Shown: one piece after another, positions 1 through 64,000 of the stretch | How the letters are laid out: every line of letters starts with the position of its first letter | How positions within the stretch are numbered: the stretch's first letter is position 1 | Assembly (NCBI GenBank): GCA_013151035.1 | Contig: JAADJB010000040.1 | Span: forward strand, 1 to 64,000 | Reading direction: 5' to 3' | DNA length: 64,000 bases | Source: Gammaproteobacteria bacterium | GTDB lineage: Bacteria; Pseudomonadota; Gammaproteobacteria; JAADJB01 | Translations under genes and position numbers: made by a program | Notes under the pieces: generated by a model | What the model was told of the DNA's origin: nothing | Database searches by the model: none | The model's input: the letters and a program-made list of their open reading frames with translations, nothing else

Positions 1-23
1 TAAGGAACCTCCAGAGGTACGCT

Positions 24-128
24 GTGGCTAAAAAAATGAAAAAAGAACTCGATTTTGAACAGGCAATGAAGGAACTGGAGGTCCTGGTTGAAAAAATGGA
101 GGGCGGTGACATTAGCTTTGGTGCGTAG
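24..128 (+). pseudogene. xseB 5' fragment (duplicated, truncated exonuclease VII small subunit)
   Basis: Bases 1 to about 90 are identical to 2454 to about 2543, which cover the leader and first 22 codons of the intact xseB. The GTG start is at 24. The copy lacks a 9-base segment present in the intact gene, then diverges and stops after 34 codons in a TAG that belongs to the palindromic repeat at 120-140. It lacks most of the domain and is very unlikely to function. The duplication may continue to the left of the window, so whether this is the end of a larger repeat cannot be seen. Confidence 0.85.
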
Positions 129-140
129 TACGCACCCTAC
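120..140. repeat. GGTGCGTAGTACGCACC palindromic repeat
   Basis: One of about fourteen copies in this window of a 22-bp palindrome with consensus GGTAGGGTGCGYRNYRCGCACC. Here it sits exactly at the break of the xseB fragment and supplies its stop codon. Confidence 0.8.
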
Positions 141-212
141 TACCATCGCGCTCGATGGGGTCAGAGCCAAAAAACGGATCTGAGACCCCGGTTCGGAGTG
201 ATACAAGTAAGC

Positions 213-1709
213 CTACTCAAAGCGGTTGGCCCAGATGTTATTACGCACACCATCAGATTGATACCATACCGCGAGGGCATTACCATTGCCATCGAAGGCT
301 ATTTGAGGATAACCTGCGCCCCCGGTATTGTCGGTTTCAATCAGCGTGGCAGTACCCCAGCTAGTACCATCAAAGCGGTTGGCCCAGATGTTATTACGCA
401 CACCATCAGATTGATGCCAGGCTGCAAGTGCGTTGCCATTACTATCAAAGGCGATGTCAGGAAAAACTGCTTCCCCAGCATCGTCGGTTTCAATCAGCGT
501 GGCAGTACCCCAGCTAGTACCATCAAAGCGGTTAGCCCAGATGTTAGCACGAATACCATCGGATTGACTCCACACCGCAAGCGCATTGCCGTTACCATCA
601 AAGGCGATGTCAGGAAAAACGGCTTCCCCAGCATTGTCGGTTTCAATCAGCGTGGCAGCACCCCAACTGGTGCCATCAAAGCGGTTAGCCCAAATATTAC
701 TACGCGCACCATCAGATTGATGCCACACCGCGATGGCATTTCCATTTCCATCAAAGGTGATTTTAGGAGCAGATGCCCCACCTGCATTGTCGGTCTCAAT
801 CAGCGTGGCAGCACCCCAGCTGGTGCCATCAAAGCGGTTGGCCCAGATGTTATTGCGCACACCATCAGATTGAAACCACGCCGCAAGCGCATTACCATTG
901 CCATCAAAGGCAATTACAGGACTATATGCATCCCCTGCATTGTCGGTCTCAATCAGCGTGGCAGCACCCCAGCTGGTGCCATCAAAGCGGTTGGCCCAGA
1001 TATTATTACTTACCCCATCGTATTGAGACCACACCACAATGGCATTACCGTTGCCATCAAAGGCAATTTTATGACCATATGCATCCCCTGCATTGTCGGT
1101 CTCAATCAGTTCGGCGGCATCCCAACTGGTACCATCAAAGCGACTGGCCCAAATATTATCGCGGGCACCATCGTATTGAGACCACACCGCGATGGCATTG
1201 CCATTGCCATCAAAGGCAACTCGAGGACTATCCGCATCCCCTGCATTGTTGGTTTCAATCAGTTCGGCGGTACTCCAAGCAACATCGGCAGTGGTAAAAG
1301 ACCAACTGTAATTGACAGCCAGGGCATTACCACTAAGATCTGTGATCGCGGTGCTCAACGTCGCGGTATAAGAAGCGAGGACGGCAAGCTTACGATTTGG
1401 AATTAAACTCGCCACATTATTTACGCCATCAAAGCTAACGGTGCTACTAATATTACCCGATCCTGATTTTGCCAGCGAAAAGCTGGCTGCATTGACCGTT
1501 ACAGCAAATATATCTTCGTCAAAGGTTGCGGTAAGAATGTTATTGCGGGCCACAGCAGTGGCGGCAGCCACAGGAGAGGTGCTGCTGACGGTTGGTGGAG
1601 TTGTATCCACTTTGTTTCCTGAATCTTTATTACATGCTGATAAGAAAATGGGTACAAATAAACAGAGACATAACTTCCATTTTGTCGATATTGTTCTGCA
1701 GGCGATCAT
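213..1709 (-). CDS. Lipoprotein with Ig-like domain and seven 51-residue tandem repeats
   Basis: Predicted surface or periplasmic lipoprotein of unknown function. I chose ATG 1709 (498 aa) because GGGAG lies seven bases upstream; an in-frame ATG at 1742 would add 11 residues before the signal sequence. The N-terminus is a lipoprotein signal with lipobox LSAC and modified Cys26. Residues about 38-140 resemble the SbsA-type Ig-like fold (Big_5): it starts DTTPPTV and contains F.E.I and LSGNAL motifs. The rest is seven repeats of 51 residues (153 bp) with the pattern IAFDGNGNA-AVW-Q-DG-NIWA-RFDGTSW-A-LIETD. This spacing suggests a beta-propeller or beta-solenoid, which is inference. The last repeat stops at RFE where the others continue RFDGTSWG, so the 3' end may have been cut and capped by foreign DNA. 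The neighbours (xseB fragment, IS91 debris) suggest acquired DNA. Confidence 0.75.
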   Translation of the reverse strand: MIACRTISTKWKLCLCLFVPIFLSACNKDSGNKVDTTPPTVSSTSPVAAATAVARNNILTATFDEDIFAVTVNAASFSLAKSGSGNISSTVSFDGVNNVASLIPNRKLAVLASYTATLSTAITDLSGNALAVNYSWSFTTADVAWSTAELIETNNAGDADSPRVAFDGNGNAIAVWSQYDGARDNIWASRFDGTSWDAAELIETDNAGDAYGHKIAFDGNGNAIVVWSQYDGVSNNIWANRFDGTSWGAATLIETDNAGDAYSPVIAFDGNGNALAAWFQSDGVRNNIWANRFDGTSWGAATLIETDNAGGASAPKITFDGNGNAIAVWHQSDGARSNIWANRFDGTSWGAATLIETDNAGEAVFPDIAFDGNGNALAVWSQSDGIRANIWANRFDGTSWGTATLIETDDAGEAVFPDIAFDSNGNALAAWHQSDGVRNNIWANRFDGTSWGTATLIETDNTGGAGYPQIAFDGNGNALAVWYQSDGVRNNIWANRFE

Positions 1710-2006
1710 TGAATTTCTCCCTATTGCGATGTATAAGTCCACTGATTGAAGTGCAATGAAGTATAAACACCGCCCCTAAAAGTATAGGAAGAATAAACAC
1801 CCTTTTACCAAAAGTCCAGATCAAATCTCAACCCACTAACTCACTAAACCTGTAAATCCCCAGCTTTTTTCATAAACTCAATGAATTCTTTACCCTTCCA
1901 ACCGTTCTTTGCAACCGGTTTTTATCCATTCTCACACAAAAACCAACAGGTAAACCTGCCGACTATTTTAAGTTCGCAGCATCATGCAACACATCATATT
2001 CCCATA

Positions 2007-2219
2007 TCAATCAAATAAACTCTTTTGTGGCGGTGCACGAGACTCTGGCAAACAAACAGTATCTACTGAAGCCGTCTCTTTATCTTTCAAGTGAGATAGT
2101 ATCTTATCAATTACCACCTGATCTTCTATACAGGCAATAACCTTCATCGCTCCACCACATTGACTACAGGTTTCGATGTCAATATTGAATACCCGTTTTA
2201 GCCGTTGCGCCCAGCTCAA
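2007..2219 (-). pseudogene. IS91-type transposase, C-terminal fragment
   Basis: About 70 codons reading SWAQRLKRVFNIDIE, then a CSQCGG zinc-ribbon half and KVIACIEDQVVIDKIL, and ending in a PESRAPP tail. This is the characteristic C-terminus of IS91-family (Y2) transposases. An in-frame TGA lies two codons upstream of the first homologous residues, so it cannot be expressed as part of a full protein. Confidence 0.75.
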
Positions 2220-2255
2220 ATATCACATGGGTTGTGCCATCTTTGTACGGTGTCT

Positions 2256-2387
2256 TCAATTAATAACGCACTTTTCCATGTAGTAATGAAAGTCGTCGTA
2301 ATATTTATCAATTATCTGATAAAGTAGAGTTTGTTCAGGATGATAATGTATATACGCTGATACATTTCCACTGGCATTCCTTGCCAT
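2256..2387 (-). pseudogene. IS91-type transposase, N-terminal fragment
   Basis: An ATG at 2387 opens 43 codons beginning MARNASGNVSAY and continuing YHPEQTLLYQIIDKYYDDF, which matches the usual start of IS91-type transposases (PEQTLLYQ...YY..F). It ends at TGA 2256-2258, and the homology resumes only at the C-terminal piece. Short, so moderate confidence. Confidence 0.6.
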
Positions 2388-2476
2388 AATAAAGCCATTG
2401 ACCTGTAATCCCCCCCTGAGTTAACTTACACAGGTCAATAATCAAAGGCTCCTTAAGGAACCTCCAGAGGTACGCT

Positions 2477-2728
2477 GTGGCTAAAAAAATGAAAAAAGAA
2501 CTCGATTTTGAACAGGCAATGAAGGAACTGGAGGTCCTGGTTGACCTGGTTGAGAAAATGGAGGGTGGCGAGATCAATCTGGAACAATCTCTGGATAGCT
2601 TTGAACGAGGCATTGAGCTAACCCGTATTTGCCAACAGACTCTACAATCAGCCGAACAAAAGGTTGAGATCCTGTTGGAAAAAAATGGTCAGCAGAGAGC
2701 CGAAGCATTTAATCCGGAAAACATCTGA
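2477..2728 (+). CDS. xseB: Exodeoxyribonuclease VII small subunit
   Basis: XseB partners XseA in exonuclease VII, which degrades single-stranded DNA to acid-soluble oligonucleotides in the cytoplasm. The 83-residue product has the family pattern: FEQAMKELEVLV, then LEQSLDSFERGIELTR, then a C-terminal helix with the Q.LQ.AEQKVEIL motif. GTG 2477 is taken as start; ATG 2492 would remove five residues. Eight bases separate it from ispA, as in the usual xseB-ispA operon. Its first 90 bases are duplicated at the window's left edge. Confidence 0.93.
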   Translation: MAKKMKKELDFEQAMKELEVLVDLVEKMEGGEINLEQSLDSFERGIELTRICQQTLQSAEQKVEILLEKNGQQRAEAFNPENI

Positions 2729-2736
2729 TAAAACTT

Positions 2737-3636
2737 ATGAACCCTCAGTTACAACCGTTACTAGACTATTACGCACAACAGGTTGATCAGACACTGGAAC
2801 GACATCTCCCTGACCCCAAAATTCATCCATCCAGCTTGCATCAGGCCATGCGTTACTCGGTATTCAATGGTGGTAAACGGATTCGTCCCTTACTCGTCTA
2901 TCTCAGTGGTCGCGCCCTCGGTGTAACAGAAGAGAGATTACATAGACCTGCTTGTGCCGTTGAACTCATCCATGCCTACTCACTTATCCACGATGACTTG
3001 CCTGCCATGGACGATGATGATCTACGTCGCGGTCGTGCCACCTGTCATATCAAATATAATGAGGCAACAGCAATACTTGCCGGCGATGCACTGCAAACCC
3101 TCGCCTTTCAAATCCTTGCCGGAGAATATGGTGATAGTAGCGATGCCGCTATCAACATGCGTATGCTACAAACTCTGACGCATGCTGCCGGATCCAGGGG
3201 CATGGTGGGCGGGCAGGCAATTGACCTCGAAGCTACCGGCAAACAAATTAATGCCACCGAACTAGAGAATATGCACATCCACAAGACGGGCGCACTAATC
3301 AGGGCAAGCGTCCTGTTAGGAGCACTCTGCCAGCCACAGGAAGCCGATGAGTCAATCATTAAAAGCCTGGATCATTATGCTAAATGTATCGGCTTATCCT
3401 TCCAGATTCAGGATGATATTCTTGATGAAGAGGGTGATACCCAGGTGCTAGGCAAGACCGTTGGCAGTGATCATGCATTGAACAAGGCAACCTATCCTGC
3501 ACTGCTGGGTCTGGGCGAGGCGCGCAAGCAAGCTCTGGAATTGCATCAGGAGGCGATCAACAGCCTGCAAGAACTGGATCAACGTGCTGATCCTTTGCGT
3601 TGGTTATCTGCCCATATTATCGAACGTGATCATTAG
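2737..3636 (+). CDS. ispA: (2E,6E)-Farnesyl diphosphate synthase
   Basis: Condenses IPP with DMAPP and GPP to make farnesyl diphosphate for quinone, undecaprenyl and other isoprenoid synthesis. 299 aa, normal for the family. GGKRIRP is at residues 45-51, the first aspartate-rich motif (DDLPAMDDDD) at about 86-95, and the second (DDILDEEGD) at 226-234. It follows xseB by 8 bp. A palindromic repeat starts on the last base of its TAG stop. dxs, the usual next gene, lies almost 10 kb further on. Confidence 0.96.
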   Translation: MNPQLQPLLDYYAQQVDQTLERHLPDPKIHPSSLHQAMRYSVFNGGKRIRPLLVYLSGRALGVTEERLHRPACAVELIHAYSLIHDDLPAMDDDDLRRGRATCHIKYNEATAILAGDALQTLAFQILAGEYGDSSDAAINMRMLQTLTHAAGSRGMVGGQAIDLEATGKQINATELENMHIHKTGALIRASVLLGALCQPQEADESIIKSLDHYAKCIGLSFQIQDDILDEEGDTQVLGKTVGSDHALNKATYPALLGLGEARKQALELHQEAINSLQELDQRADPLRWLSAHIIERDH

Positions 3637-3657
3637 GTAGGGTGCGCACTGCGCACC
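3636..3657. repeat. GGTAGGGTGCG palindromic repeat after ispA
   Basis: Perfect 22-bp family member with GCGCACTGCGC centre. It overlaps the G of the ispA stop codon and may protect or terminate the ispA transcript (inference). Confidence 0.8.
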
Positions 3658-3683
3658 AACAACCTTGATACAACAAAATGGTC

Positions 3684-3689
3684 TATAAT
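3684..3689 (+). promoter_or_regulatory. Possible -10 box for the fatty-acid block
   Basis: TATAAT 52 bases before the ATG at 3741, inside the only gap between ispA and the next gene. A TTGATA at 3665-3670 is too close (13 bp) for a good -35, so the call is tentative. Confidence 0.35.
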
Positions 3690-3740
3690 TTACGGCAACA
3701 ACACGTTTCCTTTAATTAATTTAAGGATAAAGAAAAGCCC

Positions 3741-4685
3741 ATGGTGACATTTGGTATCAAAAAACGTTTGCTACACGCCTTCACCCATTGGTTGAACCAT
3801 GAATCCACGTCTAATCTAAATCTTGCACCACTCTCCAGCTTTGATCGTCTATGTTATGAAGTTCGCCCGGGTGATGTCATCCTGATCGAGGGACGTAGTC
3901 GTGTTTCGGAGGTCATCAAGACCATCACCCAAAGCCCCTGGACTCATTCGGCACTTTACATTGGTCATCTCTACGAACTGGAAAATCCTGCTCTACAGAA
4001 AACACTGGTCAATGAATATCATCTGGAAATGGGTAAACCCTATATTATTGAGGCACTGCTTGGCGAAGGCACGGTTATTTATCCATTGGAAAAATACAGC
4101 AAGGAACATATACGCATCTGCCGACCCAATGGACTATCACCCGAAGATACGCGCACAGTGGTCGGCTACGCAATCAACCGACTGGGCAGTGATTACGATA
4201 TTCGCCACTTGCTCGATCTGGCGCGTTTCATGCTCCCCTATAATATCCTGCCACGCCGTTGGCGTTCTTGCCTATTTTCACATAAACCAGGCCTACAGAC
4301 TCGTACTGTGTGCTCCACCATGATTGGAGAGGCCTTCCAGACGGTACGTTTCCCTATCCTGCCCTTTGCCGAAAAGACAGCTGATAACAAGATTCACCTG
4401 TACCAGCGTAATCCACGCCTGCTAACACCACGCGACTTTGATTTTTCACCCTATTTCGATATTATAAAATACCCTTTTTTCAACCTCAACGATCTATCCC
4501 TCTACCGCCATCTACCTTGGGCCAATGCCGATCTGTATTGCAATAACCCGGATGACTGCTACACCACCGAAACCACCAACACCCCGGCAGCAGACTGCGC
4601 TAAATCCAGAACTCCCTCGGAAGAGTTAGAGTCAACTGGCACAATATCCGCAACAGAGCCGGACGCATCCAGGGGGAAACCATGA
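3741..4685 (+). CDS. YiiX/C92-type permuted NlpC/P60-like cysteine hydrolase
   Basis: 314 aa. Residues 41-200 match the permuted papain-like fold of the YiiX/YebB (peptidase C92) group. RPGDVILIEG is at 42-51; the catalytic His is in WTHSALYIG (His69); Glu104 lies in YIIEALLGEG; the nucleophile is probably Cys191 in TVCSTMIGEAF. Members of the wider fold act on peptide, thioester or acyl bonds, and the true substrate is unknown. The C-terminal 45 residues are low-complexity and polar. ATG 3741 follows AAGGATAAAG. The stop overlaps the fadE-like start by 4 bp (ATGA), so it is co-translated with acyl-CoA metabolism genes. An acyl-ester or lipid substrate is therefore plausible but not shown. 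Confidence 0.7.
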   Translation: MVTFGIKKRLLHAFTHWLNHESTSNLNLAPLSSFDRLCYEVRPGDVILIEGRSRVSEVIKTITQSPWTHSALYIGHLYELENPALQKTLVNEYHLEMGKPYIIEALLGEGTVIYPLEKYSKEHIRICRPNGLSPEDTRTVVGYAINRLGSDYDIRHLLDLARFMLPYNILPRRWRSCLFSHKPGLQTRTVCSTMIGEAFQTVRFPILPFAEKTADNKIHLYQRNPRLLTPRDFDFSPYFDIIKYPFFNLNDLSLYRHLPWANADLYCNNPDDCYTTETTNTPAADCAKSRTPSEELESTGTISATEPDASRGKP

Positions 4686-6940
4686 GCCCACAGTCCGGAC
4701 ATCAGCAAAGCTGGCGGCTACGTCGGATATCTGCACCACTATTAAAGATGTTCCGAAAAATAACACCGCATATGTCACAAACTGAACGTGAGGCACTGGC
4801 CGCTGGTTCGGTATGGTGGGACGGTGAATTATTCAGTGGTCGACCCGATTGGGATAAACTCCGTCAACTGCCATCCCCTCATCTAAGCGCCGAGGAACAG
4901 GCCTTTCTCGATGGCCCGGTAGACCAACTGTGCGCTATGCTCAACGACTGGGAAATCACCGAGCAACGCGAGGACCTGTCACCCGAAGTCTGGGCCTTTA
5001 TTAAAAATAATGGTTTCTTCAGCCTGATCATCCCTAAGTCTTACGGCGGCCTGGACTATTCCGCTCTCGCTCATTCTGCCATTGTCATGAAGATATCAAC
5101 CCGTAGTATCACCGCGGCGGTCACCGTGATGGTACCCAACTCACTGGGGCCAGCCAAGTTGCTACTGGAGTACGGCACCGAGGAACAGAAGAATCATTAC
5201 CTGCCACGACTGGCATCAGGTGAGGAGGTTCCTTGCTTTGCACTGACTAACCCCCATGCGGGAAGTGATGCTGGGGGCATCCCCGATTACGGCATTGTCT
5301 ATCGACAGGATTTTCAGGGGGAAAAAGATGTGCTCGGTATGCGCCTGACCTGGGAAAAACGCTATATTACCTTAGGTCCGGTTGCCTCCCTGCTGGGGTT
5401 GGCATTCAAACTCTACGACCCTGATAAGCTGTTAAGCGAAGAAACCGATCGTGGCATTACCCTGGCACTGATCCCCACCGATACTGAGGGGGTGAATATT
5501 GGTCGTCGCCACAACCCACTTAACATCCCCTTCATGACCGGCCCTAATAGCGGCGAGAATGTCTTTGTACCCCTCGACTGGATTATCGGTGGCCAGCAAC
5601 GCATTGGTCAGGGCTGGCGCATGCTGATGGAATGTCTCGCCGATGGTCGCGGCATCTCCCTACCGGCATTGAGTACCGGAGCAGGCAAATTGGCAGCGCG
5701 TAGTATGGGTGCCTATGCGCGTATTCGTACCCAGTTCAAAATGCCTATTGGTCGCTTCGAGGGAGTTGAAGAGGCATTGGCTCGTATTGCTGGTTATACC
5801 TATATGATGGATGCCGCACGCACCCTCACGGCTTGCGCACTGGATCAAGGTGAAAAGCCCTCGGTGATCTCAGCAATCGTCAAATACCACCTCACCGAAC
5901 GTATGCGCAAGGTCGTCAACGATGCCATGGATATCCTTGGTGGCGCGGGTATCTGTCTTGGCCCACGCAATATCATGGGACGCGCCTACCAGGGCATTCC
6001 TATCAGCATCACTGTAGAGGGTGCCAACATCCTCACCCGCAGCATGATCATCTTTGGTCAGGGGGCGATTCGCAGTCACCCTTATGTATTCAAGGAAATG
6101 GAGGCCCTGAATGAAAAAGACCCTGTATTGTCACTGGAAAAATTTGATCGCGCACTGTTCGGCCACATACGCTTTGTGATAAAAAACAGCCTCCGTAGCC
6201 TATTCCATGCCATCACCGGTTCACACCTAATCTCTATCCATGCCCCCAACCCCAGTCGCCGCTACTACCAGCACCTCACCCGCATGAGTGCTGCCTTTGC
6301 CCTGCTCACCGATGCCGCATTGATCACATTGGGTGGCACCCTGAAACGCAAGGAATTACTCTCGGCACGACTCGGCGACATACTTAGCCACCTGTATCTT
6401 GCCTCAGCAGCGCTCAAACACTTCGAGGATCAAGGCTGTCCGGAATCAGATCAGGCTCTTTTACACTGGAGCTGCCAATATTCACTATCAGAGATCCAGC
6501 GAGCCATCAACGGACTATTGCAAAACCTGCCTAACCGCCCACTCGCCTTTTTACTGCGCGCGATAATCTTCCCGTTAGGACAACATTTCTCACCACCCGA
6601 TGACCGACTCGGACACCAGCTTGCCGAGCAATTACTAAGCCCCTCTAATGGGCGCGACCGTCTCACTGATGGCATCTATCTACCCAGCGCAAGAAACGAA
6701 TCAATCTCCCGACTGGAAGATGCCTTGATCAAGGTCATACAGGCAGAGGATGCTGAACATAAACTGCGTCAAGGCCTGCACGACTACAAGGTCAATTATC
6801 ATGGCATCGAAGGGATGCTCCAGGCCGGGATTAAAGAAGCTATAATTACTGAGCAGGATGCCGAACTCATTCGTACAGCCGATGCCGCACGCACAGCCGT
6901 CATCAAGGTCGATGACTTCCAGAATAAATCAGTTCAATAA
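4682..6940 (+). CDS. fadE: Acyl-CoA dehydrogenase, FadE type
   Basis: Catalyses the FAD-dependent first step of beta-oxidation, acyl-CoA to trans-2-enoyl-CoA. 752 aa, somewhat shorter than E. coli FadE (about 814) mainly at the N-terminus. The acyl-CoA dehydrogenase core begins near residue 80: flavin/substrate segment FALTNPHAGSDAGG at about 186-199, a central W.KRYITLGPVA strand, ITVEGANILTRSMIIFGQG near 445, and the FadE-specific helical C-terminal domain (DUF1974) thereafter. It overlaps the upstream hydrolase by 4 bp and is followed after 17 bp by the thiolase. Confidence 0.9.
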   Translation: MSPQSGHQQSWRLRRISAPLLKMFRKITPHMSQTEREALAAGSVWWDGELFSGRPDWDKLRQLPSPHLSAEEQAFLDGPVDQLCAMLNDWEITEQREDLSPEVWAFIKNNGFFSLIIPKSYGGLDYSALAHSAIVMKISTRSITAAVTVMVPNSLGPAKLLLEYGTEEQKNHYLPRLASGEEVPCFALTNPHAGSDAGGIPDYGIVYRQDFQGEKDVLGMRLTWEKRYITLGPVASLLGLAFKLYDPDKLLSEETDRGITLALIPTDTEGVNIGRRHNPLNIPFMTGPNSGENVFVPLDWIIGGQQRIGQGWRMLMECLADGRGISLPALSTGAGKLAARSMGAYARIRTQFKMPIGRFEGVEEALARIAGYTYMMDAARTLTACALDQGEKPSVISAIVKYHLTERMRKVVNDAMDILGGAGICLGPRNIMGRAYQGIPISITVEGANILTRSMIIFGQGAIRSHPYVFKEMEALNEKDPVLSLEKFDRALFGHIRFVIKNSLRSLFHAITGSHLISIHAPNPSRRYYQHLTRMSAAFALLTDAALITLGGTLKRKELLSARLGDILSHLYLASAALKHFEDQGCPESDQALLHWSCQYSLSEIQRAINGLLQNLPNRPLAFLLRAIIFPLGQHFSPPDDRLGHQLAEQLLSPSNGRDRLTDGIYLPSARNESISRLEDALIKVIQAEDAEHKLRQGLHDYKVNYHGIEGMLQAGIKEAIITEQDAELIRTADAARTAVIKVDDFQNKSVQ

Positions 6941-6957
6941 CGGGATATAAAACCAAC

Positions 6958-8268
6958 ATGACGGAAACGGATAACAGCAATAACGAACGCACCGTCTATA
7001 TCGTTGATGGCAGCCGTACCCCGCAACTCAAAGTGCGTAACAAACCCGGCCCCTTCCATGCCACTGAACTTGCTATCGCTTGTGCTCGGCCACTGCTGAC
7101 ACGCCAACCCTTTGAACCCGATGCCTTCGATGAGATCATTATGGGCTGTGTCATGCCTGGCCCGGATGAGGTCAATATTGCCCGCCTGATTGCCCTGCGC
7201 CTGGGTTGTGGCGAACAGACCCCCGCCTGGACGGTGCAACGTAACTGCGCCTCGGGTATGCAGGCACTGGATTGTGCCGCTGCTAACATCCGTAGTGGTC
7301 AGGCAGATCTGATACTCGCCGGTGGTGTAGAGGCAATGAGCCATGCACCGGTATTGTTCAATACTGCTATGGTGAACTGGCTGGGGGCATGGAACAGCGC
7401 CAAAACTCTGCCTCAGCGACTACAAGTGCTAGGACAATTACGCCCTGCCTTTTTCAAACCCGTTATCGGTCTACTGTGTGGTCTAAGTGATCCCATTGTC
7501 GGTCTATCCATGGGACAAACCGCAGAAAATTTGGCCTACCGTTTTAATATTAATCGTGACGAAATGGATGCCTATGCGGTACGCAGTCACCAACGTCTGA
7601 CACAGGCTATCAAGGAAGGCTATTTATCCGAAATCGAGGTGCTCTACGATACCCACGGCAAGGTCTATAGCCACGATGATGGTGTACGCGAGGATTCCTC
7701 GGTAGAAAAATTGGGTCATCTACAGCCGGTATTTGATCGTCCCTTTGGTGCTGTCACTGCTGGCAACAGTGCGCAGATCACCGATGGGGCAAGCATACTG
7801 ATCCTCGCCAGCACCACAGCGGTAGAAAAATATAACCTGAAGGTACGTGGCGAGATAAAGGCTTGTCAATGGGCCGGACTAGATCCCGCTCAGATGGGGT
7901 TAGGTCCCGTACACGCCGTCACGCAATTACTCCAGAACAAGCAGCTAAAACTTGAAGATATTGATTACTGGGAGATCAATGAGGCCTTTGCCGCCCAGAT
8001 CATTGCCTGTCTACGCGCCTGGGAAGATAAAGATTACTGCCGTAAAGAACTAGGGCTGGAGACCGCACTTGGCAGCATCGACCAAGAACGCCTTAATATT
8101 GATGGCGGTGGTATCAGCTTAGGTCACCCGGTCGGTGCTAGTGGTGCGCGCATTGTCCTGCATCTGCTCTCGGTACTGGAACGTAAACAGGCACAGCGGG
8201 GTATTGCCAGCCTGTGCATTGGTGGTGGTCAGGGTGGTGCGATGCTAATTGAAAGGTTCGAGACATGA
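6958..8268 (+). CDS. fadI: 3-ketoacyl-CoA thiolase / acetyl-CoA C-acyltransferase, FadI type
   Basis: Last step of beta-oxidation: thiolytic cleavage of 3-ketoacyl-CoA to acetyl-CoA. 436 aa, the same length as E. coli FadI. The nucleophile is Cys97 in NCASGMQALD; NEAFAAQ follows; His390 lies in GGGISLGHPVGASGAR; the second catalytic Cys420 is in CIGGGQGGAM. The stop overlaps the start of the FadJ-like gene by 4 bp, consistent with a FadI-FadJ complex. Confidence 0.9.
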   Translation: MTETDNSNNERTVYIVDGSRTPQLKVRNKPGPFHATELAIACARPLLTRQPFEPDAFDEIIMGCVMPGPDEVNIARLIALRLGCGEQTPAWTVQRNCASGMQALDCAAANIRSGQADLILAGGVEAMSHAPVLFNTAMVNWLGAWNSAKTLPQRLQVLGQLRPAFFKPVIGLLCGLSDPIVGLSMGQTAENLAYRFNINRDEMDAYAVRSHQRLTQAIKEGYLSEIEVLYDTHGKVYSHDDGVREDSSVEKLGHLQPVFDRPFGAVTAGNSAQITDGASILILASTTAVEKYNLKVRGEIKACQWAGLDPAQMGLGPVHAVTQLLQNKQLKLEDIDYWEINEAFAAQIIACLRAWEDKDYCRKELGLETALGSIDQERLNIDGGGISLGHPVGASGARIVLHLLSVLERKQAQRGIASLCIGGGQGGAMLIERFET

Positions 8269-10361
8269 ATAACAAAACAGACCAACACTGGCGACTTGAA
8301 CCGGATGAAGAGGGATTTTCCTGGCTATCTCTGGACAAGGCGGATAGCTCAACTAACACCCTTTCTGCCGAGGTTCTGAGCGAGTTGGAAGATATCCTTC
8401 TGCATCTACACAAGCATCCACCGCAGGGACTGGTGATTCGTTCAGCCAAGGAAAACGGTTTTATTGCCGGTGCCGACATTGGTGAATTTACCGCCTTTGA
8501 ATCCCAGGATGCCGCCCTGAAAGCCATCCAGCGTGGACAGCGCATATTCAAACTAATTGAAACACTCAACTGCACGACCATTGCACTGATTAATGGCTAC
8601 TGTCTTGGTGGCGGTATGGAGCTGGCTCTTGCCTGCCGCTATCGCATCGCCGAAGATAGCCTCGATACCCGCTTGGGTCTGCCGGAGGTACGGCTCGGGA
8701 TTCACCCCGGCTTCGGAGGTACGGTACGTTCTCTGGAGGCTACAGGGCCCCTCGCGGCATTAAACATCATGCTCACTGGCCGTAGCCTGTCAGCGCGTGC
8801 GGCGAAAAAGATACGCCTGATTGATTTTGCCGTAGCCAAACGCCAGTTGATAAATGCTACGCGTAATATCTTACGTCAACCGCCAAAAAAGAAAGCTCTA
8901 CCCTGGTGGCTGAATCTACTCAACCACAAACTGCTGCGACCATGGATTGCAAGATACATGATCAAGACGGTTGCCAAAAAAGCCATTTGCGGACACTACC
9001 CGGCTCCCTATGCATTGATTGATCTATGGCAACACCATGCCGATGATCGTGAACAGATGCTGCGTGAAGAAGCCATATCGGTTTCCAGGTTACTGGTAGG
9101 CAAAACGGCACAAAATCTGATCCGGGTGTTTAAATTGCAAGAGAGACTTAAGGGGTTGGGACATAAACAGCATAACAAACCCCGATATGTACATGTTATC
9201 GGCGGCGGTGTCATGGGTGGTGATATTGCTGCCTGGTGTGCCTTACAAGGCTACCATGTGAGCCTACAGGATCGTGATACCGAGACTCTGGGACACGTTA
9301 TTAAACGCGCCCACAGTCTTTATAAAAGACGTTTGAAAATATCGCGTTTAATCTCAAGTACGCTGGATCGATTGATGCCCGACCCACACGGACATGCACT
9401 GGCACGCGCCGATATAGTCATCGAGGCTATCTTTGAGGATGCTGAGGTCAAACGTGAATTATTCCGCCAGATCGAACCGCAGATGAAAGCCGATGCACTG
9501 CTATGCACTAATACCTCCAGTATCCCGCTAGAGACACTGGCCGAGGCACTGGAAAAACCGGAACGGTTAGTGGGTCTACACTTCTTTAACCCGGTTGCCA
9601 AAATGCCTTTGATTGAGATTGTGCGTGGTAGTAATAGCAGCGATGAGAATCTGCAACGTACCAACAGCTTTGCCAAATCACTCAGTCGCTTGCCCCTGCC
9701 CGTCACTAGCAGCCCCGGCTTTCTGGTCAATCGCGTACTGATGCCTTACTTGATTGAGGCCGTGATGCTCGCTGAAGAGGGTGTCCCATTGAAGGTCATT
9801 GATGATGCCGCGACTGACTTTGGTATGCCGATGGGCCCAATTGAACTGGCCGATACTGTTGGCCTCGATATTTGTCTGAAGGTAGCCGATATTCTTGCGC
9901 AAGATATGAATATCGAAGTACCCGACATACTCAGAACACGGGTTGAACGTGGTCAGCTGGGTAAAAAAATAGGTCAGGGATTCTATACATTCAAACAAGG
10001 AAAGATGGTCAAGCCATCTACGGACAAAGGCTATACCCCACCTGACGATCTCCAGGATCGACTCATCCTGCGCATGATCAACGAGCTTATTGCCTGCCTG
10101 CATGATGGCATCGTGGAAGATGCCGATCTGGCTGATGCCGGGATCATCTTTGGTACTGGTTTTGCCCCCTTCCGTGGCGGCCCCATGCACTATCTACAGG
10201 AACGTGGTGCCCAGTCGGTCTATGAAGAACTGCAACAACTGCAACAGCGCCACGGTCAACGCTTTGCCCCTGCCAGCGGTTGGCAGCAATATTTATCCGG
10301 TAGGGTGCGCACTGCGCACCAAAGTCAACTTGAACAAGACCGGGAAAACGGTAATGACTAA
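8265..10361 (+). CDS. fadJ: Bifunctional enoyl-CoA hydratase / 3-hydroxyacyl-CoA dehydrogenase, FadJ type
   Basis: Does the middle two steps of beta-oxidation. 698 aa. The hydratase domain carries FIAGADIGEF (67-75) and the CLGGGMELALACRYR oxyanion/active-site segment with LGLPEV.LG..PG.GG. The NAD-binding Rossmann fold starts near 308 (VIGGGVMGGDIA), and the dehydrogenase has GLHFFNPV with the active-site His. The two 3HCDH C-terminal domains follow. The last 20 or so residues (GRVRTAHQ...) are the translation of a palindromic repeat at 10299-10320, so the native C-terminus has been replaced or extended. It overlaps the FadD-like gene by 8 bp. Confidence 0.9.
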   Translation: MNNKTDQHWRLEPDEEGFSWLSLDKADSSTNTLSAEVLSELEDILLHLHKHPPQGLVIRSAKENGFIAGADIGEFTAFESQDAALKAIQRGQRIFKLIETLNCTTIALINGYCLGGGMELALACRYRIAEDSLDTRLGLPEVRLGIHPGFGGTVRSLEATGPLAALNIMLTGRSLSARAAKKIRLIDFAVAKRQLINATRNILRQPPKKKALPWWLNLLNHKLLRPWIARYMIKTVAKKAICGHYPAPYALIDLWQHHADDREQMLREEAISVSRLLVGKTAQNLIRVFKLQERLKGLGHKQHNKPRYVHVIGGGVMGGDIAAWCALQGYHVSLQDRDTETLGHVIKRAHSLYKRRLKISRLISSTLDRLMPDPHGHALARADIVIEAIFEDAEVKRELFRQIEPQMKADALLCTNTSSIPLETLAEALEKPERLVGLHFFNPVAKMPLIEIVRGSNSSDENLQRTNSFAKSLSRLPLPVTSSPGFLVNRVLMPYLIEAVMLAEEGVPLKVIDDAATDFGMPMGPIELADTVGLDICLKVADILAQDMNIEVPDILRTRVERGQLGKKIGQGFYTFKQGKMVKPSTDKGYTPPDDLQDRLILRMINELIACLHDGIVEDADLADAGIIFGTGFAPFRGGPMHYLQERGAQSVYEELQQLQQRHGQRFAPASGWQQYLSGRVRTAHQSQLEQDRENGND
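10299..10320. repeat. Palindromic repeat inside the fadJ 3' end
   Basis: Same 22-bp family as at 3636. Here the repeat is read as codons for GRVRTAHQ near the FadJ C-terminus, about 40 bases before the stop. One of the few copies within a coding region. Confidence 0.85.
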
Positions 10362-12156
10362 TCCACAGCAGGATATCATTGCACCCAAAGGTATTGGCAA
10401 CCTGCACAACCTATTACTGGAACGCGTACAACGTAGCCCCGATAGCCTCGCCTATCGTTATTTTAACAGCCAGGACAATCAATGGTGCGAGCTGAGTTGG
10501 CAACAGCTTGCCAACGAGCTTACCCGTTGGAAGAACGCACTGGCCGCAGAGAATTTACAGATCGGCGATCGCGTTGCCATCATGGTGCGTAACAGTCCCC
10601 AGTGGATCATGTTCGAACAGGCTGCCTTGTCTCTGCAACTGGTAGTAGTGCCTCTGTATACCAATGACCGTCCCGACAATATCAGCTATATACTGCAAAA
10701 CGCCAGGATCAAAGTGTTGTTGATCGAACATAATAAACACTGGCAATGTCTATGCGCTGTCTACAATAGTATGCAAACGATTCAACGCATCGTAACCCTC
10801 ACACCCATTGATAACGCACACGACACACGTCTGAAAGATCTTGCCAACTGGCTACCCACTAATGGTGCGGCACTGGAACGACTGAATGTACCCAATGATA
10901 CCCTGGCCTCCATCGTCTATACCTCCGGCACCACAGGTAACCCCAAGGGCGTAATGCTCAGTCATGCCAATATCCTGTGGAATGCCGATAGCGCCCAACG
11001 CTGCGATCATTTCTATAGCAACGATATGTTTCTCTCCTTCCTGCCCTTATCGCACATGTTTGAGCGTACCGCCGGTTATTACCTGCCTATGCTGGTGGGC
11101 GCCAGCGTATCCTTTTCCCGTTCTATCGAACAACTTGCCGAAGACATACTGATCATTCGTCCAACCATCCTGGTCACCGTGCCACGTATCTTTGAACGGA
11201 TCTATAACAAGATTCAATTACAACTAACCGAAAAACCGCCGTTTGCCCGCAGACTATTCGAGCAAACAGTAAACGTGGGCTGGAGACGATTTCTGATCTC
11301 ACAGGGCAGAGCGAGTTGGTCAGCATCTCAATTACTATGGCCTTTGCTCAACACCCTGGTGGCAAAAAAAATTCGTGCCAAACTGGGTGGACAACTGCGT
11401 CTGGCAGTTAGCGGTGGCGCCCCCTTATCCAACGCTATTGCCCGCACCTTCATTGGTCTTGGCATCACCATCAGTCAGGGCTATGGCATGACCGAACTCA
11501 GCCCGGTAGTCTCCACTAATCGACTGGATGACAATGACCCGTTCAGCGTCGGTCAACCCCTGCCCGAGGTGGAAACTCACATTGATGATAACGGTGAATT
11601 ACTGGTGCGTGGCCCCGGTGTAATGCTGGGCTACTACCAGGATGAGATTTCCACTGGTGAGATTATTGATGCAGAGGGCTGGTTACATACTGGTGATATC
11701 GCCGAGATTCATAGCGGACGCATCTATATTACTGGCCGCATCAAGGACATCATTGTACTCTCCAATGGTGAAAAGGTTCCACCTGCTGATATGGAACTCG
11801 CCATTAGTACAGACCCCCTGTTCGAGCAGATCATCATCATCGGTGAGGGTCGACCCTTCCTATCTGCCATTGTGGTTCTGAATAAAGAAAAATGGAGGAA
11901 ACTAGTAATTCACCTTGCCCTGGATCCGGAACAAACCATCAGCCTTGATGATGAGCGCGTTCAACAGGAATTACTGCAACATATCACGGCAAAACTGGAT
12001 CACTTCCCTGGCTATGCCAAAATCTACACCATCAAGGCTATATTAGATCCCTGGACGATTGAAAATGGCATGATGACCCCAACCATGAAGTCTAGACGTC
12101 AAGCGATTGAAGATCATTATCAGGACAGTATCGCTACGCTATATAGTGGGCATTAA
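10354..12156 (+). CDS. fadD: Long-chain acyl-CoA synthetase (AMP-forming), FadD type
   Basis: Activates fatty acids to acyl-CoA through an acyl-adenylate at the inner membrane. 600 aa from ATG 10354 (MTNPQQDI); longer upstream extensions of the frame overlap fadJ and are not family-like. ATP/AMP motif YTSGTTGNPKGVMLSH is at about 189-204, then GYGMTELSPVVS, GWLHTGDIAEI, and GRIKDIIVLSNGEKVPP near 465. It closes the block of hydrolase-fadE-fadI-fadJ-fadD, which provides a complete acyl-CoA degradation route. A FadL-type porin is encoded at 50154-51665. Confidence 0.88.
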   Translation: MTNPQQDIIAPKGIGNLHNLLLERVQRSPDSLAYRYFNSQDNQWCELSWQQLANELTRWKNALAAENLQIGDRVAIMVRNSPQWIMFEQAALSLQLVVVPLYTNDRPDNISYILQNARIKVLLIEHNKHWQCLCAVYNSMQTIQRIVTLTPIDNAHDTRLKDLANWLPTNGAALERLNVPNDTLASIVYTSGTTGNPKGVMLSHANILWNADSAQRCDHFYSNDMFLSFLPLSHMFERTAGYYLPMLVGASVSFSRSIEQLAEDILIIRPTILVTVPRIFERIYNKIQLQLTEKPPFARRLFEQTVNVGWRRFLISQGRASWSASQLLWPLLNTLVAKKIRAKLGGQLRLAVSGGAPLSNAIARTFIGLGITISQGYGMTELSPVVSTNRLDDNDPFSVGQPLPEVETHIDDNGELLVRGPGVMLGYYQDEISTGEIIDAEGWLHTGDIAEIHSGRIYITGRIKDIIVLSNGEKVPPADMELAISTDPLFEQIIIIGEGRPFLSAIVVLNKEKWRKLVIHLALDPEQTISLDDERVQQELLQHITAKLDHFPGYAKIYTIKAILDPWTIENGMMTPTMKSRRQAIEDHYQDSIATLYSGH

Positions 12157-12209
12157 CGACTAGCCTGGACTTTTTGAAAAAAAGATCTACACTTAAACGC
12201 TATAAATCG

Positions 12210-12226
12210 CACGTTGCAATAACGTG
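12210..12226. promoter_or_regulatory. Inverted repeat upstream of the metalloprotease
   Basis: CACGTT-GCAAT-AACGTG, perfect 6-bp arms, 30 bases before the start codon, just after a TATAAA at 12201-12206. It could be an operator or a leader hairpin. Weak evidence. Confidence 0.3.
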
Positions 12227-12255
12227 TAAGCATAAAAAATATTGAGGAGATAGAA

Positions 12256-13500
12256 ATGAGGGGCTTTATTGTTCTTGTATCACTAACATTCACTTTTTGG
12301 TCATCATTTACATTCGCATACGGTTTTTATAAATACGGTAATGGTCGTGCTGACTTTGCGGTTGATTATGATCTTCAGGGTATTATGTATCCGGCACAAT
12401 CAATCGGTGGTAGCCCTGCATCCATTTATAATTTTGGTGACATTGGCGTATCATCCAGTTCACTGCCTACAGGACTCACCACTGCAATCGTCAATAATGG
12501 ACTTATGAATGCAACAAATATGTGGGCATCCTGGGCAAACATAAGCTTTGGCAATACCTCAGGTGCCGCAAATACAGGTCTGATTCGACTCAATTTTAAC
12601 AACTCCCAAACAGGTGCAGAAACCACTGGTTATGGTGCAACAAGTAATCCAGGTTTTACTAACATGGTTTTTGGTGGGCAGCCCGATGCAAATGTAGCAT
12701 GGAATGCTGATAATTTTCAGTGGATCTTAACACATGAACTTGGGCATGCACTTGGGCTCGACGATTTGTATGTCCCGTTCACCTACACTGAGGAATTTAT
12801 CGATCATTCTCTCGATGGCAATAACATTCCTCAACGTGATGCCAAGGGCCTCCAGGATAATGTTATGCATGAAAATCTTTATACCGGCACTGATTACACC
12901 ATGCCATCCCAGTCAATAATTGATGATGATGAAATTGCGGGGCTTACCTGGTTATGGGGTAGCGAGTTTAATCAAATAGTGTCCGGCGATTTGGCAACAA
13001 GCTGGAATACAGATAATGGACGTGATACTAAGGCGCATCATGGCGACCAGGCCAGCAACCCCCTCGGTCAATGGGATTATCGAATATCAATCAAACCAGG
13101 GGGATCACTAAACCCGTATATCAGACTGGATTTTGCAGGTCTTGAAAACTTCGATTACACCATTTTTGGAGGCAGTAAACCTGATATTACACACACGGAT
13201 GCTCATATCGATAACATACATACCTTTGTTATTCAGGAAGCTGGTTGGGGTGGAAACATCCTTTTTTCAGCACAAAGCAAATACGCCAAAGAACAACGCA
13301 TCGATGCCGTACTTCTGGGTGGTGGACAAGTTGATGACTTTAACCTGACAACAAACTTCACAGGGCTTACATTTGATGATGTCAGCCAATGGGGTCAGGT
13401 CTTTGGCCCATCCAGTGTTGTCCCCATACCCGCAGCCATCTGGTTGTTTATATCCGGGTTATTCGGTCTTATCGGGGTGGCCCGAATTAAAAAAACATAA
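12256..13500 (+). CDS. Secreted matrixin-like zinc metalloprotease with PEP-CTERM-type sorting tail
   Basis: 414 aa with a Sec signal peptide (cleavage near residue 21). The zinc site is HELGHALGLDD: His160, Glu161, His164 and probably Asp170 (HExxHxxGxxD). NVMHENLY near 203 could be the Met-turn. The C-terminus reads VPIPAAIWLFISGLFGLIGVARIKK: a V-P-x-P motif, hydrophobic helix and basic end, the signature of exosortase-processed (PEP-CTERM) proteins. The exosortase itself is not in the window. The mature enzyme is probably delivered to the cell surface or extracellular matrix. GAGGAG lies at good distance before ATG 12256. It has its own leader and is probably a separate transcript. Confidence 0.8.
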   Translation: MRGFIVLVSLTFTFWSSFTFAYGFYKYGNGRADFAVDYDLQGIMYPAQSIGGSPASIYNFGDIGVSSSSLPTGLTTAIVNNGLMNATNMWASWANISFGNTSGAANTGLIRLNFNNSQTGAETTGYGATSNPGFTNMVFGGQPDANVAWNADNFQWILTHELGHALGLDDLYVPFTYTEEFIDHSLDGNNIPQRDAKGLQDNVMHENLYTGTDYTMPSQSIIDDDEIAGLTWLWGSEFNQIVSGDLATSWNTDNGRDTKAHHGDQASNPLGQWDYRISIKPGGSLNPYIRLDFAGLENFDYTIFGGSKPDITHTDAHIDNIHTFVIQEAGWGGNILFSAQSKYAKEQRIDAVLLGGGQVDDFNLTTNFTGLTFDDVSQWGQVFGPSSVVPIPAAIWLFISGLFGLIGVARIKKT

Positions 13501-13577
13501 GAAAGAAGATTTAACATTTTCTTGCAACAAGTCCTTGCGAAGGGGATAATTCCCCCCTTATCCATGATGACTTCGCA

Positions 13578-15464
13578 ATGACAACAGATACACCTTACTC
13601 ACTGCTGGAAAAGATCAACCTGCCGGCAGACCTACGCAAGTTAGCTGTGCCTGAACTAAGGCTTCTTGCAACAGAGTTGCGCGCCTATCTTATTGATTGC
13701 ATTAGTGATACTGGCGGTCATCTTGCCTCTGGCCTGGGTACCATTGAGTTAACCATTGCCTTGCACTATGTCTTTAATACCCCGGCCGATAAACTGATAT
13801 GGGATGTTGGTCACCAAAGCTATCCGCACAAGATCCTGACCGGGCGACGCCAACAAATGCATACCCTACGTCAAGCGGGTGGGCTTGCCGGTTTCCCGAA
13901 GAGAGAAGAAAGCCCCTACGATGCCTTTACCGTTGGGCACTCCAGTACATCGATTAGTGCCGCCCTGGGGATGGCGATTGCTACCGCCCAACAACATCGT
14001 AATAATAAAGCGATTGCCATTATTGGTGATGGTGCTATGACAGCAGGACAGGCCTTTGAGGCACTCAATCATGCCGGTGATCTACACAGAAATTTACTGG
14101 TTATCCTCAATGATAATGATATGTCGATCTCACCCAATGTCGGTGCCATGTCCAATTATCTGGCCAGAATTTTGTCCAGCCGGACCTATACCGCCATGCG
14201 TCAAAGCAGTAAGAACGTACTCAAGACGATCCCTACGGTGCATGAACTGGCTCGGCGCGCCGAAGAACACATGAAGGGCATGGTCATACCCGGCCCTGGC
14301 ACCCTGTTTGAAGAAATGGGTTTTAACTATATCGGCCCGATTGATGGTCATGATATAGATACCCTGGTCAATACCCTGCGTAACCTACGTTCACTCAATG
14401 GCCCTCAACTCCTGCATATCATCACGCGCAAGGGTAAGGGCTATCACCATGCCGAGCAGGATCCCTGCCGCTTTCACGGGGTTGCATCATTCAACCAGGC
14501 AACCGGCAAAAATAAACAGGCCCCCTGTTCCAGCCTGACTTATACCCAGGTCTTCAGTGACTGGATCTGTGATCAGGGGCAACAGGACGAAAACCTCATA
14601 GCCATCACCCCGGCGATGCGAGAGGGGTCGGGCCTGGTTAACTTCTCTGAACAATTTCCTGAACGCTACTTTGACGTGGGTATCGCTGAACAACATTGTC
14701 TAACCATGGCTGCCGGCATGGCCTGTGAGGGGATGCGTCCAGTCGTTGCCATCTACTCAACCTTTTTGCAGCGTGCCTATGATCAGCTCATCCACGATAT
14801 TGCCCTGCCCAACCTGCCTGTTACATTAGCCATTGATCGAGGGGGTCTGGTCGGTGCCGATGGCCCTACCCATGCCGGTAGTTTTGATCTTAGTTTCCTA
14901 CGCTGCGTGCCCAACCTGTTAATCATGGCACCAGCCAATGAGAATGAATGTCGCCAGATGTTGACCACAGCCCATCACTGGGATGGCCCGGCTGCGGTAC
15001 GTTACCCTCGTGGTCAAGGGCCCGGCACAGAGATTATTGATGAGCTACAGGACATCGATATCGGCAAGGCTATTATTACCCGTCAGGGCAACAGCAAGAT
15101 CGCTATTCTAAGCTTTGGTAGTTTACTTAATAACGCTCTGGATGCTGCCGATAAGCTGGATTTGACTGTGGTCAATATGCGTTTTATCAAACCACTGGAT
15201 GAGACTTTGCTAATTTCCATAGCAACTGAGTATGAAATACTGGTCACACTAGAGGATAATGTTATCGCTGGAGGGGCAGGTAGTGCTGTCAACGAGTTGC
15301 TAGCGAAAAAACAGCTAAACATACCCGTTTTAAACCTCGGTTTACCCGACATCTTCGTTGAACACGCGAGCAGGGAACAGCAATTAATTGAGTGTGGACT
15401 AGACACTAATGGTATTATACGTAGTATTGAAGAACGTCTTTCCAGACTAAATCCAGACACTTAA
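13578..15464 (+). CDS. dxs: 1-Deoxy-D-xylulose-5-phosphate synthase
   Basis: First enzyme of the MEP pathway: condenses pyruvate and glyceraldehyde 3-phosphate using thiamin diphosphate. 628 aa, normal length. Early [13 protein letters not shown], a TPP-binding [14 protein letters not shown]...[12 protein letters not shown] at about 149-190, and the transketolase-like pyrimidine domain with [15 protein letters not shown] are all present, as is the C-terminal domain. In related genomes it usually follows ispA directly; here it is nearly 10 kb downstream. A queD-like gene follows after 23 bp. Confidence 0.96.
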
Positions 15465-15487
15465 GCACATAGCATCAGGTATATCGC

Positions 15488-15868
15488 ATGTCACCCACAT
15501 ATACCGTTAAGGTATTAACTGAATTCTCCGCCGCACATCATCTCCGTGATTATGTCGGTGATTGTGCGCGTGTCCATGGTCACAACTGGAAAGTCGAAAT
15601 TGAGGTGCAGGCCAATGCATTAAATAAAATCGGCATGGCAATGGACTTCAAGGATGTCAAAGAGGCCGCCAACAGAATTATTCAGCGCCTTGACCATCAG
15701 GATATCAATGCCCTGGAACCCTTTACAACAATCAATCCAACCGCAGAAAATCTGGCGACCTATATCTATAGGGAACTATCCCAACTTGTTAACGACTCCA
15801 GAATCCGGGTCAGTGCAATCGCTATCTGGGAAACTGACCGATCCTGCGTTCGTTACACCGAGGAATAA
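15488..15868 (+). CDS. queD: 6-Carboxytetrahydropterin synthase / 6-pyruvoyl-tetrahydropterin synthase family
   Basis: Converts dihydroneopterin triphosphate to carboxytetrahydropterin for queuosine (QueD activity); PTPS homologues can do related chemistry. 126 aa with FSAAHHLRDY, zinc ligands and nucleophile in CARVHGHNW (Cys27, His31, His33), MAMDFKDVK, LDHQDIN and NPTAENLA. It sits 3 bp before folE2, which makes its substrate, so the pair is a functional unit. Confidence 0.88.
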   Translation: MSPTYTVKVLTEFSAAHHLRDYVGDCARVHGHNWKVEIEVQANALNKIGMAMDFKDVKEAANRIIQRLDHQDINALEPFTTINPTAENLATYIYRELSQLVNDSRIRVSAIAIWETDRSCVRYTEE

Positions 15869-15871
15869 TAA

Positions 15872-16669
15872 ATGAGCAAGTCACAGAACGACACCATTGC
15901 TGACGTACAAAGCAGTGAAGATACCCGATGTATCCCTATCGACAAGGTTGGCATCAAGGATATCCGCCATCCTGTCGGAGTTCGGGATCGTTCCGATGGT
16001 ACTCAACATACCATTGCCAATTTCAATATGTATGTAAACCTGCCACATAATTTCAAGGGCACTCACATGTCCCGCTTCGTTGAAATTCTGAATCACAACG
16101 ATAAAGAGATCTCGGTGGAATCCTTCAAGGACATGTTACAGGAGATGACCGAAGTATTGGAGGCCGAGGCCGGGCACATTGAGATGCAGTTCCCCTATTT
16201 CATCAATAAAAAGGCACCAGTATCCGGTGTACAAAGCCTGATGGATTATGATGTCACTCTAATTGGCGAACTAGGCAAACAAGGCATTGATACCAATATC
16301 AAGGTAGTTGTACCCGTTACCAGCCTGTGCCCATGCTCTAAAAAGATCTCTGCTTACGGCGCACACAACCAACGCTCTCACGTTACTGTCAATGTACGCA
16401 CCAATGATTTCATCTGGATCGAAGAGATCATTGACCTGGTTGAAAAAGAGGCATCCTGCGAACTCTATGGCCTGTTAAAACGCCCGGATGAAAAACATGT
16501 CACCGAGCGGGCCTATAACAACCCCAAGTTTGTTGAAGATATGGTGCGTGATGTCGCAGCCCGACTCAATGCCGACCCACGCATTAAATCCTACGTAGTG
16601 GAATCAGAGAATTTTGAATCCATTCATAATCACTCCGCCTATGCCATGGTGATTGGTAACAAGAACTAG
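15872..16669 (+). CDS. folE2: GTP cyclohydrolase FolE2 (type IB)
   Basis: Opens GTP to form 7,8-dihydroneopterin triphosphate for folate and queuosine. 265 aa, COG1469 family. The metal/catalytic signature [23 protein letters not shown] lies near residues 149-170. FolE2 is often used where zinc is scarce (family knowledge). A ribosome-binding GAGGAA immediately precedes the ATG, inside the end of queD. Confidence 0.93.
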
Positions 16670-16708
16670 TCAGTAAACAAGGGATTATCGGATTATAGGC
16701 GGGCTGGG

Positions 16709-19327
16709 TTAGCGATAGATTCTTTCCTGAATAGCCGTATAAACAGCCTGCATCACAGAATCCCAATCACCCTCATTCGTCTGCCTGAATAAACGAACAT
16801 TAGGGTACCATATAGAAGATTCACCCGTCTTCAACCAACGCCAGTCCGGTACTGTGGAAAGTAAGATCCAGGTTTCACACCCTAATGCACCCGCTAAATG
16901 AGCAACACTTGTATCCGTAGTTATAATAATATCAAGTGCCTGCATTGCCGCAGCAGTATCCGCAAAATCATTAAAACCTGATCCAAGATCAATGAGTTGA
17001 TCTACCCAATCATGATCGGGCAACTGTTCTACTGCCACCCCTTTCTGCAAACTGTAGGTTTGAACCAGGTCATTCTCAATAATGGGTTTAAACATATCCA
17101 ATGAACAAGAACGCCAGTGATTCCATTTAAAGCCCGGGTTTCCTTGCCAGGTTATCCCTATACGCAAATTAACCTCTTTATTTTTCACTTTTGGCAAAAT
17201 ACAGGGAGAATTGATACAACTGATATAGGGTGATGAAGTCAATTGTGCTGGCGCATTAAGTTTCAACAGAGCAGGCAAGCTAAGCAATGGGTAATGCACA
17301 TCAAAACAGGGCGGAGCACCACCCTCAATCAATACCTCATCAATAAATGAACAGTTCTCGAAAATGCGAAGCAGTTCTTTTCTGCACTCAATTATAATAT
17401 AAAAGCCTTTCTCCTTAACCAGTCGAGCATAACGCACAAATTGAATAGCATCACCAAACCCTTGCTCACAGTAAAGCAAAATACGTCCGCCTTCCATAAC
17501 CTCGCCATTCCATTCTGGCTGAGTAAGCTGATATCTATGTGCAACACCCGCCTCAAATCGCCATTCATATTCACACCAGCCCTTTTCATACTCACCGTTC
17601 AACAATAACACCCAGGAATAATGCCAATGTGCTTGCGCATATTCAGGTGACAAGCAAATGGCTTGCTCATAACACTCTCTGGATTGATCATGCTGCCCTG
17701 AAAAAAACAAGGTGTTTCCCAAATGAGAAAGATATTGTACATTTCCCGGCGCAAGTGATAATGCCTTCTGAAAGGAATGAATCGCACCGAATAGATCGTC
17801 CATCTCAACAAGTATAATGCCTAGCTCCTCATGCACTTCAGCCAGATCAGGTTTATCATGCAATAATTCAAGCGCGTATTTCTTAGCCGTTGTGTAATCA
17901 CCAGAAAACTTAAAAGAACGGATCAAACCAAGCCGCGAATCCAGTAGATCAGCATTTTTTTTCAGAGCAGATTTAAAACAAGCGGATGCGCTTTCATAAT
18001 CCTCTTCCTCAATATGACACAATCCTATATTAGATAATGCCTGACCATTATCCTGTCCGGATGACACCGCTTGATTAAAACATTTAATCGCGGAAGAAAA
18101 AGATTTTATCGAAAAAAAAGCAAGGCCAAGATTATTGTTTAAATGATAGTGTTGAGGATAGATCTTCAGTGCATCAGCACACAAAGCAATCGCCTCATCA
18201 AAACGATCAACCTTATTGAGACACAAAGTAATACTTGCCAGAACATTGGGGTCCTGCGGCGTTATTTCCCGTAACTTCTCCCAGTAAAACAACGCCTCAC
18301 TATATCCATTCACGTATTGAAGGGCAATCGCAAGATTATACATTGACTGGAAATGAGCAGGATATATCTCTAACACACGTTTACAACAGGCTATCGTATC
18401 ATCAAAAAGCTCCATACTGGCATTGATTGCAGCCAACATAAACCAAACTTCACCATCACCAGGAGTTTCATGAATCAGTTGCACACCGATATTACGCGCC
18501 TCCTGAAATCTTTTATTCTGTAACAATAAACCCAGGTCTTCCTTGCATACCACCTTATTCGAACAAGACACCTCGCCAATATATTGAACAGCGGGCGTGA
18601 CTCCAAATATTGAATCATTAAGCTTAACAGCACCAACATTATCGAACAGACTTCTATAACCCGGCATTTCAATGACCTTTTTCCATCGCTCATCAAGCCT
18701 CATGGATTGCGCATCGCCATCAAATGTACTGCCTATATGTCCTACTTCATTGTATCCCGCATCAGTAAAATTAATACTTAATTGGTCAGCAATCTTCTTT
18801 CTATAATCTGTATTATATGTCCAGTTCTGCATATTAATCACTACAACAGAACCGGATTTCTGCTGTAACTTACTCATCATCGATGCATGGTTCATCCATA
18901 GATCAACATCATCCCATTTCCATCTTTTCGCATTACCCGGCATTTGCATTTCAAAGAAGTAGCGACTGGCAAAAACATTAGCAAAATCGCGCACAACAAT
19001 AATCGTTGTACCTGAAAATGATTCGTTACAACACCCCGATAAAAACGCACCGTCTATATCACCGATCTCATCCAGCAATACATCCTCATGGTTATAGACA
19101 AGATTATCAATTCTATCGTCACCCACTTGACTATCCAACTCAACCCCATCCAGAAAGCACTTGTCAAAAGAGGACTCACGCTGAAGCAAATCCACTAATC
19201 GCACCCCAGGATCGACATCATTAAAAAACCGGGTGTTTCCATTCAATTGTCGGCAAAGCCAATTTATAACGGCATGTTGCCCTGATCGACGAACAGATAT
19301 AATTCGATATTCATTTTTTATACTCAA
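16709..19327 (-). CDS. Sulfotransferase-like / TPR / GT9-like glycosyltransferase fusion
   Basis: Large three-part protein (about 872 aa). Residues 1-230 look like a sulfotransferase: P-loop-type SVRRSGQHAVINWL at 12-25 and a VVRDFANVFASRYF segment resembling the PAPS 3'-phosphate site. Residues about 275-600 are roughly nine TPR units (A..CF..AL pattern). Residues about 600-870 match the C-terminal domain of TPR glycosyltransferases: LLYCEQGFGDAIQFVRYA and a TDTSVAHLAGALG nucleotide-sugar loop. TTG 19327 has GGGAG six bases upstream; GTG 19330 would add one residue. It starts about 20 bp after pgpA and may be co-transcribed. Likely modifies a surface glycan or glycoprotein; substrate unknown. 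Confidence 0.7.
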   Translation of the reverse strand: MSIKNEYRIISVRRSGQHAVINWLCRQLNGNTRFFNDVDPGVRLVDLLQRESSFDKCFLDGVELDSQVGDDRIDNLVYNHEDVLLDEIGDIDGAFLSGCCNESFSGTTIIVVRDFANVFASRYFFEMQMPGNAKRWKWDDVDLWMNHASMMSKLQQKSGSVVVINMQNWTYNTDYRKKIADQLSINFTDAGYNEVGHIGSTFDGDAQSMRLDERWKKVIEMPGYRSLFDNVGAVKLNDSIFGVTPAVQYIGEVSCSNKVVCKEDLGLLLQNKRFQEARNIGVQLIHETPGDGEVWFMLAAINASMELFDDTIACCKRVLEIYPAHFQSMYNLAIALQYVNGYSEALFYWEKLREITPQDPNVLASITLCLNKVDRFDEAIALCADALKIYPQHYHLNNNLGLAFFSIKSFSSAIKCFNQAVSSGQDNGQALSNIGLCHIEEEDYESASACFKSALKKNADLLDSRLGLIRSFKFSGDYTTAKKYALELLHDKPDLAEVHEELGIILVEMDDLFGAIHSFQKALSLAPGNVQYLSHLGNTLFFSGQHDQSRECYEQAICLSPEYAQAHWHYSWVLLLNGEYEKGWCEYEWRFEAGVAHRYQLTQPEWNGEVMEGGRILLYCEQGFGDAIQFVRYARLVKEKGFYIIIECRKELLRIFENCSFIDEVLIEGGAPPCFDVHYPLLSLPALLKLNAPAQLTSSPYISCINSPCILPKVKNKEVNLRIGITWQGNPGFKWNHWRSCSLDMFKPIIENDLVQTYSLQKGVAVEQLPDHDWVDQLIDLGSGFNDFADTAAAMQALDIIITTDTSVAHLAGALGCETWILLSTVPDWRWLKTGESSIWYPNVRLFRQTNEGDWDSVMQAVYTAIQERIYR

Positions 19328-19350
19328 CACAAACTCCCGTCTTGTTATAT

Positions 19351-19845
19351 CTATAAGTAGGGTGAAATAAAAAGCAACACGAGCGCGGCAAATATGCCCG
19401 CCAGCACATCATCCAACATAATACCCAAACCACCATCAACCTGGCGATCCAGCCAGCTAATAGGCCAAGGTTTAACAATATCAAAGAAACGGAACAATAT
19501 AAAACCCGCTACTAGCCACGGCCACTGCTTGGGAAACCATATTACCGTAATAAAGTAACCCACCCATTCATCCCAGACAATACCCGAATGATCATGCACA
19601 CCAAGATCCACCGCCGTTTTACCGCATAAATAGACACCTAATAAAAAGCTGGCGAAAATAATCAGTAGATTGATCTCTAAAGAAAACTCAGGCAACAAGG
19701 CATAGATCAGCACCGCAGCTACCGTTCCCGCCGTCCCCGGCGCATAAGGTGCCAGACCACTACCCAAACCAAAAGCGAATAGATGCACTGGATTCTTTAA
19801 TAAGGCAACAAATCCCAGAGATTGATTAGTCACAAGTATTTTCAC
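19351..19845 (-). CDS. pgpA: Phosphatidylglycerophosphatase A
   Basis: Dephosphorylates phosphatidylglycerol phosphate to phosphatidylglycerol at the inner membrane. 164 aa from GTG 19845. Motifs include GSGLAPYAPGTAGTVAA, DHSGIVWDEWVGY with the acidic metal site, FRFFDIVKPWPI, and GGLGIMLDDVLAGI near the C-terminus. Several membrane segments. It follows thiL, as in many gammaproteobacteria, but a 160-bp gap filled with repeats separates them. Confidence 0.92.
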   Translation of the reverse strand: MKILVTNQSLGFVALLKNPVHLFAFGLGSGLAPYAPGTAGTVAAVLIYALLPEFSLEINLLIIFASFLLGVYLCGKTAVDLGVHDHSGIVWDEWVGYFITVIWFPKQWPWLVAGFILFRFFDIVKPWPISWLDRQVDGGLGIMLDDVLAGIFAALVLLFISPYL

Positions 19846-19870
19846 TCATTTGCATTTCCTCAACCTTACC

Positions 19871-19991
19871 ATTCCTGCGCAGGCGGGAACCCATCAAAAT
19901 CCTGGTGCGTAGTACGCACCCTACCCCCACCAATCAAGTCTGGATCCCCGCATACGCGAGGATGACAAGGGTAGGGTGCGCATTGCGCACC
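19871..19991. repeat. Cluster of palindromic repeats between thiL and pgpA
   Basis: Two copies of the GGTAGGGTGCG palindrome in opposite orientation (19904-19925 and 19970-19991) alternate with two units of a second family of the type ATTCCCGC-n-GCGGGAAT (19871-19890 and 19942-19966). The thiL stop begins at 20006. Confidence 0.8.
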
Positions 19992-20005
19992 AACGATCCT
20001 GTAAG

Positions 20006-20980
20006 CTAAAAATGCCGAAATCCTTGATGCTCCAGTACATAATCATTACCCTGCAACAACAACCGCAGATCATCACCCTCCTCAACTACACCAATTCGAT
20101 GATAACTCAGTCCTGCCCCGGAAAAAAACTGCACCAGGGCTTCAATCCTATCCTCAGCCACGGTAAAGCAAAGCTCATAATCATCACCGGCACTCAATGC
20201 CAACTGATATTGATCTATCGTACCCGACAATTCACTCACAACAGCTTCATAGGACATAGAGACAGGGAGCAAATCAACATCCACCCTTGCACCCACAGCA
20301 CTGGCTCTCAATACATGCCCAAGGTCTGCCACCAAACCATCCGATATATCAATCATTGAACTGGCTATCTGACGCAGAGCCATTCCGGCATCAACCTGTG
20401 CGGTTGGCCGTTGCAGACGGTGTTGCAAATAAACATGATGCCCGTTTTTTTTATCCAACCTATCATTTTTCATCAGTCGCAGAGCTAACCCTGCATCGCC
20501 CAGACTCCCGGTGACAAAAACAGCATCCCCCACCGCTGCACCACTACGCAACAGAGCCTGACCTTGCGGCACAAAACCATGCATCTGCACAGTGACCGAC
20601 AACGGTCCGCGACTAAGATCACCACCGATTAACTGAATATTATATTCATTAGCCAGCGATGAAAACCCATGAACAAATGATTGTAACCAGATATCATCCA
20701 GAGTGGGACGAGTTAAAGATAAAGTTGCCCAAGCAGGCTGTGCACCCATCGCAGCAAGATCACTAAGATTAACCGCCAGTGACTTGTAGGCGATATCAGC
20801 AGGGTTACAATCCTCAAAGAAATGAATACCAGAGACCAGCGTATCCATTACCACCACCAGCTCCATGCCGGCAGGAACTCGCATCACCGCACCATCATCA
20901 CCAATGCCCACGCGTACATCATCGCGCTTACCAGTAGCACCCTTGAAGTATTGCTCAATGATCGAAAATTCAGTCAGCAC
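20006..20980 (-). CDS. thiL: Thiamine-monophosphate kinase
   Basis: ATP-dependent phosphorylation of TMP to TPP, the cofactor used by Dxs. I place the start at GTG 20980 (MLTEFSIIEQYF, 324 aa), overlapping nusB by 11 bp. Extending to 21043 would add 21 residues that are not family-like. VGIGDDGAV, DTLVSGIHFFED, the GDLSRGP glycine loop, ISDGLVADLGH and SAGDDYELCFTV are all present. Confidence 0.93.
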   Translation of the reverse strand: MLTEFSIIEQYFKGATGKRDDVRVGIGDDGAVMRVPAGMELVVVMDTLVSGIHFFEDCNPADIAYKSLAVNLSDLAAMGAQPAWATLSLTRPTLDDIWLQSFVHGFSSLANEYNIQLIGGDLSRGPLSVTVQMHGFVPQGQALLRSGAAVGDAVFVTGSLGDAGLALRLMKNDRLDKKNGHHVYLQHRLQRPTAQVDAGMALRQIASSMIDISDGLVADLGHVLRASAVGARVDVDLLPVSMSYEAVVSELSGTIDQYQLALSAGDDYELCFTVAEDRIEALVQFFSGAGLSYHRIGVVEEGDDLRLLLQGNDYVLEHQGFRHF

Positions 20981-21398
20981 GAACCTTGTGTGCAAGCTTA
21001 TCCAGCACCCCATTAACAAAGGCATGCGCCTTTTCCGCACCAAACTTCTTAGTTAAGGTAACCGCCTCATTCAGAACCACCTTGAACGGAATGTCCTGCC
21101 GGTACAACAATTCGTAAGTTGCCATTCGCAAGATAGCCCTTTCAACCGGATCGACCAGCTCAATGACACGGCTCAAGCAAGGTGCCAAGGCTTCATCAAT
21201 CGGCTCAATATGATTAACGGTTTGGCTCAGCAGTTCATAAAAATACTCCTGATCAACCCTGTCAAAACCTTCTGCATCCTGAAATTGTCTGACCAGCTCA
21301 TCATTATCCAGAGCTGTTAATTGCCATTGATACAAGGCCTGTAACGCAAGCCGTCTGGCTCTTGATCGCGCATGTAATGAGATCGGAGCTGTGATCAT
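20970..21398 (-). CDS. nusB: Transcription antitermination protein NusB
   Basis: 142 aa all-helical RNA-binding protein that, with NusE, loads antitermination complexes on rRNA leaders. RSRARRLALQALYQW at the N-terminus, ILRMATYELLYR and VVLNEAVTLTKKFG...FVNGVLDKL are the family signatures. It lies 5 bp downstream of ribH and overlaps thiL, the standard order. Confidence 0.95.
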   Translation of the reverse strand: MITAPISLHARSRARRLALQALYQWQLTALDNDELVRQFQDAEGFDRVDQEYFYELLSQTVNHIEPIDEALAPCLSRVIELVDPVERAILRMATYELLYRQDIPFKVVLNEAVTLTKKFGAEKAHAFVNGVLDKLAHKVRAD

Positions 21399-21403
21399 CT
21401 GTT

Positions 21404-21874
21404 TTATTGACCCAACTGGTTTAATAAATTAACCATCTCAATCGCAGACAAAGCCGCTTCATCACCTTTATTGCCGGCCTTGGTACCCGCACGTTCAATC
21501 GCCTGTTCGATGCTATCTACCGTCAGCACGCCAAAGGAGACCGGGATATCATGCTGCATACCGACCGTCGCCAACCCCTTGGTGCATTCACCCGCAACAT
21601 ATTCAAAATGAGGCGTGCCACCACGAATAACAGCACCTAAAGCGATAATAGCATCATACTCACCACTCTTAGCCAGACGCTGCGCCACTAGTGGCATCTC
21701 AAAGGCACCCGGCACCTTGATGACATGCAGATTCTTGTCCTCAGCACCATGCCGTAACAGTGTATCCTTCGCACCCTCCAGCAGACTATCCACCACAAAG
21801 CTGTTAAAACGCGCCACCAACAAAGCAAAACGTGCACCACGAACCACCAGACCACCTTCAATAATTTTACTCAT
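21404..21874 (-). CDS. ribH: 6,7-Dimethyl-8-ribityllumazine synthase
   Basis: Condenses the ribityl-aminopyrimidine and dihydroxybutanone phosphate to lumazine. 156 aa. Signatures: [46 protein letters not shown] with the catalytic His, and [17 protein letters not shown]. It lies between ribBA and nusB; a long inverted-repeat element separates it from ribBA. Confidence 0.95.
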
Positions 21875-21935
21875 AATACTATTAACTCTCTCAACTCACT
21901 CACTAACATTATATGCCATCCCACCAATCATAAAG

Positions 21936-22045
21936 GACATGGGTTGGTGGCTTTTATCAAAGACCGTCAGCCGCATGGACGCGGCTGTCGAGCTTACAGG
22001 GATGTATTCACAGCGTGTCTTTGATAAAAGCCACCAATCCATGTC
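21936..22045. repeat. Long inverted-repeat element, copy A
   Basis: 29-bp arms (21936-21964 and 22017-22045) pair with a single G-U type exception. The 52-bp loop contains a 7-bp hairpin (21968-21987, CAGCCGC/GCGGCTG) and ends GTATTCACAGCGT. Related copies are at 23246, 41982 and 63426. The arm sequence differs between copies, but pairing is kept. Located between ribBA and ribH inside the rib operon. Confidence 0.85.
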
Positions 22046-22050
22046 TCACT

Positions 22051-23154
22051 CTAACAATGAACATACTCCACCACCTCAAGATCAAACCCCTTAATCGCAT
22101 GAATCTTACGCGCCGAACCCAACACCCGCATACGCCTGACCCCAAGATCCGTCAGAATCTGTGCGCCAATACCATAAGTACGCAGATCGCCGCCTTCCTC
22201 TCGATGCATCTCTTCCTTATAGTGTTCCGAGTAGTTCTTGAGACGATCAACAATATCACGATTAGACTCCGGTCGACGCAACACAACTACAATCCCCTTA
22301 CCTTCATCAGCAATACACTTCAAGGCAGAACGCAAGGGCACACTCATTCCTTCCATCGGGGTATTAATCAGGTCACCCAGCACATTTTTCATGTGTACAC
22401 GCACCAGCGTCGTGTCTTCAGGATCAATTTCACCACGCACAAAGGCAAAATGCAGGTCGTGATCAAAGCTATCCTCAAAGGCAACCAGATGGAACTCACC
22501 AAACTCCGTCATCACCTCGGATTCTGCAATACGTTCCACACTCTTTTCATTCTCGATACGATAGTGAATAAGATCAGCAATGGTACCCATCTTCAGATTA
22601 TGCTTCTTAGCATAGATCTCAAGATCCGGACGCCGAGCCATACTGCCATCCTCGTTCAGGATCTCAACAATAACCGCTGCCGGTTCCAACCCCGCCAGAC
22701 GCGCCAGATCACAACCCGCTTCCGTATGTCCAGCACGCGCCAACACACCACCCGATTGCGCCATCAAAGGAAAGATATGACCCGGCTGCACGATATCCTT
22801 TGGACTGGCTGAGGGAGTCACTGCTGTGCGTACCGTATGCGCCCGATCATAGGCCGAGATACCCGTGGTAACACCCTCAGCCGCCTCAATCGAGACCGTG
22901 AAATTAGTCGAGAACTGTGCCTCATTATCATTCACCATCAAAGGCAACTTCAGTTGTTTACAACGCTCCCTGGTCAGGGTCAGACAGATTAAACCACGAC
23001 CATGACTAGCCATGAAATTAATATCTTCCGGACGCACCTCCGAGGCAGCCATAATGAGATCGCCCTCATTCTCCCGATCCTCATCATCCATCAGGATAAC
23101 CATCTTGCCATTACGCAAGTCTTCAATAATCTCTTCTACACTATTTAACGACAT
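22051..23154 (-). CDS. ribBA: 3,4-Dihydroxy-2-butanone-4-phosphate synthase with degenerate GTP cyclohydrolase II domain
   Basis: Makes dihydroxybutanone phosphate from ribulose 5-phosphate. 367 aa. Residues 1-200 are the RibB domain with [23 protein letters not shown] and [13 protein letters not shown]. Residues 205-367 follow the RibA fold, but where GTP cyclohydrolase II has its zinc cysteines (HSECLTGD...RCDCG) this protein reads [12 protein letters not shown]. That domain is therefore probably inactive for GTP hydrolysis, a known variant in gammaproteobacteria. A separate ribA is expected elsewhere. Confidence 0.92.
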
Positions 23155-23245
23155 ACACCTAAATCCTGATTAATTATCACTACCACCCTACTCATAACCA
23201 GAGACAGGGATTGTTCCCACCATCACTCGCGTCCTGTTAACTCAA

Positions 23246-23336
23246 GAGAGAAGAATTGTTCCTCTTTAGCAGAGACCGTCAGCCGCATGGACATATTTAC
23301 GGCGTGTCTCTGCTAAAGAGGAGCAATTCTTGTCTC
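23246..23336. repeat. Long inverted-repeat element, copy B (short loop)
   Basis: 31-bp arms (23246-23276 and 23306-23336) with two mismatches; the loop is only 29 bp because the inner hairpin and following spacer have been deleted. It lies between ribE and ribBA. Confidence 0.85.
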
Positions 23337-23363
23337 GACCTTACCAGAAAAACCTCTATTCAA

Positions 23364-24020
23364 TCATATAAACCCATGTTCCTTTAACAAGCCTTCCGTC
23401 ACACCACCACTACTCGCAACAGCCGCTTCATCACCCATTACCAAACGTTCCAAATAACGCGCAATCACATCCACCTCAATATTCACCTTGCGACCTACCT
23501 GCCAACTACCAATCGTTGTCTCCTGCAGGGTATGCGGCACAATATTCAGGCTAAACACAGCACCATCAACCGCATTGACCGTCAAACTCACACCATCCAC
23601 ACAAACCGAACCTTTTTTAGCAATATATCTTGCTAATGAATCTGGCACCTTGATCCTGAACTGTTCAGAACGCGCATCACTGTGTCGTTCAATCACCGAG
23701 CCAACCCCATCCACATGCCCACTCACTAGATGACCACCTAGACGTGTCGTTGGAGTCAGTGCCTTCTCCAGATTGACCTCCGCACCCGCTACGATATCAA
23801 CCAATATCGTATGCGCCAAGGTCTCACCCGATACATCTGCCCAGAAACCATCGCCCGGTAACTCAACTACCGTCAGGCATACGCCATTAACAGCAATACT
23901 ATCACCGAGTATGACATCAGCCATGTCCAGTTTACCCGTGTGGATACGCAAACGCATATCACCGTCACGAGGTTCGCAAGCAAGCACCTTGCCTAATGAT
24001 TCAATAATACCTGTAAACAT
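23364..24020 (-). CDS. ribE: Riboflavin synthase, alpha chain
   Basis: Dismutates two lumazines to riboflavin. 218 aa with the two tandem lumazine-binding repeats: MFTGIIESLGKV, SIAVNGVCLTV and GGHLVSGHVDGVG in the first half, and VCVDGVSLTVN near 140 in the second. Between ribD and ribBA in the operon; some nomenclature uses ribC. Confidence 0.95.
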   Translation of the reverse strand: MFTGIIESLGKVLACEPRDGDMRLRIHTGKLDMADVILGDSIAVNGVCLTVVELPGDGFWADVSGETLAHTILVDIVAGAEVNLEKALTPTTRLGGHLVSGHVDGVGSVIERHSDARSEQFRIKVPDSLARYIAKKGSVCVDGVSLTVNAVDGAVFSLNIVPHTLQETTIGSWQVGRKVNIEVDVIARYLERLVMGDEAAVASSGGVTEGLLKEHGFI

Positions 24021-24035
24021 ATAGCTACTTTACCA

Positions 24036-25133
24036 CTAATTAAAGCGCGGCCGCACCGTGATCCGCCAGTCCTCACCAACGGCTCGAATATCCTTGATAT
24101 CCAGTGCAATACGATCCTGCATCAGATCCAGCCCCGATATCAAGAACAGACCGCGCGCATTGGCACCCATAATATGTGGTGCCATATAAATTACCAGTTC
24201 ATCAACCAGGCCCTGTTGCAACATCGCACCATTCAATATCGCACCCGCCTCCAACAAGACCTCATTGACCTCCAGCGTTGACAAATACGCAAGCATTGAT
24301 TCAAGATCAACGTGACTCTGTGTAGAGGCACAGTCTTTAATCTCCGCACCCGCCTGTTGCAAGGCCGTACTACGCGTTATATCTGTCACTGCCGATACCA
24401 CCAAAGTATCCCCGGGCAAGCTCAACATCTTTGCCGTTGTTGGCATGCGCAGATTTGAATCCATCACCACCCGTAGCGGCTGATTCGGAATCTGCTCACA
24501 TAGATCATCGGCACGCACATTCAGGGATGGATCATCCGCAAGCACCGTACCTATACCCGTGACAATAGCACCACTACGCGCTCGTAGCCGCTGCACATCC
24601 TGCCGTGCAGCACCCCCCGTAATCCACTGGCTTTCACCGGATGCCATTGCGCTGCGTCCATCCAGACTCATTGCCAGCTTGGCACGCACAAAGGGTCGCC
24701 CTGTGCGCATACGTTTAATAAAACCTTCGTTCAGTTGCTCAGCTTCATCCTGCAACAGACCATCACTCACCTCAATCCCCGCCTCACGCAAAGATTGTAT
24801 ACCTTTACCGGCTACCACAGGATTAGGATCCTGCATTGCCACCACCACACGCACAACACCCGCATTAATCAATGCCTCACTACAAGGTGACGTACGACCA
24901 TAATGACAACAGGGTTCCAGTGTCACATAGGCCGTCGCACCTCTTGCCCGAACACCCGCCTGTTGCAAGGCATTGACCTCAGCATGTCCTTCACCCGCAC
25001 GCTGATGCCAACCCTCAGCAATAATTTCACCCTCCTTCACCAGCACACAACCCACCTGCGGATTAGGCCGGCAACGATAAAGCCCCTGCCGTGCCAACTG
25101 CAATGCGCGTAACATATACTGTGAATCAGTCAC
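24036..25133 (-). CDS. ribD: Bifunctional riboflavin deaminase/reductase RibD
   Basis: Deaminates the pyrimidine intermediate and reduces its ribose side chain. Start set at GTG 25133 (VTDSQYMLRAL; 365 aa), 5 bp after the nrdR stop; the frame stays open further upstream into nrdR, but that part is not family-like. The deaminase zinc site is in HAEVNAL and TLEPCCHYGRTSPC; the reductase domain has RPFVRAKLAMSLDGR and an ATGIGTVLADDPSL-like segment (here VTGIGTVLADDPSL). Confidence 0.94.
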   Translation of the reverse strand: MTDSQYMLRALQLARQGLYRCRPNPQVGCVLVKEGEIIAEGWHQRAGEGHAEVNALQQAGVRARGATAYVTLEPCCHYGRTSPCSEALINAGVVRVVVAMQDPNPVVAGKGIQSLREAGIEVSDGLLQDEAEQLNEGFIKRMRTGRPFVRAKLAMSLDGRSAMASGESQWITGGAARQDVQRLRARSGAIVTGIGTVLADDPSLNVRADDLCEQIPNQPLRVVMDSNLRMPTTAKMLSLPGDTLVVSAVTDITRSTALQQAGAEIKDCASTQSHVDLESMLAYLSTLEVNEVLLEAGAILNGAMLQQGLVDELVIYMAPHIMGANARGLFLISGLDLMQDRIALDIKDIRAVGEDWRITVRPRFN

Positions 25134-25137
25134 TGCA

Positions 25138-25653
25138 CTAGCCTTTGCCTGAATCCGTTTCCGGAACCAGGGGAATCGGCTGTTTTTTCTGCTGGGTTGT
25201 TGGTCTTTTTTCCAGTCGTTCAATCTCTTCACGAAAGGCATTCACATCCTGAAAACTTCGATAGACCGAGGCAAAACGCACGTAGGCCACCTGATCCAGG
25301 TCACGCAACTCATCCATCACCCATTCACCCAGATTGCGTGAGGATATCTCATGCTCTCCACAAGAACGCAGTTTTTTCTGAATCCGTTGTATCGCCGCCT
25401 CAATCGCCTCCGTTGCAACCGGTCTTTTTTCCAGCGCGCGCAACATACCGGCACGCAGCTTATCTTCATTATAAGGTTCACGCGCACTATCACCCTTAAT
25501 AATCCGCGGCATCACCAGTTCAGCAAATTCAAAGGTAGTAAAGCGCTCACCACAACTCAGGCATTCACGTCGACGGCGCACCTGCATCCCATCCCCAGCC
25601 AGACGCGAGTCAATCACCTTGGTATCTTCTGCCAAACAAAAAGGACAATACAT
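25138..25653 (-). CDS. nrdR: Transcriptional repressor NrdR
   Basis: Zinc-ribbon/ATP-cone repressor of ribonucleotide reductase genes. 171 aa. Zinc ribbon MYCPFC...CLSCGERF (Cys3, Cys6, Cys31, Cys34), FTTFE, then an ATP-cone from about residue 49. The C-terminal 20 residues are extra ([22 protein letters not shown]). Start of the nrdR-ribD-ribE-ribBA-ribH-nusB-thiL run. Confidence 0.95.
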
Positions 25654-25680
25654 ATTAAAATCCCATTACGTTCAGGTCAT

Positions 25681-25706
25681 GTCATCCTCGCGCAAGCGGG
25701 AATGAC
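25681..25706. repeat. GTCATCCTCGCGCAAGCGGG palindromic unit
   Basis: Member of the second palindrome family (ATTCCCGC/GCGGGAAT arms) in the nrdR-glyA gap. Other units are at 19871, 19942, 31878, 34366, 37852 (degenerate) and 52904. Confidence 0.7.
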
Positions 25707-25710
25707 TAAG

Positions 25711-26967
25711 TTATTTCTCATAAACCGGCAGACGTTTACAAACAACCCCAACCTTTTGTTTCACCTCAGCAATTACTTGCTGATTCTCAGGATCATCCAG
25801 GATGTCACAGATCCAGCCTGCCAGTTCACGCACATCATTTTCATCAAAACCACGCGTTGTCACAGCGGGAGTACCAATACGAATACCGCTGGTAACAAAA
25901 GGCGATTGTGGATCATTCGGCACGGCATTCTTGTTCACTGTAATATTAGCGGCACCCAGTGCTGCATCAGCCGTCTTACCCGTCATGCCCTTATCAATCA
26001 AATCAACCAGGAACAGATGGTCATCACTGCCACCCGATACAATGTTATAACCCCGTTCCATAATCACTGCAGCCATTGCGCGGGAATTATCCAATACACG
26101 CTGCTGATAATCTTTGAAATCCGGTTGTAGGGCCTCTTTAAAAGCAACCGCCTTGGCAGCAATCACATGCATCAAGGGGCCACCCTGGGTACCCGGAAAC
26201 ACCAATGAATTCAACTTCTTTTCAATCTCTGGATTGGGACGCGCAAGAATCAAACCACCACGCGGGCCACGCAGTGTCTTATGCGTGGTAGTGGTGGTCA
26301 CATCGGCAATCTGTACTGGGCTAGGATATAAACCGGTTGCAATCAGACCAGCCACATGCGCCATATCAACAAACAGGTAAGCACCGATACTATCGGCAAT
26401 ATCACGAAATCGCTGCCAGTCAACAACACGGGAGTAGGCAGAAAAACCGGCTACAATCAGCTTTGGCTGATGTTCCTTCGCCAGGGCTTCCACCTGGGCA
26501 TAATCAATCTCTCCAGTCTCATTATCCAGACCATACTGAATGGCATTAAATATCTTACCCGAAAAATTAACCTTTGAACCATGAGTCAGGTGTCCACCAT
26601 CTGCCAGACTCATACCCAGAATGGTATCACCGGGGGTCAACAGAGCAAGATACACCGCCGCATTGGCCTGTGAACCCGAGTGCGGCTGCACATTAGCATA
26701 CTCCACACCAAACAACTCACAGGCACGATCAATTGCTAATTGTTCTGCAATATCAACGAATTCACAGCCACCATAGTAGCGCTTGGATGGATAACCCTCG
26801 GCATATTTATTGGTCAGCACCGAGCCCTGTGCCTCCATTACCCGTGGACTGGCATAATTCTCCGAAGCAATTAGTTCTATATGATCTTCCTGACGCTGCT
26901 CTTCACCCTGAATAGCAGCCCATAATTCATCATCAAAACCAGCAATAGTCATATCGTTGCCGAACAT
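25711..26967 (-). CDS. glyA: Serine hydroxymethyltransferase
   Basis: PLP enzyme interconverting serine and glycine with tetrahydrofolate. 418 aa from ATG 26967 ([16 protein letters not shown]), preferred over ATG 26991 because AGGGGT precedes it at a useful distance and because of family alignment. [28 protein letters not shown], the PLP lysine in [14 protein letters not shown], and [10 protein letters not shown] are all present. Confidence 0.96.
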
Positions 26968-27025
26968 ATCCAGTACACCCCTGTGACTCATTCATAAAGC
27001 AGGGAATGATACCGCATTTTGCTAT

Positions 27026-27125
27026 CAATTCAAGGGGTCAGAGCTCTTGAAAAAAAGGGTCGACTTTAAGTCTGCCCCCTAATCAACTCTAATCAACTTT
27101 TCAAGAGCTCTGACCCCTTGAATTG
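27026..27125. repeat. 28-bp perfect inverted repeat of GGGGTCAGAGCTC type
   Basis: Arms 27026-27053 and 27098-27125 are exact reverse complements; the core is AAGGGGTCAGAGCTCTTGA. A further partial copy of the right arm follows at 27127-27150. It lies between glyA and the phosphatase gene at 27151. Shorter, weaker relatives occur at 157-189 and 29221-29250. GGGGTCAGAG repeats recall those mobilised by REP-associated tyrosine transposases (inference). It may also terminate transcription. Confidence 0.8.
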
Positions 27126-27150
27126 TTTAAGAGCTCTGACCCCTTGATTT

Positions 27151-28869
27151 TTAGCCATTCGACCACTGATAGACAAACTCAACGACCTTGCCACCTGATT
27201 GATATTCCAGGGATTTAACTAAAGAACGCACTAAATAAACACCACGACCATGAAAAGCAGGTGAATCGGCTGCATGTTTCGACAACAAGATACTATCAAA
27301 ACCCGCTCCACTATCCTCAATACGCACTCGTAGCTCCCCGCCATCACCACTGTCGGCGGGGGTATGCTCACAATCGATCTGGATAGCACCAAAACCCAAG
27401 GCATTCATACGTTCTTCACGCAAGGTATAATATTGCATATAACCATCTGCCGTATCCCGCATACCCGAATCCATCGCCAACACGCCATAATCAATCGAAT
27501 TATTAATTAACTCCCCCAGGATAATGGATAATTGACCACGGAAGTCCTGTAGACCCTGTAGTTCTGATATTGCCTGTAAAACCAGCGGGGTAATATCGGT
27601 CTGACGAATCACATTGACATCCAGATTGATAGAAAACCGCCAACTGGCAGTTCGCTTGCTTGCCTGTGCCTTATAATTTTCATCCTGCTTAAACTCACGC
27701 TGCACATCCAGATCAACCTCAACCAGAGTCACATCATCATCAGCAACCTCATCACCTAAAAACTGATTCAGCGCATCATTGATACCATCAAAACAGGAAT
27801 CCTGAGCCGAGTCATTCATACATGCCAGCAAACGAGCGCTACCAAACATCTCACCTGCTGTATTATTTGCCTCAATAACACCATCGGAATAGAGATAAAG
27901 CCTGTCACCCTGCTCTATATCAATCATCGTCATGTGGCTATTCATACTATCACTGGGTAATACCGATAAAGGCAAATGTGATGAGGGTATACGGTATCTT
28001 ATGCCTCCCTTATTCTGGTTGTAGATAAAGGCATCAGGCAAACCACCATTCCAGATCATTAATTGATTACCACTCGGTTCAACCACCACAGCACCCGCAG
28101 CACAAAACAACCCTGTAGGCAACATCCCCGCCAGCTTCTGATTAACCTCGGAAAGAATATTCGACATGGAAAATCCCTTTTGTACCATGGAATGAAATAT
28201 CTCAGCCACCGGCACTGTACCCACTGCCGCTGTCAGCCCATGCCCGGTAAAATCGCCCAATAAAAGATACAGCGCACCGATTGGACTACGTGCCGATAAC
28301 ACCACATCGCCACTAAATTGAGCACTCGGGGTTAACTTGACCTGAACGCCAACATAATCCCTGACCGCTGTCCCGACAATATTATCAAAAATAGCACAAG
28401 CAGTATCATGTTCCTGCGCCATAGAAACCCGGTGATATTCCAATTCATCACGTTGCGTCAACACGGTGGAATACAAGGCTCGCATCCGCAACAAGGAATC
28501 AATCTTTGCCTTCAGCAGAACGCGACTATAGGGCTTGGTAACAAAATCATCTCCCCCTGCATCAATACAGGCAACGAGAGATGTTTCCTTATCAGTAGCG
28601 GTTAAAAATAATATGGGCTCAAACCTGTCGCCCATTAATCGTTTGATTCTTCGTGCCGCCTCATGCCCATCCATAACCGGCATCATGACATCTAACAGGA
28701 TCATATCCGGATGTATCTGCTGATAAGCCTCAACGGCCTCTTTTCCATCCTCAACAGCAACAACACGATACCCTTCCTGCTCCAGAATAGCCTTTAGCAT
28801 CAAGCGACTAGCCGCATCATCATCTGCAATCAAGAGGCATGGACGCAACTTATCAGGCTTATTCTTCAT
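27151..28869 (-). CDS. Response regulator / PP2C-type serine phosphatase / HATPase fusion
   Basis: 572 aa. Residues 10-125 are a receiver domain (DDD at 16-18, phospho-acceptor Asp60 in LLDVMMPVMDG). Residues about 180-370 are an SpoIIE/RsbU phosphatase (GDFTGHGLTAAVG, YSDGVIEANN). Residues about 430-570 are a HATPase (GELINNSIDYG, RIEDSGAGFD, GRGVYLVRSLV). It is downstream of a STAS protein with a phosphorylatable DSS, so it probably sets that protein's phosphorylation state, as HsbR acts on HsbA in Pseudomonas (inference). This links the che cluster to sigma or surface-behaviour control. Confidence 0.85.
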   Translation of the reverse strand: MKNKPDKLRPCLLIADDDAASRLMLKAILEQEGYRVVAVEDGKEAVEAYQQIHPDMILLDVMMPVMDGHEAARRIKRLMGDRFEPILFLTATDKETSLVACIDAGGDDFVTKPYSRVLLKAKIDSLLRMRALYSTVLTQRDELEYHRVSMAQEHDTACAIFDNIVGTAVRDYVGVQVKLTPSAQFSGDVVLSARSPIGALYLLLGDFTGHGLTAAVGTVPVAEIFHSMVQKGFSMSNILSEVNQKLAGMLPTGLFCAAGAVVVEPSGNQLMIWNGGLPDAFIYNQNKGGIRYRIPSSHLPLSVLPSDSMNSHMTMIDIEQGDRLYLYSDGVIEANNTAGEMFGSARLLACMNDSAQDSCFDGINDALNQFLGDEVADDDVTLVEVDLDVQREFKQDENYKAQASKRTASWRFSINLDVNVIRQTDITPLVLQAISELQGLQDFRGQLSIILGELINNSIDYGVLAMDSGMRDTADGYMQYYTLREERMNALGFGAIQIDCEHTPADSGDGGELRVRIEDSGAGFDSILLSKHAADSPAFHGRGVYLVRSLVKSLEYQSGGKVVEFVYQWSNG

Positions 28870-28880
28870 TATTCAACCGG

Positions 28881-29186
28881 TCAGCTAATATCAAATAACT
28901 TGTCGAAATTAGCCGTCTTAAGTATGCTCAACACATCTGAATTACAATTCTTGATCGTTACATTACCCGCACCACCACCCGCATGCTCCTTCAATAGCAA
29001 CAACATACCCAATGCTGAACTATCCAGGTATTCCGTTGCTCTCAGATCAACAATATAGACAACCCCAGCCCCTACTGTTTCATTAAACGCCTCACGAAAA
29101 TCCCGATGCAATGAAAAATCAAATTTCCCATCCACCTGAATAAGCACCATCTTGCCATCATCACTTATACTTGATTTAACTGCCAT
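28881..29186 (-). CDS. STAS-domain anti-anti-sigma factor (HsbA/SpoIIAA type)
   Basis: 101 aa. ATG 29186 is chosen because GGAG sits eight bases ahead; ATG 29204 would add six residues. The STAS fold has the conserved phosphorylation loop YLDSSALGMLLLL (Ser56/Ser57). Such proteins bind anti-sigma kinases when unphosphorylated. It lies 11 bp before its likely phosphatase/kinase partner and downstream of cheB. Confidence 0.85.
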   Translation of the reverse strand: MAVKSSISDDGKMVLIQVDGKFDFSLHRDFREAFNETVGAGVVYIVDLRATEYLDSSALGMLLLLKEHAGGGAGNVTIKNCNSDVLSILKTANFDKLFDIS

Positions 29187-29256
29187 AAGGCATCTCCAAC
29201 CCATTAATATAATATTACTCGGAAGGGGACAGACCTAAGGTCTGCCCCCACACGTC

Positions 29257-30327
29257 CTAATTCGCCCTTGTATTAACTGTCTTTAGTACTGATACAGCCA
29301 TCTTATCCAGCGACACCTCTTCATCAACACAACCTCGCGCTACTGCTGCCCCCGGCATACCCCATACCACACTACTTTGCTCATCCTGGGCAAAGGTATA
29401 AGCACCGGATTCCCTCATCTCTTCCATACCCGCAGCACCATCCTCACCCATGCCGGTCAACAACACCGCAATCCCGTTTGGACCCACATTCGTAGCCATC
29501 GAGCGAAACATGACATCGACACTGGGTCGATGCCGATTAACTGGCGGGCCATCACTTAGCTTACATTCATAACGCGCACCGTTACGCACCACCATCAGAT
29601 GATGACTACCCGGTGCAATATAAGCATGTCCCGGCAAGATCTGCTGACCATTAACGGCCTCTTGTACTGTCATAGCACAGGCGTTATTCACACGCTCGGC
29701 AAAGGATGCACTAAATGCTTCGGGGATATGTTGTGTAATCACAATACCCGGTGCATTTGGCGGCATCACTTCCATAAACTCGCGAATAGCTTCAGTACCA
29801 CCCGTTGATGCACCAACAGCAATCAGCTGATCGGTAGTCCGGTAATGTTTACCCAGGTTTGTCTTGCCCAATATGGCATCAGCCGTCAGTGCCTTTTGTA
29901 TCTTCGGTCTGCTACTCAGGGCACGCACCCTGGCCTTTGATGCCACCCTGACCTTTTCAATAATCAACTCAGCATAATCTTCCAGCCCCCTGGAAACATC
30001 CAGCTTGGGCTTGGGAACAAAATCAACCGCACCCAATTCCATAGCCTGCAGGGTAATACTCGCCCCTTTCTCAGTCAGACTGGATATCATCACTACTGGC
30101 ATCGGGCGCAGACGCATCAAATTACCGAGGAAGGTAATACCATCCATCTTTGGCATCTCAACATCCAGGGTCAACACATCCGGATTCAAGCGCTTAATCT
30201 TGTCTCTGGCAATAAAAGGGTCAGGGGCTGTACCGACAACCTCGATATCCTCTGCCTCATTCAGAATACGACTCAACATCTCTCGCACCAGTGCTGAATC
30301 ATCCACAATTAAAACACGTACTGTCAT
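29257..30327 (-). CDS. cheB: Chemotaxis protein-glutamate methylesterase CheB
   Basis: Demethylates and deamidates chemoreceptors when phosphorylated by CheA. 356 aa. Receiver domain 1-120 with Asp55 in [10 protein letters not shown]; methylesterase domain from about 165 with [11 protein letters not shown] (catalytic Ser), [16 protein letters not shown] (His) and [10 protein letters not shown] (Asp). Order cheR-cheD-cheB. Confidence 0.96.
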
Positions 30328-30340
30328 TTAGTTTCTAACC

Positions 30341-30994
30341 TTAAAATAATTCAATATCCGTTTTAACATCCTGTTTCTCAATAGTATGTTTGTATGTCTC
30401 TTCACGTGTAACAACCTCTTTATGATGCATTCCTGCCATCTTCTTGACCCGTAACCGACCCGTTGCTGGGAAATAGGCCACCTTACGCGGAAAGGTACTC
30501 CCCAGATCCTCTGCCAACAGTTTTAGATGTTCGGTCTCTACATAATCTCTGATAAAGGCAATATTCAAACGTCCAATATTATTCATCTCGGTCAGGACAC
30601 GACCACCGCCGACCAGTTTCACCTCAAGATTTTCGCGTCGCCCACCATTGGTCAAAATGGCATTAATTAGAGATTCCATCGCATAGTTACCATAAATGGC
30701 AGAATTACTTGGCCCCCGGGGTGAACTATCACCTTCCTTACGCAGACTCACTGGCAACATGAAATGATTCATGCCACCAATCTTATAGATACGATCACGA
30801 ACACAGGCAGAGACACAAGAGCCCAGTACTGTCGTCACCGCCTCATCATGCTTTGTGACATAAAACTCACCGGGCAGGATACGTGCCACGATAGCATTTT
30901 GATGCCGATCCCAATAACGCTTGATAGCATCAAAACCGGACAAGGCGGGTTCAATTTCTACATTTGAGGTATTTGAATAAATGACTGACATCAA
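30341..30994 (-). CDS. cheD: Chemoreceptor glutamine deamidase CheD
   Basis: Deamidates glutamines of chemoreceptors and tunes adaptation. 217 aa. VLGSCVSACVRD carries catalytic Cys60, and GGMNHFMLP His77; KLVGGG and NIGRLNIAFIRDYV complete the family pattern. The N-terminal 35 residues and the C-terminal tail are extra to the core. It ends 13 bp before cheB and starts 4 bp after cheR. Confidence 0.93.
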   Translation of the reverse strand: MMSVIYSNTSNVEIEPALSGFDAIKRYWDRHQNAIVARILPGEFYVTKHDEAVTTVLGSCVSACVRDRIYKIGGMNHFMLPVSLRKEGDSSPRGPSNSAIYGNYAMESLINAILTNGGRRENLEVKLVGGGRVLTEMNNIGRLNIAFIRDYVETEHLKLLAEDLGSTFPRKVAYFPATGRLRVKKMAGMHHKEVVTREETYKHTIEKQDVKTDIELF

Positions 30995-30998
30995 CTTA

Positions 30999-31814
30999 TC
31001 ACTTTAATCTTCTATAGACCGTATTACCGATTAACTGGAAACGTTCAGTCACCTGGTTCAGCGATTCTGAATGACCAATAAACAAATAGGCATCTGCATT
31101 TAACTGATTGGCATAACGATCAAACAATACCGCTTGGGTCTCTTTATCAAAATAAATCACCACATTGCGACAAAAAATAATATCAAAGTGCTCTCGCATG
31201 GGCCATTCTTCCATCAGGTTTAATTGATGAAATGAGATCATTCGCCCCAACTCCGGCTTTACCTTAACAAAACCCGAGCGATCACCTTTACCGCGCATAA
31301 AATACTTCTTCATACGGGATGAAGAGATGCCATTAATTCTACTCTCGGCATAAACCCCGCTAGCAGCTGTTGTTAACACCGCTGTATCCAGATCAGTTGC
31401 GGTAATATGCACCCGATGATTAGCACCCAGGGTATCCAATACGGTCATCGCCAGAGAATAAGGTTCTTCACCCGTTGAACAACCGGCTGACCAGATACGA
31501 ATATCTCTACCCTGAAATTCATTCAATACCTTGGCAAGATATTCAAAGTGATGCGCCTCACGAAAAAAAGCCGTCAGATTAGTGGTAATTGAATTAATAA
31601 AAGATTCAAATTCTTGATCTTTATGTTGTTCAAGATATTGACAATATTCTGAAAACGTAGCAATTCTTAATTGTCGCAGACGTCTGACCAGACGTCCATA
31701 AACCATATCCTTCTTTGTATCACTAAGATTAATTCCGGCATTGTCCTTAACCAGTTTGCGGATACGGTTAAAGTCCCTGTCATCAAAATAAAATTCTTTT
31801 TCACGTCCGCTCAC
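30999..31814 (-). CDS. cheR: Chemotaxis protein methyltransferase CheR
   Basis: SAM-dependent methylation of receptor glutamates. 271 aa: helical N-terminal domain, TNLTAFFRE, SAM motif IRIWSAGCSTGEEPYSLAM, FDIIFCRNVVIYFD and FIGHSESL. The receptor upstream ends with a xWxxF tail that CheR could use as tether. Confidence 0.96.
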   Translation of the reverse strand: MSGREKEFYFDDRDFNRIRKLVKDNAGINLSDTKKDMVYGRLVRRLRQLRIATFSEYCQYLEQHKDQEFESFINSITTNLTAFFREAHHFEYLAKVLNEFQGRDIRIWSAGCSTGEEPYSLAMTVLDTLGANHRVHITATDLDTAVLTTAASGVYAESRINGISSSRMKKYFMRGKGDRSGFVKVKPELGRMISFHQLNLMEEWPMREHFDIIFCRNVVIYFDKETQAVLFDRYANQLNADAYLFIGHSESLNQVTERFQLIGNTVYRRLK

Positions 31815-31877
31815 TACACAACCTCATCAAACCTAATCATCACACAAGACCAACAACCATGTATCAATGGCTCATTA

Positions 31878-31901
31878 GATTCCCGCCTACGCGGGAATAA
31901 C
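31878..31901. repeat. GATTCCCGCCTACGCGGGAA palindromic unit
   Basis: Second-family palindrome between the receptor gene's stop (31914) and the cheR start. Confidence 0.7.
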
Positions 31902-31913
31902 AATTATAATCCA

Positions 31914-34280
31914 TTAAAATTCTTCCCACTCAGAATCATTATCTGTCGATGCCGTGACCTTATTAACCTTTTTCGATGGTCTAACAGGTGCTGCCGAACG
32001 CCGCGTATTCATTACCGATGCCTGTGACAGGCCGTCACCCATATCACTAACGGTAAAGAAGTTCATTAATTCACGCAGACCCGCAGCCTGCTCATCCAAT
32101 GAATTACCCGCTGCTGCTGCCTCTTCCACCAGAGCGGCATTCTGCTGAGTCACATCATCCATCTGCATAATGGCCTGATTGACCTGTTCGATACCCGATG
32201 ACTGCTCCTGACTAGCTGCGGCAATCTCGGCAACAATATCGCTCACCTTCTTAACCCCGGTTACAATCTCTTCCAGCGCCTTACCTGATCCATCGACTAA
32301 ACTTGAACCATGCTCAACCTTCTCCACACTGTCCTTAATCAGATCCTTGATCTCCTTGGCAGCACCGGCACTGCGTTGTGCCAGATTACGCACTTCGGAT
32401 GCCACCACAGCAAAACCGCGACCCTGTTCACCTGCGCGTGCCGCCTCAACCGCTGCATTCAATGCCAACAAGTTAGTCTGGAAGGCAATCTCATCAATCA
32501 CCCCGATAATCTCTGCAATCTGTTTACTGGAACTATTAATATCGGCCATTGCTGTAATGGCCTTACTAACAATACCCCCCCCCTTCTCAGCCTGTTCACG
32601 CGCACTCATGGCAAGCTGACTGGCCTGATGGGCATTATCTGCATTCTGTTTAACCGTTGAGGTCATTTCTTCCATACTGGAAGCGGTTTCTTGCAGAGAG
32701 GCCGCCTGCTCTTCAGTACGTTGGCTTAGATTGGTATTGCCTTGCGCAATCTCACTGGCTCCGGTTGAAATCGTACCCGAGGTAGTCCGAATCTTGCCAA
32801 CCATCTCCTGTAACTTACTCAAGGATTCATTGATCGATACCTGTAGAGAAGCAAAATCACCGGAGTAATCACCCTCCATAGTCCCGGTCAAATCACCATT
32901 GGCAAGACCTTGTAACACCTCATTGACAACATTAATCGGCCGCACCACCGTATCCAGAATACGATTCATACCATCACCAATACTGAGCATAAAGCCCTCA
33001 TAGGATGAGGTATCAATACGTTGATCCAATACACCATCCACCGCGTTGGCAATAATACTTTCCACCTGACGCTCGGCATCCAGTTGCTCGGTTACATCAG
33101 CCCACTCAACCACCGTACCCAGACGACGACCATCATCATTAATCACAGGGTTAGCTGATAGATTAAAGGTTCTTGGACCCACCTTGATACGCGCATTATG
33201 TGTCCCGGTTAACGCCTTTAACATCTGACGCTGGTGCTCCGGCTTGGCATGAAATATATCAATATTGGCACCCAGTAATTCATTGGCATTAAAGTTTGGC
33301 AACTGTTTCTTAATATCATCCTCTGCATTCTTCATCATATTCACAACGGCCTTGTTCAGATAGATAATATTCGCCTCATTATCTGCCATCATAATATTGC
33401 CACTGACATTATCGAGTGCCACCTCAATACGCTTGGAGGCATTTGCCTGTTGGCGTGAATCATTAATATCAAAACCCAGTTTGATCTGTGTTGATTTCAC
33501 CGCACGCAAGACATCACCCACTTCACCACCACGTCTGATATTAATATCCTGTTTATAATCACCCTCACCCAATCGTCGTAATTGATGAACAGTGTCATAC
33601 ATAGGATTAAGGACACTGCTCTTGATCAACCATGCCATGCCGCCAAATATAGCCAACAACACCAGTGCGTTAACACCCAACTCTGATAATAACATGGCCT
33701 CAAAGCCATCAATATCACCCGCCATTGCAACCATCTCGCCATAGCTCATAAAGGCAGAAACCAGGAATAAAAGGGTACCAATCAGGCTAACACCCAACAA
33801 ACGCTTACCAATGGTTAATGAATCAAACCAGACCGCAATCTTCTTAAGACCTTTAGGTGCCAGCGATGCCCGACCCGCATTGATCTCTTTATAAAGCGCA
33901 TCAGCCTCTTCAATCTGTGCGCGTGTTGGCTTGGTTCGCACCGACATATACTCAGCCACGCGGCCATTTTCACGTAGCGGTGTTACATTGGCGACCACCC
34001 AGTAATAATCACCATTCTTGCAGCGATTTTTGACAAGACCAACCCAGGGTTCCTCTCGCTTTACTGTGTCCCATAGATCATCAAAGGCCTCCGGCGGCAT
34101 ATCCGGGTGACGCACCATATTGTGATTCTTACCAATGAGTTCAGCCTTGGTAAACCCACTAATCTCAATAAAATACGGATTAATATAGGTAAGAATACCC
34201 TTCAGATCCGTCTTGGAAACAATCATCTGGCTATCATCAAACAGCACTTCGTTATCCGTAACAGGTAAATTCGTCTTCAT
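31914..34280 (-). CDS. Aer-like methyl-accepting chemotaxis protein with two PAS domains
   Basis: 788 aa. N-terminal PAS of the Aer type ([27 protein letters not shown], residues about 15-120), two hydrophobic segments near 160-185 and 195-220, a HAMP-like linker, a second PAS near 290-400, then the signalling helical hairpin with [24 protein letters not shown]. Aer PAS domains often bind FAD and sense redox or oxygen (family knowledge). The protein ends EWEEF, a xWxxF tether like that used by CheR/CheB. It is the cluster's own receptor, between cheW and cheR. Confidence 0.92.
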
Positions 34281-34403
34281 TTGTCTCTCTCCAGATATTC
34301 TATCTAAACTTCTTTAACTTAAAAAATATTCAAGCTGCTGCTCTTTCACCAATTCATTATTAGTAGATCCCCGCATCCGCGAGGATGACATCTTATGAAC
34401 AGT

Positions 34404-34919
34404 CTACTTACTCAATAGATCCATTGACTTTAATTCATCGTCACTCAACAAGCGGTCAATATCCAATATGATCACCATATTGTCACCCACCGTTGCCAGG
34501 CCACGAACAAAATCGACCGATATACCGGTACCAAAATCCGGCGGTGGCTGCAGATCATCCTGTGCCACGTTATACACATCGGATACGGCATCAACAACAA
34601 TGCCCATAACACGAGAACCGTTATCCGTTACCACCTTCATTACAATAACAACCGTGGTCGGGCCATACTCAAGCAGATCCAAAGTGAAACGTCGTCGCAG
34701 GTCAATAATCGGTACTATAGTGCCACGCAGATTAATTACACCCATCATATAATCAGGGGTATTCGGTATATCCGTTACCTTGTCATAGCCCTTAATCTCC
34801 TGCACACGCAGGATATCAACACCATATTCTTCATCAGCCAGAATAAAGGTCAGATACTGATTGGTATCAACATCATCCCCATTAGCTACATTTTCTACTA
34901 CATCTTGAGATAGACTCAT
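34404..34919 (-). CDS. cheW: Chemotaxis coupling protein CheW
   Basis: 171 aa. Couples receptor to CheA. The SH3-like core begins QYLTFILADEEYGVDILRVQEI and continues VINLRGTIVPIIDLRRRF; GIVVDAVSDV and FVRGLATV follow. Between cheA and the receptor gene. A second-family palindrome lies at 34366-34390, just past its stop. Confidence 0.95.
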   Translation of the reverse strand: MSLSQDVVENVANGDDVDTNQYLTFILADEEYGVDILRVQEIKGYDKVTDIPNTPDYMMGVINLRGTIVPIIDLRRRFTLDLLEYGPTTVVIVMKVVTDNGSRVMGIVVDAVSDVYNVAQDDLQPPPDFGTGISVDFVRGLATVGDNMVIILDIDRLLSDDELKSMDLLSK

Positions 34920-34931
34920 TGTTCGAACTCC

Positions 34932-36983
34932 TTAGCCTGCAACCCGCAGTTTGGTCGCCAGACCACTGCGACTGAGACGTACAATACCGGTAATATCCAG
35001 GATCAGCGCAACCTCGCCGGTACCCAGAATAGTGGCACCTGACACACCTTCTACCGATTGATAATTAACTTTGAGATTTTTAATAACTACCTGCTGCTGA
35101 CCCAGCAATTCATCCACTGCCAACGCACTCTTCTTGCCCTGATCCTCAACCACCACCAGGATATTATCCGAGTTTTTAACAGGATCAGGTTCCGTACCCA
35201 ACATCCTGTCAACCCGAATCACAGGGATATATTCACTCCGCAACTGATAGAGTTCATCATCACCTGCAATCTTGCTTAATTGATCCTTACCCACTTGTAG
35301 AGATTCAATAATAGCAATCAGTGGCACAATATAAATCTCTTTACCAACCCGCACCAACTGCCCATCCAAGATTGCCAACGTCAGTGGCAGACGAATAATA
35401 ATCGTCGTCCCCACACCTAACTCAGACTGTATCTGAACCGAACCACCCAGCTCTTCAATGTTACGACGTACCACATCCATTCCTACACCACGCCCGGACA
35501 GATCACTAACCGACTCTGCAGTAGAGAAACCGGCATGAAAGATCAGCGCATAAACCTCGCTATCATCAAGGCTGTCATCTTCACTGATCAAACTGCGTTC
35601 AATCGCCTTCTCCAGCAGCTTCTCTTTATTCAGACCACGTCCATCATCGGCAATTCGAATCACAATATTGCCACCCTGATGATAGGCATCAAGGTTAACC
35701 GTACCCATCTCAGACTTACCTGCTGCCACTCGATCTTCAACTGATTCAATACCATGATCAAGGGAGTTGCGCACAATATGCACCAGCGGATCACCGATCT
35801 TTTCCATCACTGTCTTATCCAGCTCGGTCTGCTCACCGGTAATCTGCAGGTCGATCTCCTTACCCAGTTTGGCACTCAGATCATGAACCAATCGGGGGAA
35901 ACGGTTAAATACAAAACTGATGGGTAACATACGAATACGCATGACGCTTTCCTGCATCTCACGGGTATTGCGTTCCAGACTAGCCAGTCCTGTGCGTAGT
36001 TTTTCAAGATGAGCAGGATCATAATCATCCATCGACTCACCAATCTGCCCCAACATGGACTGAGTAATTACCAGCTCACCCACCATATTGATCAAGGCAT
36101 CAATCTTGTCAGTATCCACACGAATAGAGGTACTCTCTACCGCTGCCTTTTTACCCCGGCGATCCACACCCACTGAACGACGATCCGTTGATTGCCGTCT
36201 ATCCTTTTTATCTTCTCTCTTTTCATCAGGATAAGAAACCTCCTGTACAGGTGCATCAACAGCAGCGGCTAATGCTTCAATCTGTAGATCACAATCTTCA
36301 TCAACCCACTCGAAGATCTCTTCAATCTGCTGATGCGAGACATCACCCCGTACCTCTAGTTCCCAGGCCAGGTAACACTCCTCTGGATCAAGGTCTATAA
36401 AAACGGGAAGCTTCTCGATATCAACCTGCACCTTAACCTCGCCCAGACTCGATACCTCACGCAATATCCTGACCGGATCGTTACCGGTACGCATCATATC
36501 CAGATGCGGCTTAAAACCAACCTTCCAACCGGTTACTGTGACCTCATTGTCGTCCACAGCCACAACACTGGCCACAGCCTCAGATGGAGAACCATCCTCA
36601 CCCATCATTTGTTCCAATTGCCCCTGAACCGCAGACACACGTTCCTGCTCAAGATCCTCGCCATCCTGAGCCGAAGCCAACATCTCACGCAACAGATCGA
36701 CCGATGCCAGAAACAGATCAATCGCCTGTGAGGTAATCTCACGTTCACCCTCGCGCACCTGATCCAGCAAGGTCTCCATGACATGAGTAAAACCTGCCAC
36801 CTGGGTAAAACCGAAGGTTGCGCTACCGCCCTTGATAGAATGGGCGGCACGAAAAATAGTATTAATTAATTCAGGATCATCATCACCATCATTGACTGCC
36901 AACAAGGCATTTTCCATACCCTCCAGCCCTTCAAAACTTTCTTCAAAAAAGATTTGATGAAACTGGCTAATATCGATGCTCAT
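34932..36983 (-). CDS. cheA: Chemotaxis sensor histidine kinase CheA
   Basis: 683 aa. The Hpt domain carries phospho-His48 in FRAAHSIKGGSATFG. A middle P2-like region (about 160-245) and an acidic/basic linker (EKREDKKDRRQSTDRR) follow. Dimerisation with MVGELVITQS, ATPase with HIVRNSLDHGIE, DDGRGLN and GRGVGMDVV, and the CheW-like C-terminus after about 540 complete it. It starts 6 bp after cheY. Confidence 0.96.
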   Translation of the reverse strand: MSIDISQFHQIFFEESFEGLEGMENALLAVNDGDDDPELINTIFRAAHSIKGGSATFGFTQVAGFTHVMETLLDQVREGEREITSQAIDLFLASVDLLREMLASAQDGEDLEQERVSAVQGQLEQMMGEDGSPSEAVASVVAVDDNEVTVTGWKVGFKPHLDMMRTGNDPVRILREVSSLGEVKVQVDIEKLPVFIDLDPEECYLAWELEVRGDVSHQQIEEIFEWVDEDCDLQIEALAAAVDAPVQEVSYPDEKREDKKDRRQSTDRRSVGVDRRGKKAAVESTSIRVDTDKIDALINMVGELVITQSMLGQIGESMDDYDPAHLEKLRTGLASLERNTREMQESVMRIRMLPISFVFNRFPRLVHDLSAKLGKEIDLQITGEQTELDKTVMEKIGDPLVHIVRNSLDHGIESVEDRVAAGKSEMGTVNLDAYHQGGNIVIRIADDGRGLNKEKLLEKAIERSLISEDDSLDDSEVYALIFHAGFSTAESVSDLSGRGVGMDVVRRNIEELGGSVQIQSELGVGTTIIIRLPLTLAILDGQLVRVGKEIYIVPLIAIIESLQVGKDQLSKIAGDDELYQLRSEYIPVIRVDRMLGTEPDPVKNSDNILVVVEDQGKKSALAVDELLGQQQVVIKNLKVNYQSVEGVSGATILGTGEVALILDITGIVRLSRSGLATKLRVAG

Positions 36984-36989
36984 GGCAGA

Positions 36990-37352
36990 CTACCCCAATA
37001 CGCGTTTGATGGTGGATAACAGCTGTTCCGGGTTAAAGGGTTTGACGATCCAGCCCGTCGCACCCGCGGCCTTACCCTCCTGCTTCTTACTGGTATCACT
37101 CTCGGTGGTTAACATCAGCATAGGCACAAACTTGTAGGCAGGCAAAGCACGTAGCTCCTTGATCAGACTAATGCCATCCATATTGGGCATATTAATATCC
37201 GACAACACCAGATCCACTGTTGCCTTTTTCGCCTTCTCCAGGGCATCAACACCATCCACGGCATCAATCACCTCATAACCCGCACCCTTTAAGGTAAAGG
37301 TCACCATCTGACGCATTGATGCCGAATCATCAACAGCTAAAATCGTTTGCAT
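36990..37352 (-). CDS. cheY: CheY-type response regulator
   Basis: 120-residue single receiver domain: acidic pair Asp8/Asp9, phosphorylated Asp52 (LSDINMPNMDG), Thr near 82 (LTTES) and Lys104 (VKPF). First REC gene of the che cluster, likely CheA's output to the motor or to another effector. Confidence 0.93.
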   Translation of the reverse strand: MQTILAVDDSASMRQMVTFTLKGAGYEVIDAVDGVDALEKAKKATVDLVLSDINMPNMDGISLIKELRALPAYKFVPMLMLTTESDTSKKQEGKAAGATGWIVKPFNPEQLLSTIKRVLG

Positions 37353-37385
37353 ATCAAACTCTCTCCAACAAAATAATTAATATAA

Positions 37386-37679
37386 TTACGCGGGTAAGCC
37401 CATTGCTTCCTGCAGACCCAACTGAACAACAGCATCACGAAAGGCATCCGAGACATCGCCCCAGCAAAAAGCCTTGTCAGCATCGACCATCGCCTTAATA
37501 AAAGAACACAAAAGTTGAATAATAGAGGCATCAACACGCGTAACCCGACTGGCATCAATCGTTACCGCTTGATCACCCGTCAATAAATCACTGAGTTGAT
37601 GGTAAAGTAAGGCTACATTGGGCATGCCACAATCGGCACCCAGATCGACTCGACCCTCTTCCTTTGAGACTGTTGTCAC
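37386..37679 (-). CDS. STAS-domain protein (MlaB-like) heading the che cluster
   Basis: 97 aa. DASRVTRVDASIIQLLCSFIKA matches the STAS phospho-loop region, with Ser in VDASIIQ in place of DSS. STAS proteins of this kind sit at the head of many chemosensory clusters with cheY-cheA; their role is not settled. It shares an operon with cheY (33 bp gap). Confidence 0.8.
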   Translation of the reverse strand: MTTVSKEEGRVDLGADCGMPNVALLYHQLSDLLTGDQAVTIDASRVTRVDASIIQLLCSFIKAMVDADKAFCWGDVSDAFRDAVVQLGLQEAMGLPA

Positions 37680-37876
37680 AGATACTCCTCAATACCTTTT
37701 TAGCTTATTAATCTAGTTCAGCCATTCGGCAATTTATGAGGAAACTTTAGAAAAAAAACAAGAATATAGAAAAATACTTGTAACAAACTGATATGCATGT
37801 GCTTTTATATTCGCTTTGAGCGATAAAAAACCCACCTTACCTATGTTTTTAGATCCCCCTGTACGGAAATGACAAG

Positions 37877-37898
37877 GGTAGGGTGCGTACCACGCACC
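37877..37898. repeat. GGTAGGGTGCG palindromic repeat near the purL stop
   Basis: Full 22-bp copy 13 bases past the purL stop. A degenerate second-family unit lies beside it at 37852-37873. The 231-bp gap 37680-37910 otherwise holds only AT-rich sequence that may contain the che promoter; I could not place its boxes. Confidence 0.75.
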
Positions 37899-37910
37899 CT
37901 GGTTTTGTGT

Positions 37911-40900
37911 TTAGCCCAGCCAGTGACGGGCATTTCGGAACATACGCATCCAGGGAGCATCCTCAGCCCATTCATCGGGATACCAGGAGTTCTGTAATGT
38001 ACGAAACACACGTTCAGGATGCGGCATCATAATGGTAACGCGACCATCCTGGTTACATAGACCGGTAATACCTTCAACCGAACCATTAGGATTAGCCGGA
38101 TAAGCCGTCGTCGGCTGCCCCTTATAATCCACATAACGCATGGCTAATAAACCCTGATCAACAGCTTGTTGCCTGCCTTCCTCACTAGCAAAGACCGCAC
38201 GACCCTCACCATGAGCCACGGCAATTGGCATACTGGAACCCTGCATGCCTGACAACAGAATAGAGGCAGACTCAACAATTTCCACCTGGGAGAAACGTGC
38301 CTCAAACTGTTCAGAGAGATTACCTTCAAAATGTGGCCAGTATTCGGCTCCCGGGATTAATTCTGCCAGATTCGACAACATCTGACAGCCATTACAAACC
38401 CCCAGGGCAAAGCTATCCTGACGATTAAAGAAACGTTCAAATTCATCACGCGCACGCTGCTGGAACAGAATCGTCTTCGCCCAACCCTCCCCTGCACCCA
38501 ACACATCACCGTAGGAGAAACCGCCACAGGCGACCAACCCCTTGAAATCATCAAGCGTCACCCGTCCTGCCAGAATATCGCTCATATGGACATCCTGACA
38601 ACTAAAACCGGCACGATGAAATGCCGCCGCCATCTCGGTCTGACCATTCACACCCTGTTCCCGCAGGACAGCGATTCGAGGGCGTACACCCTTACTAATA
38701 TAAGGTGCCGCAATATCCTCCTGTTCATCAAAATCCAAACGAACAAACAGGCCACTGTCCTCATTATTCTGCAAGGCATCAAATTCCTGTTGCGCACAGT
38801 CCGGGTTATCCCTTAATGCCTGCATACGATAACTGGTCTCAGCCCAGACCTGATGCAATACAGCACGATCCTCAACAATAATATTCTTGTTCTGATAACT
38901 GAAGCGTAACTGATCCGTTTCATTCGGTGCCGCAATCACATGCGAGACCTGGGCCAGTCCGGCTCCACGCAATATCTCCAACACGGTATCCGTATCACAA
39001 TGGCGCACCTGTATCACAGCACCCAGTTCTTCACTAAACAACGCGGCTAAGACATCATCACCTAAATCATCCAGCACAACATCGACACCACAGTGAGCAG
39101 CAAAGGCCATCTCACAGATCAGTGCCAATAGACCACCATCGGCACGATCATGGTAGGCCAGTAACAGATTATCCTGATTCAATGACTGAATCACCTCAAA
39201 GAATGAACGTAACAGGGCGGGATCATCTAGATCCGGGGTATGATGTCCCACTTGCTTGTAAACCTGTGCCAGTGCCGAGGCCGCCAGACGATTTTCACCT
39301 TTACCCAGATCAATCAGGATCAAATCACTATCACCCTGATCCAGTCTTAATTCAGGAGTAAGGGTACGGCGCACATCCAGCACCGGAGCAAAGGCTGTAA
39401 TAACCAGTGATAACGGTGAGGTCATCGCCCTGTCTTCACCATCCTCCTGCCAAATACTCTTCATTGACAGGGAATCCTTACCCACCGGAATAGCAATACC
39501 CAGGGCAGGACATAATTGTTCACCCACCGCACGCACGGTATCAAACAAGGCGGCATCCTCACCCTCATGCCCGGCTGCTGCCATCCAGTTAGCCGATAAT
39601 CGAATCTGCTTCAAGTTACGAATACTGGAGGCAGCAATATTGGTAATCGCCTCACCGACTGCCATACGCCCGGAGGCGACGGCATTCACCAATGCAATCG
39701 GACTACGCTCACCCATCGCCATCGCTTCACCGCTATGTGAAACATAATCACTGCAGGAAACGGCAACATCCGCCACCGGCACCTGCCAACGCCCCACCAT
39801 TTGATCGCGTGCAACCATGCCCGTCACCGAACGATCACCAATGGTAATCAGGAATTTCTTCGATGCCACTGCTGGCAGGCGCAATACCCGCATAACAGCC
39901 TCATTGATATCAATGTCTACAGTGGAAAATTCGGGCTTGGTAAAGGTTCTATGATGCACATCACGCAACATCTTGGGTGGCTTATCCAACAATAAAGACA
40001 TCGACAAATCAACCGGCGTTGCCCCCAGTTCGGCATCACCCAACAATAATTGCTGTTCTTCCAGCGCCTCACCCAATACGGCATAGAGACAACGCTCACG
40101 ATCACAAATCGCCTGAAATTCTTCCAACCGTTCCGGTGCCACCGCCAGCACATAACGTTCCTGCGACTCATTCGACCAAATTTGCATGGGCGACATCCCC
40201 GGCTCATCATTCGGTACCGCACGAATCTCAAAACGCGCACCACGTCCACAATCATTAACCAGTTCGGGTAGGGCATTAGATAAACCACCGGCACCGACAT
40301 CATGTATCGACAGTACAGGATTATCTTCACCCATCGCCCAACAGCGATCAATAACCTCCTGCGCACGACGTTCCATCTCCGGATTACCGCGCTGTACCGA
40401 AGCGAAATCCAGTTCCGCATCACTACTACCACTGGAGACCGAAGAGGCAGCCCCTCCACCCAAACCAATCAACATCGCTGGACCACCCAGCACAATAATC
40501 TGTGAACCGGGCGGGATATCACCCTTCTCGACGTGCCCGGCACGGATATTACCCAAACCACCCGCAATCATGATTGGCTTGTGATAACCACGCAGCTCAT
40601 CACCATCAGGACCCGGCACCTTCTCTTCATAGGTACGGAAATAACCACACAGATTAGGACGACCAAATTCATTATTAAAGGCAGCAGCACCTAAAGGCCC
40701 CTCCACCATAATATCCAATGCCGAGACAATACGCTCAGGACGACCAAAATCCGTCTCCCAGGGCTGTTCAAAACCAGGGATGCGTAGATTGGAGACAGAA
40801 AAACCACATAGACCTGCCTTGGGTTTACTACCACGCCCGGTGGCTCCCTCATCACGAATCTCACCACCTGAACCCGTTGCTGCCCCAGGAAAAGGAGAGA

Positions 40901-41798
40901 TCGCAGTCGGATGATTATGGGTCTCAACCTTCATCAGGATATGAATAGGTTCTTCATGTTCCTGATACTCAGCACTCCCTGCCACCGGAAAAAAGCGATG
41001 GCCATTACTGCCCTCGATCACCGAAGAATTATCCGAATAGGCCGACAGTATCCCATCAGGATTCGCCTTGTAACTGTCTCGAATCATATCAAACAGTGAC
41101 TTATCCCTAGCCTCATTATCAATATGCCAACTGGCATTGAATATCTTGTGACGACAGTGTTCCGAATTGGCCTGGGCAAACATCATCAATTCGACATCGG
41201 TGGGGTTACGTTGTAGAGCAGTAAAATTCTCAACCAGATAGTCCAGTTCATCTTCCGACAAGGCCAAACCCAGCGACTTATTCGCCAATTTCAGTGCCGC
41301 ACGTCCACCTTGTATAATATCCACCACACTCAAGGGCACAGGGGTCATGTGACTAAATAAGGCAACAGCCTCCTGCACGTCCTCCAGCACACTCTCGGTC
41401 ATACGATCATGCAAGGCCTCTTCCAGTGATTGCCTGAGCTCATCAGTCAAATCCCGATCCAGGGTATAGATCACCCCGCGTTCAACCCTGTGCACCACTT
41501 GTAGACCACACAGATGCACAATATCCGTCGCCTTACTCGACCAGGGCGATATAGTACCCATGCGAGGAACCACCGTAAGCATACGATCTGGTTGATAAAA
41601 ACCCACATCCGTCAGCTTCGCATCGAGCAATTGCTGCAATACATCCCGATTGTACTCGTCCAGATTCGATTCGATATCAACAAAGAATATATAGTCTGCC
41701 GAGAGTCGTTTAATCGCCGGATCAATGGCCTGTAGCCTCGACAATAACTTTTCATTACGAAATGAAGATAGAGCAGATTGACCGCGTAGATAGAGCAT
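37911..41798 (-). CDS. purL: Phosphoribosylformylglycinamidine synthase
   Basis: Converts FGAR to FGAM in purine synthesis using glutamine and ATP. 1295 aa, the large single-chain form usual in gammaproteobacteria. [25 protein letters not shown] marks the first AIRS half; GATase motifs at the C-terminus include GVCNGCQML (nucleophile near Cys1135), HGEGRAVF and [10 protein letters not shown]. It stands alone between two repeat-bearing gaps. Confidence 0.97.
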
Positions 41799-41981
41799 TG
41801 ATTGATCCTGGAATTGTTAATTTAAGGAATGTGTTATATGGAAGGGGATTCTACTATCTTCAAGCGTATTATTCTATTTATGATGGGGGTTTGTCGCAGT
41901 TGAGGCTCGTGGAACTCTTCGAGGGGACACAGCAGATAAAGCCTGCTATGTCCCCGGCCTGTGCCGTAGAAATTCACTCAA

Positions 41982-42095
41982 GAGACAGGGATCGCTCTTC
42001 TTTAGCGGAGACCGTTGCCCGCAGGGATGCGGGCATCGAGCCTACATGGACGTATTCACGGCGTGTCTCTGATAAAGAAGAGCAATTCATGCCTC
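41982..42095. repeat. Long inverted-repeat element, copy C
   Basis: 31-bp arms at 41982-42012 and 42065-42095, several G-U or mismatch positions. The 52-bp loop has hairpin GCCCGC/GCGGGC and ends GTATTCACGGCGT. It fills most of the 314-bp gap between purL and the MBL gene; no gene is seen in that gap. Confidence 0.8.
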
Positions 42096-42112
42096 GAACT
42101 TACCAGAAAACA

Positions 42113-42883
42113 TCACCCTCGACTTAACTGATGCCAGCCCAGGCCCTCATCCTGATGAATTACGGTAATCTTCTCCAGCATACCCGTCATCATTGACTCC
42201 AGTGCCTGATGTGCCAACTCCGGGGTATTATTCTTTTCACTAATATGAGCAATAACCAGATGTTGCAACTGTTGCAGGTCAATCTGCTGCAATAGGCCCG
42301 CTGCCTGTTCATTACTCAGATGCCCGAATCGACCCGCCACTCGCTTTTTCAGACTGGGCGGATACTCTCCAGTACGCAACATCTCGGGGTCATAATTACA
42401 CTCCAGCAGCAAACCATGACAACCGTCCAGACAATCACAGATATGACGGGTAATCTCACCCACATCCGTCAACACCCCCAAGCGCAGGACATCATCACTA
42501 AAGACAAACTGACAGGGTTCACGCGCATCATGCGGTACTGGAAAGGGCTGGATCTGCAAGCCCCCGATAACAAAGGACTCATGGCTATTAAACTCACGAA
42601 TAATAGGTATATTTTGATCAGGCAGGCAGACACGGGTACCACTACTCACCCACACCGGGATCTGACACTTACGCGCTAGACGAGCAACCCCGTTGATATG
42701 ATCCCCATGCTCATGGGTAACCAGGATAGCTGTTAACTGATCCAGCTCGATATCCAGTCGCGCCAGACGGCGTTGCGTCTCCTTAACCGAGAAGCCACAA
42801 TCCAGAATAAGCAGGGTATCGCCACTCTCAATCAAGGTGGCATTACCACGACTACCACTACCTAACGAGGCAAAACGCATCAC
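42113..42883 (-). CDS. MBL-fold metallohydrolase (YycJ/WalJ-like)
   Basis: 256 aa metallo-beta-lactamase fold protein. Zinc site HEHGDH (His57, His59, Asp61, His62) and GSGSRGNATLIE at the N-terminus, with LTDVGEIT and LECNYDPEML later. This subgroup is thought to act on nucleic acids or other phosphodiesters, but no activity can be assigned. It lies 3 bp after bamC and is probably co-transcribed with dapA-bamC. Confidence 0.85.
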   Translation of the reverse strand: MMRFASLGSGSRGNATLIESGDTLLILDCGFSVKETQRRLARLDIELDQLTAILVTHEHGDHINGVARLARKCQIPVWVSSGTRVCLPDQNIPIIREFNSHESFVIGGLQIQPFPVPHDAREPCQFVFSDDVLRLGVLTDVGEITRHICDCLDGCHGLLLECNYDPEMLRTGEYPPSLKKRVAGRFGHLSNEQAAGLLQQIDLQQLQHLVIAHISEKNNTPELAHQALESMMTGMLEKITVIHQDEGLGWHQLSRG

Positions 42884-42886
42884 TAC

Positions 42887-44002
42887 TTATCGAAGCTGTT
42901 CTTCCAGCAGCTTCAGGATTCTGACAGCAGTACCCGAATAATCAACCTGACCCTGTTTATTCAATATCTCAATGTGCGTGTTATTGGTTCCGGTTAGCAA
43001 ACGAATCTGATAATGTTGTTTGCCTTCCTTTTCATCACGCCATGGCAACCATTTATCAAGGAAGCCTTTATTGGTATCCTTGAATGGATCCATATAACGA
43101 ACAAAATAGCTTCCTTTACTTCGATCCCGATCCTCGACCGCAAAGCCTATGCGATCCAGTGCAATCCCGGTACGTCGCCAGGTACGTGCAAAGGTATCCG
43201 CAACCACCAGACTCAACTGTCCTTCCTTATGTATCAACTGGGCATGAATTGTTGACTCTTGTTTCTGAGCCAGACTGCTCTGCGCCTGCTTCTCACCCGC
43301 ACCCAGATAAACCATTAAACGTCTGAGCATCTCAATCTCTAACTCAGGATCATTATCACGTTGACGCCACTTGGTGCCTGTTGTTTCATCCGCAGGCCCT
43401 TCAACGACCTCTTCCATACCACGATGAACGATAAATATCTCGGTTTGATTATTATCACGATTAAAATCCAGGCGTACACGGAAACTATCCCGAGTAGCCG
43501 CCGAATACATGCCATCCATAACCGAACCAAATAATCGACGTACCGGACCATCGGCAATATCAGCGCGATTCTCGGCCCAATCGGTCTCCATAATACCCAA
43601 CGCCGGATTCTCCATCACTAATTCAAACCCGGACTGCAGCCAGAATGAACGCACCTTATCCCATAGATCATCCAGTTGAATATTAACAAGCAACCAGCGT
43701 TTATCGCCTTCACCCCTGACCACAATACCATCAACAGCGGGTAATACCTGAGAGGATGTTGAAACCTTACTTTCTTTATCCTGTATATATTCACTATAAC
43801 TGGTGGTACTGACAGGAAGCGCCTGCCCACCCGCCAATGTAGGCGATGACATACCTGGCGGCACCTCCAACTGTGGCAAAGTTGTACTCTTTCGATAATC
43901 AGCCTTCTCCTGCGGCATTATTTTATCTAGAGTGCTACAGCCTGCCAAAACAACCAGCAGTACATAGGTAAAAACGTGTGAAAATAACCTGTTTAATTGC
44001 AT
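42887..44002 (-). CDS. bamC: Outer-membrane assembly lipoprotein BamC
   Basis: 371 aa lipoprotein with lipobox VLAGC (Cys22). Component of the BAM complex that inserts beta-barrel proteins. The unstructured N-terminal part contains ADYRKS, LEVPPGM and LPV-like segments as in BamC/NlpB, followed by two helix-grip domains (WLLVNIQLDDLWDKVRSFW near 105 and VADTFARTWRRTGIALDRIGF near 265). It follows dapA, the classic dapA-bamC pair. Confidence 0.9.
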   Translation of the reverse strand: MQLNRLFSHVFTYVLLVVLAGCSTLDKIMPQEKADYRKSTTLPQLEVPPGMSSPTLAGGQALPVSTTSYSEYIQDKESKVSTSSQVLPAVDGIVVRGEGDKRWLLVNIQLDDLWDKVRSFWLQSGFELVMENPALGIMETDWAENRADIADGPVRRLFGSVMDGMYSAATRDSFRVRLDFNRDNNQTEIFIVHRGMEEVVEGPADETTGTKWRQRDNDPELEIEMLRRLMVYLGAGEKQAQSSLAQKQESTIHAQLIHKEGQLSLVVADTFARTWRRTGIALDRIGFAVEDRDRSKGSYFVRYMDPFKDTNKGFLDKWLPWRDEKEGKQHYQIRLLTGTNNTHIEILNKQGQVDYSGTAVRILKLLEEQLR

Positions 44003-44033
44003 TACACCAATCCTGAATTATTCTAAAATTTAC

Positions 44034-44915
44034 TTAGCTGGAAACCAGCCCAACCTGACTCAATGCCTGCCGCACCCGCGCATGATTTTCATCCGCCAAC
44101 CAGGTCAGCGGTAAACGAATCCCCTTACCAATCAAACCCATCTCACACAACGCCCATTTCACTGGAATAGGATTAGCCTCAACAAACAAATCGTTATGCA
44201 AAGCATCCAGTTCACTATTAATCCTGCCTGCCTGTTCCAGATCACCGGCACGCACCGCAGCACAAAGATCATGCATCATTCCAGGCGCCACATTAGCTGT
44301 TACCGAGATAACGCCATGACCACCCAAACGCATAAACTCCATCGAACTGGCATCATCACCACTGTATAAGGCAAAACCCTCACCACAACGCCGCCTAATA
44401 TCAACAACACGACCCAGATCACCCGTTGCTTCCTTAATCCCGATAATATTGGATATTGTCGACAATCGCTCTACCGTCTCCGGCAACAGGTCACAGGCCG
44501 TACGCCCCGGCACATTGTAGAGTATCTGCGGAATAGGCACGGCAGCAGCCACTGCCTTGTAATGTTGATACAGACCTTCCTGGCCCGGCTTATTGTAATA
44601 GGGCGTCACTAACAAGGCGGCATCAGCCCCGGCATCCAGCGCACACTGTGTCAGACGTACCGCCTCCGTGGTCGAGTTAGCGCCAGTACCGGCAATCACC
44701 GGGATTCTTGCTGCCACCATTTCAACCACCCGGCGAATCACATAACAATGCTCTTTCTCATCCAGTGTAGCCGATTCTCCTGTGGTACCCATGGTCACAA
44801 TCGCATCTGTTCCATGATCGATGTGAAACTCCAGCAATGACTGTAAAGCAGCCTCATCCAGCGCACCGTCATCCTGCATCGGCGTAACTAATGCAACTAT
44901 ACTACCGTGAAACAT
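44034..44915 (-). CDS. dapA: 4-Hydroxy-tetrahydrodipicolinate synthase
   Basis: Condenses pyruvate and aspartate semialdehyde for lysine and peptidoglycan. 293 aa. GTTGESATL, the catalytic Tyr in ILYNVPGRTACDL, the Schiff-base Lys in IGIKEATGDLGR near 161, and YSGDDASS are present. Divergent from the gcvR-like gene; the 152-bp gap should hold both promoters. Confidence 0.96.
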   Translation of the reverse strand: MFHGSIVALVTPMQDDGALDEAALQSLLEFHIDHGTDAIVTMGTTGESATLDEKEHCYVIRRVVEMVAARIPVIAGTGANSTTEAVRLTQCALDAGADAALLVTPYYNKPGQEGLYQHYKAVAAAVPIPQILYNVPGRTACDLLPETVERLSTISNIIGIKEATGDLGRVVDIRRRCGEGFALYSGDDASSMEFMRLGGHGVISVTANVAPGMMHDLCAAVRAGDLEQAGRINSELDALHNDLFVEANPIPVKWALCEMGLIGKGIRLPLTWLADENHARVRQALSQVGLVSS

Positions 44916-45067
44916 ATCTACCCTCCGCAGGGAACCCTATTTAATCGCAGTATACTACTTCGCCCCCCTCAAACTGACAAGTCATAGTCACGTTAATTCA
45001 ATAAATTATCCACATAAACAGGTGATCTTGCTATTATGTACGGTATTACTATGCAAGAAAGGACATC

Positions 45068-45598
45068 ATGGATAAAAAACTCGTAATCTCGGCACTTAGC
45101 AGTGATCGATCCGGTATTGTTAATGAGCTATCACAGCACATACTGGAAAGTGGATGCAATATCGAGGATAGCCGCATGATCGTACTTGGCGGGGAATTCG
45201 CCATTATCCTGCTGGTATCCGGTGCATGGAACACTATTGCTAAACTGGAAGGCCAGCTTCCCGCATTGGAAGAACAGCTGAATATGCGCATCACAGTCAA
45301 GGCTACCGAGCCGCCCCAATATGTCGCTCACACCTTGTCCTATGGTGTTGATGTCATTGCCCTGGATCACCCCGGCATCGTGCATAATCTTGCCAGTTTT
45401 TTCTCCTCGCGCGAGATTAATATCCAGGAACTGTCAACCACCGCCTATGCTGCCGCACACACCGGGTCACCCATGTTTTCTGCCCATATTACCGTCAACA
45501 TCCCTGCCGATATCCGCATCGCCAGTCTACGTGAAGAGTTCATGGAGTTCTGTGACCAACTCAACCTGGATGCAGTGATTGAACCGATCAAAGACTAA
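45068..45598 (+). CDS. gcvR: ACT-domain regulator, GcvR-like
   Basis: 176 aa with two ACT domains (ISALSSDRSGIVNELS at the N-terminus; VIALDHPGIVHNLASFFSSREINIQEL from about 98). GcvR in E. coli represses glycine cleavage genes by binding GcvA; the same role is assumed here. GAAAGGA precedes the ATG. It is followed after 16 bp by bcp, an arrangement common in gammaproteobacteria. Confidence 0.82.
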   Translation: MDKKLVISALSSDRSGIVNELSQHILESGCNIEDSRMIVLGGEFAIILLVSGAWNTIAKLEGQLPALEEQLNMRITVKATEPPQYVAHTLSYGVDVIALDHPGIVHNLASFFSSREINIQELSTTAYAAAHTGSPMFSAHITVNIPADIRIASLREEFMEFCDQLNLDAVIEPIKD

Positions 45599-45614
45599 CA
45601 GGACTATTTTGACC

Positions 45615-46097
45615 ATGAGCACACCAACACTCAACAAAAAAGCACCGGACTTCACCATTGCCGCCACGGGCGAGCAGAATATCACCCTGTCCGACTATAT
45701 TGGTAAAAACATTGTGTTATATTTTTACCCCAGAGACAACACGCCAGGCTGTACCCAGGAAGGGCAGGACTTTCGCGATCAATACAATAAATTCAAGCGT
45801 AACAAGACCGTGGTGTTTGGCGTTTCCAGAGATAGCGTTACCTCCCATCAGCGTTTCAAGGAAAAACAGGGCTTTCCCTTCGAACTTCTGTCCGATCAGG
45901 ATGAAGTTCTATGTGGCTTGTATGATGTCATCAAGGAAAAGAATATGTATGGAAAGAAGGTCATGGGTATTGAACGCAGCACCTTTCTTATCGATCAAAA
46001 AGGTATCTTACGGGAAGAATGGCGCAAGGTTAAGGTCAAGGGACATATCGACGAAGTTCTGCAACGTATTCGTGAGATCAATCGAAATGGAGAGTGA
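45615..46097 (+). CDS. bcp: Thioredoxin-dependent peroxiredoxin, Bcp/PrxQ type
   Basis: Reduces peroxides. 160 aa from ATG 45615 (MSTPTLNKKAPDF); an upstream in-frame ATG at 45579 overlaps gcvR. The peroxidatic Cys46 is in RDNTPGCTQEG. The usual PrxQ resolving Cys five residues on is a Gln here; the only other Cys is Cys100 (EVLCGLYDV). It may be 1-Cys or use Cys100. Confidence 0.92.
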   Translation: MSTPTLNKKAPDFTIAATGEQNITLSDYIGKNIVLYFYPRDNTPGCTQEGQDFRDQYNKFKRNKTVVFGVSRDSVTSHQRFKEKQGFPFELLSDQDEVLCGLYDVIKEKNMYGKKVMGIERSTFLIDQKGILREEWRKVKVKGHIDEVLQRIREINRNGE

Positions 46098-46104
46098 CCA
46101 CCCC

Positions 46105-46220
46105 GTTCCCACGCAGGAGCATGGGAACCAGACACATGCGTAATAGCTCTCGTTCCCATGCTCTGCGTGGGAACCAGACACATGCGTAATAGCTCTCGTT
46201 CCCATGCTCTGCGTGGGAAC
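46105..46220. repeat. Tandem 46-bp repeat built around a GTTCCC/GGGAAC palindrome
   Basis: Three palindromes GTTCCCAYGC...GCRTGGGAAC at 46105-46128, 46152-46174 and 46198-46220. The second and third, with the AGACACATGCGTAATAGCTC spacer, form 46-bp direct repeats. They fill the convergent gap between bcp and the permease gene and can form strong hairpins, so they may serve as a two-way terminator (inference). Confidence 0.85.
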
Positions 46221-46232
46221 GCATACCCTGAC

Positions 46233-47306
46233 TCAAGAACCCTCTACCGCCTCTGAATCAGAACGACTACAAGGCCACGCCTTCAACACCGCCTGCACCA
46301 GGGTTGCCAATGGAATCGCAAAGAACACGCCCCAAAACCCCCACAGACCGCCAAAGACCAATACTGCAACAATAATGGCAACCGGATGCAGATTAACCAC
46401 CTCGGAAAATAATAAAGGTACCAACACGTTGCCATCCACGGCTTGAATCACACCATGAATCAACATCAGATAAGCTAGATCGGCTTCCCAGCCCCACTGA
46501 AAATAAGCAATAACAAAGACCGGAATGGTAACAACTGCCGCGCCAATATAAGGCACAATAACGGAAAGCCCCACCAGGGTAGACAATAACACGGCGTATT
46601 CCAAACCCATCCAGTAAAAGGCAACATAGGTCACCAGACCAACAATCACCACTTCCCATGCCTTGCCACGGACATAATTGCCAATCTGTTGATTCACATC
46701 AGACCAGACTTGAGTAGACAGCCCACGTTCCTTCGGTAAAAAACTAGCACACCATTCAATAATCAATCTCTTGTCCTTGAGAAAGAAAAACACCAATAAA
46801 GGAACCAGCAGAAGATACACCAACAGGGTAACCAACCCCATAATAGAGGCCAGTGACAGGCTCAGCATACGTTGTCCAAAGGAAGCGATTTCGGCACGAA
46901 TACCCGTCATCAACTCATTCAACTGCTGTTCGGACACAGCGTTTGGATAGGTCTCCAGTAAGCGTGTCATCACCTCATGCCCCTTGCCCACCATAGCAGG
47001 AAACTGCTGAATCAACTGTGTAATCTGATTGGAAAGGCTAGGTATCAAACCAAAGAAGGCAAATAACAAAAAAAACAGAAACAAAACAAATACCAGGATG
47101 ACAGCAAACAAATTTGGCATCCCCTTACGCACCAGAATATTAACCAGGCCGCCTAATAAATAGGCGATCACGATTGCCGCCAGCACCGGTGCCAGCATAT
47201 TGCCCATAATCAACACGACAAACAGACCAAATAGCAATACCGAACTCAGTATAACCACCTGTGGATCAGAAAAATAACGATCAAACCAGGCACGCAACAC
47301 GTTCAT
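46233..47306 (-). CDS. AI-2E family transporter (PerM-like)
   Basis: 357 aa inner-membrane protein with about eight hydrophobic segments. Family cues: LLFGLFVVLIMGNMLAPVLAAIVIAYLLGGLVN at the start, LLSTLVGLSVIVPYIGAAVVTIPV, and DGNVLVPLLFSEVVNLHPVAIIVAVLVFGGLWGFWGVFFAIPLA. Substrates in this family are varied (AI-2, Na+/H+ and unknown). It begins 2 bp after the small unknown gene. Confidence 0.85.
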   Translation of the reverse strand: MNVLRAWFDRYFSDPQVVILSSVLLFGLFVVLIMGNMLAPVLAAIVIAYLLGGLVNILVRKGMPNLFAVILVFVLFLFFLLFAFFGLIPSLSNQITQLIQQFPAMVGKGHEVMTRLLETYPNAVSEQQLNELMTGIRAEIASFGQRMLSLSLASIMGLVTLLVYLLLVPLLVFFFLKDKRLIIEWCASFLPKERGLSTQVWSDVNQQIGNYVRGKAWEVVIVGLVTYVAFYWMGLEYAVLLSTLVGLSVIVPYIGAAVVTIPVFVIAYFQWGWEADLAYLMLIHGVIQAVDGNVLVPLLFSEVVNLHPVAIIVAVLVFGGLWGFWGVFFAIPLATLVQAVLKAWPCSRSDSEAVEGS

Positions 47307-47308
47307 AT

Positions 47309-47707
47309 CTACTCGCTTTCCATCTGTTCTTCTAACCGCGCATACTCATCCTTGAATATCTGCTCCAGTTCATCAATAACCCCTTTCTTATCCTTACCCT
47401 GCATAATGTGACTAATCATCAACGAAGAAGTCTGATCCAGCAGGATATTCTTATCCAACATCGGATAGATTGCCGACAGACGCTTGAGTGCAGCAACTGT
47501 CGACTCATCATCAGGTCTTGCTATATTCTCCGGCTTAGCCAATACGGGTTTTTCCTGCACAACAGGCAAAGCCGATGGTAGTTCCATATCGACACCCCGA
47601 CCCTGCTGTACCAGAAAACCAGCAAATGACAACAAGGTGCCACGATCTTGTACCGATAGAGTGCTACAAATCTTCAATAACCCTTCTTCCCATGCCGTCA
47701 CAAACAT
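47309..47707 (-). CDS. Conserved hypothetical protein
   Basis: 132 aa, soluble, acidic, mostly helical. I recognise no domain. The first 40 residues (WEEGLLKICSTLSVQDRGTLLSFAGFLVQQG) form an amphipathic block; a Pro-rich linker follows; the C-terminal half (TVAALKRLSAIYPMLDKNILLDQTSSLM...) looks like a helical bundle. It lies 12 bp after the LysR gene and 2 bp before the permease gene, so it is probably co-expressed with them. No function assigned. Confidence 0.65.
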   Translation of the reverse strand: MFVTAWEEGLLKICSTLSVQDRGTLLSFAGFLVQQGRGVDMELPSALPVVQEKPVLAKPENIARPDDESTVAALKRLSAIYPMLDKNILLDQTSSLMISHIMQGKDKKGVIDELEQIFKDEYARLEEQMESE

Positions 47708-47719
47708 TTCTCCTGTTTA

Positions 47720-48631
47720 TTAAATTTCATCATTCAGGTGTTCCTTACAGTGGTTACGCGCAAATTCCAGCAATTCATCCATTACCCGATGCCTGAACTT
47801 CTGTTTTTGATGCACAAAGGAAAATGGCCTTTCCAGCGGTGGATTTAAATTTAGCGCCACTAGGGTGCCTAACTCCAGCTCTTTATTAATCGTTGCACCG
47901 GATACAATCGACACCCCCATACCCGCCTCAACGGTGCCCTTAACCGCCTCCGGACTCCCTAATTCCATCGAGATATGCAAACCGCTTAGATCCACATTAG
48001 CTGCATTCATATACTCATTGATAACCTCGCGCGTACCCGAGCCCTCTTCACGGCAAATATACGGATACTCAAGCAAACGTGCGATATCCACCTCAACCTC
48101 ACCTGCCAACGGGTGATTAGGCGATACAATGGCGACCAATTTGTCATTACGACAGACCTCTACCACCAGATTTTTGTTCATCACCGGAGCCTCGACCACC
48201 CCCAGATCAATCACATTATTCTCCACCATAGAGACAATACCATCGGTATTCGACACCTTGAGTTGCAAGTTAACCTCCGGGTACTTGTGCTTAAAATCCC
48301 CCAACAGGGATGGCAGCATATACTCAGCAATGGTGGTGCTGGCACCAATAATCAGGGCACCACTAACGTCACCGGTAACTTCACGCACTGCGTTTTCCAT
48401 CTCCGCATACAAGGTGAATATCTGTTCTCCGTACTCAAAAACCCGTTTCCCTGCATCCGTCAAACTAATCCGGTTGTGAGTACGATCAAATAAACGCGTA
48501 TTAAAATATTCTTCCAGTTGCCGCACCTGAAAAGTTACTGCAGGCTGCGTCATATGCAAGTTATCCGCTGCCTTGGTAAAACTCAACATCTGAGCCACGG
48601 TATAAAACACCTGTAATCTACGATCTGCCAT
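47720..48631 (-). CDS. LysR-type transcriptional regulator (CysB/CysL-like)
   Basis: 303 aa. N-terminal winged HTH (LQVFYTVAQMLSFTKAADNLHMTQPAVTFQVRQLE) and a substrate-binding domain from about residue 90 (GALIIGASTTIAEYMLPSLLGDFKHKYPEV). This subgroup often controls sulfur or carbon-fixation genes, but the target here is not evident. It may regulate the co-directional downstream genes. Confidence 0.85.
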   Translation of the reverse strand: MADRRLQVFYTVAQMLSFTKAADNLHMTQPAVTFQVRQLEEYFNTRLFDRTHNRISLTDAGKRVFEYGEQIFTLYAEMENAVREVTGDVSGALIIGASTTIAEYMLPSLLGDFKHKYPEVNLQLKVSNTDGIVSMVENNVIDLGVVEAPVMNKNLVVEVCRNDKLVAIVSPNHPLAGEVEVDIARLLEYPYICREEGSGTREVINEYMNAANVDLSGLHISMELGSPEAVKGTVEAGMGVSIVSGATINKELELGTLVALNLNPPLERPFSFVHQKQKFRHRVMDELLEFARNHCKEHLNDEI

Positions 48632-48705
48632 ATTTATATTCTCAAAGGAGATTCATTTAACTAATAGTACCTATTAATCAGCTTAATATACAAATAAAAT
48701 TTTAT

Positions 48706-48722
48706 GGTGCGTGGTACGCACC
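48706..48722. repeat. GGTGCGTGGTACGCACC palindrome
   Basis: 17-bp core copy of the first palindrome family, between the LysR gene and the terminator of the receptor gene. Confidence 0.7.
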
Positions 48723-48724
48723 AA

Positions 48725-48750
48725 TAAAAAACCCGCCACAAGGGCGGGGT
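48725..48750 (-). terminator. Rho-independent terminator after the chemoreceptor gene
   Basis: On the minus strand a GC-rich hairpin (ACCCCGCC-n-GGCGGGT, 48731-48750) is followed by a run of T (complement of 48725-48730), 26 bases past the stop at 48776. Confidence 0.85.
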
Positions 48751-48775
48751 TATATAACCGCAATGCTCTAACACA

Positions 48776-49966
48776 CTACATCTTGAACTGTCCCATCAAG
48801 CTCTGTAACTGAGCCGATAGACGTGCCAATTCAGCACTGGCAGAGGCGGTTTGTTGTGCACCTGCCGAGGTCTGATCAGCCACTTCCTTGATATTGGCTA
48901 CATTCTGATTAATCTCTTCGGTAACGGCACTCTGTTCTTCAGCCGCACTGGCAATCTGTGTATTCATATCGGTAATTGCGGCCACTTCACCGGCAATCTC
49001 ACCTAATGCCTCAGCTGCCTGCTCAACCTGTTCCATACCATCCTTAGCACTGGTACGTGCGGCATCCATCACCTGTACCGCATTACCGGCCCCTATTTGT
49101 AGACGCTGAATCATCTTCTGAATCTCCTCAGTCGATGCCTGCGTTCTGCTAGCCAGGGTACGCACCTCATCAGCCACCACAGCAAAACCACGGCCCTGCT
49201 CACCCGCACGCGCCGCCTCAATGGCGGCATTCAGTGCCAACAGATTGGTCTGCTCGGCAATGCCACGAATCACATCCAGCACCATACCAATGCTCTCAGA
49301 TTCTTGTTCCAACTTATGAATCACCTGTGCCGCTTCTTCCACCTGATTGGCTAGCGCATCAATACCACCCATAGCATTCACTGCCACCAAGGCACCCGAA
49401 CTCGCCGCCGCATCCGCCTGTTGTGCCGAGGCCGCTGCCTCAGTCGCATGTTTGGCCACTTCATGCACTGTCGACATCATCTCATTCATCGATGTCGCCA
49501 CATGCTCAATCTCACTTTGCTGATGTGCAACAGAATTACCCGCCTCATCGGTAATGGCAGACATCTCTTCCGCAGCCGATGCCAACTGGCTGGTCGCACC
49601 ACTGATCTCACCGACAATATTACGCAGATTATCCGCCATGTGATTAAACCCGTCTGCAATTTCACCAATAAGGTCATCACTCTTCAGGTCACAGTGTTGA
49701 TTGATATCATTCTCACTCATCGCCTGCGCCATAATGGAGATTACCTTCAACTTCTGTAGCAGAATAACATCCACCATCAAGTAATTAGTAAAACCCAAGG
49801 CAGCGCCCAAAACGATACAGATAACACCCCAGACTAAAATACCGGGCTGCCAACTCATATAAAGCTCAGCAAACACAGGGAATACAAAACCTGCCACAAT
49901 CCAGAATACAACAGAGGCCATAAGCAGGGTTCGTGTAATACTGGGTTTGAAACTAATTTTATTCAT
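48776..49966 (-). CDS. Methyl-accepting chemotaxis protein, short, two TM segments
   Basis: 396 aa. Two hydrophobic helices at about 14-34 and 42-66 with almost no periplasmic loop, then HAMP and the signalling domain ([40 protein letters not shown]). With no external sensor it probably reads a membrane or cytoplasmic cue. No xWxxF tail (ends LMGQFKM). Single-gene transcript with its own terminator. Confidence 0.92.
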
Positions 49967-50153
49967 AATAATTTATTCATCCATACTGTGATGCGCGTCT
50001 CATTAAGTCGACCAAGTGCTCGGAAACTTGATCGCCGTTGCGAGTATATTCACACTACTTATTAAGGTAACATGCAAATAAAACAAGCCACACCTATTAA
50101 AGATGCAGCCTGTTTATTTCATTACAATACTTGATACAAGCCTTGCTCAGATA

Positions 50154-51665
50154 TTAAAACTTCCATGCGTAACTGACATCAAGGGAGTTCTGTGACATAC
50201 CGATGTCAGCCTGGTAATTAAACCCAGTAAAACCGCCTGTGCCTGCGTATACATTTGACTGATCCTTACGGAAGGCATGCATATAACCCACAGTGATCTC
50301 GTTATTCCGACTTGGACTATAAGTAAAGCCCAGAGTCATCTGTCTCTCTACAACACCAGGGGCAAGAATATTAAACAGGTTTTCTTTATTAGCAATCGGG
50401 CTCTTACCGTAGTTAAAGCCGCCACGGAAGGTCCACTGTTTGCTGTAGACATAATCCACACCCAGCTTGTAGACCGTCATATCATCCCAGCCAAAACCAA
50501 AGCCATTGGAGTTACCCATGCCTTTAGTAACACAGGCTTCATTACCTCCCGCACCACATGAACTTGGCCCCGTCAACGCACCTGTTAAACCATTAAAAAA
50601 CTCATCAGCCGTTGGACCAGGATTAGAAATAGCGGCCACACCGGTGTACAGGATACGCTCCACATCAAAGGCCAGTGTCACTTTATCACTTGCCTTATAA
50701 GCCAGACCCAGAGCAAAGTTAGCCGGGATATCAAAAGCACCACCCTCGGCAAACAGACCCGAATACTTCTTGAACTTCTGCATATAGATTTTGGAAGCAG
50801 CCGTTGCACCCAAGGTCAGTTCATTGGTGACCTTACCCGTCCAACCCACACGAACACCTAAACCAAAGGCCTGATCATCACCGACGTTAGTCAGATTGGC
50901 CTGATCAGCAGAAAAGGCACGGAACAGACCCAGACCATAGGCACGGAAACGCTGATAACCCAATAGCAGTGAAGCACCAACACTATTCTTCTTGTTGATA
51001 CTGTAGGCAACGGTTGGTGCCACAATCAACTGCGCCAGATTCACACCTGCGGTTGAACCAACCGTAGGATCGTTATACAACATAGCAAGATTAGCATCTA
51101 TCGCAGCAACATTCCCGCCCATAAGCTCATACATACCAGCAAAACCAGATTGCCCACCCACTCCGAAATTATTACTGCTGGTATCACCAATAACGGGAGC
51201 CAGAGCAGACGAGTAAGGATTGGTTGAATAACGCGTGTTCATACCACCTGCACCCACAGCACTCAAACCAAAGGTCAACACCTTACCAGCCCTCATTACT
51301 GCACCAAAGTTAGGTACCGCAAATAGATTCGCTCCACTCTTAACGGTAGAGCGCATACCCTGACCAGGAACCGCACCCGCAGTTGCGGCATTCACATCCA
51401 AGCCTCTGGCATCCAGAGTCGAACTACGAAAGGGTTGAAATAATTCAAGACCCACATCAATACGATTACCGGTAAAGGCAATACCCGCCGGATTAGTTGC
51501 ACCTGCGATAGCATCCTGTGGCAGAGCAACACCCACACCACCCATGCCACGCGCCTTAGCACCGTAACCAATCGAAAAGTAACCATTAGTTGCCTGTACA
51601 ACAGGTGCAGTCAGTAATGCACTGACAGCCACGGTAGCCAAGCTCAATTTAAATGAGTATTTCAT
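50154..51665 (-). CDS. OmpP1/FadL-family outer-membrane long-chain fatty acid porin
   Basis: 503 aa. Signal peptide cleaved after VVQA (residue 26 or so); the mature N-terminus TNGYFSIGYGAKARGMGGVGVALPQD is the FadL hatch signature, and the barrel ends with aromatic SYAWKF. It probably imports fatty acids or other hydrophobic substrates that feed the beta-oxidation block at 4682-12156, though FadL homologues can transport hydrocarbons as well. AGGAGATAAATAGT leads the ATG. Confidence 0.9.
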   Translation of the reverse strand: MKYSFKLSLATVAVSALLTAPVVQATNGYFSIGYGAKARGMGGVGVALPQDAIAGATNPAGIAFTGNRIDVGLELFQPFRSSTLDARGLDVNAATAGAVPGQGMRSTVKSGANLFAVPNFGAVMRAGKVLTFGLSAVGAGGMNTRYSTNPYSSALAPVIGDTSSNNFGVGGQSGFAGMYELMGGNVAAIDANLAMLYNDPTVGSTAGVNLAQLIVAPTVAYSINKKNSVGASLLLGYQRFRAYGLGLFRAFSADQANLTNVGDDQAFGLGVRVGWTGKVTNELTLGATAASKIYMQKFKKYSGLFAEGGAFDIPANFALGLAYKASDKVTLAFDVERILYTGVAAISNPGPTADEFFNGLTGALTGPSSCGAGGNEACVTKGMGNSNGFGFGWDDMTVYKLGVDYVYSKQWTFRGGFNYGKSPIANKENLFNILAPGVVERQMTLGFTYSPSRNNEITVGYMHAFRKDQSNVYAGTGGFTGFNYQADIGMSQNSLDVSYAWKF

Positions 51666-51852
51666 ACTATTTATCTCCTCCAGCAGGATCTATATTTGTT
51701 GTTAAAATGCAACACGTTTTGTTGATTATCATCAATACCAGCGTACTTGCTGATTTTTCTGCATTTTTTAATAAATTCGGATTACTATCGCCCCGATATC
51801 AAATTACTTTAGAAAATAAATGAACTTTTTGCTGTTTTTTTACCACGCGCAC

Positions 51853-51880
51853 AAAAAAGCCCCGGTAAACCGGGGCTTTT
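51853..51880. terminator. Bidirectional rho-independent terminator
   Basis: AAAAAA-GCCCCGG-TAAA-CCGGGGC-TTTT. It most likely ends the minus-strand tusA transcript, from which it is now separated by the 160-bp element at 51896-52055. Confidence 0.9.
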
Positions 51881-51895
51881 CATCAATCTTAATTA

Positions 51896-52055
51896 TGAGA
51901 CCTTTGCACGATAGAGGCGCAAAAGAAAAATATGCTAAAATTTTTCTGATTGAGGCAGGAAACGCAGTTAATATCTAGATATTGACAAGTTTTCTAACGA
52001 AAAGCAGCGAAATTTAAGCCATTTTTACTTGTGAATCTATCGTGTAAAGGTCTCA
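51896..52055. mobile_element. 160-bp MITE with IS5-like ends
   Basis: Terminal inverted repeats TGAGACCTTTGCACGATAG (51896-51914) and its complement with one change (52037-52055), flanked by TTA on both sides (51893-51895, 52056-52058) as a 3-bp target duplication. The interior has no ORF. GAGACCTTTGCA ends with a TNA duplication fit the IS1031-like part of the IS5 family (inference). It accounts for most of the 401-bp gap 51666-52066; the rest is the terminator and the FadL leader. Confidence 0.8.
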
Positions 52056-52066
52056 TTAATATTTAA

Positions 52067-52297
52067 TCAAGATTTTTTGATCAGATAGTGGTATTTACCA
52101 CCCTCTTCACGAGATTCAATCAGCTCATTGCCGGTCTGCTTGGCAAAGGCCTCAAAATCCTTAATAGAACCCGGATCAGTAGCGATAATATGCAGAACCT
52201 TACCTGATTCCAGTGCCGACAAAGACTTCTTGGCACGCAGGATTGGTAGGGGACAGTTTAAACCGGATGCATCCAGTTCGTCATCAAAATTAGCCAT
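52067..52297 (-). CDS. tusA: TusA-family sulfurtransferase
   Basis: 76 aa. Carries persulfide sulfur on Cys15 in LNCPLPILRAKK. In sulfur oxidisers TusA hands sulfur between rhodanese, DsrE proteins and DsrEFH or sHdr (family knowledge). It is downstream of a rhodanese on the same strand, a likely sulfur donor, in a genome with Sox genes. The short length and DPGS..D motif are typical. Confidence 0.92.
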   Translation of the reverse strand: MANFDDELDASGLNCPLPILRAKKSLSALESGKVLHIIATDPGSIKDFEAFAKQTGNELIESREEGGKYHYLIKKS

Positions 52298-52431
52298 TGC
52301 TTAAATTCCTCAATCTTAAAATAATTCTGGGTTAAACGGTCATGGAACCTAAAGAGCCACAATCCCGAGACCCACTTTATAAGGCAAATACAGTGAAAAG
52401 GCAAGTTTTGTGCAAAAAAATAGCATATAAA

Positions 52432-52767
52432 TCAGGAAAAAAAACCTTCATCGGGTCTCGTAATAGATAAACCTGCACCTGCCCAGGCGATAATACCATG
52501 TCGTAAATTCAGCACATGACCGCACCCCTGCTGCGTCAATAAGCGGCAAACATGTGCAGAGCGAATACCCGAACGGCAGTAAATAACGGTAATACCCGTA
52601 TATTCTATTGCTAACCCCATGTTAGCCGGTGATGCCAATAAAGCGCCGGGAATAATACCCTGTGACATTTCAGCAACCGTACGAACATCCAGTAACTGCA
52701 CAGGAACCTCAGAGGTCTTCAGTAGATCAGCCAGATCATTGACACTAATATCTTTAACCGCATCCAT
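52432..52767 (-). CDS. Single-domain rhodanese-like protein
   Basis: 111 aa. LLDVRTVAEMSQGIIPGALLASPANM and the active-site loop CRSGIRS with Cys64. Probably transfers sulfane sulfur to TusA; 134 bp separate the two genes. GlpE/PspE-like in size; no signal peptide, so cytoplasmic. Confidence 0.88.
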   Translation of the reverse strand: MDAVKDISVNDLADLLKTSEVPVQLLDVRTVAEMSQGIIPGALLASPANMGLAIEYTGITVIYCRSGIRSAHVCRLLTQQGCGHVLNLRHGIIAWAGAGLSITRPDEGFFS

Positions 52768-52874
52768 TGCTCATCTTAAACCCTATCGTATATAAGCATT
52801 TAATTATATACTGGCGCACAAAATTATTCAATGGCGCGGGAAACCTTTTTATTCTACAGTGGTCGAGTATGAAA

Positions 52875-52926
52875 GGTGCGTAATACGCACCCTACCAAAA
52901 CCAGATCCCCGCATGCGCGAGGATGG
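52875..52926. repeat. Palindromic repeats upstream of the M48 protease
   Basis: First-family copy at 52875-52896 and second-family unit at 52904-52926. A 13-bp direct repeat GCAAAACGTGGAA follows at 52930-52942 and 52946-52958, within 30 bases of the start codon at 52972. Confidence 0.7.
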
Positions 52927-52971
52927 CATGCAAAACGTGGAACGCGCAAAACGTGGAAATAACAACAGCAC

Positions 52972-54423
52972 ATGAAAACCTTCTTTACCCCCCTACTAAT
53001 AAGCATCGGATTATTAATTTCAAACCCAGGCGATGCCAATGACGAACGCAATGAACTGAGTACATTGCCTGAACTCGGCGATCCCTCACAACAGGCACTA
53101 CCACTACAACAAGAAAGAGAAATGGGTCAGGCACTAGTTGCCTACCTGCAGCACAACGGACTATTAGTACAAGACCCCGATCTGCGCAGTTATCTGGACT
53201 CACTCACTAACCAACTACTCGGCTGGGTAAAAACCCCCTACCCTTTGTCCTTCTACATTATTGATGATCCCTCAATCAATGCCTTTGCCGCACCCGGTGG
53301 CATTATTGCCTTACATACCGGACTTATTCTCGCCAGCCAAACTGAAAGTGAACTTGCCAGCGTGGTGGCACATGAGATGGCGCACATATCCCAACGCCAT
53401 GCGGCACGCAATTATGCCTTGGCACAAAAACTCAGCCTGCCCACAGCGGCAGCCATGCTGGCAGCCATATTAATCGGCAGCCAAAGCCCGGCAGCAGCGC
53501 AGGCAGCCATCATTGGTGTGCAAGCCGGTTCAATACAAAACCAGTTAAATTATTCCCGTAGCCATGAACGCGAAGCCGATTCTATCGGCATGCAAATCTT
53601 GCATCAAGCCAACATTGATGCCACCGGCATGTCTGATTTCTTTCTCCGCCTGCAACAACAAAGCCGTTATTCCGGAAATCAAATCCCACCTTTCCTGAGC
53701 ACCCATCCTGTTACCGATGAACGTATCGCCAATGCCCAGGATCGAAACCGACATCAAAAGGGGCAGGGGCGACGGGATTCATTAGGTTTCCACCTTGCTC
53801 GAATTAAATTACTAACCCGCTACACCACAGACCCACAACAAACCCTATTTCAACTCAGCAAGCAAGATAGTAATAACCCGTTGGTTAAAGATGCAGCCCG
53901 TTACGGCCAGGCCCTGATCCTACAAAAAACGGGGCGCTATTCACAAGCACGTAACATCTTATCTTCATTGGTCAAAAAACATCCGGACGAGATACAATTC
54001 ATACTGGCATTAGCGCGTGTAGAAAATGATGCCAGCAACTCCCAACAAGCTCTTGCTTATTATCAGGCCGCATACGACACCTTTTTTAACAACCCTGTGT
54101 TGATCCTTGATTATAGTCGCCTGCTATCACAACAAAGACAATTCACCAAAGCATTGTCCTTATTGAAGCCATTAACTCAACAGACATCCGCTTATCAATC
54201 TGATGCCTGGTACCTGTTTGCTGATACGTTATATCAATCCGGTAATACCGCCATCGCCAAAGAGTCCATGGCTGAATATTTTTTACTCAGTGGAAACGTT
54301 GCAGCTGCAATCGGTCAACTAAAACAGGCACTGGAATCCAGTAATTTACACATCACTGACCGGGAGCGAATTACCGCTCGACTTTCTGAGCTAAAAAGAA
54401 ATCGCCCTCATAGCAATGAATAA
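52972..54423 (+). CDS. bepA: M48 metalloprotease with TPR domain, BepA-like
   Basis: 483 aa. Signal peptide at the N-terminus. Zinc site HEMAHISQRH (His134, Glu135, His138) and third ligand Glu201 in HEREADSIGM. The C-terminal half has TPR-like helices (from about 300). BepA in E. coli is a periplasmic protease/chaperone that checks LptD and BAM assembly. It is placed between the sulfur genes without clear operon partners. Confidence 0.88.
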   Translation: MKTFFTPLLISIGLLISNPGDANDERNELSTLPELGDPSQQALPLQQEREMGQALVAYLQHNGLLVQDPDLRSYLDSLTNQLLGWVKTPYPLSFYIIDDPSINAFAAPGGIIALHTGLILASQTESELASVVAHEMAHISQRHAARNYALAQKLSLPTAAAMLAAILIGSQSPAAAQAAIIGVQAGSIQNQLNYSRSHEREADSIGMQILHQANIDATGMSDFFLRLQQQSRYSGNQIPPFLSTHPVTDERIANAQDRNRHQKGQGRRDSLGFHLARIKLLTRYTTDPQQTLFQLSKQDSNNPLVKDAARYGQALILQKTGRYSQARNILSSLVKKHPDEIQFILALARVENDASNSQQALAYYQAAYDTFFNNPVLILDYSRLLSQQRQFTKALSLLKPLTQQTSAYQSDAWYLFADTLYQSGNTAIAKESMAEYFLLSGNVAAAIGQLKQALESSNLHITDRERITARLSELKRNRPHSNE

Positions 54424-54481
54424 AAACCAAGTCACAGAAAACTCTAATATACTAATGTAGCATGCATATATCAATTCCCCT

Positions 54482-54510
54482 TTGACGAAACAAAAACTCG
54501 GAGTTATAGT
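54482..54510 (+). promoter_or_regulatory. Sigma-70 promoter of the sox operon
   Basis: TTGACG (54482-54487) and TATAGT (54505-54510) are spaced by 17 bp. AAGGAG at 54613 precedes soxX. The leader would be a little over 100 bases. Confidence 0.6.
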
Positions 54511-54624
54511 CTAGGTCATCAAATCTGGATTGAGACTAATACCACATTAAAATGCTTGTGATATTCAGGGATGATGTTATCGTTTTAACACTACTACGAA
54601 CTTTAGATTTTTAAGGAGAGTGCA

Positions 54625-54999
54625 ATGCGGAAATCCGCGTTTAAAACCATTACTGCTATATCAATAGCCAGTATACTCACCGGCCTTACAATGATCCCAG
54701 TAAGCGTTGCCTCAGCATCAGAAGCGTCAGTCATTGCTGAAGGCAAGAAACTGGCCTTTAATCGAAAAAAAGGAAACTGTCTGGCCTGTCATGCCATTGC
54801 TGGTGGAAAATTACCGGGTAATATTGGTCCCGCATTAATTGCAATGAAAGATCGTTACCCTGATAAATCCAGGCTTCGTGCCCAGATCTGGGATTCAACG
54901 GCCAACAACCCCAACAGTATGATGCCTCCATTTGGACGGCATAAAATTCTGAGTAATAGCGATATCGACAAGATTACCGCCTACATATACTCGCTATAA
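54625..54999 (+). CDS. soxX: Sulfur-oxidation c-type cytochrome SoxX
   Basis: 124 aa. Signal peptide (cleaved near SASA at 33), one heme c site CLACH (Cys52, Cys55, His56), and distal Met in NSMMPPFGRHKILS. SoxX pairs with SoxA in the SoxAX complex that attaches thiosulfate to SoxY. First gene of soxXYZA. Confidence 0.93.
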   Translation: MRKSAFKTITAISIASILTGLTMIPVSVASASEASVIAEGKKLAFNRKKGNCLACHAIAGGKLPGNIGPALIAMKDRYPDKSRLRAQIWDSTANNPNSMMPPFGRHKILSNSDIDKITAYIYSL

Positions 55000-55035
55000 A
55001 CTGAAGAACTAAAGAGATTTCCCAGGAGAATACAT

Positions 55036-55512
55036 GTGACTAGCATGAAACGTAGAACAATTTTGAAAGGTACACTGGCCATGGGTGTTATTGGCACAGG
55101 TATCAGCGCAGGATTACTCACCCCACGCAGCGTATTGGCTGCCTGGCCTAAAAGTGCCTTTAGTGCCACCTCAGTTGGTGATGCCTTAAATGCCATGTAT
55201 GCCACAGACAAACGTGACAGCAGTAGCAAGATCCACCTCAAGGCTCCGGACATTGCTGAAAATGGTGCCGTCGTGCAGATCACCGTCTCTGCTGATATGG
55301 ATCACCACGTCGATGCCATCAGTATTATTGCTGAAAAGAATGTCAACCCAATGGCGGCATCCTTTCAACTGACTGAGCACTCAAATCCTTTTGTAGCCAC
55401 CCGTATCAAATTGGGTAAGACCTCAAATGTGATTGCTGTGGTTAAGTCGAATGGCAAGCTATATAGCACTCAGAAAGAGGTCAAGGTAACGATTGGTGGT
55501 TGTGGCGGTTAG
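55036..55512 (+). CDS. soxY: Thiosulfate oxidation carrier protein SoxY
   Basis: 158 aa from GTG 55036 with AGGAGA in front; ATG 55045 is an alternative. Twin-arginine-type signal KRRTILKG and hydrophobic stretch direct it to the periplasm with SoxZ. The C-terminal GGCGG swinging arm carries Cys156, the residue that holds the sulfur intermediates. Confidence 0.95.
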   Translation: MTSMKRRTILKGTLAMGVIGTGISAGLLTPRSVLAAWPKSAFSATSVGDALNAMYATDKRDSSSKIHLKAPDIAENGAVVQITVSADMDHHVDAISIIAEKNVNPMAASFQLTEHSNPFVATRIKLGKTSNVIAVVKSNGKLYSTQKEVKVTIGGCGG

Positions 55513-55561
55513 TCTCGCAACACAAGCTGATCGTTTACATTAATTCTAGAGGAAGTACAAC

Positions 55562-55876
55562 ATGGCAAAATCAATCAAGATTCGTGCAAAACTGAGTGGC
55601 GATGTCACCAAGGTAAAAGCACTCATCAGTCACCCGATGGAAACCGGGTTTCGCAAAAACAAAAAAACAGGTAAGAAGATCCCCGCTCATTTCATCCAGG
55701 AAGTTGTTTGTGATGTGAAGGGCAATACCGTCTTTACCGCACAATGGGGGCCGGCTGTCTCCAAGAATCCTTATCTCGCCTTCGAACTCAAGAATGTAGC
55801 CAAGGGCGACATACTGAAACTAAGCTGGGTGGATAATAAAGGCGAAAGCGCATCAGCAGAAGCTGCAATCCGCTAA
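55562..55876 (+). CDS. soxZ: Thiosulfate oxidation carrier complex protein SoxZ
   Basis: 104 aa. Ig-like partner of SoxY; IKIRAKLSGDVTKVKALISHPMETG and AFELKNVAKGD.LKLSW are typical. It lacks a signal and is co-exported with SoxY. GAGGAAG precedes the ATG. Confidence 0.95.
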   Translation: MAKSIKIRAKLSGDVTKVKALISHPMETGFRKNKKTGKKIPAHFIQEVVCDVKGNTVFTAQWGPAVSKNPYLAFELKNVAKGDILKLSWVDNKGESASAEAAIR

Positions 55877-55906
55877 ATCATAAACATACAACTCTCTAGT
55901 GGAGCA

Positions 55907-56773
55907 ATGAACATGAAAAAAACCGCATTATTTGCAGCCGCACTAACCTTTCTGAGCATCAACTCAGGGGCGTTACAGGCATCACCCGAGGCTGAAATGA
56001 AGGCCTTTCAATCCTATTATCAACAGCGCTTTCCAGATACTACATTCCAGGATTTCAGCAATGGCATCTATGGCATTGATAAGGTAAGACGTGTTGAATG
56101 GGAGTCCATCGAGGAGTTTGCCCCTTATGAGATCGGGCTGGATATCGGCAAAGACTTATTCGAAAAGCCTTTCGCTAATGGTAAGACTTATGCCAGCTGT
56201 TTTCCAAATGGAGGCATTGGTATTCGTCAAAACTATCCCTACTTTGATGCCAAGTCCGGTACCGTACGCACCCTGGAACAGGATATCAACGCTTGTCGCA
56301 GCCACAATGGTGAGAAACCACTGAAGTGGAAGAAAAACAAGATAGCCGCGATCTCTGCCTATATGTCCTATACCTCAAGGGGTAATAAACTGGCTATCAA
56401 GGTGCCTAACGACCCTCGGGCATTGGCTATACTGGAACGAGGCAAACAGAATTTCTTTGCCAAACGTGGTCAGCTCAACATGTCCTGTGCCGATTGCCAT
56501 ATGTATAATGCCGGTAACATGGCTCGCGGTAATCTGCTAAGTCCTGCTCTAGGCAACCTGAGTCATTTCCCTGTTTATCGTAAAAAATGGGAATCCAAAG
56601 GCAAGGGTGATCTGGGCGGTTTTGGTACCGTACATCGTCGCTTTGGTGGCTGTAACAAACAGGTTCGATTCAAACCTCTTAAGGCTCAGAGTGATGAATA
56701 CAAAGCTTTAGAGTATTATCTTACTTACATGAGTAATGGTATTGAGGTTAATGGACCGGGTATGCGCCAGTAA
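55907..56773 (+). CDS. soxA: L-cysteine S-thiosulfotransferase subunit SoxA (monoheme)
   Basis: 288 aa. Signal peptide, then two cytochrome-like domains. Only the second keeps heme ligation: CADCH (Cys194, Cys197, His198) with the axial ligand Cys249 in RFGGCNKQVR. In the first domain, where diheme SoxA proteins have CxxCH, this protein shows lone cysteines (CFPNGG, NACRS). It is thus the monoheme form. Ends ahead of a strong terminator. Confidence 0.93.
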   Translation: MNMKKTALFAAALTFLSINSGALQASPEAEMKAFQSYYQQRFPDTTFQDFSNGIYGIDKVRRVEWESIEEFAPYEIGLDIGKDLFEKPFANGKTYASCFPNGGIGIRQNYPYFDAKSGTVRTLEQDINACRSHNGEKPLKWKKNKIAAISAYMSYTSRGNKLAIKVPNDPRALAILERGKQNFFAKRGQLNMSCADCHMYNAGNMARGNLLSPALGNLSHFPVYRKKWESKGKGDLGGFGTVHRRFGGCNKQVRFKPLKAQSDEYKALEYYLTYMSNGIEVNGPGMRQ

Positions 56774-56793
56774 TCACAAGCATGCCGAGCAAT

Positions 56794-56826
56794 AAAAAAC
56801 CCGGCTCTATGAGTCGGGTTTTTTTT
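56794..56826 (+). terminator. Rho-independent terminator between soxA and soxB
   Basis: Hairpin ACCCGGCTC-TAT-GAGTCGGGT followed by eight T. It would separate soxXYZA from soxB or limit readthrough. Confidence 0.88.
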
Positions 56827-56857
56827 CAACAGGGCAATAATTAACAAGTAGAAGTTT

Positions 56858-58597
56858 ATGAATATTTCACGTCGAGAATTTATCCAGATGCTTGCTGTTG
56901 CAGGCGTATCCACCTTACAACTCGAAGGCTGTAGCACAAACAATGGTAATCGTTTTATGACGAGCGGAAACAATCCCGCCGATCTGTATGAATTACCCGC
57001 ATTTGGCAATGTCTCGATAATGCATTACACCGATTGCCATGCGCAATTAATGCCGATTCACTTTCGTGAACCCAATATTAATCTGGGCATTGGCAGTATG
57101 CGTGGACAACCGCCACATCTAGTGGGAGAAAACCTGCTCAAACACTATGGCATCCGGCCAGGCTCTGCCGAGGCCAATGCCCTGACTTATATTGATTTCA
57201 CTGAGGCATCGAAGAAATTTGGTAAGGTTGGTGGCTTTGCTCATCTATCCAGCCTGGTGAAAAAAATTCGCGCACAACGTCCAAACAGCCTGTTATTGGA
57301 TGGTGGTGATACCTGGCAGGGGTCAGCCACAGCATTATGGACCAACGCACAGGATATGGTTGATGCACAACTGTTACTCGGCGTGGATATAATGACATCG
57401 CACTGGGAGATGACCTTTGGTGCCGAACGTGTGCAGGAAATCATTAATAATGATTTTAAGGGGAAAATCGATTTTGTAGCACAAAATGTCGTTGATAATA
57501 ACTGGGGTGACCCCATATTCAAGCCCTATGTTATTCGTAATATTAACGGCATCCCTACCGCCATTATTGGACAAGCATTCCCCTACACCCCGATTGCCAA
57601 TCCCCGCTATATGATTCCGGACTGGAGTTTTGGTATACAGGATGAAAATATGCAGGCGATGGTTAACAAAGCTCGGGGTGAAGGTGCTCAGGTTGTTGTG
57701 GTGCTATCACATAACGGCATGGATGTTGATTTGAAGATGGCCAGCCGTGTAACGGGTATTGATGCCATCATGGGCGGACATACGCATGATGCCATCCCGT
57801 CACCCACTATTGTTAATAACCTGGGTGGCAAGACACTGGTCACTAATGCCGGTTCAAATGGCAAGTTCCTCGCTGTGCTCGACTTTGATGTAAAAAATGG
57901 TCGTGTACGCGATTTCCGTTATAAACTGCTGCCAGTATTTTCTAACCTGATTGAGGCTGACCCAGAGATGGAGGCGTACATCAACAAGGTTCGCGCACCC
58001 TATCTGGATAATCTGCAACGGGAACTTGCCATCACCGACAGTCTGCTCTACCGTCGTGGAAATTTCAATGGTACCTTTGACCAGCTTATCTGTGATGCAC
58101 TGATCGAGGTTATGGATGCACCGATATCACTCTCACCCGGCTTTCGCTGGGGAGTGAGTGTATTACCCGGTGAACCCATTACCTTCGAACAGGTGATGAG
58201 TCAAACCGCTATCACCTATCCAACCGTATCCGTTGACATGGTTACGGGTGGACGCATCAAGGAAGTTCTGGAAGATGTCGCCGACAACCTGTTTAATATA
58301 GATCCCTACTACCAACAAGGCGGTGATATGGTGCGCGTTGGCGGTCTACGCTACAGCATTAATCCACATAAAAAGATTGGTCAACGCATCAATGATATGG
58401 AACTCAATGGACAAGCACTGATGCCCAACAAGGAATATCCAGTAGCCGGCTGGGCCAGTGTTGGTCGGCCACTAGAGGGTAGACCAGTATGGGATGTTGT
58501 TGAAGAATACCTAACCAGTAAGAAAACCATTCGCATTGATCATCTGAACACACCCAAGATTATTGGTGTTAAGGGTAATCCCGGGTATAAGCCATAA
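56858..58597 (+). CDS. soxB: Thiosulfohydrolase SoxB
   Basis: 579 aa, manganese-dependent 5'-nucleotidase fold enzyme that releases sulfate from SoxY-bound thiosulfonate. Tat-like leader SRREFIQMLAVAGV, then HYTDCHAQLMPIHFREP, GGDTWQGSATALWT, VVVLSHNGMDVDLKMA and GGHTHDAIPSP. It follows the terminator after soxA by 30 bp, so either readthrough or its own promoter serves it. No soxCD is found in the window. Confidence 0.96.
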   Translation: MNISRREFIQMLAVAGVSTLQLEGCSTNNGNRFMTSGNNPADLYELPAFGNVSIMHYTDCHAQLMPIHFREPNINLGIGSMRGQPPHLVGENLLKHYGIRPGSAEANALTYIDFTEASKKFGKVGGFAHLSSLVKKIRAQRPNSLLLDGGDTWQGSATALWTNAQDMVDAQLLLGVDIMTSHWEMTFGAERVQEIINNDFKGKIDFVAQNVVDNNWGDPIFKPYVIRNINGIPTAIIGQAFPYTPIANPRYMIPDWSFGIQDENMQAMVNKARGEGAQVVVVLSHNGMDVDLKMASRVTGIDAIMGGHTHDAIPSPTIVNNLGGKTLVTNAGSNGKFLAVLDFDVKNGRVRDFRYKLLPVFSNLIEADPEMEAYINKVRAPYLDNLQRELAITDSLLYRRGNFNGTFDQLICDALIEVMDAPISLSPGFRWGVSVLPGEPITFEQVMSQTAITYPTVSVDMVTGGRIKEVLEDVADNLFNIDPYYQQGGDMVRVGGLRYSINPHKKIGQRINDMELNGQALMPNKEYPVAGWASVGRPLEGRPVWDVVEEYLTSKKTIRIDHLNTPKIIGVKGNPGYKP

Positions 58598-58604
58598 ATT
58601 CAAT

Positions 58605-58655
58605 GGTGCGTGGTATGCACCCTACCTTTCATCGGTAGGGTGCGCATTGCGCACC
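58605..58655. repeat. Two palindromic repeats, opposite orientation, after soxB
   Basis: Copies at 58605-58626 and 58634-58655 face each other between the convergent soxB and doxX genes and together form a long hairpin. Confidence 0.8.
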
Positions 58656-58663
58656 GCAAATCT

Positions 58664-59263
58664 CTACGCGCCAACCATCTTGCGATGCACCCAATAATCT
58701 ACACTCAAATAACGCCCCGCACCAACAAAAAACAACACCAATAACATAATAAAATAGGTGGCGGCAAACTCAATCCCGTTATTCAACATGGCAAGACTAC
58801 CATGCTCAGTCAGCCACTCATAATTCCCGTATTCCTGCAGGATCTCTCTGGCACTTTGCAACCGCTCCATCGCAGCAACACTCCGATCATTAGCAAATAA
58901 ACTCCCAGTACCCTCCGCAATGGCAAGCCAGCCATGCTGCCAATGCACTGTTAATGCAGCAACCACCATCGTCGCCATTAATGGTACCGATATATAACGC
59001 ACACCCAGACCCAGTAAAAGTAATACCGAACCCACAATCTCGGTTGATGTTGCCAGCCATGCCATCAGTTCTGGAAAAGGTAGTCCCAGCCCCCAATCAG
59101 GATTAGCAAACCACTCAATCGTACCCTCCATATGAGTAATTTTATTCGTACCCGCCATCCAGAATATCGGAGCCAGATAAAGCCGTAACAACAAGGGTGC
59201 AATAAAATCCATACTACGAGTCAGGTTTAACCAACCGTGTATCCTGAGTAACATCATCTTCAT
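58664..59263 (-). CDS. DoxX-family membrane protein, probable HvfX-like partner of the RiPP operon
   Basis: 199 aa with four membrane segments (PLLLRLYLAPIFWMAG, MAWLATSTEIVGSVLLLLGLGVRYISVPLMATMVVAALTVHW and a C-terminal FAATYFIMLLVLFFVGAG). A long loop (GWLAIAEGTGSLFANDRS...) between segments is typical of DoxX proteins found beside DUF692 genes. Those are thought to help copper handling or maturation in HvfABC-type systems. It is divergent from the sigma-factor operon across about 270 bp of repeats, which fits joint control. Function inferred from context. Confidence 0.7.
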   Translation of the reverse strand: MKMMLLRIHGWLNLTRSMDFIAPLLLRLYLAPIFWMAGTNKITHMEGTIEWFANPDWGLGLPFPELMAWLATSTEIVGSVLLLLGLGVRYISVPLMATMVVAALTVHWQHGWLAIAEGTGSLFANDRSVAAMERLQSAREILQEYGNYEWLTEHGSLAMLNNGIEFAATYFIMLLVLFFVGAGRYLSVDYWVHRKMVGA

Positions 59264-59284
59264 TATTTATTCTCCTTAAATATG

Positions 59285-59450
59285 TAGGGTGCGTACTATT
59301 TATAGTTAGTCCTTTTACATGGAAAAACCTGACAGAAATAATTGCATTCTTTGACTCATTTAGATTTATTTGGTGCGCACTGCGCACCCTACCACTTAAT
59401 AGGTAGGGTGCGTACCACGCACCAATATCCCTGGTAGGGTACCACTCACC
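59285..59450. repeat. Cluster of palindromic repeats in the doxX-sigma divergent region
   Basis: Half copy at 59285-59296, full copies at 59372-59393 and 59402-59423 facing each other, degenerate copy at 59433-59450. The 269-bp gap 59264-59532 must also hold the promoters of both genes; I could not place them with confidence. Confidence 0.75.
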
Positions 59451-59532
59451 AATGCCCTGTTATAGATTGATATATACGAGACATCTAGACTTTGTTAGGC
59501 TAAACACATCATTCAATACTTACCTCGCTATA

Positions 59533-60114
59533 ATGGAACAACATAGCCCAACTGATAACAGAAGTCACCCCGCCAACACCTGGCTGGATGAACACGGCGA
59601 TGTGCTTTATCGCTTTGCCCTATTACGACTGGGTAATCCACATCTGGCCGAAGAGGCAGTACAGGAAACCCTGGTTGCAGCCCTGCAAGGCTGGAGTAAA
59701 TTTAGTGGTCGAGCCTCGGTACGCACCTGGCTAACCGGCATCCTCAAAAACAAGATTATTGATCACTTTCGTCGCTCCCAACGTGAGGTCCCTTTGCCTG
59801 ATGACTGGTACGACAATGATCCCTTTAGCGATCACTTTGTCGATGAGGGGCATTGGAGCTTTACCTTAAAGGACTGGGGAAAGCCTGAATCCATGTTAGA
59901 ACAGGGAGAATTCTGGCGCGTATTACAAGAATGCCTGGATAAAATTCCACCGCGCCTGCGCCATGCTTTTTTAATGCGCGAGGTAATGGAGGAAAAAAGT
60001 GAAAAAGTGTGTCAGGATCTTGATATTAGCCCGACCAACCTATGGACTATGCTTTACCGTGCCCGTATGGGACTTCGGAAGTGCTTTGAAAAAACAGGAG
60101 TTAAACCATCCTAA
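59533..60114 (+). CDS. ECF-type RNA polymerase sigma factor
   Basis: 193 aa from ATG 59533 (MEQHSPTDN); the start is uncertain because no clear Shine-Dalgarno is seen, and an in-frame ATG exists at 59452. Sigma-2 region: WLDEHGDVLYRFALLRLGNPHLAEEAVQETLVAAL, then RTWLTGILKNKIIDHFR. Sigma-4 region: IPPRLRHAFLMREVMEEKSEKVCQDLDISPTNLWTMLYRARMGLRKCF. It is translationally linked to the zinc anti-sigma gene and upstream of the peptide/MNIO genes it probably controls. Confidence 0.85.
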   Translation: MEQHSPTDNRSHPANTWLDEHGDVLYRFALLRLGNPHLAEEAVQETLVAALQGWSKFSGRASVRTWLTGILKNKIIDHFRRSQREVPLPDDWYDNDPFSDHFVDEGHWSFTLKDWGKPESMLEQGEFWRVLQECLDKIPPRLRHAFLMREVMEEKSEKVCQDLDISPTNLWTMLYRARMGLRKCFEKTGVKPS

Positions 60115-60365
60115 GTTGTAAACAAGCGAGCTATTTAATATCCAGACATCAAGATCAACCGTTACGTTGGCGTGATCGTCTGGGTTTACGCATTCATTTA
60201 TGGATGTGTACTAATTGTCGCCGTTTTGAGCAACAGATTGGATTTTTAACTCACGCCATGCACCATTTATCTCGTCAAACACTGGATAACAAGGATACAG
60301 AAGGCGGACTTTCTGAACAAACACGAAAACGTATACAACATAATATAGAATCATATAAACCATAA
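60108..60365 (+). CDS. Zinc-binding anti-sigma factor with probable ATC start
   Basis: An 85-residue frame (ILSCKQASYLISRHQDQPLRWRD...) directly follows the sigma gene. It contains HLWMCTNC, the H-x3-C-x2-C motif of ZAS/zf-HC2 anti-sigma factors, with another Cys at position 4. There is no ATG, GTG or TTG before Met35. An in-frame TAA at 60102-60104 limits the start to ATC 60108 (or CTA 60111). AGGAG at 60097-60101 lies six bases before the ATC, good for initiation, and the frame overlaps the sigma stop by 7 bp. No membrane segment. Probably senses metal or redox through its Cys/His cluster (inference). Confidence 0.7.
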   Translation: MLSCKQASYLISRHQDQPLRWRDRLGLRIHLWMCTNCRRFEQQIGFLTHAMHHLSRQTLDNKDTEGGLSEQTRKRIQHNIESYKP

Positions 60366-60389
60366 AGACCTTAACCACGGAGTAATCAA

Positions 60390-60842
60390 ATGAAAAAATT
60401 AACAACCCTATCACTCGCACTAACCGCAGTTATCAGCATGACCCCTGCACTTGCCAGTGAAAACCCATTTTCAGCCAATGTCATGGCATCAGGCTACCAG
60501 GTCGCATCCGCTGATGACAAATCAGCCGAAGGCAAATGTGGTGAAGCCAAGTGTGGCGGTAACATGAAGATGAAAATGGACAAGAGCAAGATGAAAGAAG
60601 GTAAGTGCGGCGGCAGCATGAAAATGGATATGGACAAGAGCAAGATGAAAGAAGGTAAGTGTGGCGGCAGCATGAAAATGGATATGGACAAGAGCAAGAT
60701 GAAGGAAGGCAAGTGCGGCGGCAGCATGAAAATGGATATGGACAAAAGCAAGATGAAGGAAGGCAAGTGTGGCGGCAGCATGAAGATGGATATGGACAAG
60801 AAAAAAGATAAAATGAAAGAAGGCAAGTGTGGCGGCATGTAG
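60390..60842 (+). CDS. HvfA/bufferin-like RiPP precursor with tandem EGKCG repeats
   Basis: 150 aa. Sec signal peptide (cleaved near ALA at 22), a short spacer, then a Lys/Met/Gly/Cys-rich region. It has seven cysteines: six in EGKCG and one in EAKCG. Five of them are in near-identical 18-residue units KMKEGKCGGSMKMDMDKS (54-bp tandem repeats). EGKCG is the motif modified by MNIO enzymes in Haemophilus HvfA; modified peptides bind copper (established for HvfABC and bufferins). The Met/Asp blocks could add metal ligands. GGAG precedes the ATG. No homology to other proteins seen. Confidence 0.85.
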   Translation: MKKLTTLSLALTAVISMTPALASENPFSANVMASGYQVASADDKSAEGKCGEAKCGGNMKMKMDKSKMKEGKCGGSMKMDMDKSKMKEGKCGGSMKMDMDKSKMKEGKCGGSMKMDMDKSKMKEGKCGGSMKMDMDKKKDKMKEGKCGGM

Positions 60843-60851
60843 GCAAGAGAG

Positions 60852-61691
60852 ATGAATGCTGTCCTGCAAGGTGCGGGTCTGGGTCTACGACGTGAACTTA
60901 TTAATGACCTGAGCCGCACAATTCCGGATGCTATCCAGTTCTTCGAGCTTGCACCCGAGAACTGGATGGAGGTCGGTGGTCAATGGCGTAAGCAATTACG
61001 CCATTTCTCTACCGAACGTCCTGTCGTGGCACATGGCTTGTCGTTGTCACTCGGTAGCCTGGATCCACTGGACGAGGGGTTTGTACAACGCATCGGGCAC
61101 TTTCTGGATGAATACAATATCCCCCTATACACCGAACACCTGTCATGGTGTAGCGATGAAGGACACCTGTACGACCTGTTACCCATTCCATTTACCTTCG
61201 ATGCAGTCGAGCATGTAGCCAGCCGCATTCGACGCGTACAAGAGATCCTGCAACGCCGTATCGCGATTGAAAATGCCTCTTACTATGTCGCACCACCAAT
61301 GGCTGAGATGAGCGAGGCTGAATTCATCTGTGCTGTACTGAAGGCGGCTGATTGCGATTTACATCTTGATGTGAATAACATCTATGTCAACAGCATCAAT
61401 TTTAACTTTGATCCACACCCGTTTATCCAGCAACTCCCGGCTGAACGAGTCGTCTATATGCACATGGCAGGGCACTATCAAAAGAGCCAAGACCTGATTA
61501 TTGATACCCACGGAGCCGATGTTATTGAATCGGTGTGGGAACTATTGGCCTATACCTATCAACAGATCGGAATACACCCTACACTGTTGGAACGCGATTT
61601 CAACATCCCGCCATTATCCACCCTGTTACCCGAGGTAGAACGTATTGCCCAATTACAAATAGAAGCAGGAAAACATGAACAAGTCGCCTGA
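60852..61691 (+). CDS. DUF692/MNIO-family peptide-modifying enzyme, HvfB/BufB-like
   Basis: 279 aa TIM-barrel enzyme of the multinuclear non-heme iron oxidative family. Iron-ligand segments are visible: VAHGLSLSLGS, YTEHLSW, IAIENASYYVAP, LHLDVNNIYVN and HMAGHYQ, ending with the LLERDFNIPP motif. It would oxidise the EGKCG cysteines of the peptide encoded 9 bp upstream, giving oxazolone/thioamide or thiooxazole groups. AGAGAG precedes the ATG; the stop overlaps the next gene by 17 bp. Confidence 0.9.
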   Translation: MNAVLQGAGLGLRRELINDLSRTIPDAIQFFELAPENWMEVGGQWRKQLRHFSTERPVVAHGLSLSLGSLDPLDEGFVQRIGHFLDEYNIPLYTEHLSWCSDEGHLYDLLPIPFTFDAVEHVASRIRRVQEILQRRIAIENASYYVAPPMAEMSEAEFICAVLKAADCDLHLDVNNIYVNSINFNFDPHPFIQQLPAERVVYMHMAGHYQKSQDLIIDTHGADVIESVWELLAYTYQQIGIHPTLLERDFNIPPLSTLLPEVERIAQLQIEAGKHEQVA

Positions 61692-62442
61692 GCGAAAAAG
61701 CTATCAGGACTACCAACACCAGTTCGCCCAGCATCTACGTAACTCCGCAGTAAATCCCGCTCCTGAAGGTGCAGACCCACAACGTATGCAAGTTTACGAA
61801 GATCTAATCTTTAATAACTTCAACAGCTTTCTACTTAACTGCTTCCCCATTACCCATGACATTCTGGGTAACAAAGCATGGCACAAGCTGACTAAACAGG
61901 GCTTTGCCGAGAGTCATAGCCCCAGCCCCTTGTTTCGTGATATTCCCGCAACATTTCTTGCATGGCTACAAACAAAAACAACCGAACCCTTGCCGCAATA
62001 CCCCTGGCTGTATGAGTTTATGCACTATGAATGGATCGAACTCAGCGTAAAAACGGATACGGCTGATCTGGATACCGTAGTCATACCGGATCAATCAGGT
62101 GATCGACTTGATAATAAATTAGTGCTCAATCCCACCGCACAACTCGCCTGTTATCATTGGCCGGTACACACCATCAGCCCAGATAATTCGACACCAGTGA
62201 TATCGGAACAAGCTCATTGTTTTCTGATCTTTCGTAAGAAAGACGACGAGGTACACTTTATCGAAGTCAACCCTCTTACCGCACAACTCATTCAACAACT
62301 ACAGGAATCATCAGAGCAGCCATTAAGACAGATACTAAAAAAACTAGCCAACACAGTCTATCAAGGTTCTGTTCAAGATCTGGAAACGGCTATCCCGCCA
62401 TTGCTAACAAGTCTACAACAACAAGAGCTTATCCTGAGCTGA
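61675..62442 (+). CDS. DUF2063 partner protein, HvfC/BufC-like
   Basis: 255 aa. N-terminal DUF2063 (QDYQHQFAQHLR, RMQVYEDLIFNNFNSFLLNCFPITHDILG, WLYEFMHYEWIEL) and a C-terminal domain with RKKDDEVHFIEVNPLTAQLIQQL. Its homologues bind the precursor and MNIO protein and are needed for modification. Overlap with the MNIO gene implies stoichiometric expression. Confidence 0.88.
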   Translation: MNKSPERKSYQDYQHQFAQHLRNSAVNPAPEGADPQRMQVYEDLIFNNFNSFLLNCFPITHDILGNKAWHKLTKQGFAESHSPSPLFRDIPATFLAWLQTKTTEPLPQYPWLYEFMHYEWIELSVKTDTADLDTVVIPDQSGDRLDNKLVLNPTAQLACYHWPVHTISPDNSTPVISEQAHCFLIFRKKDDEVHFIEVNPLTAQLIQQLQESSEQPLRQILKKLANTVYQGSVQDLETAIPPLLTSLQQQELILS

Positions 62443-62507
62443 GACCGCAACAACCTTCCCTACCTTTTTTCAAGCCTGGCACCGAAGATCGCTAGTCTGC
62501 CACTCAC

Positions 62508-63389
62508 TCAAAGATCCAGAATGGATAAATCCAGATGCCCATCCTTCACCGGAGGACACCAAAAATAGCTACCACTCAAGGGCTGAGTGAAATCAAACAG
62601 CGCATCAACCACACCATCATCCTGCCCAATCATACGATTTAATTGTGCCTCAAAGGCATCCAACGTCTTGCCAAAGGCAACAAAATTCAGACCTGCAGAC
62701 ATCGCATCAGACCAAGGCATTGAACGACGCAACAAAAAAGCCTCTGGATCAAAATCTTCTTGCGCCGTACGCTTAACATGTGCTGATACCGGAGCATCAT
62801 CAATCTCTTCATTATCGCTAATCTGTCGACCAACACTATTATCCTGTTGCTCCACCGTCATCAAATCAAAGACATCAAAATCATGCAGCCATTGTTGCAC
62901 CGCAACAAAACTCGAACCATCAAGTCCCTCACCTTGCCCCTGCACCAGTGCAGCATTAATCGCATCCTCACCCTGAGGGTTTTCAGTGCCATCCTCGTAG
63001 CCTGTCATATCATTTCCTGTTTTATACTGAAATGAATCAATAACATTATCGAGACTAAATGCGGGATAGAGCAGCGCCTCAATTTTTCGTGAACGATGAT
63101 ACAGATCACCCCGATCAGTACCCCGCAACCAGCACCAGAGTGCCGCAGGTGTAGATGGAATATCAATGCCACTGCCGGTAAGTACCGGGAATGAACGTAG
63201 ACCAGGGATCTCTTTATCCACTGCCTTTATCAGAGAGAGCCCCAGCCCAACAACCGTTTGTTGCAGACCATCCATCTGTGCCAATGCCCGCAGGCTATCT
63301 GACAACCCCTCGCTGGAACGAATAGAAAAAACTAAATACCGCGCTTGCTCGGTTAGCGGTGCAAGAATACCTGACTGAGATAAATTCAT
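62508..63389 (-). CDS. Dyp-type heme peroxidase
   Basis: 293 aa from ATG 63389 (MNLSQSGILAPL; GGAGG just ahead); ATG 63401 would add four residues. Distal-site motif GYEDGTENP (GxxDG type), proximal heme His in APVSAHVKRTAQ, and FVAFGKTLDAFEAQLNRM and FDFTQPLSGSYFWCPP as in the YfeX group. No signal peptide. It converges on the RiPP operon with a 65-bp gap; a functional link is not shown. Confidence 0.92.
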   Translation of the reverse strand: MNLSQSGILAPLTEQARYLVFSIRSSEGLSDSLRALAQMDGLQQTVVGLGLSLIKAVDKEIPGLRSFPVLTGSGIDIPSTPAALWCWLRGTDRGDLYHRSRKIEALLYPAFSLDNVIDSFQYKTGNDMTGYEDGTENPQGEDAINAALVQGQGEGLDGSSFVAVQQWLHDFDVFDLMTVEQQDNSVGRQISDNEEIDDAPVSAHVKRTAQEDFDPEAFLLRRSMPWSDAMSAGLNFVAFGKTLDAFEAQLNRMIGQDDGVVDALFDFTQPLSGSYFWCPPVKDGHLDLSILDL

Positions 63390-63425
63390 TACTTCCTCCA
63401 TATTATTGCTGTCCCGCTAACTCAA

Positions 63426-63539
63426 GAGACAGGGATTGCGCCTCTCTACCAAAGACCCTTGCCCGCATGGGCGCGGGCGTGGAGCCCACATGGATGTATT
63501 CACGGCGTGTCTCTGGTAGAGAGGCGTGATCCATGGCTC
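63426..63539. repeat. Long inverted-repeat element, copy D
   Basis: 31-bp arms at 63426-63456 and 63509-63539; 52-bp loop with hairpin GCCCGC/GCGGGC and terminal GTATTCACGGCGT. It lies in the divergent region between the peroxidase and ATP-grasp genes, so here it is not downstream of a gene. An extra hairpin (GGGAATCTCTGATCAATTGT and its complement) follows at 63551-63590. Confidence 0.85.
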
Positions 63540-63664
63540 AAACTTACCAAGGGAATCTCTGATCAATTGTATATAATTGATCAGAGATTCCCAAGCCTAT
63601 TTTTTCTGCTAAAAAACAAGCTCGGCATTGTGATTAAGTTCCGATCATTATAAGCTCTTTTTCC

Positions 63665-64000
63665 ATGACTAAACCACTACTCCTGCTCATCGCACAGCCC
63701 AATAGCTACCGCATTGCCCCCTACATCCGGGCAGCGCAGACAATGGGACTAGAGATTCTAATAGCCTCACGCGGGGAACACTCTATGGTGTCTGAAGTGA
63801 ATGCCGGTCTACATATCGAACTGGATGATCTCGAAACATCACTTGCTGCCATCCTCAGCTATGCCGATAAGCACCCCTTTGTTGGTGTACTGGGTAGCGA
63901 TGATAGTACTGTGGAACTGGCAGCATACGTGGCTAAAGAACTCCAGTTACCGCATAACCCACCCGAGGCAGCAAAATTAACCCGACGCAAGGATCTGGCG
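63665..64000 (+). CDS. ATP-grasp domain protein, N-terminal part
   Basis: 112 codons before the window ends. N-terminal Rossmann-like PreATP-grasp domain: LLLIAQPNSYRIAPYIRAAQTMGLEILIASRGE, then GVLGSDDSTVELAAYVAKELQLPHNPPEAAKLTRRKDLA. This precedes ATP-grasp carboxylate-amine ligases of the PurK/CarB type. The ligase itself lies outside, so its substrate cannot be named. Confidence 0.75.
   Translation, partial: MTKPLLLLIAQPNSYRIAPYIRAAQTMGLEILIASRGEHSMVSEVNAGLHIELDDLETSLAAILSYADKHPFVGVLGSDDSTVELAAYVAKELQLPHNPPEAAKLTRRKDLA

Follow-up and report, generated by a model that had tools for sequence, protein, structure and literature searches.

The window (the whole stretch of DNA analysed, 64,000 nucleotides) includes a divergent doxX gene and five head-to-tail genes encoding an ECF sigma factor, a ZAS anti-sigma factor, a precursor peptide, an MNIO (DUF692) and a DUF2063 protein. 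These genes, their order, their overlaps or short gaps and the divergence of doxX had been described in a sequence-only reading of this DNA and were all confirmed. Scores are given in bits, with the family cut-off in brackets.

58664..59263, minus strand: doxX/hvfX, DoxX-like membrane protein; NF050144 HvfX family 240.1 (80), Pfam DoxX 86.1 (23.6).
59533..60114, plus strand: ECF sigma factor, TIGR02943 family; TIGR02943 192.8 (162.2), Sigma70_r2 and r4_2 over cut-off.
60108..60365, plus strand: ZAS-type zinc-finger anti-sigma; zf-HC2 28.4 (22.2), NF052368 antisigmaE 73.8 (50).
60390..60842, plus strand: oxazolin/HvfA-family precursor, 150 aa; NF050137 24.9 (19.5) and translation.
60528..60837, plus strand: precursor core region with repeats; Tandem Repeats Finder (TRF) and unit alignment.
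60852..61691, plus strand: hvfB-type MNIO (DUF692); NF003818 HvfB family 416.4 (360), PF05114 345.1 (25).
61675..62442, plus strand: hvfC-type DUF2063/PME1 partner (RRE); NF050145 243.1 (142), DUF2063 74.4 (27.2), NGO1945_C 79.5 (27).

The precursor gene is separated from the ZAS gene by 24 bp and from the MNIO gene by 9 bp; the MNIO and DUF2063 ORFs overlap by 17 bp. SoxA and SoxB genes lie directly upstream of doxX, which is convergent with them (soxB ends 66 bp from doxX); this fits the earlier suggestion of a sulfur oxidiser. The GC content of the operon is 0.466 (window, 0.474), and base composition gives no sign of a recent import, though the MNIO groups with betaproteobacterial sequences. 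No second MNIO or precursor was found in the genome, and two genes encoding Cu-type P-type ATPases exceed the cut-off; the operon would therefore be one layer of copper handling.

The ECF gene may alternatively start at an ATG at 59452, which would give a longer ORF; its closest paralogue among the ECF genes of this genome is distant (26% identity). The ZAS frame includes no ATG, GTG or TTG start. Past an in-frame TAA, it reads ACC ATC CTA AGT TGT. AGGAG is found 7 nt upstream of the ATC, and ATC-CTAA overlaps the ECF stop. The ATC is the probable start codon, the initiation being likely weak and translationally coupled; alternatively, there may be a base-calling error at this point. The homologous region of related loci carries ATG or GTG, and ATA in one of them (L080). 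The protein shows the motif C4-X25-H-X3-C-X2-C, in agreement with the ZAS consensus (C/H-X23-26-H-X3-C-X2-C), and is a small protein encoded beside the sigma factor by an overlapping ORF.

The precursor begins with a Sec signal peptide (identified by inspection) and an NPF..GY leader. Its seven Cys are all located in E[G/A]KCG motifs (six EGKCG and one EAKCG). The core includes an EGKCG/EAKCG doublet, then five spaced EGKCG in 54-bp (18-aa) units rich in Met, Lys and Asp; the unit preceding the last motif has two additional residues. Translation and TRF (period 54 bp, 5.4 copies, score 424, far above chance) bear out the motifs and tandem units noticed in the sequence-only reading. Pairwise, the three EGKCG units of equal length (aa 70-123) show 8 differences, all synonymous (0 nonsynonymous), where a synonymous fraction of 0.19 would be expected; just four codon positions are involved. 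As all substitutions between these three units are synonymous, the amino-acid repeat is probably maintained by selection. The precursor exceeds the cut-off of NF050137 (HvfA-family repeat domain) but not that of NF050188 (HvfA equivalog; 51 bits, cut-off 95) and is thus a member of the same wider family, not an HvfA equivalog. A Pfam search of the precursor gave no DUF2282 or other match. AlphaFold2 without alignment gave a mean pLDDT of 51 and a weak strand periodicity, to which no evidential weight is attached.

Related loci provided 84 distinct precursors with a common NPF..GY leader. Their number of Cys ranges from 2 to 14 (median 6); 7 Cys are found in 10 precursors and more than 7 in 26. 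Published members include HvfA with 6 Cys (PMC13419390), FonA with 7 (PMC12668002), MmrA with 5 to 8 (PMC12538549) and others with up to 58 (PMC12452194). Seven Cys are thus mid-range and the repeat number is ordinary; the sequence-only reading had considered this number unusual and had proposed a high-capacity variant, and neither view is supported. Its remark on Met-rich linkers holds: the Met content of the precursor (22 of 126 mature residues, 17.5%) ranks first among the 84, the runner-up having 13.3%. The spaced single-motif layout (at most one doublet with at least five Cys) is a minority form, found in 16 of the 84 precursors.

The MNIO and the DUF2063 protein belong to the HvfB and HvfC families, respectively (scores above). 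Among solved structures, the closest relative of the MNIO is 3BWW and that of the DUF2063 protein is 3DEE. Loss of iron ligands had been named beforehand as evidence against the metallophore reading; the ligand residues are kept, H61, H96, E140, D173, N175, H204, D218, H220 and E247 being at least 99% conserved among 86 MNIOs. According to a mapping made via the 3BWW alignment and not the HvfB sequence itself, N175, D218 and H220 appear to be the counterparts of HvfB N175, D242 and H244, three site-3 residues whose substitution by Ala abolishes activity (PMC13419390). Methanobactin (MbnABC) was also considered and rejected (MbnB equivalog, 29.4 bits, cut-off 325).

The linkage to a sigma/anti-sigma pair is not restricted to this locus. 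ECF and ZAS genes are found directly upstream, in the same orientation, in 23 of the 84 loci surveyed (the window and 22 others), a sample drawn by similarity to the MNIO of the window, so that this proportion is no estimate for the family at large. These loci are mostly from Thiobacillus/Hydrogenophilales and other Betaproteobacteria, and one of them (L082) has no recognised precursor. The five-gene order ECF-ZAS-precursor-MNIO-DUF2063 is identical in the operons of these bacteria (L055, L063, L070, L073 and others), whose precursors differ by their spacers, some carrying EF-hand-like inserts. In the MNIO tree, the protein of the window joins the betaproteobacterial ECF-ZAS clade (support 98/90), apart from the other relatives sampled from its class; L001 is a long branch whose exact placement is unsure. 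Neither a divergent doxX (related ECF-ZAS loci) nor SoxA/SoxB homologues (any related locus) were seen in the fetched flanks. The precursor/MNIO/DUF2063 gene set is also present in nitrifiers and other bacteria.

Three characterised systems resemble the operon. Oxazolin HvfABCX of nontypeable Haemophilus influenzae includes a signal-peptide precursor with EGKCG motifs, the MNIO HvfB, HvfC and the DoxX protein HvfX (PMC13419390). It is also under ECF/ZAS control: RpoE2 and the ZAS anti-sigma HrsE govern doxX, periplasmic peptide, COG3220 and DUF2063 genes under hypochlorite, alongside Met-sulfoxide repair genes (PMC7907618). By domain content, these are the hvf genes. HvfA carries three AEGKCGEGKCG doublets (6 Cys), whereas the window precursor has 18-aa Met-rich single-motif repeats; rpoE2/hrsE lie near msrAB, whereas the sigma/anti-sigma genes of the window are inside the operon and its doxX is divergent. 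Fontiphorin FonABC (Fontimonas thermophila, captophorin class) shares EGKCG/EAKCG repeats, seven modification sites and an MNIO with PME1 (DUF2063) (PMC12668002); its described peptide fragments bear two or three sites each, whereas the sites of the window are mostly spaced singles. Bulbicupramide MmrABC (Microbulbifer) shares EGKCG repeats, five to eight Cys, MNIO and DUF2063 proteins and a copper-binding product (PMC12538549); the part of its description that was searched mentions no sigma or DoxX gene. HvfBC and FonBC convert the EGKCG Cys to copper-binding 5-thiooxazoles, which revises an earlier oxazolone/thioamide assignment (PMC12668002, PMC13419390).

We are highly confident that the locus is best explained as an oxazolin/captophorin (HvfA-type) RiPP operon, proposed to act by stress release, Cys modification, export and Cu(I) binding. 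The ZAS protein would hold the ECF factor until thiol/oxidative or metal stress in the envelope frees it; the freed factor would direct transcription of the operon and possibly of the divergent doxX. The DUF2063 partner would bind the precursor, probably via its signal-peptide/NPF..GY leader, and the diiron MNIO would carry out a four-electron oxidation of each EGKCG Cys before Sec export. The Cys are probably modified to 5-thiooxazoles. After export, the intact repeat polypeptide would bind and buffer periplasmic Cu(I), as suggested by its characterised relatives, the Met-rich spacers possibly helping. Stress induction of the operon is probable by analogy, and oxidative/thiol stress would be as likely an inducer as copper because the H. 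influenzae hvf genes are under a hypochlorite-responsive ECF/ZAS pair (PMC7907618).

Three observations count against this explanation. The proteins of the copper-binding Microbulbifer homologue went undetected whether or not copper was added, and its authors are hesitant about a role in copper protection (PMC12538549). Five of the seven sites are spaced singles, whereas FonBC modified in vitro a truncated substrate with two motifs but not one with a single motif (PMC12668002). Dyad enumeration and upstream comparison revealed no convincing ECF promoter common to the loci, the motifs obtained being confined to one close-knit Thiobacillus group; a scan for sigma-70-type promoters remained at chance level.

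The peptide may instead be primarily a scavenger of oxidants or hypochlorous stress, or a redox buffer, its Met spacers and modified Cys absorbing envelope oxidants and copper being secondary. This would fit the HOCl-linked control of the hvf operon, the top-ranking Met content of the precursor and the situation in Microbulbifer, where the homologue binds copper but the proteins were undetected with or without added copper and the authors are reluctant to assign copper protection (PMC12538549), a role thus not established for every family member. Against it, copper binding is documented for oxazolin, fontiphorin and bulbicupramide, the characterised products with EGKCG motifs, and bufferins protect against copper (PMC12452194); moreover, as spacers rich in Met are no general trait of the family, its conserved function does not depend on them. 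A primary scavenger role is considered unlikely, although it deserves some weight.

A functional tie of the doxX-sigma-precursor cluster to thiosulfate oxidation is suggested by the proximity of soxAB and by the many same-order loci from Thiobacillus/Hydrogenophilales, but the lack of SoxA/SoxB homologues in the fetched flanks of related loci, the convergence of doxX with sox and the occurrence of the precursor/MNIO/DUF2063 genes in nitrifiers and other bacteria make it very improbable. An assignment to bufferin type 1 or 2 (BufAB) has even less to recommend it. MNIO, DUF2063 and DoxX genes are common to both groups, and the sequence-only reading had named them together (HvfABC/bufferin-type). 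The peptide lacks any Pfam match, and the MNIO scores 271.6 bits with the BufB profile (cut-off 310) but exceeds the HvfB-family cut-off, which places the operon in the EGKCG/oxazolin branch. Neither a DUF2282/Buf_6/12Cys precursor nor a BufB MNIO being recognised, the bufferin part of the name is refuted at the profile level and the HvfA/oxazolin part stands.

Although well formed, the oxazolin/captophorin operon of the window is ordinary for the known gene set to which it belongs; its precursor is mildly distinctive. It provides a clear case of a captophorin operon with its own ECF/ZAS regulator, shared with many Betaproteobacteria (especially Thiobacillus), and suggests that control by a stress-released sigma factor, as known from H. 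influenzae, extends more widely in this class of copper-binding RiPPs. Any metal or oxidant role of the Met spacers is speculative. It is doubtful, though conceivable, that the Met/Lys/Asp spacer (SMKMDMDKSKMK) forms a second module with a function of its own; thiooxazole and Met-thioether sites would then alternate in a sink for Cu(I) and oxidants with mixed ligands, and the MNIO would act efficiently on single EGKCG motifs at 18-residue spacing instead of doublets. With its regular 18-residue units of one site each, the repeat is a handy substrate for asking if the MNIO needs motif doublets. The distinctive feature of the precursor, its Met-rich single-motif repeat, follows a design also found in one unrelated family (L115/L144, genome G121): a doublet, then single EGKCG motifs at intervals within Met-rich repeats (KMKEGKCGAGMKMKSES). 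No ECF/ZAS gene was found near that locus; its precursor differs by units of 17 aa and by 6 Cys.

Features of the window in and around the operon:
55907-58597, soxA and soxB, directly upstream of the divergent doxX.
58604-58655, 59279-59296, 59370-59425 and other places, palindromes resembling REP elements, around GGTAGGGTGCG.
60108-60110, ATC, where the anti-sigma gene probably starts; the Shine-Dalgarno sequence is well spaced from it.
Precursor residues 25-40, leader motif NPF...GY, immediately after the signal peptide.
62508-63401, a gene for a Dyp-type peroxidase, in convergent orientation to the operon.

The doxX gene is flanked by a 24-nt inverted pair whose arms are 96% complementary. 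The window contains 11 copies of GTAGGGTGCG, against 0.06 expected; GGTAGGGTGCG is found in 239 copies genome-wide (2 for the control). REP-associated transposases fall within the Y1-type class; Y1-type transposases are encoded in this genome. The adjoining soxA and soxB support the assignment of the organism to thiosulfate oxidisers. The Dyp-type peroxidase gene on the other side of the operon may point to a tie to oxidative stress.

Among the precursors of the 84 relatives compared, the NPF...GY leader is common to those of Pseudomonadota and was not found in those of Campylobacterota. The DUF2063 partner may dock on this leader motif. Several related precursors (L050, L054, L063, L074, L087 and others) carry EF-hand-like segments (DxNxDGxxxxxE); these are located between or after the EGKCG motifs, and the Sec leader is kept. 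Such precursors are possibly distinct from the transmembrane EF-hand fusions already on record (PMC12452194).

At the position homologous to the probable ATC start of the anti-sigma gene, related locus L080 has ATA and L063 has ATG.

Follow-up and report, generated by a model that had tools for sequence, protein, structure and literature searches.

An ATC codon in the start column of a ZAS-type anti-sigma gene overlapping its ECF sigma gene at the stop codon

Introduction

Where does translation begin when a reading frame offers no ATG, GTG or TTG ahead of residues that are invariant in its family? The question is raised by a small anti-sigma gene in a gammaproteobacterial contig (JAADJB010000040.1), within the 64,000-nucleotide stretch of DNA analyzed here (the window). 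Gene callers exclude starts other than ATG, GTG and TTG by rule, and to our knowledge few bacterial genes with such starts are well characterized. The present locus is an unusually clear start-site case, with two invariant Cys/His residues lying upstream of every canonical start. At the head of the frame stands an ATC codon, and the gene is either a rare case of a weak non-standard start or one whose start was recently damaged or misread. Four explanations are weighed below; the weights that we give them are judgements and were not computed.

Results and Discussion

The frame in question lies on the forward strand at 60108-60365 (85 codons plus stop). It is intact in both sequence and translation, being open from 60105 to the TAA at 60363-60365, and reading from 60105 the codon ACC is followed by ATC-CTA-AGT-TGT-AAA and then by the complete anti-sigma protein. 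An in-frame TAA at 60102-60104 on the same strand closes the frame upstream, so that no longer form is possible, as the first-pass annotation had stated. The same annotation had described 85 codons with a clear ZAS motif, and translation and profile matches bear it out: the motif reads H30-LWM-C34-TN-C37, with Cys4 further upstream; the Pfam model zf-HC2 matches with an E-value of 1.8e-6 (28.4 bits, cut-off 22.2), and the NCBIfam model NF052368 (antisigmaE) with an E-value of 6.8e-21 (73.8 bits, cut-off 50). A family profile, which includes the window's own sequence, aligns to the frame with 104.9 bits and crosses neither a stop nor a frameshift. Scores above the cut-offs, the H-x3-C-x2-C motif with its upstream Cys, and a position directly 3' of an ECF sigma gene place the protein among the ZAS/zf-HC2 anti-sigma factors. 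Judged by sequence, it is the ZAS anti-sigma cognate to the TIGR02943-type sigma encoded just upstream, with predicted zinc binding and sigma inhibition. It resembles the NF052368/zf-HC2 partners of TIGR02943 sigmas in sequence, length, order after the sigma gene, conserved Cys/His residues and, in several loci, linkage to hvf genes; those read individually all use ATG, GTG or TTG, whereas the window has ATC.

The absence of an early canonical start is real. The first-pass annotation had found no ATG, GTG or TTG before residue 35; the first methionine is in fact residue 33 counted from the ATC (ATG 60204). A start at this internal ATG, which no canonical start precedes in the frame, would give a 53-residue protein. 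Callers limited to ATG/GTG/TTG could at best report this 53-codon form; the first-pass annotation had expected automated callers to miss the gene. An alignment of 68 sequences has just four invariant columns, C4, H30, C34 and C37, the putative zinc ligands. Initiation at Met33 would cost the protein C4 and H30, so function must reside in the long form. AlphaFold models the same region with confidence (pLDDT block means of 93-97 for residues 1-50) and places helices at 4-16 and 21-33, both of which the short form would lack. Codons 1-34 have a coding score of +5.7 in the anti-sigma frame against -16.8 and -16.3 in the other two, higher than that of 96.6% of stop-free off-frame stretches. Taken together, the invariant C4 and H30, the confident model and the in-frame coding usage argue that the region before Met33 is part of the protein. 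None of the homologues examined starts at the Met33 position; homologues starting at the internal Met would, by the first-pass annotation, have refuted its reading. We therefore reject the Met33 start, which loses C4 and H30, as most improbable.

Comparison with known structures adds the general fold. Foldseek aligned about 51-59 columns of the model to SigW-RsiW (5wuq), RslA (3hug) and AlgU-MucA (6in7), all with E-values above 1, at an rmsd of 1.5-1.6 Å for RsiW chain D and MucA. At these E-values the likeness of the 85-residue protein to RsiW, RslA and MucA extends to a small helical fold only. RsiW and MucA are membrane-anchored proteins. A sequence search of the PDB with the single anti-sigma protein gave no match, and one with the alignment brought up no more than RsiW (E 0.52) and a ribosomal protein (E 0.31).

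If the protein begins upstream of Met33, the ATC at 60108-60110 (forward strand) is the natural candidate, and homologues point to exactly this position. We read 70 sigma/anti-sigma junctions base by base (69 homologues and the window) and found ATG at 63, GTG at five, TTG at one and ATC at one, that of the window. The homologue's start codon falls in the same alignment column as the ATC in most of the 69 and one or two codons off in the others, so that the ATG, GTG or TTG of every other junction is no more than two codons away from the ATC column. The protein profile agrees: positions 2-47 of the antisigmaE model match window residues 2-47, which sets the first position of the model on ATC 60108, and in many loci homologue alignments begin at residue 2 of the window protein. 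The choice of ATC 60108 as the predicted start position, made earlier from the window alone, thus coincides with the start column of the homologues and with a well-placed Shine-Dalgarno sequence. No canonical start would yield a functional protein, and the codon sits in the homologous start column behind such a sequence, the features by which a non-canonical start is recognized. No ATC or other non-NTG start was seen in the 69 individually read homologues, which come from outside the order of this genome. A wider automatic scan covered 133 loci, a few places being duplicated (e.g. L106/L141), and looked from -3 to +1 codons for ATG, GTG or TTG; nine loci had none there, namely the window, L015 (masked by N) and seven less closely related homologues, six of which show a methionine further upstream in translation (the seventh is L042).

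The junction itself has the layout usual for the family. The ECF sigma gene (TIGR02943 family, Sig70_famx1) occupies 59533-60114 on the forward strand and matches TIGR02943 with an E-value of 5e-57 (192.8 bits, cut-off 162.2) as well as Sigma70_r2 and Sigma70_r4_2. Its own start is uncertain: ATG 59533 is preceded by no clear Shine-Dalgarno sequence, and a longer in-frame ATG form (59452-60114) is also open. Inside its coding sequence, at 60096-60100 on the same strand, lies AGGAG, the putative Shine-Dalgarno sequence of the anti-sigma gene; the motif is present as first annotated, with a gap to the ATC of 7 nt where six had been given. The sigma stop (TAA, 60112-60114) and the ATC together read ATCCTAA, which confirms the overlap of anti-sigma start and sigma stop noticed earlier; the arrangement recurs, with ATG, in three homologous loci (L085, L096 and L101). 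The anti-sigma start lies within 10 nt after the sigma stop at 57 of the 68 measurable junctions and overlaps the stop at 23, and at 60 of 70 junctions the Shine-Dalgarno ideal is matched at four or more bases. Given the 23 overlapping junctions and the identical geometry in three loci, overlapping in this way is habitual in the family, and what sets the window apart is the third base of the start codon alone. The last sigma codon, TCC, has this same base in its middle; with ATG it would read TGC.

Several local explanations were considered and set aside. The C of the ATC pairs with the Shine-Dalgarno sequence in a predicted AGGA/UCCU hairpin; the fold is no stronger than that of shuffled sequences (z 0.42), and a hairpin sequestering the ribosome-binding site was rejected as weak. 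A frameshift fusion of sigma and anti-sigma was also rejected: the anti-sigma frame is -1 to that of sigma and open only from 60105, and no slippery heptamer was seen at 60102-60114. An indel in the A6 run at 60089-60094 could not rescue the start, as the in-frame TAA at 60102-60104 comes after it. An exact-pattern search of viral_contigs found no second copy of the junction.

A single base separates the window from the nearly universal state of the family, which invites the question of whether that base was read correctly. The codon could truly be ATG and the gene ordinary, the C being an assembly base error or the base of a minority strain. The genome is a draft in 54 contigs, and the rarity of start-codon switches to AUC makes error an explanation to be taken seriously: among 61,358 ancestral AUG starts, two changes to CUG, one to AUU and none to AUC were reported, in a count that annotation rules bias (PMC5622118). 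On the other hand, the neighboring frames bear no other sign of error, genome completeness is 97.65% with contamination of 0, and a comparable missing start occurs in none of the 46 other ORFs of at least 150 aa in the window. We consider a misread base unlikely, slightly behind the next alternative.

That alternative takes the C as genuine and young. In this strain or population, a recent hypomorphic or null mutation from ATG to ATC would strongly lower the anti-sigma and leave the sigma regulon, probably hvf, partly or fully derepressed, with the frame still intact because too little time has passed. The one-base distance from the family state fits this as well, and the ATC is known from a single genome. 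There are documented cases of a start-codon SNP lowering a regulator, for example ATG to ATA in rpoS, which leaves up to 5-fold less protein (PMC12864459), and an excess of sigma over anti-sigma gives constitutive expression of the regulon in sigR-rsrA (PMC5472188). Such decay must be set against the preservation of the Shine-Dalgarno-like sequence, the overlap geometry, the full-length frame and all four invariant residues. A recent lesion seems improbable to us, if the foremost of the rivals.

We lean towards real initiation at ATC 60108, a modest preference drawn from sequence comparison. The infC gene is autoregulated and a well-characterized rare-start gene. In the same genome (L117:1495-2025, G000:C49) it begins with ATT behind GGAGG and has no ATG, GTG or TTG at its N-terminus; the organism thus has at least one expected non-canonical start. 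Callers limited to ATG/GTG/TTG would place a wrong start on this gene too. The infC gene starts with ATT in E. coli and with ATC in Streptomyces, where sigR starts with GTC (PMC5472188). Since infC begins with ATT in this genome and with ATC in Streptomyces, use of the ATC is plausible, and one ATC upstream start in E. coli is supported by N-terminomics (PMC13245402). Like infC, the window gene has an AUH start behind a good Shine-Dalgarno sequence and would be expected to face discrimination by IF3, which acts against non-canonical start codons such as ATC; unlike a rare start that is well characterized, the ATC shows no visible conservation in the anti-sigma family. Against initiation at the ATC speak the great rarity of AUG to AUC switches (PMC5622118), a weak start on the anti-sigma, which is the opposite of sigR-rsrA, a C read from one genome, and the predicted, though weak, pairing of that C with the Shine-Dalgarno sequence.

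Under initiation at the ATC, an ancestral ATG would have become ATC by a single G-to-C change, which would also have turned the last sigma codon from TGC to TCC. fMet-tRNA would initiate the anti-sigma at ATC 60108, using the AGGAG within the end of the sigma gene, and ribosomes terminating at the overlapping sigma TAA may assist, since reinitiation from that stop would help initiation at an ATC. Such initiation would be weak and sensitive to IF3, and most of the anti-sigma would then come from termination-reinitiation after sigma. The protein may restrain sigma until the zinc site is disrupted by a signal, perhaps of metal or oxidative nature, and sigma may control the adjacent hvfABC/hvfX metallophore genes.

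The Streptomyces SigR-RsrA system provides the closest parallel, being also a sigma/ZAS pair with a start-stop overlap, a non-canonical start in the operon and a dedicated ribosome-binding site inside the sigma gene before the anti-sigma (PMC5472188). There, sigma bears the rare codon (GTC), the anti-sigma is produced in surplus, and an excess of sigma leads to constitutive expression of the regulon (PMC5472188); in the window the anti-sigma bears the rare codon, which would be expected to shift the ratio the other way. Weak translation of the anti-sigma, coupled to and below that of sigma, is possible, although it would not be a safe design by itself. By analogy, a shortage of anti-sigma suggests derepression of the regulon, which in this genome probably comprises the neighboring hvfABC metallophore genes. 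Should the ATC be real, then either efficient coupling provides sufficient anti-sigma or repression of the regulon is partly lifted, and the locus would be a second sigma/anti-sigma operon whose protein ratio is set by a rare codon, in this case one on the anti-sigma gene. It is doubtful, in our judgement, that the anti-sigma is deliberately throttled by an ATC under IF3 discrimination, with inhibition tied to the coupling with sigma translation and to the level of IF3, which would make the pair the mirror image of sigR-rsrA in control of a metallophore operon.

The neighborhood resembles a RiPP metallophore locus. An HvfA-like precursor gene (60390-60842, forward strand) follows the anti-sigma gene; it matches NF050188 with an E-value of 1.6e-13 and 51 bits, below the equivalog cut-off of 95 bits, and the HvfA repeat domain NF050137 with an E-value of 1.2e-5, above the cut-off. 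At 60543-60837 a 54-bp unit that codes EGKCGGSMKMDMDKSKMK is tandemly repeated in 5.4 copies, and this repetition has raised the number of EGKCGG units. Genes for the MNIO-type RiPP maturase HvfB (60852-61691; NF003818, E 4.9e-125, over the cut-off) and the RiPP maturation partner HvfC (61675-62442; NF050145, E 3.4e-72) follow on the forward strand. The gene for HvfX, of the DoxX family (58664-59263, reverse strand; NF050144, E 1.3e-71), is divergent from the sigma gene. Linkage of the sigma/anti-sigma pair to hvf genes recurs elsewhere (e.g. L005, L011 and L019). A soxB gene at 56858-58597 (TIGR04486, E 7.8e-263) adjoins the hvf/sigma locus, and soxB lies near the sigma pair in L010 and L018 as well. 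Finally, a palindromic intergenic repeat, GGTGCGCAyNNyGCACCCTAC, occurs at 59372-59392, 59403-59423, 58605-58659 and elsewhere in the window, with 16 matches at up to three mismatches where chance predicts 0.05; some of the 16 are a single palindrome matched on both strands. The repeat resembles a REP-type family, and several copies form inverted pairs that flank hvfX and the sigma promoter region.
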